Assembly: GCA_034620365.1 (NCBI GenBank) | Contig: JAQGEQ010000054.1 | Span: 124,001-188,000 of the forward strand | Direction: 5' to 3' | Length of the DNA: 64,000 nucleotides | DNA from: Pegea sp. RAD2-039 | Lineage: Eukaryota; Chordata; Thaliacea; Salpida; Salpidae | Shown: positions 1 through 64,000 of the stretch, one piece after another | Layout of the letters: each line of letters begins with the position of its first letter | How positions within the stretch are numbered: position 1 is the stretch's first letter | Notes under the pieces: generated by a model | What the model was told of the DNA's origin: nothing | Databases searched by the model: none | The model's input: the letters and a program-made list of their open reading frames with translations, nothing else | Made by a program: the position numbers and the translations under genes

Positions 1-1757
1 TAAGTTAAAGTGTTTTTAGAGGTTGATTTGAGTGAATAGAAAATTTCTAATGAAGTAAAAAAATAAACTTTTAATGTAAACTGTTATATATTAACGAATC
101 TTTTGTCTATTTTCTTATTTATATTCTTTTAATTTTGATAATTCCATGAAAATATGTTAAATACTTTTCTTGAAATGTTTTTAAATCATGAATCATATAT
201 CTGAAGATTTTATTATTTATATAAACTTTTTTTCTGTGTAAATATTTTTTCATTAAATTTGATAAATATCTCTGTTTTTTATTTGGAGATGAGTCATTCT
301 ATTTTTTCTTGTTATAATAAACTAATAATTATTAACCATAATAAAAATTATCAGTTTATTTATATTATGTTGCTTGTTTGATTTATAAACAGCTATAAAT
401 ATTAAATTTGAAAATTTTATATAAATAAATTGATATCATAATTCCTAATTCTTAAGCTATAAAAATTGTTTTTATTTTAATGATTATAATTAAGTTTTAG
501 AAAAAAACTTACAGATAAAAACTGTATCTATATTACCAGTTCCAAATTTGTCTCATCAAATTTATTTAAAAAATATTAAATGTAAGCTTACATCATAAAA
601 TACTTTTCAAATTTGTTTTTTTAGAATTTTATAGAACACTTTTGTTTAAAAAATATTGAATTTTGACATTCTGTTATTTGCTACATGAATTAATAACTTT
701 TCTAAAAGTGTTTTATGCAAATTAGTTTTATTGTTATCTAATCAGGCAAGCTAAATATTTTTTCAACTTTTATTTTGCTATTTATTATGCCACTAAATCT
801 AATTGTTTATCAAAAAGTTATTAAATTATTTAACTAATTTAATTATTATACATTTTTGTAGCTTAATTTTTATCAACTTTTTAATATTTAGTTCTAATTA
901 AGTTATTATTTCTACTTATAAATCTTTTTTTTATGTTATGAAACCATTTTAAAAAATGTTTTATTTTATTCAGAAATTTATCTTTCTTTTAAGAATCTTA
1001 AAATTGAGATGAAATAATTAACACTTTAAAAGATGAATTAATTTGTAAATTTCATTTGAGAACTTCTATGATAATAGAAACTTTTTTATGATAAGAAAAA
1101 AAACACTAAGATAAGATTTCAGATAAAATTATGAAAATTGTTTTTTAGAACATCTCTGTTTAGTAAAAGTTAGATAAAGTATTTCAAAAAAGTTTTTCAA
1201 TTTAAATGTTACAACCAAATTTAATTTTTTTTATTGAATTTGTTGTAATCACTTTTTAATTGGCATTTTTCAATAAATTATTTCAAGTAAAGATTATGAA
1301 AAACTTTTTACTAGGTTAAATTGTTCACATTTTTTCTACTTGTAAAAAGTTTGGTCTTGTTTATTATCAATTGCATCTTTCTTTTAATAAAAGCTCTTAT
1401 TTATTTTATTAAAAACTTCTAATTTATATTTAAATTTAGCTATTGTTAGAAAAAATTGTTTTCTGTTTAAAATCAACATTTTTGATTTGAGTTTTATAAA
1501 ATATGTTTTAAATGATTCAAAATTTCAGTTTTAAATAAACTTTTTTAGATTTATATTTATTTAAAAGTAGTTTTTATTAATTTAAACATATGTTTTTATG
1601 ATTTAATCAGAATTATAAATTATTTCTAAAGGAATAAATTGAAATATTTAAAAAAGTTATTTTTAAGAGTGATGAATTTTTGTAATTTACTTTTTTTTTA
1701 AGGTTTCAAATCACAAATTAATTTTAAGAGTTTTATTCTACATCAAATCAGCTGACT
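1..1757. other. AT-rich intergenic or upstream region, no gene seen
   Basis: Very AT-rich sequence with long A and T runs and no open frame with splice sites that I could support. The polypyrimidine tract and acceptor-like AG just before 1758 may belong to the 5' end of the following FAM110-like gene. Confidence 0.6.
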
Positions 1758-4700
1758 ATGAATGAAAGATTCTCATCGACAAGGAGTTCAATCAGATCTA
1801 GATCTGAAGTCATCTCTAGGACATCAGGTATAAAATTGTCTTAAAATAAAATTTCTTATTTAATTAATTTCTTCAATAAGAGAATCATAACAAGCCAGTT
1901 TCTCCATTTTTTCCACTTATTTTGTACTTTTGATTCATAATTTATAACTTAATTATGTTAAACTGAGGTACTTATGTCCTTTTCATCATATTTCTCTTCA
2001 TAATACTTGGGGTTTGTTTGCTATTAGAGCTGTAGAAGTTATCATCTGTAGCCATGCGTTGAAGGAAATAAATAAATATAAAAATTCAAATTATTTATTT
2101 AAATATTTCATTTGTTATTCAATATCAAAATATCTTGTGTTTTCTCTAATTTGTAAATTTAACAAGAAAATATAAAAACAAGATTAAAAAATAAACAAAT
2201 TGTTTGTTTCATTTCTTTTTGTCAAATAATTGATGAATCTTAGTTGTAAATTTGAAGTCAAAATACTTTCGGTTGAAAATATCAAACTGTGACACCTAAA
2301 ACTTGGAAACTTCAAAATTAATTTCTTCTAATTATTAAACAAACTTTTCTGCTATACTGACTTTGTTTGTTTTAATAAATCTCAAAAAACTACAAACTGA
2401 ATCTATTGTCACAATCACAAATTCCAAGTTTATTTGGAAACATCATTTTATGCTTGTACAACATACAAATTTACAAAATGAAATAAGTTTAAATATTTAT
2501 CTACAGATCGTAAAAAGACAGCAGCTGAGAGGTTAGAAGCAGATAAAATGAAATATGTAAAAAGCGAAAAAGTCCGGCAAAAGCGAATAACATCAGGTGA
2601 GGTCCTTTGAGTTTTGGCATGTCCAGCATGCCACAAGTTGTCTATTTAAGCTTTTCTAACAAGTGTTTGCTGATGAGGAGTCACTTTCTCATTATATTTC
2701 ATTTTATCACCTGCATGTCATCCTAAACTTCGTTTCTAAACTCTTGTAAAAGAAGAAACCTCAAAAAAGTTGATGAAAAAAACAGAAATTTTATCTTCAG
2801 AGTATTTCAATGATAGCACTGGCACACATTCCGTGTCTACGTCATCAACTGCGTCACCAACCAACGCCGATAACAGTGAAGTAACCATGACAACCTCAAA
2901 ACTCAAACCAGTGGCCTACAAGCTGCCCCTAAAAGCTTTCAAAGATGACCAGCTGGTCGCCAAGAGTGGTCGGAAGCTGTACAACTGTGTCAAGGATGGT
3001 TTAAAGCCAATTGGACCTCACGAATGTAGCCCCAGACTGTCCAGGACAACTGCACGTGGCCCTGGACACCCTCGGTCGTTTAGTCTTGGTCCAAACGCCC
3101 GAGTTTTGACTCCATCGAAACCCAAAGTGGTCAGCAAGATGTCCAGTCCGACCAGCCAGCTAAAACAGATCAGGGACGGTCTCCGGAAGGTCCGGGAAGA
3201 CCACAGGTTTGGCGTGAAGGCGGCAGAAGGTCAAAGGTCGCGCGAAGACTTTGTGTGCAGTGGAGCGAATCGAGACACGTTGATGACATCATCGAAACGA
3301 GAGATGAAAGTAGAAAGATCGAAGCCATTCGCGCTGATTGAGAATAAACTGAATCGAAAGATGATGACGTCATCGAATCACGAAGCTCTTCAAAGTAATC
3401 AATTTGCATGTTCACTTTGACCTTTGACCTCTCGCATGACCTCATTTACATATTTGTCGAATCGATTTTTTCAGCTTCGAATTTTTTGAAAGAAATTTTT
3501 GAATTTTTTTTTTCAGTTCAAGAAAACGAAATCAAATCGTCGCGAAGACATCTAAAGTCAGTTTGTAGTTCGACCCCAAAACGCGAAAGATCTGCAAAAG
3601 ATGAGGATTATCAGATGATGAAGTCATCACAAGTACGAAAGAGTTGATCTCAGATCATCTTCTTCATCATTCAATGTTGAAACTCCTCTGTTTCATCCAC
3701 TTGAAGTTTCACAAACTTCTCGTTTAGATCAACTATTTGATGATCAACTGAATTAACTCCAAAAAAATTCTATAAAAATTCTTCAAGTTAAAAAAAGTAA
3801 TTTTTTTCAGCTTTCAAAGCCAACTAGTTATCAAAAACATCGAACAACCAGCAACAAATCGTCCAATGAGAATCAAGCAATTTTCTCCCGTCCTAAATTC
3901 TTATCTTACAAGAATCAAACTGCAACAGAAACCCGGAAAACCTCCACCAAAGGTAACCTCTTAAATGGTGTCGGCCTCTTTTGTAAACAACCACTTTGTC
4001 TATGTTGAAACAAAATGAGAGTTTTTTTTTGGTTTTATTTTGTTTATTGTCAAAGAAAGTTTGTAACAAAATCGTCTCGATTGAAAAATCGATTTTTAGC
4101 GTCTGATGGTTTCGAAATTCAATTTAAATTGACAAAAAGTTTGAAGATTTCTAACAAAAGACAAGCTTCAACAAGTCCCAGTAGCTTCTTTCAAACGATC
4201 TTTCAAAAGATCTCAACTTCTTTGATGTTTGCAGTAATTCAATTTGTTTTTTGATTTGTTTGTTGGATCATCTAACCGACTCTCATCTTGTCACTAGCTT
4301 CCAATTCTCCAAATATTCCAACTCACCGAACATATGTCCCGCATCTATCCACCCATCTGTTCATCTCTCTTCCAAATCTGTTCGAAAGTTGATGTCTTCA
4401 GCAGATGTCAGTTTTTCAGTGAAGTTTTTGTTGGATGACGTCACTGATGACGTATCTCAAATCTTCTTTTTGATTCTGCATCTCTAAGGCCCTGATCTTC
4501 ATCAGATGACGTCACTGATGACATATCTCTAATCTTCTTTTTGATCTTCAGCAGCGAACTGTCCGGGATCTCGAAAGAGTATCAGCGAGCGCTTGGAAGA
4601 AATACTCACGCCACTAGAGGACGCTAAAACCGACGCGATGGAGATGCCTCCTCCGCGAGTCCCATGTGATCCTCCCCTGGAGACTCCTACAGAGACTCTC

Positions 4701-6014
4701 ATCGCTTCCAATTTTTCAACTGCGAAAAGCTCTTCAGACTCAACTGAAGATCAGAAGATGTCCACTGATGTCCGGAGTTCATCTAAGCTGACTCCTTTGC
4801 TCCGGAAGGAGGTTGCTCCCTCCAGGTGAGTCCCTCGCTTCTGATTGGTTGTTGGGAGAACCGCGATTCGCGAATCCTTCTGTTTTGTTGAGATTTCAAC
4901 TTGTGATTTTTAAATTCGTTTTTGTTTCCAGCCTCAATTCGTTTTCTGGATGTCATCATGAGAACATCAGATCTTCTAGAGATCATTTAGAGGATCACAA
5001 GATGATGAATACTCTTAAATCACAAAATACTTCAAGTTCAGCTTCAAATGATGTCAACAAACCTCTAATAGGTTTCCTGTTTGTTAATTTCATCTCCAAA
5101 ACTTCCCGACAATCAGATAATCCATCAAACAAATCCGATATCTTGTGACGATCAAAAAGTGATTTAAATACCCAAGTATCTCTCAAAAACTCTATCTGAC
5201 CCTTTTCTTAATCCTCGCCACTTGTTATTGTTTCAACATCCACAGAAAGGTCTTCATCTAATCTGTCCTCATCATCTTTCCATTTATCTCAATCTTTTTT
5301 TGAATGTTTTGAAAAACTTCACGCTTGAGTGACGACTTCTTTGCTCATAACAAACTATTTACATCAATATTAAACCTTCTGATCTTCATCTTCTTTTACA
5401 GCGATGACCGCTTCGGATTTAAAACCAAAAAAAAATAAAAGAAATCCTCCCGATTGCCACCTAGTGTCCAGAAACCGATCTTCAGCCACTCCATCATCAT
5501 CTTATCAATCTATAGGTCATCCAAAGGATCCAACATCTTCTAATCTTCATCTACAAAACCTCCGGAGTCATCATCATCACCAACGATCCTTAGACAGGTC
5601 CCAACATCTTCTAATTTGCATATTTACGTGACAACAAGTCTTGCAGATCGGAGAGTAGCAGATTAAACAACTTTTTTGCAACTATGGGAGGATTCCTTCC
5701 ATCTCAATCCTCCAATGAAAACCTCAGCTTCGTTGCTAACGACTTCAGCGATTCGAGCTTCTCCTACGCCGGTTGGTTGCTATGGTGTTTGAGCGAAGCT
5801 GCTTGAACTGATGACGTCACTTCCAGGTGCTTCTGAGTACGTTCGTGATGAAGACGAAGTGGAAGTGAAAGAAGTTTACACGACACCTAGTGTCAGTATT
5901 ATTGAGAAGAGAGCGAGAATCATGAGATGGATTGTGTCTTGTCGGAGTTATTTCGACCAAACTTCATCTTCTTCAATTCCTTACTATCTTCCTCCCAAAG
6001 AATCTAGCGTCTGA
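1758..6014 (+). CDS. FAM110: FAM110-like protein (multi-exon)
   Basis: Cytoskeleton/centrosome-associated family in vertebrates; its molecular activity is poorly known. Exons read as 1758-1827, 2507-2596, 2786-3394, 3517-3632, 3811-3952, 4100-4226, about 4298-4406, about 4553-4825, 4932-5071, 5402-5597, 5647-5771 and 5827-6014, nearly all joining in phase with GT-AG borders. Exon 2 carries the N-terminal family signature: it encodes AERLEADKMKYVKSEKVRQK, close to the vertebrate (S)AVERLEADKAKYVKSQ. The last exon encodes SIIEKRARIMRWIVSCR, matching the C-terminal SVIERNARIIKWLYTCKK block. Between them lies a long, low-complexity, Ser/Thr/Lys-rich middle. The start is the first ATG of exon 1 (MNERFSSTR). 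The junction between the exons near 4.3 and 4.55 kb does not join in phase as written, so one border there is wrong or an exon is missed. Several exons and introns contain TGACGTCA palindromes. Confidence 0.85.
1855..2075 (+). repeat. Dispersed repeat, family C copy 1 (FAM110 intron)
   Basis: The segment about 1891-2003, from AAGCCAGTTTCTCCATTTT to CATCATATTTCTCTTCATA, recurs almost unchanged at 23362-23491. Its right part, with GTTTGTTTGC, AGAGCTG and TGTAGCCATG followed by an AATAAATAAA-type tail, recurs near 22095-22190. This is a short interspersed element-like family; no coding capacity and no clear tRNA head are visible. Confidence 0.6.
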
Positions 6015-8377
6015 AGATCTTTCAATTCGTTGATGATGTCACCGCCCTGCCTTTCTGTGATGTGGACAGCTTCCTACTGATGACGTCATCGTTTTCTTCC
6101 TCACGTGACTGCCGTGCGCTCTCTTATGACGTCATCAGCTGCTTCCGATCTTTTTTCTGTTTTTTCTATTTTGATTATTCATCATTTTCTTCATTTTTAG
6201 CGATGACGTCACGACGGCTATGACGTCATTAAGCGCGATCATGTGGCCTGGTGAGTTTTTTTCTGTGAAACTAATTTTCTTGATTCCTTGTTATGTGATG
6301 ACGTCATCGTTCGTGATCAACTTTTGTTGACGATTTTAAGATACTTAAAAAATGTTTGAAGAATAAATTAAAAGTTGGAAATTGATTTCAGAAAAACAGT
6401 TTTTCAAAAAAGAAATTTTTGAAATTTAAATTTTTAAATAATATTTTTGTAGATTGAAAAAATTTAAATAAAATAAAAAAGAAATTTTTGAAGATTAATT
6501 AATTTCAGCTGTTTCGAACTCTCTTGTGAATTAAGAAGTTTATTTAATTAATTTTCAATTTTCGTCCAGAAATTTTCTTACAAAAAGTTTTCAACAGAAA
6601 ATTTATTGTTAAAAAAAAAACTTCAAATCAAATTTTTAGATAAAAAGATTTTTGATCATTTATTCAAATGGATTTTCTTTTAATTAAATTATCATTAAAA
6701 CTCATTTTAATATTTTAAAATCAATTTTGAAGACAAATTATTTGTAATTCGACAAAATAATTTAAACTCAAATTGTTTATAAAGTTATGAAAACAAAAAA
6801 TTTAATTTTTTTTAACTTAGGTGTTATTAAATAGTTGTTTGTTAATGAGTTAATATTAAAAACATTTTATATAAAATTTAATCTTATTTATCAAGTTTTA
6901 GTTTCTAACGTATGTTAGGAGAACTTGCTGAAACTTCAAGCTTTAATTTTATAAAAGTAAAATTTATAACATCTTATTGCAACCTAAATAATTCAATTTT
7001 TTCAATCAGTAAAACCATGGTTTGTTCAAAGTCTGACACTATTTGGATTTTGTCAATTTGTCAAATTTATTTAAAAAAGTCTTGTTTTTGACGCTGAAAG
7101 CTTTTAGCTTGCAGTTTTTTTACTGCAACTCAATTAGTACTTATGGTTATTTTATTCTATTTAATGTATAAATAGTACTCACATTAAATTACGTTTTATC
7201 GATATATAGTTTTGAAATTTTGTTACAAAATAAAATTTGGAAAGTATTATAATATATTTTTAAATTCAGTTTAATATTTAGCCATTTTTGTTTCAATGAA
7301 GACATTTCAAACTATTAATAATTCTTCATTCTTCTAAATTCAATAAAATTTCAGTTTAACAAATTTTTGTTGATTTATAAAAATTGTTCAGCAAATTATA
7401 TAAATAGTTTCAAGTTTTCTTTTTTAAAGCTGGTTATCCATTTTTTAATATATTTTAATGTTTGTTGTATATAATAATTTCTTGGTTTTTACGAAACTAA
7501 ATTTTACATTTAATTTTTTCTAACAAAAGTTTTTGGATTATTTGATCTAAACAGATTATTCCATTTGAAACTTAGTTAATATATCAAAATGATCTCTGTT
7601 AAGATAAGTCTGATAATAAAAAGTCAACTGATATTAGATAATAGAGGTTTTATTACAAAGAAATTTTTTTAAGCAATGAAGTTTTAAGTTTGATAAAACT
7701 TCTTTGTTCAATTTTAAAAGTATCCGCGAGATGGCGCAATGAGCGGTCACTTATAAATTAGTTTCATTTTATAAAAGGTTTTGAAACTGAAGACAGATGA
7801 TATTTAATTATATTCAATATCTGTTGCATTTAAGAATCATTTTTGAGATGTTATTTTAAATAAACACTCACAAATTTGTATTTCCAATTTATTAAAAAAA
7901 AAATTTTGGCCAACTATGACGTCTGTTATTCAAAACCATTTTTATTAAAATTTTCTAAACTTCAAATTCTTCGACTTTAGAGATAAATTCAAATTAATTT
8001 CTAAAATCTAAAACTTGAATTTTTTTCTATAAATTTATTGAGAAAGTGAGATAAAATAAATTATTGAGATTATTTAGAAAATTATAAATTATTGAAATAA
8101 ATTTAAAAACTCAGAAGAGATTTTTGAAGTGAAAATTAATAATTTCCTCATAGAGATTTTAAATCGACAAATAAATAAAATTATTGAGATGGAAATAAAT
8201 CCAAGTGACATCAAATTCTTTTTTCGATCTCACATTTCTCTCAATTTAAACATTTTTCATCTTTTATTAAAAACCTCGAAAAAATATTTTTTTTCAGCTT
8301 AATAATTTTCTAAATTCTTATTTTAAGATTTAAAATTTTTATTTTGAAAATCTTTACAATTTATAAAACAAAAACAA
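6015..8377. other. Intergenic region between convergent FAM110 and GFM1 genes
   Basis: The first 300 bases carry five TGACGTCA palindromes (about 6082, 6126, 6204, 6220 and 6297); the rest is AT-rich. A motif AGATGGCGCAATGAGC near 7730 resembles AGATGGCGTAATGGAGC near 13141. I see no gene. Confidence 0.5.
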
Positions 8378-11300
8378 TTATTTCTTTTTATTTTTACTTT
8401 TCTTCTGATTTTTAACTTCATTCATCTCATCTTGAAACTGAGTAATCAGCATCTGCTGCGTTTCATCTCGTGCTGAATCATATCTCGCGTATTCCATCGA
8501 ATATTCGCCCTTGCCCTGAAACAATCACGCATCAGGCTTAACTAGCAGATAAAAGAGCCGCTTGCACCGACCTCTGTACTAGATCTTAATATTGAAGCGA
8601 ATCCGAACATATCATTTAGAGGAATCTCGAAGACTACCGACGAGTAGTCATCCGTGACTTCCTGTTCTTGAACATCACCTCTCAGCTGCCCCACTAAGAT
8701 CAGAACATCTGATAAGAACTCGGTTGGGGCGGAAACTTCTACTTTCATTACTGGCTCCAATAATTCAACAGAAGATGACTCCATCACTAACATCGCGATT
8801 CAATGATGACGCCATTAGAGCGGTGATGACGTCATCGCTTACCCTGTTGCATCGCGCCTTCTGCCGCCATTCGGAAGGAATATTCAGAAGAATCAACCAA
8901 ATGAGAAGCACCCCCAGTTACGACGACGCGAAGCCCCGAAAGCGGGAAGCCAGCTAAGGTCCCCTTCTTCACAGACTCTTCAAGGAATCCCTACAAAAAA
9001 TGACGTCATCAAATATCGCGAACAATCGAATATCGATTTAATAAAAAAATTTGAAAATTTGAAGTCAAAACAGTAAAAAGCCAAAATAATCACCGTTTTA
9101 ATGGCCTTCATGTAAATTTGAGGGACATCAGCCCCAACTGTTTTATCCACAAATGTATTCGTCGTGTTTTGATCAGCTGGGAGAGGCTGTAAACAGAAAG
9201 AGATGTCGCGCGCGGTTGATGACGTCATTTGCTGATCGAAAATTGTCAAAAGAAATTAATAACATTTGAAATTTTGACATCAGATTATGTTGTGGGTTTT
9301 ATCGTGATGTTTAGATGGAAAATCTTACGCGTTCATGACGTCACTGACGCGTTAGAAGTGATTTATGAGATCAACTATTTGATCCATCAATGACGTCATC
9401 ATCAATAGTTTGTACTGACCTCTACATAACCTGACAAACGACCATATTGTCCGTGTCCACCTGTTTGTCGCTTGTGGGTGTAATCGAAGCTGAAATTGAA
9501 AAAAGCCAAATTAATTTTGAAACTTCGAATTGAAGTCAAGAGATGAAGATTGAATCAAGAGATGAAGATTAAATCAAAAGATGAAGATTGAATCAAGAGA
9601 TGAAGATTGAAGAGTCTTCCAAATGTTTTGATGATAGCTTCCTGTCAGAACTTCTCGCCTCAGTTGCTAAGCAACAACTTCGCAGTTAATTCACATCTCG
9701 AAAATTTTGCAACTGACAGAAAGAAACAAACAAGAAGAAAAAGATCTCACTGACATTATTATGACGTCACCAGCGCTCGCTGTCACCAAACGCGATTTTC
9801 AGATTCTCTCGCGTCGAGAAGAAAGTGAAGAATATAAAAGCGGAAGTGCGCAAAGTCACTTTTCACTTCAGATAAGACGTCGCGCGTTTTTACAGATTTT
9901 CTTAAAATGAGATTGATTAATTGGATGTTGATGGTCGTCTTCTGCTACGTCACTGATGACGTCATCGGCTGGTCGAGGGCCACTAACATCAACAACAATC
10001 GCTTTGAATCTAGTGACGTCATCGGTAAGAGCATATTTTGTAGTTTTAACGATTTAATGACGTGATGATGACGTCACAGGACGCGATGTCGCGAGTTGTG
10101 TATCACGTGATCGCTTTATCTCACTTCTCGCTCATCTTCAACTTTGCAACTTCAATCGTCAACAACAAGTCGATTACGTCATCACTAGTGACGTCATCAG
10201 CAGTTGCACGGTGAGCGGTCACGTGGTTAGCAGTTTGAGTTCATTCTTGTTTCTGGTTTGTCCACAGGACAACTATTGTTTGGTTTCCATGGAAACCGCA
10301 CCAACCAGATGCGACTTATCTTCACTATCACCTCTGTGTGACGTCATCAGTAAGGTGAGTGACCTCATCAACATCAATTTGCGCGTCCATGACGTCTTTG
10401 TTCAGCAGGAAAAGCGCAAATGTCATTTCAAAATTGACTTGGACAATGACGTCATTAGCGAAGCGCCTCTTAAATGTGACGTCATCAATGACGTCACTGA
10501 GGGACGATTGGCGCAACTTCTAGCATTACTTATGAACCGACCAACCAAACGCTGGAGCCAAAACCATGGTCACGTGCATCCTTTCTGACCTTTCACCCCA
10601 ACCTTCACCCTCTATTTCACTTTTACGAGTTTTGTCATTGATGTTGTGATCTTCGTATCTTGATCTAATTGAGATCTTGATCTGATTGAGATTTTGATCT
10701 AACTAAGATCTGATCTTCATGTGATCCTGATCTAACTGAGATCTGATCTTCTTTATTAATCTTCTGTTGTTTGTAACTTTTAATTAAAATTTTAAAAAAT
10801 TGTGCAATGATGTCGTTGAAGTAAAGATCAGATGATGAAGATTAGATCAGATGAAGATGTATAAAAACTCACTTAATTCTGTTAGTGACAGTTTCACGAA
10901 AAGCCACTTTCGGTTTTCCCAGTTCCACTTCTAATCCATACTCATTTAACATCCGTTGAGCATAAATCTCTAGATGTAGCTCTCCCATTCCAGAGACGAT
11001 AGTCTGCAGAGGAAGACTGATGCAGATATCGCGCGTTGATGAAGTCACAAACCTCTTTGCTATCTTCATCATAAGAAACTTGAAAAGTTGGGTCTTCCCG
11101 TGAAAACCTGTTGAGAGCTTTACTGACGAGTCCAGAATAATCTTTACCGTGAAATTTTAAAGACATTGAAACAACCGGATTCGGAACAAATATTGATTCC
11201 TGTTCGACAACCACGTGACAGTTTTTCTGGCTGCTGAATGGTTGTTAATTACCATGTTAATTTTCATCTTGGGTTTTGTGACAAAGGTGTCACCAGTCGA

Positions 11301-13996
11301 ACATTCGACGCCGAAAATTGCACAAATATCTCCCGCAGAAGCTTCCTGAATTTCCTGATCAACAAATCCACTTTCAATTTGAATGACGTCATAAGTCACG
11401 TGGCTAGTTAAAGTAATGATGACGTCACCTCCATATTGTTCGCATGCATCCGAATCAATCGCGACAGCTTCGTCTTCTTCCCATTACGATTGTTAATGAT
11501 GAAGTCGCCTTTGGCAAATCGTCCCTGGTACACTCGTAAATAAGTCAGCTGTCCAAATTTGCTTTGCTGTCAATCAAACTAATCAACTGTTGTCGGTTGT
11601 CATGGCAACCAACTTCGAGTTTGAACGCTAAAGCGATGGCAGGATTTGTATCAGAGCGCTCAGGATTCAATTTAATCTTTGTTCCTAAAGACTCGTCACT
11701 GCCAACATATTATGACGTCATCGGAACGCTTGTAAGCGGCCACCAGATGGCGCAAACCTTTCATCGAGATGTTGACGGTCAAACGCAAAGTTGTCCACCT
11801 CACTAGGATCGGGCAGGTAGCTGTTGATGGCGTCCAGGACCAGTTGAACACCTTTGTTCTTAAGGGCGGTACCTGTGAGGACCGGAGTAAAGGTCCGGGC
11901 CACAACTGTTCGTCTTATAGCCGCCTGTAACCAGTAGTTTGTGGTCTAGTTGATGATGTAGTGGTCACTTACCTTTAATTGGTCCACAGTAGGTGTCTCG
12001 TCACAGAGAAAGATCTCAGCAAGTTCGTCGTCAACATTACTCACACATTCTGTAAATCAAAAGATTTTTAGAAGACGCGATTATGCAAATTAGCATCGCG
12101 GCAGATAAAGAGTTTATGGGCGTCAAAAGAATCTGTCAAAAGATGAAGATAAAAGCTGGATTCCTAGCTTCAAGATCACTAAAAGAGAAATGGATTCACA
12201 TCTGTACATGTTTGAAGAAGAAGGCTCGTGACAGTCCCTGAAGTCAACCACTTTCGGGTCGCTCATTGTTGACAAAGAGAGGGAAGACAAGAGATGATGT
12301 GGACAAGCCCTGGGACAACCATCACCAATCACTGTCGCTTTCTTGGGTAACAGGACAAGAGGTAATGTGGACCGACAACCTGGGACAACCATCACCAATC
12401 ACTGTCCTTTCCTTGGGTACCAGGACAAGATATGATGTGGACCAACGCCCTGGGACAACCATCACCAATCACTGTCCTTTCCTTGGGTACCAGGACAAAA
12501 GGTGATGTGGACCGACAACCTGGGACAACCATCACCAATCACTGTCCTTTCCTTGGGTACCAGGACAAAAGGTGATGTGGACCGACAACCTGGGACAACC
12601 ATCACCAATCACTGTCCTTTCCTTGGGTAGCAAGACAAGAGATGATGTGGACCGACGCCCTGGGACAACCATCACCAATCACTGTCGTTTTCTTGAGTAC
12701 CAGGACAGAAGGTGATGTGGACCGACAACCTGGGACAACCATCACCAATCACTGTCCTTTCCTTGAGTACCAGGACAAGATATGATGTGGACCAACGCCC
12801 TGGGACAACCATCACCAATCACTGTCCTTTCCTTGGGTACCAGGACAAGAGGTGATGCGGACCGACGCCCTGGGACAACCATCACCAATCACTGTCGTTT
12901 TCTTGAGTACCAGGACAGAAGGTGATGTGGACCGATAACCTGGGACAACCATCACCAATCACTGTCCTTTCATTGGGTACCAAGGCACTATTAACAAAAG
13001 GTCAACATCTGCACGAAAACCCCACGAATGAAAAGAGCGTTTAAAGTTTAAGGGTCTTTTTCAAAGATGTACTGAGACCTCTAAAAAATTTTGGACTTTA
13101 AAGTCATCACCTCAATCATTATTTATTATAATCTTACGCTAGATGGCGTAATGGAGCATTTAATACATTTCAAACTAACCAATCAGCTCAATTCTTTTTT
13201 CTTCAACTAACTGCTTCATATCTCTTGGTATTGGTTTATATGTGACAACATCACCAGAATTTCCTTCAAAATAAACAGCCTTCTTCTCAATTATATCAAC
13301 CATTCCTTCACATTTGCTTTCCAACCCGATAGGAATGTTGATGAAGGCAGCATTTCGATGTAGTTTCGATCTAATAACAACAATTCGTATCTACATCACT
13401 TAATCTTTACAAGTACCTGATCTGAGTGAGACATCTGTAAGGATTGGCAGCTAATCGGTCAACTTTATTGATGAAGATGATGCTTGGGACTTTATATCTA
13501 TTAATCTGACGATTCACTGTCAGCGTTTGACTTTGAACCGCGCTATTTGCACAAATCACTAAAACCTGTTAAAACCATTTTATATAAACGACCATTTTCG
13601 CCACAAAACTACTCACAGCGCCATCTAGTACTCGTAACGCGCGTTCGACTTCTACTGTGAAGTCCACGTGACCAGGAGTGTCGATAACATTGATATTATG
13701 ATCTTTCCATTGGACATAAGTGGCAGCAGATTGAATAGTGATTCCGCGTTCGCGTTCTAAATCCATCGAATCCATGGTGGCTCCAACTTTATCTTTACCT
13801 TTAACCTATATCGAAATGAAGATGGGAACTCGAAACGAATCCGCATCACCTCATGCATCTCAGAGATTCTTCCACTATAATAGAGAAGTCTCTCGGTTAC
13901 GGTGGTTTTCCCGGAATCGATATGCGCCGCTATCCCGATATTTCTCATCTTCTTTAAAGACTCACACTCCGTCGAGTACATGAAGTATGACGTCAT
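8378..13996 (-). CDS. GFM1: Elongation factor G, mitochondrial (EF-G1)
   Basis: Translational GTPase that drives ribosome translocation in mitochondria. Exons (minus strand, 5' to 3'): 13850-13996, 13617-13805, 13417-13565, 13180-13370, 11973-12049, 11758-11924, 11614-11697, 11429-11566, 11253-11354, 11053-11199, 10873-11003, 9420-9489, 9094-9186, 8843-8990, 8572-8786 and 8378-8515. Visible motifs are the P-loop [22 protein letters not shown] (switch region), DTPGHVDFT (G3) and NKVDR (G4; most relatives have NKLDR). Downstream are [14 protein letters not shown]-like domain II residues, the domain III motif [24 protein letters not shown] and the C-terminal [15 protein letters not shown]. The protein covers the full family length. 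The annotated ATG lies inside a TGACGTCA palindrome, and no mitochondrial targeting sequence precedes the G domain, so a short 5' exon is probably missed. The lysine-rich end KKSKNKKK precedes the stop. Confidence 0.93.
9541..9616. repeat. Short tandem repeat, 19-bp unit, 4 copies
   Basis: The unit AGATGAAGATTGAATCAAG repeats at about 9541, 9560, 9579 and 9598 with few changes. It lies in a GFM1 intron, upstream of the nested gene on the plus strand. Confidence 0.8.
9833..9840 (+). promoter_or_regulatory. Probable TATA box of the nested secreted-protein gene
   Basis: The string ATATAAAAGC lies about 70 bases before the ATG at 9907. The spacing would put transcription start near 9865 and leave a 5' leader of about 40 bases. 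This is an inference from motif and distance only. Confidence 0.5.
9907..10588 (+). CDS. Small cysteine-rich secreted protein nested in a GFM1 intron
   Basis: Unrecognised family. Four exons, 9907-10024, 10080-10210, 10268-10354 and 10406-10588, join in phase through three introns of 55, 57 and 51 bases with GTAAGA, GTGAGC and GTGAGT donors. The product is about 172 residues. The N-terminus [15 protein letters not shown] is a plausible signal peptide. The rest carries eight cysteines spaced roughly C-x15-C-x19-C-x4-C-x10-C-x8-C, then two more about 18 apart, enough for four disulfides. The last intron is a multiple of three, so retention would also keep the frame open. The tripeptide DVI occurs six times because TGACGTCAT(C/T) palindromes sit in the exons in one frame. 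The gene lies wholly inside the GFM1 intron between 9490 and 10872, on the opposite strand. Function unknown; a secreted ligand, toxin-like or matrix protein are all possible. Confidence 0.6.
10640..10750. repeat. Degenerate GATCT-rich tandem repeat
   Basis: Imperfect repeats of TGATCTAATTGAGATCT and close variants follow the stop codon of the nested gene. They may lie in its 3' untranslated region. No function is implied. Confidence 0.5.
12285..12985. repeat. Minisatellite, 70-bp unit, about 10 copies
   Basis: The anchor ATCACCAATC starts at 12321, 12391, 12461, 12531, 12601, 12671, 12741, 12811, 12881 and 12951, exactly 70 bases apart each time. Units carry GATGTGGACC, CTGGGACAACC and CCTTGGGTACCAGGACA. 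Variant blocks (CCAACGCCC against CGACAACC; TCGTTTTC against TCCTTTCC) recur 350 and 210 bases apart, indicating unequal exchange of multi-unit blocks. The array lies in the GFM1 intron between 12050 and 13179. Confidence 0.95.
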
Positions 13997-14226
13997 CTTC
14001 TGTGGTATGACGTCATTTGTCGAATTTTGTTGATTAAGTCATTAGAGCTTACTGAAAAATCTTTTATTTTAAGTCCACATGATTGGTTAGAGACTGATTT
14101 GAAAATAATTTTTCGTAAAATACCGAACGACATCACTAAATAAATAATCAACTAATAATAAATATAACTAAAAACTTCTGTAAAAGAACAAATAAATTTT
14201 CACGAATCAACAAATAAATTGTTCAT

Positions 14227-14457
14227 TTAAGCCACAAAATTTGAACGAATCTTTTTCCAAGGTTTTAATTGGTTGATTTCAACTTGTTGAAATGATTTAT
14301 TTAATTTCTCATCTTTATTTTCAACTTTTTCATTTGCTTCATAAATATTCTTGAAATTATCAGCTGCTTTTCGAACTTTACTGGCGATGTCTTTAGGTAA
14401 GTTGTTACAAACTTTATCCAGGTGGTTCAGTACATCATCTTTCATCAGTTGAGACAT
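14227..14457 (-). CDS. Hypothetical 76-aa protein
   Basis: Single open frame beginning MSQLMKDDVLNHL and ending KPWKKIRSNFVA. An acceptor-like TTTAATTTTAG lies about 25 bases upstream of this ATG, which could be the end of a 5' untranslated intron or a trans-splice site. The protein is soluble, highly charged and probably helical, with one cysteine. It sits between GFM1 and CARS2, all on the minus strand. I do not recognise the family; it could be a small conserved mitochondrial or cytosolic protein, or a chance frame. Confidence 0.45.
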   Translation of the reverse strand: MSQLMKDDVLNHLDKVCNNLPKDIASKVRKAADNFKNIYEANEKVENKDEKLNKSFQQVEINQLKPWKKIRSNFVA

Positions 14458-14778
14458 TTCCAGATTTTTCAAAATTTAGTTTCAACTGCTAAAATTAAAT
14501 GAGAAAAATTAAAGTTAAAGATATAAACAAGATAAAAAATCACCAGAATATGTGAGAGTTATAAAATCAGATTTATTTATAAAACAAATCATTATTCTAC
14601 TTTCTCATATTTACTATTAAGTTTTAATTTCAATAAATTTGAGATTAATCTATTTTCGATTATAGAAAATCTTCATTTCTCAAATCATTGATAAGTTTTT
14701 AAAAAAACAATGTCTTGCTGATAATCCAATTATTTTTATTAAACTTCTTTTGAGATTTATGGGTGACCAGCAGAAATA

Positions 14779-14947
14779 CTTCAGATGGCATCTATCACAT
14801 CACTGGTAAACCAGATGAAGAGAAAGATCATCCATGTGTAGACAAGCAGTGGTTGTTTGGTTTGTTGATTAAAACCAGTTGATAATTGATTACAAACAAA
14901 ATTCTTCTTCAGATTGTGTCATGAAAGGGAAGATACTTCCACTGGAT
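14779..14947 (+). pseudogene. MCPH1: Copied fragment of MCPH1 (end of exon 15, intron, start of exon 16)
   Basis: This 169-bp stretch matches 25721-25889 with only two differences that I could see. The match runs from CTTCAGATGGCATC through the intron to CTTCCACTGGAT. Because the intron is retained, the copy arose from DNA and not from mRNA. It lacks the rest of the gene and is very unlikely to make a product. It lies about 11 kb from its source, beyond the 3' end of CARS2. Confidence 0.9.
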
Positions 14948-15012
14948 AGATTTCAAAGAAAAACATTTACTTGAAAACCAACAACTTGCTGATTATTGAT
15001 TTTTTGAAATCA

Positions 15013-16563
15013 TTAAGTTCTATTTCTTTTAAAATTATGAGCAAATACTTCCGTAAAACCCAAGTTACCAAAAAAAGTGTTAAAAAAATGTAAAATTTCA
15101 ACAATACAATCATTATGTCTATTATCAACAGGTTCTTTCCATTCTTCCATCAAAATGTTGTCACCTAACATTTGATTAACAAACAAACACAGCTGATAAA
15201 CACTTTCCAAAGCTTTTGGTGTATCAAAATCATTCTTGAAGGCAAAATCAACTTCAGCTTTACACGTTGAAAGCTGAAGCTGAACTTTCTCTGGCTCTAT
15301 TCTGCCAGACATATTTCCTTGTATATATTGTTGACATCTATAAGCAAATTCAGCTAATTTATTTAATCGTGTTTGAGCTTGAGTCAGAGTTTTTTGATGA
15401 TAAAAGATATCATCATGCCAAATAGTTTCAATACACATTAAACGAATTAAATCAGCAGAATGAGATTGAAGAAATGATTGAATAGTGACGACATTTCCTA
15501 ATGACTTAGACATCTTTCCACCTCTCCTTGGTTGAACTAAGTGACCTGTATGAAGGAAATAGTTACACCACTGATCAGTTTCATGGAAACTATGACATTG
15601 AAAGATTTCACATTCATGATGAGGGAACTTTAAGTCAACAGCACCAGTATGAACATCAAGTTTGTCGTTAAAGTATAAAGAAGATAAAGTAGAACACTCA
15701 ATATGCCAGCCTGGACGGCCATTACCCCATGGCGCTTCCCAATAAAGCTCGCCAGGCTTTACAGCCTTCCACAGAGAGAAATCTTTTGGGCTTTTTTTAT
15801 TAGCTGAAGTATCTGATTGTTCCCAGACTTCATATGAAGGAGCTAAATAAGCAGAATTTGTTGGTAAGCAGTGATGATCAAACCAAACATTTCCATCAAC
15901 AGTTGTATAAGCATGGCCTTTTTTAATCAATTTGTTAATAAATGAAATAATTTCTGGTAAGACATCATCAACACATGCAAATACATTTGGTGATAAGATA
16001 TTTAAACTGTTTAAATCAGTGAAAAACTCTTGTTCATACTTCCTAATAAGGTCATTAAATGAAACTTCAATTAAATTACTTCGTGTAATTATTTTGTCAT
16101 CAACATTAGTAACACCCATCACCATAAATATATCAAATTCATAAAACTTCATCAAAATCCTTCTAATTACATCAGATCTAATAAAAGAACTAGCATGTCC
16201 AATGTGACAACTATCATAGACTGTTGGTCCACATGAATACCAGCTAATCCTACTTGGGTCACTAACTACCAATGGAACTAACTTTTTATCCTTTTTTTTA
16301 CCAAGGCAACGATAACTGTTTGAAACCTTAAAACCTGTATCAAATCCATTTGGTGTCTTCCATTGATGAAGATTGATTGGTTCATTTTTTTGTGAATTAA
16401 TGTTTTTATGTTGAATAAATGATGAAAAAGATCTTTGAAATAAGAATTCAAAACTTGATTTCCATAAATTTATGGACTGATTTGAAGAAATATATTTTGA
16501 GAAAGTTTGAGAAAACATTATATTAACAAATATTAAAACAGCAAATACCCTACACGAAAACAA
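15013..16563 (-). CDS. CARS2: Cysteinyl-tRNA synthetase, mitochondrial (intronless)
   Basis: Class I aminoacyl-tRNA synthetase that charges mitochondrial tRNA-Cys. The 516-aa frame shows the Cys-specific SCGPTVYDSCHIGHAS (HIGH signature) near residue 110 and KMSKSLGNVV (KMSKS signature) near residue 350. It also has the conserved GRPGWHIECS and HHECEIFQ, which bear zinc-binding Cys and His. The first about 60 residues are rich in Ser, Phe, Lys and Arg, as expected for a mitochondrial presequence. The first ATG is at 16563; an internal ATG at 16518 (MFSQTFSKYISS) is an equally good start. Length fits the mitochondrial form. Unlike its neighbours the gene has no intron, which suggests either intron loss through a retrocopy or an intron-poor ancestral gene. 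Confidence 0.93.
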   Translation of the reverse strand: MFSCRVFAVLIFVNIMFSQTFSKYISSNQSINLWKSSFEFLFQRSFSSFIQHKNINSQKNEPINLHQWKTPNGFDTGFKVSNSYRCLGKKKDKKLVPLVVSDPSRISWYSCGPTVYDSCHIGHASSFIRSDVIRRILMKFYEFDIFMVMGVTNVDDKIITRSNLIEVSFNDLIRKYEQEFFTDLNSLNILSPNVFACVDDVLPEIISFINKLIKKGHAYTTVDGNVWFDHHCLPTNSAYLAPSYEVWEQSDTSANKKSPKDFSLWKAVKPGELYWEAPWGNGRPGWHIECSTLSSLYFNDKLDVHTGAVDLKFPHHECEIFQCHSFHETDQWCNYFLHTGHLVQPRRGGKMSKSLGNVVTIQSFLQSHSADLIRLMCIETIWHDDIFYHQKTLTQAQTRLNKLAEFAYRCQQYIQGNMSGRIEPEKVQLQLSTCKAEVDFAFKNDFDTPKALESVYQLCLFVNQMLGDNILMEEWKEPVDNRHNDCIVEILHFFNTFFGNLGFTEVFAHNFKRNRT

Positions 16564-16719
16564 ATGAATTATAAATCAGTGTATGGCATTATAAAAACAG
16601 TTTTACAAATTATAACAAATTTCTAAAGGCAACAAAAGTTAAATAAAAGTAAAATTTAGAGTTTACAAAATAAAAACTTTTGAAATCTATCAAAACAAAA
16701 ATTAACTCAGTAACTTTGT

Positions 16720-16941
16720 TTAATTTTCTAATAATAAGAAGTTATCAATGATAAATGTCAATGAAAACTTAACAAAATTATTTTTGTTTATAAAAAGCTC
16801 TAAGAATAGAAATATAAACAAAAGTAACATTGAAAAAATTGTTTGATAAAATGAAGATCGTTTTTTAGCAACATTAAGTTTCAATAAATAATAATTTATA
16901 TATTTAAAGCTTAATTTAGCACTCATTTGACTTTTCCACAT
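16720..16941 (-). CDS. Possible small single-pass membrane protein
   Basis: The 73-aa frame MWKSQMSAKLSFKY... contains one strongly hydrophobic stretch (IFSMLLLFIFLFLEL). A GGTTACAG acceptor-like site lies eight bases before the ATG. It is about 160 bases upstream of CARS2 on the same strand. Hydrophobic frames arise easily in AT-rich DNA, so this may be chance. Confidence 0.25.
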   Translation of the reverse strand: MWKSQMSAKLSFKYINYYLLKLNVAKKRSSFYQTIFSMLLLFIFLFLELFINKNNFVKFSLTFIIDNFLLLEN

Positions 16942-18612
16942 TTTACGACCTGTAACCCATTTAAAAGTTGCTTTAACCTAAAGTGGCTCCAAAAATTGTT
17001 TTTGAATTTGAGTTTATTTTAAATAATGAAATATTTTTACTATTATCTAAAAGTAAACCACAAATAATTAGTTATTTTTATTTATCTTATTATGATTTAC
17101 ACTAAAATATTATAGAGAGATAATTTATTTATTGATAACTAAATTAAACAACTGTTGTGCAATACCTTAAAAAGAATTTTAGAGTTTAAAAATTTAATTT
17201 AGAAAAGTAACTTTAAGTTAGAGTAAATACTCTATTATTTAATAAAATATTACTAGTTTCAAGTTATCTAAATAAAAGTGAATTAATTGTATTAAAAACT
17301 GTAAGTAGGACATGCTGTATAAAAAGTATTAAAGATGAAGTTTTTTAAATCTTAATGTAAGCAAGAATTGTTCTGCTGTTTTATATGAAATCTTAGAAGT
17401 AGTGATCAGTTATTTAAATATATTTAAAGGATTCTCAATTTCGTAGTAATCTATTTTATGTATATCATAAGTTAGGTTGATCGCAATTTTTCTATAATTT
17501 CAAATTGGTTTATTAAAGGCCATAATGGCTTCTTAAACGTATTAATTAGAAAAAAATTGTGATAAGCTAATTCATTGTTTACATTATAGAAAAATGAAGT
17601 TTTTAAGATTATATTTTGAGGCAAACTTTTTAAATACAGTGTATAATCAGGTAATTGTTAAAAATAAACGTACTAATTGATTTTTTAAAAGATAATTGAA
17701 CAGTATGAATCACAATCAAAAACTGTTATTGAAATTTTGTAAACATTCAAACTTATTAATACATTATAACTACAAAACTACTTATAACCCAAAATACTTT
17801 GACTAGATCTACAATGCTAACATAACTTACTTGAAGACGTGTCTGCATTAACTTAATTTTTTCTGTTTAAATTTAATAAACATAGAAAAATGAAACTTTC
17901 AGTTAAATTCATTATTAAGTTAAAACTGAAATTTTAAAATCAAATTATCATCACCAAATTAGCAAGATTGTTTGAAAGAAGTTATAAATATAAAGAAATC
18001 ATCTTCATCACAAGCTGACTTTTCAATTTATTCGGTTTTTTTTAGATTTAAAATTGACAAAAATATGTTTTTAATTTCTTCGTTTTCAAATTTAAATTAA
18101 TTTTAAGCCAAAATAGGCCATAGAAACAGTTTATGCAATCCAAGGTAGAAAATACTTGAGCATTTTTTTACAATTTTATAAATGGTTAAGATTCGGAATA
18201 TTTGTTTTTTGCTATTGCTTATAAAAATAAGAATTTAATCTAATTATAATAGTTTTTGAGAAATAAGTAGAAATATTTGGAAATTTCCTGCTATTTTAAA
18301 CTTGCAATAAGAAATTAATTTACTTTATCCAATAATAATTTATCATCACAAAGTTTAAATTATTAGTAATCTTGATTTCAAAAAAATAATTTATATTTTA
18401 AGCAAATTCTAAGCAGTTTATGTAATGTAGTTAGTTTATTTAATGTAGTGAAAAAATTGGTTTAAATTCTTTGGATATTTCTATAATTTTTAAGTTAATT
18501 TTTAATTGATTTTTTTTATACATTTTTTTTTCTAAATGAAATAAATTTCAGTTTTAAAGAATTTCTCTTTTTAGATATTTTTTTCTTGAATCAATATAAA
18601 AATATTGACAAG
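16942..18612. other. AT-rich intergenic region
   Basis: Divergent spacer between the minus-strand CARS2 side and the plus-strand coiled-coil gene. No supported gene or repeat. Confidence 0.5.
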
Positions 18613-19665
18613 ATGACTCTTGATGAAACATTTAAGTCTTTAAAAGATGATTTTGTAAAAGATTCATCTGAAAATTCACCTTGGTATTTAGATGAAACCA
18701 GAAAAAATGATATTTTTTTGGAGAAACTCATTAACACTACAACTCTAACAATAAAAAGAGTTGTACACCAAAATATTGATGGTTAGTTTGTTTCAGTTTT
18801 AGAATAAATTAAAAAGTTTTCGAAACATTGAAGACATTGGTAGCAAAATATATGATCAAGTCGTTGAAAACTCACAACTACAAAAAGGAAAAGAAATTAT
18901 TGAAGCTGTAAAAAATGCTTTGAAAAAGTGTAGCCTGGAATATGAAAATGTTAGTTTTGAACATTATGTTAAATACTAAACTGATGACTTAGTTCAAAAG
19001 CTTTGAATGTATTTCGGACATTTTCATTAAAAGTTTGAACAAAAAAATTTCATTTCAACAGAAATTAAACGAACAAAAGCTTAAAGCTCAACAAGAAAAA
19101 GAAGAAAGCATAAAACTTGTTAAAAAAGAGTTAGATGTTCAGATAAAAGAACTTATAAAAAACCGAGATATACAAGAAGAAGGAGCGTTACAAAGACTAA
19201 AAAGTCTGCTGATCGAAGAGAATGAAGAAAAGATTAAAGAGTGTTTAAAAAAATGTGAAAAGTAAATTAAAGTTTTTAATAGATAAAATAATTCTGAATT
19301 TCTGCGTTACAGAAGGAAAAATGAAGAAATTGAAGAATCAATTCGAGTTATTTACAAGAAGATGTCAGACTCTATTTCAACTCAGTTTCAAGAATCTTTG
19401 ACGCAAGCTTTACATATCAAACAAAATCAATTTGAGATTGAAAAAGAGTCGGCTGTGTTGGAAGAAAGAAGAAGATGTAGAAAAGAAATGGAAGTAAAGC
19501 TTAAATCTGAAAAAGATTTACATCAGCAAGAAGTGAAAATATTGCAAGAAAGGTTCAGAATTTCATTATTTGTCTTTTAAGTATTCTAAATTAAAAAGTT
19601 TAAATGATCAACTAACTAATTATATTATTTTTAGATTGGCAACACTATCAATAACACAGCTTTGA
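18613..19665 (+). CDS. Coiled-coil protein of unknown function
   Basis: Exons as read: 18613 to about 18758 (MTLDETFKSLKDDF), about 18803-18949, about 19012-19262, 19314-19553 and 19635-19665, ending in LATLSITQL. Splice phases of the last three exons agree. From the third exon on the protein is almost entirely charged heptad sequence, for example KLNEQKLKAQQEKEESIK and ALQRLKSLLIEENEEKIK, so a long coiled coil is expected. The product is about 280 residues. The end of the first exon is uncertain (GTTGTA or GTTAGT donor), and an upstream exon may be missing. It resembles small ciliary or cytoskeletal coiled-coil proteins in composition only; I do not name it. Confidence 0.6.
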
Positions 19666-20584
19666 ACTTAAACAACTTTCACAAAGTTCCTGATAAAGAT
19701 TCTTAAAAGGATTATGGATTTAATGACGAATAAAATTGTTTTAAAACTCGAACCTTTTTTGATATCATTAACTAATAAAAGTTATTATTATTCGAAAGTA
19801 AAAGCAGGTTTTTGTCAATTATTAGTATTATGTAAATTGATAAAAATTTGCCACATTTTGTAATCGTTTAGAATTTTGTAGATTAATTCAAGGAACAACT
19901 TTCACTCCAAACATAGTTTTAGGAAGTAATTCAGAAAAAGAAAAAGTTTTTAAAACTTGGACTTAATAAATCCAACAGCTACAGATGGTTTAAACTTGTT
20001 TACTTTTAAAAACTTAAAACTATATCTACCTAAAAGGTTTTAGAGTATCAATTTTATCTAACTCAAAGTTTTTTGAAGGAATGATAATTTTGATTTCAGT
20101 TAGATCTTTATCAGTTCTTTTACATTGCAAAGATGTTTTTCAAAAACTTTTTTTCGATTTCTTAGTGTAGATTCGAATGAATTGTTTGCCTAATATTGAC
20201 TTGATTTGAAATCTTTATTTGAAGACCTTGTATATTGACTTTTCGAGTTTATAGAAAAACACTTTCCTTATAAGGTATTTATTATTGGTATATTTATGTT
20301 TACAATTTGTTTTTAAAAGTAAAATTAAATAATTTCTTATGTTTTAGCCGATGTATAAGACTTTTATACTGTTTATAGCTTCCATCGATAATCGAAACCT
20401 AAAATAAGTGTTGGAATAATTTAAATTTCATAGTCTAAAAAGTAAGTAAGTTTTTTTATCGGTACAATGTATAATATTCTATATAAGAAAAAGATTATGA
20501 TACATCTACTAAGTATCTACTTACTTGTAAAAGTTTTTAAGAGATTGTTTTTTACAATAGACATCATTTTTGTTCGTCAAACTC
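19666..20584. other. AT-rich intergenic region
   Basis: No gene supported between the coiled-coil gene and the SINE at 20585. Confidence 0.5.
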
Positions 20585-20765
20585 CTGCTTGATAGCGAAG
20601 CGGTTACTACACCTACCTTCTAGCTAGGAAGTCTCGGATTCGACCCCAGGTGGAGACATATCTATAAACTCTTGAGAAAAACCATAGAAAAACTCGTGAG
20701 AATGTATGTTAGCGAGATGTGCTCTCTTTAGCACCCTCCTTTGCATTAATATATAAAAAAACTCA
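20585..20765 (+). mobile_element. tRNA-derived SINE (type 2)
   Basis: The head has a tRNA-like internal promoter: A box TAGCGAAGCGGTTA near 20595 and B box GGATTCGACCC near 20637. A body follows with GAAAAACCATAGAAAAA, then a 3' tail GCGAGATGTGCTCTC...GCACCCTCCTTTGCATTA with an A/T-rich end. The same tail recurs at 32335-32395. It lies upstream of MCPH1. Confidence 0.75.
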
Positions 20766-21042
20766 TTATCTTATTTAAAGTAATCAACTATCCAAACTTT
20801 TATTTCAGATATAAATTATAATTAATTTAGTTTTCAAAATACTGTGAAATTCAAATTATTTAATTTTAATAATAACTTTGTTTAAGTTTATTTGAATTAT
20901 TTTTGCGTATTTGTACTAATTACAAAGTTAATAAAAGGCATTTTGTCGGACTTTACTTTAAAACCAAAACATTCGCTAAATTCAAAATTGCTGAAGCATC
21001 GAAGGTTTTATAGACTTTTTAACAATTTTTAGTTTATTAAAT

Positions 21043-24000
21043 ATGAGTGGCCTATATAACCCGACTCAAGATCTTTTTTTAAGGTATTTGTTACTTTCTA
21101 CTGTTTAAATTTGTTTATTTAGAATTATTTATGCCTTGTTAATTCGTCATCAGTTTCTTAAATTGTTAAAATGCTTTTGAAATGTTTTTCCCACATAATT
21201 CTCATTTAAAAAGTCTTTTTATTTCAATTTTAAAACAAAATCTTGATTTTTAACTGATTCAAAGCTTTTAAAAAGATTTATTGATAAAGTGAGATTTGAT
21301 TTTTATTATAATTATAAAATATCTTTATAAATGCTAAGTATAACAATGTTTTTTATACATGAAATAAATTAAATAGTCAAAAAATAATCTAAATAATAAC
21401 AATCTAAATAATAATAATTTATTTGTCAAATTTGTGTTAATTCATTTTATCTGGAAAGTTAAATCATAAGTTTTGCCCATAGATGTTTTATATTTTTGAT
21501 TCACAATTTATATTTACAAACTATTTATACATCTACAGTGTTCCTTTTCTTTTTATATTTATATATATTTTAATGATGTTTTAGACATAAATATTTTCAA
21601 TTAGTAACATTTTTGTAATCAATTTTCCTTAAAGCAAAAATATAAAAAAATTTTAAGGGTTGTTAAAAAAGTTGTTTTGAATTATATAAAAATCAGAATA
21701 ATGTTAATATCTAATGATTAAAAGTTTAATAAATGTCAATTTCTAGAAATAATGTGATTAAGATTTGTAGTTTTATATGCAAATATAGGATATTGTATAA
21801 CGTATAATTGAGTTTTAGATATTAAAGCTTGATAATTGATTAATAAATTCATATTAAAAGTTGTTTTGGAATGAAATAAACCAAATAACTGTCTGCTAGT
21901 TTTTCAATACATTTTCCCAGCTCTTAACCCCCCAGACTTTTTACATAATCCATAAAATCTTGAATGATTAATAAAAGTCATCTTGTCAAAGAAGGTGTCA
22001 GAGGCAGACACTTAAAAACTTAATTAGCGAATAGATAATTTACAAAACTTCACAAAAGTTCTTTTTATATCAATTATAATAAATTGTGATACTTTTAAGA
22101 CCTTTTCATCATCTTTCTGCTCAGATTGTTTGCCAAGAGCTGAGTATTTTCTTATTTGTAGCCATGAATTAATAAGTAGAAAAGTATTAACTGATTGTTG
22201 AAATAAGCAAATTGATTTTTAACTTTTTATATTTGTTTTATTTACTTTCAGTGGGCTCCCAGAGTTTGAAAACCCTGGATTTGATCCCACAGAAGGACCT
22301 CCTGTGGAGAGGAAGAGTTTTATAGAACGAATCCCTAAGAGTGAGATTCTCAAGGATGTTTGTGCATATGTTGAAGCGTGGAAGAGTGATGGGACTCAAA
22401 ACTTCTCAAATGTATTTGAACAAGTTCTTGCAAGAATGGGAGCTCGAGTAAGTTTCAATTTTTTATGATCACATTTGAAAGTCCTCTTCCAGGTTGAAAA
22501 GAGGTTCCTCCACTCATCGCCATTGACTCATCTTATCTTTAAAGATGGGCGAACAATTTATCTCGAAAAAGCGAAAGCCAAAAAGTTGAGAATAATCTCA
22601 TCGGAATGGGTTGAGAAGTTAGCTTTACACTTTTTAAAAACAGTTTTTAGATAAATGGAAATAAGTTGATAAAAGTATTTCACAAAAAGGTTTTGTTGAT
22701 GTAAAAACTCCTACAAGTTTTATATCTTAAATAGCTGATTGCTTTGTTACTAGTAGAATAAATAAGTTTTTTGAATGTAAACTTTTATTTAACAATTTTT
22801 TTATTTAAAGATTGTTTGAGATTTAATATCAATTGAGATTTATTTATCAAAATTATGAAACCGTTGAACATCAATTGGATTACCTAGTTGATGATTTAAT
22901 GAAATTCTAAATGTATTTTTGAAGATGCCGTACAACACAAACATATGTGGAAGAATTTGATTATTTGTTTGATGATACCAATTACATTCCTCCAAAAGTA
23001 AGTTGTTCTAACTCTCAGAAGGTTTATGATATTAATATATCAGAGACGGTTTTATTTTATTAATTCTTGTTATCTGAATTTCAATGACTTCTTAAAGATC
23101 GCAATCTTTTATTTGTCTTCAGAAGCTTTATATTCAAAATTAAACCGCTAAATCTCTTTACTACCACCCAGTGGAGCTTTTTAAATAAGGTGACCAAGGC
23201 ATATAATTTCTTCCCCGATTTCATCAAAGTCTATCGCATCTTTTACTAATTTATTCCCCCAGATATTTGGGTAGAATTATTATCTAGGGTTAATATCCAG
23301 TCACTTATACTCCCCGATTCCATCAAAGTCTCCTCTTATTAAATTATGTTAAAAATTATTATTTAATTAATTTCTTCAACAAGCCAGTTTCTCCATTTTC
23401 TCCACTTATTTTGTACTTTTGATTCATAATTTATAACTTAATTATGTTAAACTGAGGTACTTATGTCCTTTTCATCATCTTTCTCTTCATACTGTTCTGA
23501 GATATTTATAGAGTTGTTCAATTTGTCATCTAATATATGTTAGTTGTTTTTATGAAAATTTTTATGACAACAAATTATTAATTAGCATAATGATTTCAAA
23601 TTGCTGTGTTTCATCAAATGATTTTTTAAATAATTTTCTTCTCGTAGAGACATGTTGACAAAACACTGGTGCCAGTAGAAGTGAGGCTGAAAAGAAGGGC
23701 TGACAGAGAGAGAAGGGCGGAAATGAGAAGGAAGAAACAGGAAGAAAAAAGATATCGAAGAATTGACGAAATTTTAGCTCCTTTAGGTTTTGATACTTTA
23801 ATTTGTTAACTTGAAATATCAACTTCATCAGTAGTTCGAACTCTCATGACTTTCAAAGGGGGTTCAACTGAATAGATAGATAAGTTAGGGTCGTGGCATG
23901 ATAAGTCTCACCTTACGACAGCTTCCTTGACTTGCTTCAAAAGTTCTGAGACATCAACCAATATTGTGGTTGAAATATTAAACTTTCAACGGAATTATTT

Positions 24001-25919
24001 TGAAGTAATTTCGGATTTAGAGAATTGTAAAAAAATTCAATTATTTTGTTGGTTGCAAAATGAAGTTGAAAGTTTTTAAATCTTTCAATAGTTGCTCAGA
24101 GTCCTGAGTTTGGAAGAAGAGGAGATAAGATCGATTATTCAGAGATCAGAAGGAAGATGGAATTGAATACTTTTCATATAACAAAAGAATCGATTGAAAA
24201 AGATCGCGAAGCATTCAAAAAAAAGCTCTTTTTTCAAAATCAATCTCTGATGGCTTCATCTGACTCTGATTCAGGTTGATGTTTTTCAAACTTTTATCTG
24301 ATTGGTTAATTAACTTCTACATCTTTCAGACTCATCATCCTGCAGCAAAATTGAGAAAGATCTTCCTTTAAGGTGAGTTTCATCGAATCCCAAACAACTT
24401 GTAACTCTCATTTCTTCATCAGTATCTCATCAGTGGCTGAGGTTGATGAGAAGGAGACAACTAAAGGGCGACCCAAGAGAAGTTGTCGGTCACGTGAGTT
24501 ACTTGTTGTCGATTTAAACATCTTCTAAATCAATTTTTTTCTTTATTAAAGTAACTAAAAGCAACATACCCTTGGATGATGAAACAGGTAAATTTTCTTT
24601 CCATTTCTACGTTTTGTTATTTTCCAAATTTCTGCAGATGAACCATCTAGTAGTAAAAAGATGAAGACATTTCCTAGGTGAGCATCTTCATTTGATCTGC
24701 TTCATGTGAAGCTTTTTACCCAACAATACCTTTATCTGCAGATTTTATTTTCATCTCTTCTCTTTACAGATTCTTGCAAAATAGTGATGAAGATCAAACA
24801 AGTAATGATGATGAAGAAAAAGAAAGTCAGACTTCTAAAGGTTAACACACTACGAATTTCAACCAACATTTTCAATTTCAACTTTATAGACTTCGATATC
24901 AACCAGAATATTTTAGAATCAAGTAATGAAGTTTGTAATAGTAGCCTGAGAGACTTCCAACGTTCACCAGTTCTTACAACAGTCCCCATGGTGTATATAG
25001 TCGGCATATATGGCAAGTAAGTTGCATTAGGGTCTTGATAATCGAATTGTAGCTGTCTGCAATTGCTTCTCGTGGCTCTGAACTCTCAGAATGTTACAAA
25101 GATCTCAACTGCAACTTCCAACTACTTTTTCAATTCTCATCAAATATTATTTAGGAAGAAGAAAGAGATGGGTGAGAAGATTATCAAACTTGGAGGTCGT
25201 GTCACGGTTGATTATGACGATAACCAATTTCTTACTCATATGGTGGTTGGCGGTAGAGTTCGCAAGCAGATATGTTTGTATCATGCAACTGCTCGTGGCT
25301 TGTGGATGATTTCCCCGAAGTGGGTTAGTAGTTCTCATATCTGTTATTGACCTGCTTCGGCCATGCTATGAGTCAGGCCAGACGTTATGAAGATCCAGTT
25401 TTTCATATAAACCGTGTTTAAAGGTCGAAGATTCATGGGCAAAATCAACTCTTCTAGATCCTGAAAGCTATGAGCTGAAGGAGAGGTTTTCAACGGCATA
25501 TAAGAACCGCCAGATAAAGATGAAAGAACCTCGGCAACGTCGCAGATCTTGGGCGAGTGATTTGTTTGCTGGATTGAAGGGACCAATTTTCATCAGTTCC
25601 TCTGTAAAGCCTCAAAGAGTTAGTTAAATGATGAAAATTGTGATCAGAAATTAATGAGATGTTCACAGAGAACATTGGAAGAGTTGGTGGAATATTGTGG
25701 AGGTAAGGTGACTTGGTATGCTTCAGATGGCATCTATCACATCACTGGTAAACCAGATGAAGAGAAAGATCATCCATGTGTAGACAAGCAGTGGTTGTTT
25801 GGTTTGTTGATTAAAACCAGTTGATAATTGATTACAAATAAAATTCTTCTTCAGATTGTGTCATGAAAGGAAAGATACTTCCACTGGATGAGTATTTCCA
25901 TAAAAGAAATGAAGTTTAA
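21043..25919 (+). CDS. MCPH1: Microcephalin (BRCT-domain DNA-damage and chromosome-condensation protein)
   Basis: Nuclear protein acting in DNA-damage checkpoint signalling and in restraint of premature chromosome condensation in the known family. Sixteen exons: 21043-21083, 22252-22447, 22493-22617, 22925-22997, 23648-23786, 24092-24274, 24330-24373, 24423-24493, 24552-24587, 24638-24677, 24770-24840, 24890-25016, 25155-25323, 25424-25618, 25669-25801 and 25855-25919, all joining in phase. The N-terminal BRCT reads LKDVCAYVEAWKSDGTQNFS, then THLIFKDGRT and SSEWVEKCRTTQTYVEEFDY, close to vertebrate MCPH1. A charged linker (DSDSDSSSCS, KGRPKRSCRS) follows. Two C-terminal BRCT domains come next: MVYIVGIYGKKKKEMGEKII to GLWMISPKW, then PIFISSSVKPQRRTLEELVE to DKQWLFDCVMKG. 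Three BRCT domains match the family layout; the linker is shorter than in human. Introns 1, 4 and 13 contain repeat insertions. Confidence 0.92.
21572..22059. repeat. 488-bp duplicated block, copy A (MCPH1 intron 1)
   Basis: Nearly identical in the same orientation to 30727-31214, with roughly a dozen differences by eye. Both copies begin AATGATGTTTTAGACATAAA and end TTTACAAAACTTCACAAAAGT; flanks differ. No inverted termini, tRNA head or frame is visible. Confidence 0.95.
22085..22195. repeat. Dispersed repeat family C, partial copy
   Basis: Contains CTTTTCATCATCTTTCTGC, GTTTGCCAAGAGCTGAG and TGTAGCCATGAATTAATAA, matching the right part of the copy at 1855-2075. It starts just after the 488-bp block. 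Confidence 0.5.
23362..23491. repeat. Dispersed repeat family C, copy in MCPH1 intron 4
   Basis: From TTATTTAATTAATTTCTTCAA to CATCATCTTTCTCTTCATA it matches 1855-2003 with very few differences. The 180 bases to its left hold two related phrases (CCCCGATTTCATCAAAGTC and CCCCGATTCCATCAAAGTC), probably part of the same or an adjoining element. Confidence 0.75.
25345..25412 (-). mobile_element. SINE type 1, 3'-end fragment in MCPH1 intron 13
   Basis: CAGACGTTATGAAGATCCAG and the following TTTTTCATAT match the far (non-tRNA) ends of the elements at 37590 and 57745. It is only about 65 bases, so the call rests on limited similarity. Confidence 0.4.
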
Positions 25920-26756
25920 CTCCTGGAAATTTGTTAACTACATTGTGATATCGTTGATTGTAACGAAAAACTTTGTTTATTTGAAGGCTAGACTGCAAAC
26001 AGCCAAATTTGTAGTTGTTGTTAAAAATACAATCTTTTCTTAGGTCTCCATTTTTAAAGAGTTTTTATTTGTGAGAAATTTGTTACTGCTATAACTTCTG
26101 GCTCTTAGTTATAATAAAAGTTACTGAATGATAAACATCATAGGCGTGAAAAACGAATCAATATTAGACATAAAAAGTTTCTATAATCGTTTACATTAGT
26201 AACAACTATGGTTAAGCAACACAAATGCATTAAGATCACCGAAACTTTTCATTAATCTTGCCGTATGTCAGATGAAAGTTAGATGAAATATTGTATGTTA
26301 ATTACAGTTATACATTTTACAACCAGCAAATTGGTAACTGATAATATAAGCAGATGATTTATTTAGTTGAGCTTAAATATCTCTGCAAAAAAGTGATTAT
26401 GTAGAAACTTAAAAAACTGAAGATTTTCAATATGGTTAAAATATGTTGAAAATAATAAAAGTTATTAATGTTATACAGATAAAAGAAATATATGAAAAAT
26501 TCATCAATTTCAGAACTTCATTTTACAAAGTTATGTTTGCAACCATTCAAGTTATGTTCAATTTCACTTAAAAATATAATTAAAAATACCAGATAAATAT
26601 ATAATTTTTTATAAATTGAATAATACATAAGCTAAAATATTTTTGATTCAAAAAATTGGTTAAGAAACTAAGGAAGTTTTAGAAATTCAAATTAAATGGA
26701 TAAAAAGCAAACAAAAACTACCAGAAGTTGTAAACAGGCAATTAAATAGACTCCAT
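25920..26756. other. AT-rich intergenic region downstream of MCPH1
   Basis: No gene or clear repeat recognised. Confidence 0.5.
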
Positions 26757-26920
26757 CTATTGTAAAGCAAGAAATTTACGACCTCGTTGAGATACGTTGA
26801 CTTTTTCAAAACTTCCTTCTTTTGTATGAATCAATTCATAAGACTGTTTATAAAGAACTTTCGAACCATTTTAGATAAAACCACTTTTCGGTGTCAGCGT
26901 AATATTTCAGGTTGGTTTTG
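26757..26920 (-). pseudogene. Fragment resembling the RQC domain of a RecQ (WRN-like) helicase
   Basis: On the minus strand one frame reads KTNLKYYADTEKWFYLKWFE, and an overlapping frame continues KQSYELIHTKEGSFEKV, then NVSQRGRKFLALQ and a stop. Together they follow the order of the WRN RQC winged helix, where TESWWKAFSRQLITEGF is followed by KFMKICALTKKGRNWL. The change of frame between the two parts, and the absence of helicase motifs nearby, point to a broken host-gene fragment. A short terminal exon spliced at 26844 is an alternative. The similarity is recalled, not computed. Confidence 0.35.
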
Positions 26921-26984
26921 CTGTTGAGTATACTACACAAGTTTATGTGTAGATTTCTTCATCTAGAAATGTGTCTAAAGAAAA

Positions 26985-27150
26985 AGACCGTGGTAAGAAT
27001 ACTCCGATCTCTGCCAGTGTCTTTAACGAGTCCCTTAAAATCTGGGAGGAGCAAACTCCGGGCTTTTTGGGCACGTTAAAGACCTGACTGAGCTTACATC
27101 GGCCAGGATTGTCAACTTCTTATCGAAATAAAGATTCAATAAATCTTAAC
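26985..27150 (-). mobile_element. GC-richer SINE-like repeat piece
   Basis: Stands out from AT-rich surroundings: on the minus strand GGTCTTTAACGTGCCCAAAA, AGCCCGGAGTTTGCTCC and GTTAAAGACACTGGCAGAGA. On the plus strand it ends in ATCGAAATAAAG and ATTCAATAAA. Phrases of the TTTAACGTGCCC type are common in invertebrate SINEs, but no promoter boxes are visible here. Confidence 0.35.
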
Positions 27151-27892
27151 AGAGAATGCTTGATTATTTTATGCTTGGAGTGTATTTAGAAAAATTATTT
27201 GTATCAGGAAGTAAGAGTTTTAATCGTTTAAAGTTAAGAAGAAAGCTTGACAAATGTAGTGGTGAACTCTTTTATAGTAAAACAACTTTTATATTTAGTT
27301 AATTTTCACGAGCAAAGTTTACAGTTAAGTTTATTGTGAAATTAGATAAGCAAAAAACGATATGCACAAGGTTCAAGCTTGTCATAACACAAAAAACTGA
27401 AGCAAAAACAAATATTTTTTATTGTGAAACGCAATATCATATACATTATTAAAATTTTGAAATTTATTGATTAATAATCATAAGAAATAGTTTCAAGAAG
27501 TACTTCAAATGTTATAATTTCATATGTACAAAATCAGCTAATAACTTACTTAATAAAAATGTTTTTGTATCTAAACTTCTATTATATACAAACTAAAGCT
27601 GTAGTTAACTTATTTTCTAACTTTTTAAGTTTTACTTTCCACAGGAATCTTTTAAATGATCAAATAAATCTATTGCGCTCGAAAGTGGATATTTTTAAAT
27701 TTTAGTTTTTATTGTTAAAATAAAAAAACACAATTTTTCATTCATGTTTTCCTTTTTTAAACTAGTAGCAACAGCCAGACACACATTTAAATCGGCTTAA
27801 ACTTTACGTTCATAACATCAAAGCAAGATAATATAAAGTTCACTATACACGAAACAAGCTTTTATATATATTTAAGGCTACTAATTCGCAGT

Positions 27893-28743
27893 TTAATTTG
27901 CTTCGTTCAAATTGTCAAGATATTCAGGATAGAAATCATTTAGAGTAAAATCAGATGATGTTCTTTGACGAATGACCTCTTCTTGAGTGGCATCTTCAAA
28001 ATTTTCTTCAGAGGATCTAAACGATAATTAGAAGCTGCTGGTAATGGACGAAGAGATATATAGAGGTAGGAAAATGTTTGTTTTCTTTACTACTTTAGTT
28101 TTTAGGAGACAAAAATCAATTTAATTCAGGATGTAAGTCGTAAACTGGAATTTTTTAAAAGCTAGAATTTGTGGGTGAAATTGTTTTAGAATCTTTTATA
28201 GACTGTAAAAGATGACCAGAAGAAGCTTTTAGATCTTCTTAATTCAATTCTAAGAGTAATTTTAAGCAAACAAAATACTTGACAACTCATTGTTATAGTT
28301 TAGAAACAGGAAAATTCCAAAATTACCTTTTGGACATTAAGTTCCACAACAGCTCCTTCATGGCGTTCCTGTTTCGAATCTTTGAGTTTAGATGAGTCAA
28401 GTAAGATTGACTGTATCGCTTCTGTGGTCCAGCATTGATAAGTTGTTCATAAATTTCATTTTCATCATCCAATAGCTGCCGAATTTCTCTGTTTTAAATC
28501 AGACAAATTCGTTTGTAGTTTATTTTCACAACTATGCAGACTGGTTGTGTTTAATAACATATTTTTAAACAATTTTTATTTATTAATTAACCTTTTAATA
28601 ATGTATTTATATTAAATTCTTTTAAATCTCAAAACTAACTTTACTATTTCTTCAAGGCTTACACTTTCGCTAATGACACCCTTTTTAAAAATGGTTGAAG
28701 CAAGAATCAACAAAATCAGCAAAGAACTACCAGATGAGAACAT
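27893..28743 (-). CDS. Secreted peptide-hormone (neuropeptide-like) precursor
   Basis: Three exons, 28640-28743, 28327-28488 and 27893-28016, join in phase (104, 162 and 124 bases; 129 residues plus stop) with GTTAGT and GTAATT donors and CAG or TAG acceptors. The N-terminus MFSSGSSLLILLILASTIF is a clear signal peptide. An acidic spacer (LLDDENEIYEQLINAGPQ) is followed by KR. A 28-residue basic, amphipathic segment then begins YSQSYLTHLN and ends ELLWNLMS. It is followed by a second KR and an acidic C-terminal tail ending DFYPEYLDNLNEAN. Dibasic sites on both sides predict release of one peptide by prohormone convertases. Size and helix pattern resemble ligands of class B G-protein-coupled receptors: PACAP/GHRH end in a similar AVKKYLAAVLGKR-type stretch, and PTH shares the S-x3-L-x-H-x3-K spacing. 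The similarity is too weak for a name. No C-terminal glycine for amidation is present. Confidence 0.7.
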
Positions 28744-30726
28744 TTTAAAATTCAATCTAAAAATGATAAGTTCTTATTTTTATTATGAATGATATTTGTA
28801 AGTTTATTGTAGACATCTTAACAAATGAAAAGTATTAGAACTTCTACCCTAGCTACAAAAACACTTCTATGAATTTTTCATGACCTTTGACCTCTTTCAT
28901 ATATTGTCATCAATATCAGAATTTAAATAATTCAAATTTTTACTGAACCTATAATTAAAACTTTTCCACTCTTTTGTTGAAAATTTGTAATAAAAATTCT
29001 AGTCAAAGACCGCTTGTAATATTAAGTACACTTATCTGAACAATTAAATTTTAATTTTATTAAACAATACCATAAAAAGTTTTTTAGACTCAGCTTATAA
29101 GCTATTTATAAGTTTATGTTAACCCTAAATACTTTGGAATCTTCAATTCGTATACTACGTGTTTGATAAACAAAAACAATTTTTTTCTAAACAACTCTGA
29201 TAATAATCATATTTTACGAGTCTATAAGACATATTAATTGAAGATTGTAGACTTCTGATTTCGACTAACCGATCGGTTTTATATCCTACAAGTTTGATTA
29301 GTTTTACTGAAAATTTACGAAACATTTAGATTGATAGAATTTTATTTAATTTTTTATGTTAAGTGTTTTAAGTAGCTTTAAGATAAAAATAAAAATATAC
29401 TTTTATTTGTGTAAAAACATTTAACTTTTTAAAAGGTTTAACAAACAGTTCAAAGATTAAATTAAGTTAAACGATTTTACTAAAATTTAAATATATATAA
29501 AATCAAACTAGTCTACAAATAAAGTAGTAGTCTGATATTAAACATAAATTTTTCTATTATCTGAAAATGCTCCAATAAAAGCCTTCAAGAAAATACTTTT
29601 TCTATTTAATTTATTTATATTTTACTAATTCAAAACTCACTTAAACTTTATAAGCTCTTCTTAATTGCTACTAAAAACAAATTTAGTTTTTCTATATGTA
29701 ATTAAATTGAAGCAAATCTGTAAAAAGTCAATTTATTCCACAAAACATTGTTTAACCTCCTTTTAAAAATGGGTTTTTCCTAAAAACTCTGCCTTTTAAG
29801 ACGAATATTTTCATGATTAATTATCTGTAAGCACAAAAATGTCATTCAATATGTTCTAAATGTGTTTGTATTTGTAAATAATCTATCTCACAACTGAGCT
29901 TTGACTTCTTAGCACTTTATACTTTAAATAATTGAATATTTTCTATAAACATCTGTAAAAAAAGATTTTTCCTAAACTTTGATTTATAGTTTTTTAAAAT
30001 ACTTTCACTAAATTGCTACAGATATAAATAAAATTTTCTGTAAAAAATATTTAAACAGCTGTTATCGTAATTATTAAACTTTCTTTGAACAAGTTTTTAT
30101 TTTAAGACAAATATTTTTTTATTCGACTTTTCAAAGAGTTTTCCTTTAAAGGAGACAAAAAAATACCTTTTTTTGATAACTAATAAACGGTTTCTTATCT
30201 ATATAAATTAGCAAATACAGTCTCATTTGAGTTTCAAAAGTTGTATATTCTACAAATTCTTTTAAAACTGATATTTACCTTAAATTTTAAACTATAAATA
30301 ATAATATGATTTAGGGTATACAACTTTTAACTAATTTTGTTTAATACTGTCAAAGTAATCCCCAAAGACGAAAATTTGTTGCAAGCTTAATAATCGATTA
30401 AATAAATTAAATGTTATCTAAATTAAGAAGCAACTATTAGTTAACCATGATATTGTTTATACACATTATTTTATGTTTATACAACTTATTAATAATTATT
30501 AGAAATATGAAGTAATTACTATAAATTAAAAATTTTCTAATAAAACTTCAGTTTTAAATAGGTAGAAAGTTGAGGGTTTACAATTTTGCAATGATATATA
30601 AATTGTATAAACATAAAAAAAAACATTTTTTTTTGTTATGACTATATTAAAAAGCATATGCCGTTATATAAATTATAAAGTTATTAGTAAAGTGATGTAG
30701 TATATTTTTGTACTTATATTTTTGAA
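28744..30726. other. AT-rich intergenic region
   Basis: Upstream of the peptide precursor; no gene or obvious repeat. Confidence 0.5.
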
Positions 30727-31214
30727 AATGATGTTTTAGACATAAATATTTTCAAATAGTACCATTTTTGTAATCAATTTTCCTTAAAGCAAAAATGTAG
30801 AAAAATTTAACGATTGCTAAAAAAGTTGTTTTGAATTATATAAAAATCAGAATAATGTTAATATCTAATGATTAAAAGTTTAATAAATGTCAATTTCTAG
30901 AAATAATGTGATTAAGATTTGCAGTTTTATATGCAAATATAGGATATTGTATAACGTATAAATGAATTTTAGATATTAAAGCTTGATAATTGATTAATAA
31001 ATTCATATTAAAAGTTGTTTTGGAATGAAATAAACCAAATAACTGTCTGCTAGTTTTTCAATACATTTTCCCAGCTCTTAACCCCCCCAGACTTTTTACA
31101 TAATCCATAAAATCTTGAATGATTAATAAAAGTCATCTTGTCAAAGAAGGTGTCAGAGGCAGACACTTAAAAACTTAATTAGCGAATAGATAATTTACAA
31201 AACTTCACAAAAGT
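30727..31214. repeat. 488-bp duplicated block, copy B
   Basis: Second copy of the block at 21572-22059, same orientation, about 97 percent alike by eye. Here it lies between the peptide precursor and the LRR receptor gene. Confidence 0.95.
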
Positions 31215-31700
31215 CCAAAATATCCAATAATACTGATTAGTTGAAAAATAATTACAATTGAATGTAACATTTGTTGTGTTTTTAAACTTGTACAGAAATA
31301 CTTAAGCAATAAACTTAACCTTTGAGAATATAAACTTTTTAGTTATTGATATGTTTTGGGTCATCATTAGAGCAAAGCAGAGAATAAGCAATATAAGTTG
31401 TTAAATGTTGTCGATAATATAATCAATAGTGAACATGTATCTAACATAAACAATTTTATATAAACAAACAAAACATAAAGATTCTAATTTATTTTTTGTT
31501 GATACTTTTTATTTATAAACAGTAAATAAGTTTTGAAAATTAAAACAAATTTACAAAAGTTTTTTCTAACAGGGTCTTTTCAAAGAAGCTTCATTTACAG
31601 TAACCATCGTTTTCATGGCAACAAGAAAAATCGATGAAAGGTTTTTTTGCAAAAAAGTTTGCAGAAAATTACAGAATATTCACTGCCAGAAGATAAATGT

Positions 31701-34700
31701 CTAAAACTCTTCTTCTGGAAGAACACCTCCTTCTTCATAATTCTTTTGTCTTATATATCTAAGCAAGTGACCATATTTTGCTCGAAAACAAACTCTCAAA
31801 AAAAGATAGCACGCAACGACAGTTGTTATAAAAGTTAAAATCACTGCAGCAGCTAACTGCCCTTTGTGGGATGGACATGACAAGCAGTCGACTAACGGAT
31901 ATGATAATGAATCTAAGAAAAGAAAATTTGTTGATTTTGTTTGAGTTTTTGTTCAATTACCTCCTGGGTTACAAGTAAAGTCATCTTTAGTGAGATAATC
32001 TGATGTCATTTGGCGGTTTTTATAAGGCGCGAAACATCGAAAGCGAATTTCGGTTGTCGGATCACCGACAGTCGTCTAAAATAAATCGTGGTTCATTGAG
32101 AAGTTGGTGAAGTTTATTGAGAACTTACAGCTTCTAACCATTGTTTAAAACCTTTCATTGAACAGTTACAATTAAAAGGGTTTTCCCAAAGTTCAACATT
32201 CAGTCCGTCTGTTGAAAGATTGCTGAAGATGTTAGCAGGAAGAGTTTGGATTTGATTTTCAGATAAAAGAATAGTCTTCAGTTTGTTTGCACCACTGAAA
32301 CAGAATTTATAATATAATTTTGTGAGAGTTTGTGTCAGCGGGAGGTGCTCTCTTCAGGCACCCTCCTTCGCATTATTGAAATAAATAAATAATTTAATGA
32401 ATAAGTACATAGAAAAGATTTTATTGAAAGATGTCGCTGCATATCGCTCTTTATGACGCTATATTCCGCAAACAACTGAAGGATAGAGAACAAAAACTGA
32501 CACCAAAGAAAAGAAAAACATCTTTAAAAAATTTGCAGTTCACTGTGTTTTGTTCTTGAAAATGTTTGTGACAATCGGCACCGACAATCGGCATGACTGT
32601 ATTCGACCAAAGCAGGCCTTATTGTTCAAGAACAATGTTTAAACATTTTGTTGTCTTCAAGAAATGTTTAAAAAGCTTCCAAAGAATTTTAACTTAAACT
32701 TTATTCTTAAAATTTCGATCTCTAACCAGATGTTAATTGAAAACTTTTGATCAAGACTCACTTAAAGGCATTTTCTTCTAACTTATTGATTAAATTATTT
32801 TCCAAATCAATTTTCCAAAGGCTAGAAAGATGTTGGAAGGTTCCGTTTATGATCTCAGTTATTTTATTATCACTCAAATCAATATAACATAGATTGTTCT
32901 TCAAAATGTTAAATTCAACAATTAAATTGTTAAAAGTAATATTTTTACAGTTTTAAAAATATTGTTAATTACAAAAAGCTATGAGACAAACAAACCATTG
33001 ATTTAATTGGTTCAGGAACTTTTTTTATCTTCAAGTCTCGAAGAGAAAGAACTTTTAAATTCAAATATTGTAAAATGTCACCATTAAATTTTTTTATCCG
33101 ATTTGATCCAATAAAGAGGCGCGTTAAAGCTCTAAAATAAATATTAAAATCAAATAATTTGTGAAATAATATTTATAATTAAATCGAAAATTCTGGACCT
33201 CAAAACCAACTTTACAATTTAAATATTTAAAGTTTTTTTAAACACTTTTATAACAAAACAATTTTTTACTTACTAACCAAGCATTTTTTAGACTGAGTTG
33301 AGATTTGATATTCTACTATTAAGAGTAAAGAAGAATCTTATATAATAAGAATAACTTACTTGTTGTTTTTAAATAAATTTGAATCATAGTTCGAAATGAA
33401 GTTACGATTGATAGAGAATGTTGTCAGGTGCGGGAAAGACTTTAAGAAAATGCTGCTTATGTTGGTGATGTTGTTGCTTTGAAGATGAAGTGTTTGAAGT
33501 CGGTTCATTTCAATTTTTTGGTTTGGTATCAGAAGTTTGATTTGATTTTCTACAATTTTGAAAATATTTGTTTATTTGCAACATTTGTTCAAACACAATT
33601 TTTAGTGTCAATTTGTTAGTTCAATTGCTAAAGTTTTATTTTTCAAACTTAAACATAAAGATCATTGAAATTAAAATAAATTTTGATTATATCATAAAAG
33701 ACCATTAAAAAGTAATATCAAAATTTAATAAATAATATCTCCTACATTTATAACAAAAATTTATAAACTAAATCACAAATAAATTATCTAAAAATAAAAA
33801 TAGTCTTTTTTAAAAGTAAAAAAAATTACTTTTCAGATTAAGTACTGATAATTGATAAAACATTTTCAAGTCAGATACATTGAAAACGCTGATATTATTC
33901 CAATTCATCACTAAACATCGAATATCAACTGGTAGATTGGTGGGAATTGTTGTGTAACCAGCTTCTATACATTCAACTCTAGGATTTATTTTTCTCTCCC
34001 AAAAACGACTGAAAAATGAATAAAATTTTGAGAATTTACGATCACTGATTTTCATCAATACCTTGAAATTTTATGAGATTTGGAATCATCACCAGAATAT
34101 ATCTTCCCATACCTATCATAACAAGTACATCTTTTCGGGCAAACTTTTTTCGGTAGAAAGGGTCGTAAAGATTTGTTGGGAGCTTTTGGTTTGACTTTTT
34201 GTTTGCTAGGTTCAGTTTTTTTGTTGCAACCTTAAATTTAAAAAGCTTTAAAATCATTTTGTACAAGTGTGTTGCTTACCATTATATGCTTTATCACCAG
34301 CATCACATGTAAAGTTACTGGAAACCAGCTGTTGGTTTCTGAAACCATGGAGACGGGATGGATGAAAGCACTTGTACCGGATTTCAGTATCAATGTCATA
34401 ATACACAAGCTTCAAATTGTTTAAATTTAAACTTAACTAGATGATTTAGAATAAAAGCATTTGTCAATTATTGACAGAAATTGCGATTAAATAATTTTGT
34501 GGATTTATTTTGTAAAACTTTTAAAAAATTCATAAGCTAATGATTAAAATATGTTTCCAAAAACTTGCTACTTATCTAAATTATAAAAAATTCGATAAAA
34601 TTGAAAATTTAAGCACCCCCTCTTCTAATCTTTTAAACCATTGTAAATTACAACTACAGTTGATTGGATTTTCATACAGTTCTATCACCACCATCTTCTT

Positions 34701-36122
34701 CCTGATTAAACTATCAAATGTTCCTTCTAACATTGTAGAGATTTTATTATCAGAAAGCTCTAAAGAAGCCACTGAAGAAGCATCTAAATGATGAATGGAG
34801 AAGTAATTATAAGAACAAATTCAATTAATTTAAGATTTATTCATTCAAAACCATTTCTACTTCTGTAAACTTTAATTAGCAAACCTTTAAAAGCGTCGGG
34901 TTCAATATGCGATATCTGGTTTCCTGCTAAAGTTATCCAAGTTAGATAAGTATTGTTGTTGAAAGTATTATTTTTGATTGTAGTTATTTGATTGTATGAT
35001 AAATCCAAAGTAGCAATACCTGAAGTAAATAAATTACTTTTTTCAAAATGTTTCAGTTCAAAACTAGAGGATAATTGCTTAAAATGAAATTTAAATCACT
35101 TTGGCCGCAAATTTCTTCAGGAATTTTATCCAAGTTTGAATTGACAATGTATAGAGCATAAAGATTTAAATTTTTTAAAAACTTTCCGTTAAATGGCATC
35201 AAAAAATTGTTATTGATCAGTGCCAGACTCTACAAAATTGAATAAGATTTTATAGCACATTCTCTAAAAAATTTTCGCTCATTTATTAGTATTTAGATTT
35301 TAAACCAATTTCAAATCAGTTTGAACAAACCGAAATTTTTGGATTATTTATAAAGTCATCAGTACTCATCTCTCTAATCGGATTTTTTAGCATTGTAAAA
35401 TGCATCAGATTCGGAAAACTCTTCAAAGCTTCATTTGGAATTGAAGAAAGTTGAGTATAACTACCAAAAAACATAAAAATTTAGCTGCTAAAAGCACTCA
35501 TTAAGATTTAAACAAAATCTAGAACTTACGCAAAGACGATGTTCACGACGCTGGTAAAAGTCAAGTTTTTAGATGAAGGAATGAGTCTGACGAGCTTTTT
35601 CATCCGAAACTCTATCTTTGAAATGGTATAATTCTCTAAACTATCGATATAAAACTCTTCCATGTGATCATAATAAAAAGTGATGGTTTCGATGCTTTTG
35701 TTGGATACAGAAGGAACAAATCTGTTCCATTTGCTCCCGGAGCAGTTCAAATGGATGTTGGACCTCGGAAAAGGGAAGAATCTAAAATTAAATTTAGATA
35801 TGACGAAAATGTCTTTTAACTAAACTGGTAAAACGCTGAACTGGTTTAATTTTTCAACTAAACAAGCTTTTATTGAATTTTAATTTTGTAAATATTAGAA
35901 GCGTTGAAACTACAGCTTAAGATAAAATTTTTGTTTAAATTTCTATAAATACTGAAAGAAGTTTTTAACATTTGACAAAATGTACCTTGTAAAAAGGTCA
36001 TTCTTCCAAAATATATCGCCGTTATCGATAACTTGGCAACCATTTTCAAAATTTTCTGAAGCTGAAGCAAAATTGTGTTCACAAAAACTAGCTAAAAGAA
36101 GAATGGATAAAAAGACTTTCAT
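31701..36122 (-). CDS. Toll-like LRR transmembrane receptor without a TIR domain
   Basis: About 15 exons (approximate: 35998-36122, 35525-35776, 35341-35466, 35098-35232, 34885-35022, 34600-34790, 34286-34425, 34058-34260, 33838-34009, 33375-33550, 32998-33133, 32765-32940, 32117-32297, 31975-32073, 31701-31914). Signal peptide MKVFLSILLLASFCEHNF. A first LRR block (LDLSYNQITTIKNNTF, SLELSDNKISTMLEGTF) ends in a cysteine cap ENPINCSCNLQWFKRLEEG. A second N-cap follows, with CPKRCTCYDRYGK, then more repeats (LHLQSNNITNISSIFL, YIDLSDNKITEIINGTF) and a second cap ENPFNCNCSMKGFKQWLEA. One membrane span (LAAAVILTFITTVVACYLFL) leads to a tail of about 30 residues ending GGVLPEEEF. LRR-CT, LRR-NT, LRR-CT in series is the Toll ectodomain layout, but no TIR exon is present. 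Exon borders are approximate. Confidence 0.82.
32325..32400 (+). mobile_element. SINE type 2, 3' tail
   Basis: GTCAGCGGGAGGTGCTCTC, GGCACCCTCCTTCGCATTA and an (AATA)n end match the tail of the element at 20585-20765. It lies in an intron of the LRR receptor; the tRNA-like head is absent. Confidence 0.6.
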
Positions 36123-37589
36123 CCTTATTGTAATCTAAAGTAGAAAATTTGTAAATTAAGTTCAAGCAATTTAAAAAAGAAATCAAATTTGATAAACAAA
36201 GGTCTGTTCTAGAAATTAAAAAAAAATAATTTATTTTAGATTTTGTTAATTTACTTAGAAGTTTATAAAAGTACTTTTTGATAAAAAGCTTTTTTGAAAA
36301 AAAATTTATTTCACCGAAATTCTTTAGAATAACTAACAAATAATCGAATTATGAAGGTGAAGTTTTGAAAATTTTATTTGTTTGTTTGTTTGAAACAATT
36401 TGTTGACAAACAAACATCTGATAAATTATCTGGAAACAACATAAACAAAATAAACGAGAAGATTGTCATAAAATAAATATCCTAAGTGATAAAAGTAATA
36501 AAAAGCATAAGTTGGAAATTTGTTACAACTATTTTTAGTTTAAAGCATATAAATTAATTCAAATCTGATAGCTTTCGACAAATTTCAAATTCAGTTCACT
36601 TATTTGACTCGTAAAATATTTCTAAACTCATTTAAAACTTTTAAGCTTAAATAATAAATTTTGTAGTGATGAAGATCATTTGTATTCATCACTATAAAGC
36701 ACTTTGTGACTTTTTAACTGATTTATAATTTAAATTTGAAATCAACAATTTCTTGTAAACTTTGATACTAACTGAGACTACTTCTTTTATAAATAGTTAT
36801 TTACCGTTTTAGTATAAACCAAAAGCTAACTCAACTAAACAGTGAACGTGTGATCAAGAAATTATTTTCAACACTTCCAAAAGATCGGTTTGATTTTAAA
36901 ATCTTAAATAAAAATTCTTATATTTGAAAAAATTAATTTGAAGCTAACTTAGAGCAATAATTTGAAAAAAACTTACAACTTTTTGTCATGTCATTGCAAT
37001 TAGTCTATAAATAAATACATTTGAATCTGGGTTAATATTTAACAAAGCTTTTGTTGACATTACTTTGGAGCAACTTTAAAATTATTTGAATCAAATTAAA
37101 CGCTCAAAAGAGTTTTCTAAAATATTTGGAGTTTAACATTTTATGAAATAAATATTTCTAGATTTAGAATTCGCAATTTATATTTTTCAATTTTCTTTCT
37201 TTAAACTCTTTTAACATTTTCCCACATTCAGGAAACTTTGATTTATCACTAATTAACTTTCGGTATAAAAGAATAAAAATATAAATTCGTTTGCTTCAAC
37301 TAAATTACTTGAAATATTGAATTTGGAAATTTCAAACTAAAGTATAATTACTTATAAAGATTTTAAATATTATAAAAAGATTAATAATAGTGAAAAATCG
37401 ACTATTTGTATGGAATAATTTTTAATGTAATTGATATTGGCATAATTTTGACTTAATAAAGTAAAAAAGCTAATTAAACTTTAACTGAAATAAATTTTTA
37501 GAAGCTTGTATTTGTGATTTTTTGAAATAAGTAAAATTAAAAAAAGTAAATTGTTCAAAGCATCGAAAGAAAAATAAGATTGAAATAAA
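36123..37589. other. AT-rich region upstream of the LRR receptor
   Basis: Long A/T runs; no gene supported. It should hold the promoter of the LRR receptor gene, but no clear core motif was identified. Confidence 0.4.
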
Positions 37590-37925
37590 TATGTGCCTGG
37601 GCAGAAGTTATAAAGATCCAGTTGTTGCATATGCAGCAGGATTCCACTCTCCACGCCAACTAAGTATGCAGTTGAACATACAGACTGATGCAGCTGGCGT
37701 AGGAGCTGCCAGAACGATAGTAAGTACAGTGAACTGCCTACGGCCTTAACTTCCGAGCTCTGTGTATCTTAGAAATGTTGTCATTAAATAGACTAACAAG
37801 GCCCTTCTACCATGGTTTTTCTATATGTATATACATTTCGTCGTCGCAGATATGTGCCCACTTAGGATCGAACCCGGAACCCCCGTTTGGTAGGGAGTTA
37901 TGGTAACCGCTTCGCCACACAGTTA
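37590..37925 (-). mobile_element. tRNA-derived SINE (type 1), copy 1
   Basis: On the minus strand the head reads TGGCGAAGCGGTTACCA (A box) and GGGTTCGATCC (B box). A body of about 260 bases follows that matches 57745-58105: both share CTCCACGCCAAC, GACTGATGCAGCT, AACTGCCTACG and CCTTCTACC on the plus strand. Head similarity to the element at 20585 suggests one tRNA source for both types. Confidence 0.8.
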
Positions 37926-38175
37926 AATCGAGAATACTTTCAATTTTTTCACCTTCTGCTTTGATATCTTCTTTAAGGAACTTTGGAAAGTCTTTTTTGA
38001 GAGAGCTTTTTTATCTGTTTAATCAGAGCTTTATCTTTGGAATTATTATCTTCTCTCTTCAATAATTTCATCACATCTAAATATTTATTGAATACCTTAC
38101 TACTTTCATCATCACCTTCCTGAATTTTGTTTTGCTCTCAGCAGGAAAAAGTTGTTCGTATTTTAATCTCTGCCT
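37926..38175 (-). pseudogene. Degraded coding fragment of unknown origin
   Basis: The minus strand gives a protein-like run, EGDDESSKVFNKYLDVMKLL and KREDNNSKDKALIKQIKKL, continued one frame over as KKDFPKFLKEDIKAEGEKIESIL. An in-frame stop precedes it. Charged, non-AT-biased residues over some 75 codons suggest former coding sequence. It abuts the SINE at 37925 and has no splice sites. Source gene not recognised. Confidence 0.35.
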
Positions 38176-39733
38176 CAATTTAATACTTTCATTTTCACAT
38201 TTATTGGTATTTATTTATTTACAAATTTCTAAGAATCTTATTTTTGTCGATTTCGGTTATAATTTCAATTGTAAGATGGAAATAAAAATATTTAAAAAGA
38301 TACATTCTTATTTTAAATGAAAGTAAACTTTATCCTGTGAGAAGTAAAGATTGTTTCTAAAAATTAATTTTTGGTCTTAAAAGAGTTATTATAAACTTCG
38401 CGCTTTTAAACTTCCCACTCAATGACTGAAAGTATAAACTGCAGTATGTTCAGCTATGAACCCATTTTATTCATTTCTATTTCTATTTCTTATTTAAAGT
38501 TTTTTTATTAACAGAATGTAATAAAACGCTTATATATTCAAGTAGATATGTTTATTAAATTACTTTTTTGGATTATTCTTCAGCTCTAAGACTCTTAAAC
38601 TTTCTCAAACTAGTTTTTATACAAGTGAATATTAAAAATAGATTGATAGAATACACAAATTTAGCTAATAATAAATGTTCTCATTAAGCTAATTATTATT
38701 TCCACCGCTTTATTACAATTATTTGTGGGATTTTCGGTTTGAAAGTATTTGAAGTATTAGGCTTTTTATAAATTTTATTTGCTTATAGTTTTTAGGATTA
38801 GATTTTGCAAAATTATAAAATATTTTATACCAAGATATCAAATATTTTAAATATCTTGCATAAAACAATTAATATGACAATTCTCTTGAAATTAGGTTAT
38901 TGAACCAACTATAAAATTTATTTCAGTATAATTAAAATTATTTTTAAGTTTTAAGTTTAGCCCTTAAATAAATGATTTTAAAATGTTTAATTTTTTTACT
39001 TGCAGTTTTTATTAGTTCTTTAGTCATTAACTGTTTTTTACATTCTTAAATTTTCTAAAGTTCAAAATTCTAGGACTTACTAATTGTAAATTTAATTTTG
39101 AAAGATATTAATATGATCTTTTTAAAAATGATTTTGTTAAGTTTGATAGAAATATAATTTAAATAATTTGGTCAAGTTGTTAGAGCTTTTTTGTCAAATA
39201 TCCAATTTATCTGTATTTTGTGGGCAATTTTTACCATATTACAAAATTAGATAAATTTGTTTACTTTAATCTCTAATTTAATGATTTTAAAATCCAACTT
39301 TTAATAACAAATAAACTGATTTGTGATAATTAATAAAAACTATTTAATTATAAATGTTTGATTAAGCTGGTAGATGTAATTTTGATATAAATATTTTTTA
39401 TAGTTTTAATATTCAATTAATATTTTTTATCGCACTTTGTTATTACTATTAAATCTTAAAAATATATTTTTGTTTAACAACTATTTTTTTATATGATTCA
39501 ATTTTTTAACTTTAATAAAAACGTAATAAATTCATAATAACTATTTTATAGCTAATAAAAAATCAAAATATCTAATAATTTTCAAAATGTTATTTTTTAT
39601 TTATCAAAATTTTCTAGTTTTTAGATAATATAAAAATGTTTTATTAACTATTCTGATTTTTCTATATTTAATATTTCAAATTGTTCTTTATTTTTTTAGT
39701 AAACAAAGTTAAGTTTCAACTTGAAATTTGAAG
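38176..39733. other. AT-rich intergenic region
   Basis: No supported gene or repeat; upstream side of the TMEM68-like gene. Confidence 0.5.
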
Positions 39734-41965
39734 ATGGTTGAAAATATCACTGGATGTATTTTATCCTTTATTAACTTATTATTCAGTTATTTAAACTTTT
39801 ATTTTGATTATCTCACTGGATTTTTAGACTTTTACCTTCCTGGTAACAACATTTTTTTGAAGAATTTTTAATTGTAATATTTGATTTAATCTATTTCCAA
39901 TTTTAATATTAAAAATCAAATTTTTTATAAGGATTTTTATAATATAAATAATATGTTTTATAATGTTTGTTTTTACTGATAACTTATTTATTTATATATA
40001 ATATTTATCATATAAAAATAATTAATCTTATAAACATAAGTAAATAAAGAATTAGATTTTTAAACTTTGAAATTCAAGATCTTCTTATTTTATAGGTTGG
40101 AGACTTGTGGTTTTTTCACCAATTATAATAATATTTTTCATCCTTCCTTGTCTACTGGTGATCTACTTATACATTTGCTCTTTACTTTTATATGTATATC
40201 GTAAAAGAAGACCAATTATTGATGCTTTTTCAAACCACAATGTGTGGGAAGGATATAAGCAAATGGTTGCAGCATTTTGGAGCGGACATGGTTCAGTGTG
40301 GCATGGTGGGTTGTTGTTGAAATATTTTTTGAAAATTTTAAGAAAACGATAAAAATTTTTGTAGAGATTTTTTGTATAAATACTAGTTTGTCTAATTTCT
40401 ACCACTCAAATTCAGTTTTGATTTTATTTCAAGTTTAAAGTTTTTTGAAGGATATGAAATAGTTGGTTTAGAGAACATTCCTGAAAGTGGGCCAGCCTTA
40501 TTGATATATTATCATGGCGCATTACCAATTGATATTTATTACCTTGTTGCAAATGTATATCTAATCAAGAAGAGAAATATAAGAAATTTAATGGACAAAT
40601 TTGCTTTGAAAATTCCAGGTATTTATTCCAAATTATTTTCTATTTACATTTTAATCTTTATAATTTTGTAGCTTTTTGTATGCTAAACTTATTCAGCTAA
40701 TTTATTATATGTCTAAAAATGCCTACAAGAATTTCAATGATAAAACATGCAGAAAGATAAAGTGTTTGGTTTTAGTATAAAAGCAAAAAGCTTTCTGACT
40801 TTATTACTTTTTTTGTAAATTTTTAGTTTATTTTGAGGCTTTTAAGATTTAAATAAAATTTATCTTCATTTTCTTTAAAATAGAATTTCACAAATATTTC
40901 TAATTTCATCTAAGATTTATTTTAAATATGAGTTTTAAAGATTTACAAAAAAAACATAATAGTTCATAAAAAAGAAAAATAAATATCGGATATCGGACAA
41001 AATATCTTTCATACAAGTATAAAAAATTAAGATAAAATACTATTTAGGTCTTTCTCAGCTTTTTCGCTTTTGGGGATCATTTCCCGGTCCTCGTAAAGAA
41101 GTTGTTCAGCTCTTAAAGGATGGAGAATTGGTATCAATAGCTCCTGGAGGTGTTCGGGAAGCTTGTTTTAGTCCTAACTATAGTCTAGTCTGGGAGAAAA
41201 GGTTAGGATTTGCCAAAGCTGCAATTGAAGCCAATGTGGTAAGAATCCATTTTGTTCTTCAGAGAAAATTTTGTTGTTTTTCTTGATAATTATAATCCTG
41301 TTGTGTCTTAAAATATTTATTAAATAATAAATTCTTTAAAAAGCTTTTTTAATGTTTCATTTTTTTTCAAAATTTACTTGTAAACTTGTAATTATATACA
41401 AAATACTTTTCTTTCAGCCAATTCTTCCAATTTTTACCGAGAATTGTCGCCAAGCCTTTAACATGATTGGATCTAGTAGCAGTGAGTGAACATCTTCATC
41501 TAAAATTTCAATCACTCAAAAATTTTTCAACTTTTTACTTGAATCTTTGAAATAATTTTCAACAGAGTTATTCCGACGTTTGTATGAGTACACCCGGTGG
41601 CCAATCCTGCCTATTTACGGAGGTTTTCCAGTGAAACTAACAACATACATCGGCAAACCAATATTTTGTAAACCTCATCAGACTGCATCAGATCTTGCAA
41701 ACGAAGTTTGTATCTTCATCTTTAAAACTTCCATTTTTATCAAATATTTTTACAACAGACGAAAAAAGCTCTTCAATCAATGATTCATCTTTATCAAGAT
41801 CCAAATTCAAGCATCTTTAAAGGGATTCGACAAAGATTTCAAGATCCTAAATTGTCTACAGATCTTCCACCTACTTTTGAAGATATAGATTCATCTTTAA
41901 ATTTTCATCAATGTCGCTCGAAGTGTCCTGAAGATGAAGAACAAATCCCTGTTAAGTCTTTATGA
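39734..41965 (+). CDS. TMEM68: TMEM68-like acyltransferase (DGAT/lysophospholipid acyltransferase superfamily)
   Basis: ER membrane enzyme; in vertebrates TMEM68 is tied to triacylglycerol and ether-lipid synthesis. Seven exons: 39734-39842, 40096-40305, 40441-40618, 41048-41238, 41418-41481, 41566-41705 and 41759-41965, all in phase. Two hydrophobic segments near the N-terminus (LVVFSPIIIIFFILPCLLV) anchor it. The acyltransferase block I is YYHGALPIDIYYL (H-x4-D pattern) near residue 130. It is followed by APGGVREACFS and PILPIFTENCRQAF, with LPIYGGFPVKLTTYIGKPI near the end; all match human TMEM68 in order. The C-terminal 40 residues (DIDSSLNFHQCRSKCPEDEEQ) extend beyond the human protein and are acidic. 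Start chosen as the ATG of MVENITGCIL. Confidence 0.9.
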
Positions 41966-43108
41966 TATTTTTAATCTAATTTTTTTTTACTGAATTTTGC
42001 AAAATTTTCGCCCATCTCAAAACTTTCTTTATTTATTTATTCCAATTTTGATGTGCAAAGAAAGATTTAAGTTTGACCTCAATATTTAGAAGTCACCAAT
42101 TTTTCATAAAAAGTATTTTGTAAAGAAAAAGAAAATTTTCAAATCAAACTTTTAGTGATAAAGTTTGAAACTGTGAAGTTTAATGTTTGTGGGTTGTGCA
42201 GATATTCAAATTTTATCTTTTTGTAATCAATTTATTTCTACTTATTTTTCAATTAAAACAATTTATTTTCGATTTTTATATATCTTTTAAATCCAATTAA
42301 AAAAAACTTTTTTTTCTTCGTTTAAAATTGACTGATTTTGCTTCTTCATCAATATTCAAAGATGATTTCATTAAAAAATGATTTTCTTGACGATTTTCTC
42401 ACAAATATTTTGATTTGGAATTCAATTTTACTAAAAAGATTTTTGGCAATCTATAATTGAGATGAATTATTTAAACTTTTAGAAGAAACCGTTTAAGATG
42501 AAATTAAAACTCTAGAAAATCTTTCATCCAGTAATTTCCTATTTTGACAATTAAGAATTCTTTAGAATTAAAATTTAAAAAATAATTTAATTTCATTATT
42601 TAAAAAATCAAAGTATTTACAAGTGTAATTAGTCACATCATGTATTGCAACGTCATCAAAACTTTATTTTAAAATATTATTTAATAAAAGAGCATGATAT
42701 TTCATAATGAACTATAAATGAAATTATATTTCGGGATGTGTTCCTCATAAATTAGATATTCTATTCCCTCAAAAGATGAGCATTGTGATGACGTCATTTT
42801 ATAAAGATCTTATAAACCGAATAATTAAATTTCCTCTTTCATTAAAATCTTACTTTCAAATTCTGATCTTGATAAGAAAGCTATTCAGCTAGAAGTTGCT
42901 GATTTCAATTAATAATTTACAAACTTGAGATAATTTCCAACATTTTCATAATATTTGTATCTCAAAGGTTTATTTGATGAATAAAATACATTGAAAGTTA
43001 TCTACAAGATTTGTAACAAAATAAACAATCAGAAACTCAAAGAAAGATTAGCTAAAATATATGTTTCAAACTGTTGCAATTTTACATATATAAGTGCTAG
43101 AAGATAAA
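41966..43108. other. Intergenic region between convergent TMEM68 and epimerase genes
   Basis: 3' flanks of both genes. One TGACGTCA palindrome at about 42788. No gene. Confidence 0.5.
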
Positions 43109-46710
<3,602 letters not shown>

Positions 46711-48745
46711 TTAGAAGTCTGGAATGAAGCAATCGTTAAAATAAGAGTTGTCTGAACTGATGCTATCAATTTGAACTTTGTAACTTTCTTGATCTTCTTC
46801 AAGAGTGTATGGGTCTAATTTGATCATAGATTTTGATGAAAAATGGTGAACTTTCACTGGATGTTGATCATCAATCACGTCTAAAGGAAGTGGCTGTAAA
46901 TGTAAAGTGCTTACTCAAAATTAATCATCAATTTAGGGTTTAAATATAGATTCACATCACAACTTTCATAATTTGAAAAAAGAAAATATTTACTTTTTTT
47001 TAATAAGATGAAAAACTTAAAACTAATTCATAAAATTTCTATAAAAGAAGCAACAAACCTTTCCATACGAGTCAAGAGGTGGATAAGGGATCACTCTTGC
47101 TGCGCTATCAGTTCTTCTGTAGCTGAAGCGGGCCAACAAGGACACAGGAAAGAGCTCAATAATAATCAAATAAACCTGAAGAGCTAAAAGATTATAAAAC
47201 AAAAGCTAAAAATATGTTTGTTTTATGATGAACAACTATAGTACAAAGGACAATACAAAGTGGAATACAAGCTAGAAATTTGTGTTGACATAATTTATGC
47301 AAATTCTTTGTTATTTTAATGCCATTACAAGTTTGGTGAATAAATAAACTGTTTAAATATTTTCCTCATAATATTTGGGTAAAGAAATTAATAAATAATG
47401 TTGACTCACTATTAGCTACATCGTTATTAGGGTAGGGAAAGTAACATGGGAGAACCTGGACTAATCCTAAAACTTTTAAAATAAATCCTTGAATTGTGTT
47501 AAAGACGATAATTCCTTGAATTGCTCGAAACTTTCCTGTAAAAAGTCATAAAAGTCACAAACAACTTCAAAAAACTCCTCTCTCAAAAACCTTCAATGAA
47601 ATACTCTTGCAGAGGTCCTTTAGAAGATTTATTAATGATTGAAAGAGCGTAGATGCATAGAAAGCTTGTAATTGTCCCCATCAAGCTAATTCCAGAATAG
47701 ACTAGCGACTGTTTGATCGATATTTCAGTTTAGTAAAATTTATAGATTTTTTTTGAATTCTTTTAAATATCATTCCAGACTTTTAAATTTAGGATTTGTG
47801 AATAACCTGTGGGAGCTCTTCACCGTAACCTTCATCTCTCAGAAGATTTTCGATGAAGCTGAGAACTGGAAACATTACGATACCATGGTACATGATACCT
47901 TGTAGCATATGAAGACGTCTCCTGAAGTATATTGCGTTCAAATGGCATTTACGCATGCGGTAAAATACTCTTTTGTTATACAGTTGAAATATATCTTACA
48001 TTTAGAATATTTTATATTAAAAACTTGAATGGAGTAAAAACTCATTTAGCAAAAAATCTGATTTTAAACACAAATAAAAGAAATATTTTGAAGCTTACAT
48101 CGTCATCGGTCCTCTTTTACACCAAAAGCAAAAGCAACAGGGCGCCGGGTGGGCGTTGACGGTCGTCTTGTATCTAAAAACTTGACAAATTTTATGCTTA
48201 CCTCCATAAAGGTACATGATATAATTGAAATACTTCTTGATAACTATCACAAAGTAACTGCAAGTTAAAAATCGTTTTAATTTACATAAAATTAAGGTGA
48301 AAGGTCAACTCACAAGCTTATTGTGAAGGACGTTAAACCAGCTGCCTTTGGTATGAATAAAGCAATTAAACTCAAAGTACCAATAGCCTGTTAATCACTT
48401 AATTACTTCTAATCAACTGTTTGTAATAACTTTTACTGGATATGATGATAATATCCAGAGTTTATAAGCTGTTATCTTCCATTTGAAGCTGTTTTTGAAC
48501 AAAAAAACTGTTTCTTCAATAAATATAAGAAACATGATAAAGAGGAAGACACACGGAATCATCATAGTCACTACTACTTGTGGTCCAAGCTCTGAAAAGT
48601 ATTTTTAGATAATTTAATCCTAACTTGAATCTACCTTACCATAAATCTTTCTTCTTAGTTCTGTCGATGAAGGAGCTGGAGCAAAACAATCCCAAATATT
48701 TGGAGGCTGATCTTGTGTTGAGTAAAACACTGTGGTATTCATCAT
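46711..48745 (-). CDS. SLC51A: Organic solute transporter subunit alpha
   Basis: Seven-pass membrane protein that in vertebrates pairs with OST-beta to export bile acids and steroids. Exons (minus): 48640-48745, 48437-48591, 48316-48388, 48099-48252, about 47809-47980, about 47585-47700, about 47415-47535, about 47065-47180 and 46711-46895. Start MMNTTVFYSTQDQPPNIWDC, with an early Asn-x-Thr sequon. Family marks: ELGPQVVVTMMIPCV and IFIEETVFLFKN (human LEDAVYLYKN), and the Cys-rich loop NAHPAPCCFCFWCKRGP matching human TGPCCCCCPCC. Further marks are LPCYFPYPNNDVANS and the C-terminal LLARFSYRRTDSAAR (human LTRMYYRRKDHK). A GGTAAGC inside exon 48099-48252 looks like a donor, but reading through it gives the conserved GGK...VF sequence, so it is coding. 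TMEM184 relatives are a less likely alternative. Confidence 0.88.
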
Positions 48746-50370
48746 AAAAAACTCGAAAACTTGAAATTAATGAGTTCAGCTGCCTCTGACTTTTGATTAT
48801 GATGTCGATTTCTGGGTGAGACAACTTTATAAGCTTTTATCTTTACTTATTTTCGAATTTCAAACTTGAATTTGATAGCTTGAATATATTTGTTGTAAAA
48901 TTTAATTAGTTGACAAACAAACATCTCTTTCATCTTTTCACACAATAGATATCAAAGTAGAAAAGTTTTAAACAAAAAATTTCGGCGAATAACAAAAGCT
49001 TGAAAATATTATTTTTACCAGATATAAGTTTGAAAATAATTATTTCTAAAAATTAAAATTAAATGTTTTATAAAACTAAAAAAAATGTTAACGAATAGAT
49101 GATTGATTGTCATTGAGATTGTATACAAGTCTAAACAAATATTTATTTTATAATAAGATCTAAAACTTAAACTAATTTAGTTTAATAATCTTTGTTAGGT
49201 AATTGCTGATAAAAAGATTGAAAGCAAAATTACTTGTAACATCGATAACTTTTTTAAATTTTCTAATAAAAACCTGAATGGTTTTTACTGTAGAATTATT
49301 TTTAAATACAAGCAGATGTTTAATTTCTAAGAAACTGAAATTACATGAGTCAGTAACACTTTGATCTTTATGTACTTTACAAATCGTAAATTTTTTAGAT
49401 GTTATCATGTAACTTAGAAAGGTTTATTTCAATTGTTGCTTCAAAGAAAAAACGTTGATTATAAAAGTTTGCTAAAACATATTTGTTTAGTGACTGACTT
49501 TTGAAATAATCAACTTTAGGTAAAAAATTGTTTCATGTAATGAAAAAAACTAAAAAAGTATTTTTTATGACAATTTAAACAATTTTAAATTGCAAACATC
49601 TTTTTAAATTAAATAATCAACAAAATGTAAGTCGCTAGAAATTAGATCACTCTAAAATAAATGTTTAGCAAATTAATTAAAGTGTATTACTTGGTAATGC
49701 ATACAGCGTGCTTAGAATGAAAGTTTAAAGATAAACATTAGTGAAATTACTATATATAAGAATCTGATGTTTTTTTGCTGAAAGAATTTTTAGAAACTAT
49801 AAGAGAATAATTTTCTAATAAAAATTTTTCAAATATTTTATGATTTTTGTAAGACGTTTTCTGAAATGTTTTATCAACAAAATAGAAATTAAATTAAACA
49901 AACTTGTTTTAAAAGTAGAAAATAAAGTTTTGCAAAACCTTTCTGACAGGATCTAAAAATATTTACTGAATTAAATCAACGTTCAAATAATTTGCTTGTA
50001 ACACTATCATAAATTTATATCGAATCTATCTTTCCTAAACCATTTTCTTACCATAAATTATCTCCTTAAAGAATAGTTTGAAGATGAAGACCTTCTTAAG
50101 CATTAGTTTCATTTGATTAGATGTCAAAAATTTAAATATTTGATTGCTTGTCAATCACTATTTACTTTCTTTCTATCACTTTATGTCTACAAGTTAAATG
50201 AAAGAACAAATAATTTCTAAGTTAATATAAAAGTAAAATTTGCAGAATTAATCTCTAAAAATGAATCTAAAATGCCAAAACTACTTATTTGAATGAGATT
50301 GAAAACTCTTGAAGATTTAATTGAAGAAATAACTAACTGAGAAGAAACAGAGTTCTAGAAGAAACTCTGA
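48746..50370. other. AT-rich region upstream of OST-alpha
   Basis: No supported gene. It includes a 78-codon minus-strand frame near 49.2-49.4 kb that lacks splice context and looks like chance. Confidence 0.4.
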
Positions 50371-50373
50371 TCA

Positions 50374-50540
50374 CTAAGCTACAGTTTTATCTGCAGAAGA
50401 AGACTCATGACTTAATGTGGAGACTTTACCAGGCAGGGTACTAAATGGAATCATTAAAATGAACCTTGAGATAAGATAAATAAACATAAAAACAAAGATA
50501 AATCTATTTACTGTAAGTAAGGTACAAACCAGAACCTCGT
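50374..50540 (-). other. Exon-like stretch of an unidentified membrane protein
   Basis: A minus-strand frame reads LLTVNRFIFVFMFIYLISRF then ILMIPFSTLP, a GTAAAG donor, a 43-base intron and a CTGCAG acceptor leading to DKTVA and a stop. This could be a true terminal exon pair, or chance in AT-rich DNA where Phe, Ile and Leu codons abound. No other exons could be linked with confidence. Confidence 0.25.
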
Positions 50541-52957
50541 ATTACAAATTTAGGTTCTCAACTTGAACTTAGGGAAAACAATTAGTGTAGAAGCAAAAAG
50601 TTGTAGAAACAAAACCTCAAAATCTATTGATTTTATCAATTTAATTTTAAACAAATGAACTAAATTTATTTTGAGATTTTTTAAAATGTCAAGTTCACAT
50701 ATCGAATATGTTTACACTAAATTAATACTTTCAAAAACTCACGAAAAATATTTTTTTTTAAATATATAACTTAATTTGATTTCAATATTTGAAATATTTG
50801 TCATTAAATAAAAATCTAAAGTTTTTTGCTGAAAGAATATGTCTCTTGATGCTGATTTAAATATAATGAAATAAAAAGCTGATACAAAATAGTTTTCATT
50901 CAAGTCAATATCATGGCGATAAAATCTAAATAGAAGATGGTGCGCTAGTTTGTTTATTTTAATATTGATAAAATCTTACAATTTCAAGTTTTTTGAATGA
51001 CAACTCTTACAAAACTCAAATTAGATTTTTAAAATTTCTATAAGATACTCAAACACAAGTTCTATAAAAATGTTGGTTTTTTACGACGATAACTCCTATA
51101 CGCAGTCCAGAAAACTTTGTAAATGTAAAACCATTCTAATAACTCTATTAATAAATAATTTTAAAAGCAATACTTGAATTTATAGGCAGCAAACATACGT
51201 ATGTATGTGTAGGTTGAGTGACTAATGCTTAAGTTTATTTTATCATCAATTGTTTTGACAAACTGACTTTCATATATTAATTTGCTTAAGAAATGTTCTT
51301 TGTATAATCGATAATGGTAATGATTAAATACAATAAAGAAAAAGAATTTGGATATAAATCAGTTTGTAATTTCAACAAAATCATTTAAACCTCATAATTA
51401 TGATCAGCAATATCGAAATAAAAGTTCGAAAACTTGGAAGAAATTGAAATAAACAAAAATTAGAGAGAAACAAGAGAGGCTCTGAGAGAAGATGATACTA
51501 GAAGAGAAGCGAGAGATCTGAAACAGAGAGAGCGTGTAGAACAGAGAGAGATGAAGTTGAGAGACATTAGACCTGTGAGATAGGCAATAGAATAAACCGA
51601 GAGAGACATACTGTAAAAAAAGAACAAAAGAAAAATGAACAGTTTTGCCGTTTTCTCCAAAAAAATCTATTAATTAATAGGTTAAGAAGTTGGAAAATAA
51701 TCTTCGCTAATCCTAAGAAGCTTATTGATCGATGATTGATAAAGAGGTTTGGAACGCTGCATCACCAAACTGAAAATAGATATCTTGCTCGAATTTCAGA
51801 AACATAATTACTAGAAAACGTTTATCGAGTTATTATTATCAATTGAAAACAGCGAATAAGTTTCCAGATAATATATAATAATAATATATTAATTTGATAA
51901 TAAATGAATAGCTGTAAGCTTGTTAAATACTTTTTTCATCTTATTTTTTGTATTTTATAGCTTGCAAATATTTAAACTAGAAACTTTAGCCTACTTTATT
52001 ATCTTGTGCTTTTTACTAGTTGTGATATATTGTGATAAGTTGATTTCTATTCAGTAATTAAATTAAAGGCAAAACTTTCTGCATTCATTCTTGATAAAAT
52101 CAGTTTTTTGCTTCTATACAACAAGTCTATCTTTAACTTACTTCTAATTAAACTTTTTAATTTTTTTAACTATCTGAGTTGAAAAAAAGACTTAGATGAA
52201 AATCTTTAACTTGGTTTAAGATTTTAAAGTAAAGAAATTTTATTTCAGATATTTTTCAAGCAAATAATACTTAATGAGTTTAAAAACCAAGTTACATGTG
52301 TTAAAACGGGTTTGATTTATTTGAATTTTTTGTTGCTTTCAAATATAAGAAATCAAATAAGAAAGTTTGAAATTATTTATAGTTTTTTCTGTAAATACTT
52401 TTCAAAGCGGTTAAAAAAACTACTTATCAATTGAATAATAATAAAAGCAAATTAACATAAACGTATTAAAACAAAAATCTTTTGAGTTTTGCAAATCAAA
52501 TATCTACCCTTTTATCAAGAAAGCTTTTTTACAGTTCAGTTTATAAAATAACTCAAAAATTTTCAGCAAGTTGTAATTTGTATTCTGAGCTAAAAAAGCT
52601 TTGACAGAATTATTCACAAGATATCTGGTTGAAATAGTTACTTAACAAATATCACTAAATTCTAATTTGTAAAAAAAGTAAATTAAGTTTTATTTCCATC
52701 TCATTTATATAAAAAAAAATATACTTCTTAGCTCCGTAGTAATACCAGTTTTAAAATATAAAGTTGTTCATATAAAATTATTATAATACTAGCTGAGATT
52801 TCAAAATATCACCGTCACAAACAGATCTCACAAATATTGAAAATTGGTCTTCAAAGCCTAAAACAACTTTTGGTTCATAAATGTAAAGCTTGTACTAACT
52901 GTATGATAGAACTGGTTTAAAACCGGAATGTAATTTTATATACTGAATAAATGTCTC
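50541..52957. other. AT-rich gene-poor region
   Basis: No supported gene. 51460-51640 is purine-rich with many GAGA steps; the minus frame across it reads as low-complexity Ser/Leu/Arg and is judged non-coding. A short exon-like run (VFWTAYRSYRRKKP) near 51070-51125 stands alone. Confidence 0.4.
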
Positions 52958-53228
52958 TCACCATGAATTGCTTCTTATATGACTTTCTAAATAATGACGA
53001 CTTTGTTTCAAGATGATCACATCTTCGTAGTCATTGCAAAGAATCATCTTCCTATTAGCTTGAACGTAAGGTATGAAAACTGATATGAAAACCACAAAAG
53101 TGAAGTTTTCTAACAAACTAAAAGCTTGTGAGTATCTTGAAGAAACTACCGACAAATACTTGATGAAATTGGCGAAAAATCGTCCTAAGCTTTTTTGTTT
53201 TGAGTTTGGAAATATTTCTAAAAAGGAA
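52958..53228 (-). other. Long open exon-like stretch with a hydrophobic segment
   Basis: After a CCTTCCTTTTTAG acceptor at about 53229 the minus strand stays open for about 88 codons. It includes SKQKSLGRFFANFIKYL, the hydrophobic FTFVVFISVFIPYVQA and CNDYEDVIILKQSRHYLE, ending at a GTGAGA donor. In DNA this AT-rich such an open run is unusual. A 50-base intron would lead to a short end with stop near 52885. It may be an exon of a membrane or secreted protein; no family recognised. Confidence 0.3.
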
Positions 53229-54161
53229 GGTAATCTAATGTAGCATTAGATTATAAGGTAAGTATTTGAAGCTTTATTTATGATTAAAGTTTTTGTTCGC
53301 ATTCTTTCGCAACTTCTCGAAAATATTTTTGATCAGCAAAAAAAGTATAACAAACTTGTTAAAAATTCATTTTAAGTTAATAAAATTTCTTAAGTAATTG
53401 AGGGGATTTTACTCATAGATATTATTTCATTTAATTTATTATGCATTTCATGATAAGCTAAAGAAAATTAAACTCTCTTCAGAGTCTCTCTTTCGTGTTT
53501 GTTGTAATAAATAAACTGAAGAAAAAGAAGTTAGAACACAACGATGTTTGCTGAGGTGAAAATAGTTTAAAATAAAAGTAAAAAATATTTGGTATAAAAT
53601 GATTTATTGAAAGATCTTATCGAGATTTAAATGAATATTAAGTCGATTAGAGGGAAACCAATTAGTTTATTTTTCAATAGTTTCAGCATTTTGGATACTA
53701 ATTATTTTGACAATTTGAAGCTAAAAATGAAGCATCTTAAATAAACTGTATTGTATACAAAACTTCGAATTTATTTTTATTTAAACTTTATAATATTGGT
53801 AGAATACTTTAAATAAGATTTAAACTATATCTAAAAACGAAAATTCTCACAAAAATAGTAAAACATGAAACTTTTAGAAAGTTTTCTGTATTTACTATTG
53901 ACTACACAATTATTGGATATGTATTTTATCAATAAATTGTTTAAGATAATTTTTAATTAAGTTTAGATCTTTTTTACACCACTTGAATAATCTTTTATGA
54001 AAAATTGTTTTCTACTTTCTATGGCTTCTACGTTGTATTTTAACCATTTTGCTTGCTGTCTGGTTTTAATGGCTGACAATTTTCCTCTACATTGATTTGT
54101 AAACCCAGTTCTATGATAGTCTCTTTTAGATACACTAGACTGGCTGTATTCATCTATAAAA
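53229..54161. other. AT-rich region upstream of RPL4
   Basis: No coding exon supported. It should contain the RPL4 promoter and 5' leader; no TATA box or clear pyrimidine tract start was identified. Confidence 0.35.
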
Positions 54162-56588
54162 ATGGTACGAGATATATTTTTATTAATTATTTTATAAATC
54201 TATTTTGAGTGTATTAGAGATTAAAGATTTTTTATTAGATTTAGAAATGTTTTTGGTCAAAAATCTGAACTTAGTTTGCTACTTACAAAACTTTTTGAAT
54301 TAAGTTAAGGTTTTTGGCTAAATAACTTATAAAATGATATTTTTATGTCAAATATTAACATTTTTACATTATCTATATTGATTTTTTACCTGGCTGTGTA
54401 TGACTTGCATGATATAATAACAAAAATTTTTTTTTAATCTTTTTCAAATTTTTAAGTTTTTTGGAGACATTTTAAGTTAAATTTAATTTATTTCTTCCTA
54501 AATGTGTAATCTTGCCATTAATCTATACTCAATATTTATTTCTTTATAATTTTCATTATTTTAATTTATTTTTACTAAAATATCTCAACTTGTTAATTAA
54601 AACTCACTCAAACTGAAATCAAATTTTTGTAACTAGTGATTTAAACTAAATGTAAATGTTATAATTTGTATTTTAATATTTTTCATATTCATTTTTATTT
54701 TATGAAAACTTTGTTTCTTTTATATTAGGAAATATTTGCCCCAATTATAAAATAAAATATAAGAGTGAAAGTTCAATTATTGTATTTAATTATTGCAATA
54801 ATAGTTCTTTTTATGTATTTATGTTTGAAGCAAATTATTTTTTAAATTCTACAACCTAAAAAATAAAAACTTTTTATCTATCATGTATATATACTTTTTG
54901 AGATATTCTAAATTTTTCAATTTCCTGATTCTGCTCTTCTGGTTGTTTAAAGATCTTCCAAAAGATTCACATCGGGGATAAATTAATATGTTGAAGTCGA
55001 TTTCTAAAAACATTTAGAAATTCACTGAACTGACAATTAAAAAATTCCCAAAAAAAAAATTTCTAACATTTTTATCTTTCATAGACCAGTGCATGCTCAA
55101 GACAGTTGGTATCTGTCTATACCGAAAAGGGTCTTGCCTCTGAGCGTTCTATTACCCTCCCTGCTGTCATGAAAGCCCCAATTCGTGCTGATGTGGTTAA
55201 CTTTGTCCACGACAACTTGGGCAAAAACCACCGACAACCATACGCAGTTAAAGGTGTTGCTGGTGAACAAACCAGTGCCGGTTCATGGGGTACCGGACGT
55301 GCTGTTGCTCGTATTCCTCGTGTTCGGTTGGTTACATTTCAATTGTAACCAACAAATAGTAACTTGTGTTCTACAGAGGTGGTGGTACTCACCGTTCAGG
55401 TCAAGGTGCTTTTGGTAACATGTGCCGTGGTGGACGCATGTATGCTCCAACTAAAACATATCGTAGATGGCATCGAAGTGTGAATATCAACCAACGACGA
55501 TTTGCTATGTGCTCTGTTCTAGCAGCTTCTGCTCTTCCTGCATTAGTGATGGCTAAAGGTATCTTCATCTGCTCCTTAGACATTCAATTGGTTTTATTGG
55601 ATTTATTTTTAGGCCATAAAGTTGATCAAGTTCCTGAGATTCCATTGGTGGTTGAAGATTCAGTTCAACAGATTAAGAAGACCAAAGAAGCAGTTGCTCT
55701 GCTGAAGAAGATGAAATGCTGGGATGATATCGAGAAAGTGAAACGTTCTCGTGGAATCCGAGCTGGTAAAGGAAAGATGCGGAATCGACGTCATGTTCAA
55801 AAACGAGGGCCTTGTGTCATTTATGATAAAGATGAAGGAATCACAAAAGCCTTCCGAAATATCCCTGGTAACTTAAAGATCTTTTTCAAGTTTGAAAAGA
55901 GTCTGAAGTTGTTTTTATTCTCAAGGAATCACTTTGATCAGTGTTGATCGTCTCAATGTTCTTAAACTTGCCCCTGGTGGCCATCTAGGACGTTTTCTCA
56001 TCTGGACCGAGAGCGCTTTGAAGTAAGTTTTTGAAATAAAAGATTTTGTTTCCAAACCTGGTTTCTGTGTCTCTTAAATTTCTATTTTTTGTTGACTTTG
56101 GTACCCAGGTGAAATTATTCGATGTTTTGGAATGTTAGAGACTCAAATTTGCTCTCTAAACATCCAATCAACCACCAACATTCCTTATTTCACATTTTAA
56201 AACGTCTTTTATCATCTTTACTTACAGACGTCTCGATGCTATCTATGGAACTTGGAGCAAACCATCTCAAGAAAAAACTAATTATAACTTGCCCATGCCA
56301 AAGATGACATGTACTGATATCGGCAAGATTATGAAATCTGACGAAGTTAAACAAGCTCTCAGAGCACCAAAGTAACCTTTTCTTTCATCTTTCACTTGTA
56401 ATTAATTAATAAAAACCAATCTCAGGATGGGTTCAAAACGAACGACCCAGAAGAAGAACCCTCTGAAGAATATTCGAGTGATGTTGAAGCTGAATCCTGC
56501 GGCAGCAGCTGTGAAACGTGCAGCTATCATCATGCAACAGAAACGTTTGAGGGAAAAGATGCAACAAGTGGAACAAAAATCTGCTTAA
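54162..56588 (+). CDS. RPL4: Ribosomal protein L4 (uL4), large cytosolic subunit
   Basis: Structural protein of the 60S subunit lining the exit tunnel. Exons: probable 54162-54164 (ATG alone), 55085-55326, 55377-55558, 55613-55867, 55926-56022, 56228-56371 and 56426-56588. Exon 2 opens [16 protein letters not shown], matching the human MACARPLISVYSEKG, so the initiator Met must come from an upstream exon. The ATG followed directly by GTACGA at 54162 fits in phase but is an inference. Hallmarks: [74 protein letters not shown] and [17 protein letters not shown]. The C-terminal Lys-rich extension is short, ending VEQKSA. Codon use is cleaner and more GC-rich than the surroundings, as expected for a highly expressed gene. 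I looked for box C/D snoRNA in its introns and found none. Confidence 0.93.
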
Positions 56589-56602
56589 ATTGATTTGCAT
56601 TC

Positions 56603-56608
56603 AATAAA
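56603..56608 (+). terminator. Poly(A) signal of RPL4
   Basis: AATAAA 15 bases after the RPL4 stop codon, giving a very short 3' untranslated region, as is usual for ribosomal protein genes. Confidence 0.75.
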
Positions 56609-57744
56609 ACATCAACTTTATGTCTTCGTTTGATGTTTAGTCAAGTTCTCAAGATTGATTTCAGTCGGGCTTCAGAGCTTCTGTAACATCTATACTCCTC
56701 AGGGTTTCCTAATCAAAACCTTTAAAATTGAAACAGGCTGATGACTTTCCAGTCAGATTTATTATTTTCTAACAAAGTTTCAAGCTAGTAAATAACCAAA
56801 TAAGTTTTTAAGTACATCTCCAAACGCTGTTAAAAATCAAGGTTGGAATTTGAAGATTATTAATTTTCTGTTAGATGATGTCTCCTTCATAAAAACAGAA
56901 GATTACTTCTTGATAAATTGGTCAAACAAAACTTAATCAAAAGTCAAACGTGGGAATACAATTTCGCCCATAAACTTTTGTGATATTGGTGTGACTTTTC
57001 AGTCTTTAGCAAGAATTTGGTGAAACGATATTTGAGTTGAAAACAGACTTAGATTTATAAAACCTTGAATCAATAAACTGAATTGGAACTCCTAAGTTTT
57101 TTGTGTCAAATGTAAATCTGCTAACACCTCCAGTCATAATGGAAAATGTTTGCTTTTTATAGAGTAGAATTGTATAAATGAATTTATTCTGATAAATAAT
57201 AATATTTTGAAGTTTAAAGTTATCTTTTTGTTATTCTAATCCGTTTCTGAATCTAGCTTAGATCTTATAGTATCTTATACAATAATTCAAAAGATATCTT
57301 GCAATAAACTTTAACCAGAAGATGATATCAGGTTTGGCTGTGCTCAAGAGGTGTTTAAAAGCAATGCAAAACAGTGAATAAGTATTTCTTCGGTAAGATT
57401 GAATCTACGGTCGAGAGAAGGTTAAATTAATTATTTAAAAAAGTTTTATAAATTACTAAAAATTAATTTTCATTATAAAAATAACTTTTTAATTTTATTA
57501 AGTTTTTCATTAACAAATTAAAGTTTTGTTAAATTAAAAATAAAATATTTGAAAATAAACTTTGAAAAGCAGTTTTTATTCACAGTTTATGTTTGGTAGT
57601 TTCTAGAAAGCAAATTTCTAAGCCTTGAATTGTTATAAGCAGTATATAAAAGTATGAACACCACCATTGTTTACCTGCCGTAAATTTAATTTATCTATTT
57701 ATAAGCAAAATGTTTTGTAAATAGTATAATTGTAGTAGTATGGC
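56609..57744. other. Intergenic region downstream of RPL4
   Basis: No supported gene. A short open run near 57325-57380 (MISGLAVLKRCLKAMQNSE) has no good splice partners. Confidence 0.4.
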
Positions 57745-58108
57745 AATGCTGTGTACCAGGGCAGATATTATGGAGATGCAGTTGTTGCCCATGTAGTTGG
57801 TATCTACTCTCCACGCCAACAAGGAAATGCAGCGGAACAGAAGGACTGATGCAGCTACACCCAACTGACGTCACAGGAGCTTCCAGAAAGACACTAAATA
57901 CAACGACAAACTGCCTACGAGGCTCCAACTCCGGCTTTAAATTCGGAGTTTTGCTTCTTCTAAAAATGTTGTCATGAAACTGACAAACCCTTCTACCCTG
58001 GTTTTTTATATTTTATTTTCCTTGTTTTAAATTATATATAGCGATCAAATTATTATATTACTACTATATCGTGGGCCAGGCGGGCGTGATAACTGCTACA
58101 CTACGGAG
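57745..58108 (-). mobile_element. tRNA-derived SINE (type 1), copy 2
   Basis: Body matches the element at 37590-37925. At its right end the minus strand reads TCCGTAGTGTAGCAGTTATC and ACGCCCGCCTGG, the 5' half of a tRNA much like tRNA-Val or tRNA-Glu, with an A box but no B box. The head therefore differs from copy 1 or is a separate tRNA-like piece. One TGACGTCA lies inside at 57866. Confidence 0.7.
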
Positions 58109-59870
58109 ATAGACAGGTATAGCTGTAGGTATAAAGTGCTTTGATATATTAAAGTTTTGTAATGATGGAGTTCTTATATAGCTTAAAAAAATGTTTATTA
58201 AAGTTGTGTATAAGCTAATTACTTCTTGTTGCACAATAAAAAATAAAAAAGTATCAAAAATATATTTCTTAATAATTCCCAACAAGCTGTTGGTGAATAG
58301 GACTTCTTGAAACTTCAGTTTGTGCAGCTGCATGGGCAAAACTGGATTTTTATGTTTAACATTCATTACTACTTATCAATTCATTTTCTCGTGATTTTGT
58401 TTATCTTTAGTACAAATAGCGTAAAGAGCAGTTTTTATTCATTGTTTATAAACTAAAATAAAAATATGATACAAACTAAATAATTCCTTTTTTGTAGTAA
58501 AAACGGCGATTAATATTACAAAACAAACTGGATAATGTCATCATGTTTACTTCGAAGGTGAAAAGATACAACTTTAAAGTATTTATTTATAAAATTGAAT
58601 TAAAAAAGTTTAACAAAAAATAAATCCATTTACAGCTGTTAAGAGAGTTTAAAGCAATTTTTCTACCAATCAAAAAAAATTCCAATTAAAAAAAATTAAT
58701 TATTTAAGTAAGCAAACATCAAGAAATAAATATACTGCTAAATAGGAAAACTTTTCAAGAAAGATTTATTTTATTGATATTGAGCACGATAATAAATCAC
58801 TCAAACTTTTGCTGAAAATTATATTTTACTCAATTTTTGTTTAAATTGAAAAATAAAAAATCTTTTTGTTATTTCTCATTTGAAATAAAATTTGGGAAAT
58901 TTTTTTGTTTCTCAAATTTTCTTTCTTGATAAAAAGACATTTATTTAAAATGATTTTTACTTTAACAATCTTTGTTCTCAAAAAAATAGTTTTTAATTTT
59001 TCAATGTAACTTTTTTTTTATCTTTATTCAACAAACTAAAAGGATTTTTATTAGAGTTAATTTTGTTGATAATTCAAATTTTAATTATGTTTAAATAACT
59101 CTTAGGTGACCTTTTTATAACTTCTTTTATCTAAAAGTGATTTGGATCATAATAAAAACATCGTTTAAATTGGATTTATTTAGAATCACATGATATATTT
59201 TGAAAATATATCAACAACATCAAAACTAAAAGTAAATTACGATAAAATAATGAGAAAGGAAGTCAAGAAAAAGTTCTTTTTTTGTTTTAAACTCTTCAAC
59301 AAAATATATTTTTGACGAAAAATGAAACGGAACCTTAATGACTCACCAAACAAAAAGAGGGTAGATAAGAATGACACAAACTGAAATGTTGACACGTGGT
59401 TAAATCTTATAAAACAAAATTATTTGATTTTTGCTTTTATTTTCTATGAATGTCTCAAAATAAGGAAATAATTTTATTAACTGATTATAAATACGGATAT
59501 TGGGCTTACATATTGTAAATAGATTTATTAAAGTATTTCTATTGCGTTGTATTTATTATTTATATGATTTATTAGTTATTCTAAAGATTACATCTTAGAG
59601 AAATTTTTTTTGAATATGATGTTTTAAAAGAATGTTTCAAAAAATTAAAGATATGATTTTTCAGGTCATTTTTCATATCTTTCAATCACAACTGATGTCT
59701 TAAATTCTACAAAACAGGAGTAAACTACAAACTGAAACACAAAGTGACTTATCCAGAAATATTTTGATATAAATAAACCATTTTTTACAAAAACCACAAA
59801 ATGTTTAGCTAAAATTCATTTATTTCGTATCTTACTGAAATTTGTATTAAAAACAGAATAGGCATGTTTT
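58109..59870. other. AT-rich intergenic region
   Basis: No gene supported between the SINE and the copper transporter. Confidence 0.5.
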
Positions 59871-60900
59871 CTACAGTTTGGTGTCTATAGCTTCGTTATC
59901 ACGGATCATCACTCGCATGTTTTTGTTGTTTTGCTCCTGAAATAGGATCAACATTTCACGTTTGAATCCAAAAGAAAATTAAAAAATTATTAAAATTTTA
60001 AAGAATTATTTAAATGAGATAAGATAACTCACAAGAATGACTACTCACATTCAAGTAGACGTTACCAGTTTTGCATCTTTTCTGTAACAAAACATATCTT
60101 AACCATCCACAGATAAAATAACCAAATCCATCTCCCAGACAAATAGATATTGTCAACGGGATATCATAAGTCATTATGATCAGCATTAAACAAAACGCTA
60201 TGAATATCTGAAGATAAATGGTTAGTTTTTAATGATAAGATAAAGTTTTTTTTTTGCCTGGATGCTATAAAGAATTGATTGAATAATGTGGCAAATCCAG
60301 AAGCTATCAGAAGATTTGATGTATGTCCCATCATCATCATTACAACAGTCTCCTGAAGGGGGCGCGAAACCCTTTATGGAACAATTAGTTGAGTTTTTGA
60401 TGAAATGTTTTTTAAAGAAGTTTGAAGTTGAGATATTTCAAAAGAAAGTCCTCACAGAAGTTGGACGACGCGTAAAATCGAAGAATCCATGATTCCACAT
60501 GAATCTAAAGTTTTTTAACAGCTCATAGAAGAGAGCGAAGAAGAACACCGCGACGCACGCTCCTACCAGATCTACAAATTAACGTCAAAAGTAGAAAAGT
60601 AGCAAACTACTGAAATATTAATAGTGATATTTGCGATGTTTGTTTGAAATATTCATCAGTTTAAAAACTTAAAAGTCTCAAACCTCCAACACTCTTCACA
60701 TGCCATGATTGAAATAAGACATAAAAGTCCGAACGAAACACGAAATATTCCGCCATCATCATTTGAGAGTGGTGTCCTGAAGTCTGTACCACATTGTGGT
60801 CCATATTATGACCACTATGGCCACCAGTTGTATTAGAACTATGGTTCATATGTTGATGGGACATATCCATCATTCCCGATCCTTCCATTTCTCCAGACAT
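59871..60900 (-). CDS. SLC31A1: CTR-family high-affinity copper transporter
   Basis: Trimeric plasma-membrane Cu(I) channel. Exons (minus): 60684-60900, about 60456-60571, about 60258-60352, 60065-60215 and 59871-59945. The N-terminus is the family's Met/His-rich copper-binding tail (MSGEMEGSGMMDMSHQHMNH, HSGHNMDHN, HHSQMMM). TM1 is DLVGACVAVFFFALFYELLK. The second exon pair gives FWICHIIQSILYSIQ and IFIAFCLMLIMITYD (TM2). TM3 has the packing motif GDGFGYFICGW (GxxxG). The cytosolic end is KNMRVMIRDNEAIDTKL, without the usual HCH. The third exon ends AGCATCCAG before GCAAAA, so that intron is GC-AG or the border is elsewhere. The TM2 MxxxM appears altered. CTR2 (SLC31A2) is less likely because of the long Met-rich tail. 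Confidence 0.87.
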
Positions 60901-63900
60901 CTTTCAACTATTTTGCTACTTAAACCTTAATGCTAAAATACCTGAATAATCTGAAGGTTAATCTCATAATAATATCTTAAAAGAAACATAAAAAAGAAAA
61001 TATTTTTCTGAACAATTTCACTTTTAAAAACAATTTTGAAGAAACTGAAATTAAAGCGTAAGAGATATTCATCTCTGACAACAATTAGTAATAATTTAAC
61101 ATCATTACAAATTTCACAAAAAAATCATTTTCAAAGTTGTAGTCAAAGTCACATATAAACAGACTTAATACTTTCAAATTTATTACAACATAAAAAGAAA
61201 TTATATAAGAGTAAATTCTCTGAACTGTTCGATAAATGTCTACAACTTTTCGAATAAAAAGCGAGTGAAGAAGAGAAAAACAAAACTTTAGATTTTTAAG
61301 TGGTCGTTTTAAACATTGCACAGAATTACATCAGGAAATGTTTTCTGAGTAATTTCCCACATCATAAACGTCTTAAATCTCGTTTTTCAGCATAAATATA
61401 ACAAACAAATGTGCATGAAGTGACTTCATCAGTCAGATTGAGATCAAATTTGAAGTTTAGGGTGATAAAGCAAAATTCTAGTTATCAACTAAACAAATTG
61501 TTATCTTGCACCATTTTTAAGATGTTTTAATTTTTAATATCAACAAAATTATTTATCTAATAATTTAAATATAACAATAAAAATAGTTTTCAAACATAAA
61601 CTTTTTTGTTTCTAAAACTTTATATCTGTCTCTTAACGAATCTTCTTTTTGATCTTTGAGTGAAATCGTTGAGTTTTATAGCTTGTTAATTGATGAAATC
61701 GCAAAAAATCTTTTTGAAAAGAAAACTTTCATAATTAATTAAACTTGTTACTACTATCACATTTCTACTATTTTACAAACGCCAAAAGCTATTTTTTGAA
61801 GTTATAAATAGACTCTTCCCATATCTTATACCATTTAAAAAATATATTTTGTAAATTGTTTGAATCTACCAAAATTCAGACCTACAATTAAGCAATCAGC
61901 AAACTTAAATTTTTTAGAAATGTATTTTCTAATAAATTGTAAAGAAAACACTTTTAAAAACTATCTAAGCTTCTTTGGTTCCCACAAATTTTCTAGAAAA
62001 GCAGTTAGTTGTTAAATATTAGTCATAATTACATCCGTTAAGTAAAGATCTTTAATTTACTCCCAAAATGCAAACAGTTTAATTTGTGATAAATTAAGAT
62101 CCCAAAAAACTCTCTTTCATCAATTTAAAAAGAAGTTTGTTCAAAATTATTAATCAGAAACAAATAAAAATTAGTTTTCTAGAAACACGAATCTTAATAC
62201 TAATACCTACGGTAAGATTTTGAACAAACTTGAACTAAAAAAGTTAAAAATGTAGTTTTAAGACCTTAAAACATTTTTATTGAATATATCAATATTAAAA
62301 ATAGAAACCTCTAGTTTTGCAAAAATTGTTTTGAATTATAAAATTGTAAAGTGAAAAATTGTCAAGGGAAATAAAAAGTATTATTGATTGAATGTTACAC
62401 ACTGAAAGAGAGATATTTTGAATAAGAAGAACTATTAAAGAATTATTTTTAACATGATTTTTGAATAACTTAAGTTATATAAGTTTTGAAAATATTCATA
62501 TAAACTGACGACTTACAGTTTTAAAACTAATTTAAAAAACAACTTAACAAAAATATTTAAATCAAATAACTCAGTGTTATATTCAATTAAAAAGGCTTTT
62601 AACCAAACCTGTAACTAAAGTTTACAGTAAACAAAAAAGATTATTTTGTAATATTTTTATTAGATATAGTTTAAATTTTATAAAGTCAAACTATTTTATA
62701 AGTTAGTTAACTTAGCAAGTAAATGTAAAGAAAATCTGTTCTGATAGAATTCTAGAAAAGTCTTCTTAAAAATGTCTATTAAAGTGTTTGTGGTTACATT
62801 AATAGTAAAAACCAAATAAAAAGTTTTTAGTCAATAAAAGCTGTTTAAAATAAAAGCAATAGTACTTTCTATCTGTAACTGAAACAGTATTTCATTACTA
62901 AGCAAAACTAATATTGTACAAATCAAACAGTTTCTGCTAGACAGCAAAAACCGACTCAAATAAAACCCTCACAAAAGCATTACATGATGGTTACGTCAGA
63001 ACTTATTGATGCATAGCATAAGAAGCTTCAAGATATTAAAATAGTTTTGAGATAAACCAAGCTAACTCCAAAAATAATTTTTTATTAATGTACATTTAGA
63101 ACTATTGGTAGAAGAATGTATTGTTCTACAACATAAACTTCAAAACAAACTGAAATTATGAAATACTTTTACAATAACTGAAATAAATTCTTTACAAAAA
63201 GAACAGTTTGAGTCACTCATTAAGTTTTAATCTTTTCGTTGTCATCTTTTTTGCTATGGTTCATTTTTTCAGTTATTGTTACACTTACAATGCTGATTTC
63301 AATGAATAGAAACTTTTTCCTCATCATTTTCCAGATTTCTCACAAAATATCTTGATTGAGAATATAACAACAAATTGAATCAAACAAAATTTGCTTATAA
63401 TAAACATAATTTTAAATTTGAAAAAATTTATGGTATTCTAAAAGCTGGCAAAGTTTGGTGTAAAATTTTATTCAAAACTTTTTGGTAAAAATATCACAAA
63501 TCAATTTTTATCCTTAAACCTTACTTAACCACAATAAACTGAACTTTTTTATTAGTTAATTCGATGATAAAATTTTGTCTAAATTTAATTTTAGATAATA
63601 TCAAAAAATTATTTTTTAAATAAAAGTTTATTTTTTATCTATAAAAATATTTGGAAAAAATAATAATTTAAAACAATTTTCTAATTCCAGAATTTTTCTA
63701 GAATTTTCAGAATTTTCTAATCTTATCAACAATATAGAAAAACTTGAACTTTACAACATATTGCTAATAATTTTACTCAGAAATTTACTACAAAATTTAT
63801 TCATTTATAAATTAAGTTTTGGTGATATTACTTTGAAACTTTTATTTTTATCATTAAATTTTATTGTGAGATGTTTAAGTAGTTTAAAAATTATACAATA

Positions 63901-64000
63901 AATTTTGTGGTTGATATTTAAAGAATTCTAAAATAAAATATCTGTCAAAAGTGATAAATACAAGAAATTTTGTCGCTAGCAAATACTGTTGACAAAATTT
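60901..64000. other. AT-rich region upstream of the copper transporter
   Basis: No gene, RNA or clear repeat supported. Minus-strand frames here are short and rich in Phe, Leu, Lys and Asn, as expected by chance. Confidence 0.5.

Follow-up and report, generated by a model that had tools for sequence, protein, structure and literature searches.

A gene on the minus strand at 27893-28743 of the window (the whole 64,000-nucleotide stretch of DNA that was analysed) probably encodes a tunicate prepropeptide carrying a single, highly diverged class B1 GPCR ligand of the secretin/glucagon/PACAP-PTH superfamily, a reading that includes membership of the PTH branch. The predicted hormone is a 28-residue peptide (the 28-mer) flanked by two KR sites. 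Its sequence favours a place nearer to the secretin/glucagon/PACAP/GHRH branch, with PTH as the more distant one.

Gene structure and precursor

The coding sequence comprises 390 nt (129 codons and TAA) and is interrupted by two phase-2 GT-AG introns. The features of the locus are as follows.

28640..28743, minus strand: exon 1, containing the ATG, a hydrophobic leader and the beginning of the acidic spacer; donor GTTAGT
28489..28639, minus strand: intron 1, phase 2, GTTAGT...ACAG, GC 0.20
28327..28488, minus strand: exon 2, containing the spacer, KR, the entire 28-mer, K and two bases of an R codon; GC 0.38
28416..28421, minus strand: upstream dibasic site KR, from the sequence
28332..28415, minus strand: coding stretch for the predicted mature 28-mer, YSQSYLTHLNSKIRNRNAMKELLWNLMS, placed by sequence, with similarity from alignment and a helix from AlphaFold
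28017..28326, minus strand: intron 2, phase 2, GTAATT...TTTAG, interrupting the codon for R in the downstream KR
27893..28016, minus strand: exon 3, containing the last base of KR, the acidic tail and the stop TAA
27708..27713, minus strand: AATAAA, 179 bases beyond the stop codon, possibly a poly(A) signal, from the motif only

The initial annotation had described three exons joining in exact phase into a prepropeptide, and both points were confirmed: the boundaries, GT-AG introns and phases are as described, and the order of leader, acidic spacer, KR, 28-mer, KR and acidic tail can be read from the sequence. The precursor of 129 aa begins with MFSSGSSLLILLILASTIFKKG and continues through the acidic spacer, QKR, the 28-mer YSQSYLTHLNSKIRNRNAMKELLWNLMS and KR to the acidic tail. 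The C-terminus of the 28-mer is LMS, followed directly by KR, with no Gly preceding KR.

The donor of intron 1, GTTAGT, is weak-looking, and the exon-1 boundary is not unique: the donors GTAAGC (28662) and GTAAAG (28644), combined with an acceptor before 28475, stay open, with alternative in-frame ends of exon 1 at 28645 and 28663. The leader and the KR-flanked 28-mer are retained in all listed models using the donor after 28327, and the 28-mer is thus independent of the choice of exon-1 donor. Searches of the 105.7-Mb, 387-contig assembly of the same genome at E 0.001 and E 10 revealed no further copy of the gene.

Two further observations concern the ends of the gene. The end of the motif TTTTTAG (28763-28757, minus strand) is 13 bases upstream of the start codon, and a trans-splice acceptor could sit there; trans-splicing occurs in tunicates. 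In the acidic tail, the part following RQR (27893-27961) reads TSSDFTLNDFYPEYLDNLNEAN and bears a faint likeness to an N-terminal secretin-family motif, which may be due to chance.

Chance expectation of the precursor shape

A purpose-written scan, whose thresholds were set when the gene had already been seen, looked for a KR-(20-45)-KR core preceded by a leader and assembled through GT-AG joins. Applied to both strands of the window, it returned one model, namely the 28-mer precursor. It returned 2 models from 30 simulated 64-kb windows, and 2 models from 97 kb of real sequence of the same genome (ten other loci, picked for 7TM receptor matches). Given these counts, the shape of the precursor is by itself suggestive, not proof.

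The locus could in principle result from chance in-phase splicing of three ORF pieces in AT-rich noncoding DNA, or be a decayed gene. The weak donor of intron 1, the two similar models in the 97 kb of other loci and a codon usage that is not frame-specific (9.2 bits in frame vs 9.4 and 2.1 out of frame, after training on 1043 window codons) are compatible with such an origin. However, only 2 models were obtained from the 30 simulated windows, the GC content is higher in exons 1, 2 and 3 (0.34, 0.38 and 0.32) than in the introns (0.20 and 0.28), and an independent similarity to hormones was found at the one relevant 28-mer. The GC content of the 1-kb flanks is 0.22 and 0.29, and that of the window is 28.5%. 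An origin by chance or decay is considered improbable, and the locus is likely a genuine prepropeptide gene.

Likeness of the 28-mer to class B1 hormones

The 28-mer was compared without gaps with a panel of 15 hormone sequences, five of them confirmed in PDB alignments, using 20,000 shuffles. For VIP, PACAP, GHRH, secretin and glucagon, the best register was found to be residue 1 on residue 1, with z values of 4.0, 3.8, 5.3, 4.0 and 2.8 and identities of 6/28, 7/28, 7/28, 7/27 and 7/28, respectively. The score summed over 8 peptides was 147, as compared with −167 ± 67 in the shuffles, and was equalled by 0/20,000; the largest z across the 15-peptide panel was matched by 0.16% of shuffles. GLP-1, GLP-2 and GIP gave z values of 1.7-2.8, in other registers, and TIP39 gave −0.5. 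For CRF, calcitonin, CGRP and PDH, the best-register z was at most 0.51 (p 0.30 or more). The score of 147 was not matched by any 28-mer of 120 cysteinyl-tRNA synthetases, all from one protein family (65,594 windows; best 116), or by any of the 75,710 other 28-mers in six-frame ORFs from loci of the same genome (best 124).

In a stricter test, the register was fixed and the comparison was confined to four hormones confirmed in PDB alignments (VIP, PACAP, GHRH and glucagon, with residues 1-27 only for PACAP). The sum gave a z of 5.17, with 0/50,000 shuffles as high; when polar positions exchanged residues only among themselves, and apolar positions likewise, 4/50,000 were as high. Both halves of the 28-mer contribute to this score (z 3.8 and 3.4). 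The known distant relative PTH gave a z of 3.0 here as PTH(2-29), and of −2.1 as PTH(1-28), which is shifted from the register by one residue. The values for other peptides were 1.7 and 0.0 for CRF pieces, 1.9 for orexin B, 0.8 and −0.3 for NPY pieces, 0.5 for ghrelin, −1.2 for ANP and −1.6 for galanin.

The similarity to class B1 hormones in the hormone register is thus beyond chance. The proposal of the initial annotation that the peptide belongs, in divergent form, to the superfamily of class B GPCR ligands, itself still an inference from sequence, gains support from the register-0 fit to five hormones and from matching receptor groups in the genome. The locus also agrees with the secretin/glucagon/PACAP family in its general format, a peptide within the range of about 27-44 aa that, judging from the sequence, would be cut out of a precursor with a signal peptide at dibasic sites. 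The family rule of H1 (Y1 in GHRH and GIP) and F6, as given in PMC2880984, is followed at one position: Y1 is present and residue 6 is Leu.

The initial annotation had also pointed to PACAP-like and PTH-like spacing. The PACAP part holds, in exact register (z 3.8); the PTH part is weaker, as PTH and PTHrP individually have a z of 1.5 when the register is free, and jointly one of 3.0 at offset 1. In a reading nested within the preferred one, the peptide is a ligand of the tunicate PTH branch that acts on PTH-type receptors and is orthologous to the peptides described as PTH-like by Mirabeau and Joly (2013). According to the review PMC4354418, that study identified such peptides both in tunicates and in amphioxi; the S-x3-L-x-H-x3-K spacing is common to the 28-mer and PTH at offset 1, and PTH-type receptors are clustered on contig C258 of the genome. 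Nevertheless, the match to GHRH/VIP/PACAP is clearly better and in exact register, and PF01279 (PTH) was not matched, although in one of the runs the controls were silent too. Assignment to the PTH branch is therefore regarded as possible but doubtful.

Helix and amphipathicity

In an AlphaFold single-sequence model of exon 2 alone, a helix extends across hormone residues 3-27 (mean pLDDT 82.8, blocks 77-90). This predicted helix fits the C-terminal alpha-helix of the superfamily but discriminates little, and is weak evidence. The description of the peptide as amphipathic in the initial annotation was not supported: the hydrophobic moment is low, being equalled or exceeded by 2838/3000 shuffles.

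Profile and database searches

A profile comparison with the secretin- and PTH-type families had been suggested as a check, and its outcome was negative, since profile HMMs were not significant for the 28-mer. In Pfam, the precursor had no match above cut-off, only five unrelated sub-threshold matches, and the 28-mer was not matched by PF00123 (Hormone_2). A local HMMER profile of 8 hormones gave the 28-mer 4.1 bits, and decoy ORFs scored higher; the top decoy scores are biased upward because the decoy set includes loci L034-L039, which were selected by PF00123. The sole match to PF00123 above cut-off in the genome (C1:1329064-1329132, plus strand, 23.1 bits, E 0.0128) was set aside as probably due to chance, as the matched stretch crosses two stop codons.

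A search of the PDB gave no relative. A search of 5.8 billion proteins with the precursor returned 33 candidates, all of them weaker than E 10, and a search with exon 2 returned zero candidates; these protein searches reach only proteins sharing exact 5-residue words. In the literature surveyed at the level of abstract beginnings, no entry names the 28-mer, and PTH, parathyroid, secretin, PACAP and calcitonin are unmentioned in the accessible portions of the Ciona peptide reports PMC8936170 and PMC12441681.

These searches bear on another reading, namely that the locus, though a genuine neuropeptide gene, belongs to an unrelated family specific to tunicates and that its likeness to class B hormones is due to convergence of helical peptides. 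The absence of profile matches and of F6 is in line with it, and many Ciona-specific peptides have been reported (PMC8936170). However, the similarity beats all but 4 of 50,000 shuffles keeping the polar/apolar pattern, and it is locked to the register set by the cleavage sites; convergence is therefore thought unlikely. Because the 28-mer has no Pfam match above cut-off and lacks F6, the gene is not filed as PACAP, GHRH, glucagon or PTH, and the preferred description is that of a highly diverged member of the superfamily.

Comparison with known peptide systems

With GHRH, VIP, PACAP and secretin, the 28-mer shares the 28-residue register, T7, a basic residue at position 12, L23, the hydrophobic C-terminal pattern and the KR flanks; its Y1 is that of GHRH and its S2 that of VIP, PACAP and secretin. 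The hormone lies within one exon, as is also described for GHRH and secretin (PMC2880984). Unlike these hormones, the 28-mer has L6 instead of F6, only 6-7 identities and no amidation signal, and its precursor is without a second dibasic-flanked hormone. Glucagon likewise lacks an amidation signal and shares SQ at positions 2-3, T7, SK at 11-12 and LM at 26-27 (7/28), whereas it derives from a multi-hormone precursor and differs from the 28-mer at Y1 and L6.

PTH and PTHrP share the spacing at offset 1 and a single hormone per precursor, and PTH-type receptors are present in the genome. The score is weaker, LTH stands in the place of LMH or MHD, and the 28-mer is shorter, being closed by the second KR. 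In protostomes, iPTH is the ligand for those insect receptors that are orthologues of the PTH group. Insect iPTH is amidated and has <12% identity to human PTH peptides (PMC7224569), and the lophotrochozoan QSGamides are its proposed orthologues (PMC8557429). These iPTH-type peptides (PXXXamide, QSGamide) resemble the 28-mer in being single KR-flanked peptides. Their GXX amidation and cleavage signal, described as strictly conserved (PMC7224569), is absent from the 28-mer, which lacks both Gly and a Pro at −4.

The PACAP/GCG-like peptides of amphioxus, compared by description only, are similar in belonging to an invertebrate chordate and in having very low identity to the vertebrate hormones; that gene encodes three peptides of 32-33 aa (PMC7251081), in contrast to the one 28-mer here. 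As far as the accessible text of PMC2880984 and PMC7251081 goes, a secretin-family ligand was not found in tunicates in either work, and the Chelyosoma PACAP cDNAs are treated there as doubtful or unconfirmed.

Class B1 receptors in the genome

PF00002 has 49 matches genome-wide, and the hormone-receptor domain has 7, five of them above cut-off. Two receptors were identified by search as PTH-type, at C258:1766-1771 kb (PTH1R 135.7 bits vs secretin receptor 95.7) and at C258:1779-1782 kb (PTH2R 103.4 vs VIPR1 79.2). A third, at C258:1738-1744 kb, has a PTH-type look by eye. These three genes (two by search, one by eye) lie within about 45 kb, at C258:1738-1782 kb. The match of a further receptor at C21:2340 kb is split, with TM2-4 scoring 79.0 for PTH1R and 77.3 for GLP-1R, and TM5-7 scoring 98.6 for the glucagon receptor, 95.6 for GLP-1R and 77.3 for PTH1R. 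On these scores the C21 receptor was called glucagon-type. This set parallels that of Ciona, for which 2 PTHR and 3 GLPR genes have been reported (PMC2396169), with three PTH-type genes here vs two there.

Other features of the window and genome

A gene for mitochondrial cysteinyl-tRNA synthetase (CARS2) is located at 15016-16575 of the window. Among the 120 matches listed, the best is a metagenome protein with 55% identity, and the nearest named ones are from Ciona savignyi (49%), Ciona intestinalis (48%) and Styela (40%). In a tree built with 22 of these 120 matches, the protein groups among the tunicates (100/100 support), next to two sequences from environmental collections (P0001 and P0002). 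The genome is accordingly assigned to a tunicate, and the origin of these two neighbours makes a planktonic one the suspected host. A rotifer host was rejected, as the CARS2 of Brachionus lies outside this clade, and a Xenoturbella host was rejected because the Xenoturbella genome has 43% GC vs 28.5% in the window. COX1 had no match in the assembly.

The window contains 31 copies of the palindrome TGACGTCA vs 0.40 expected, with 28/31 copies within 3365-14008. In the 97 kb of ten other loci of the same genome, it occurs 77 times vs 0.72 expected; 6/10 of these loci are without any, and the copies are carried by L043, L047, L048 and L049. Genome-wide, TGATGACGTCATCA has 1972 copies vs 0 for the reversed control. 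The flanks of the 108 palindrome sites are unrelated beyond about 14 bases, and inspection by eye suggests that some copies are situated inside reading frames. In TGACGTCA, an animal genome appears to contain a highly iterated palindrome.

Proposed mode of action and implications

By analogy with other prohormones, the leader would direct the precursor into the secretory pathway, prohormone convertases would cut at both KR sites, and a carboxypeptidase would trim the basic residues. The released product would then be a free-acid 28-mer, expected to be non-amidated because no Gly precedes KR. Class B1 structures suggest that the helical C-terminal half would bind the receptor ectodomain and that the N-terminus, with Y1 and T7, would enter the transmembrane core, with Gs/cAMP signalling to follow. 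Of the candidate receptors, the glucagon-type one on C21 is ranked as most likely, ahead of the PTH-type ones on C258.

The presence of GHRH/VIP/glucagon residues in register 0 and of PTH residues in register 1 also allows a more speculative reading of low probability, in which the predicted hormone descends from an ancestral chordate class B1 hormone predating the functional split between PTH and glucagon/PACAP, and may serve both receptor types.

Members of the secretin family have hitherto been hard to find in tunicates. A single-hormone precursor such as the one predicted here would open the question of the ligand to a simple receptor assay, and the precursor provides a query for locating the gene in other tunicates.
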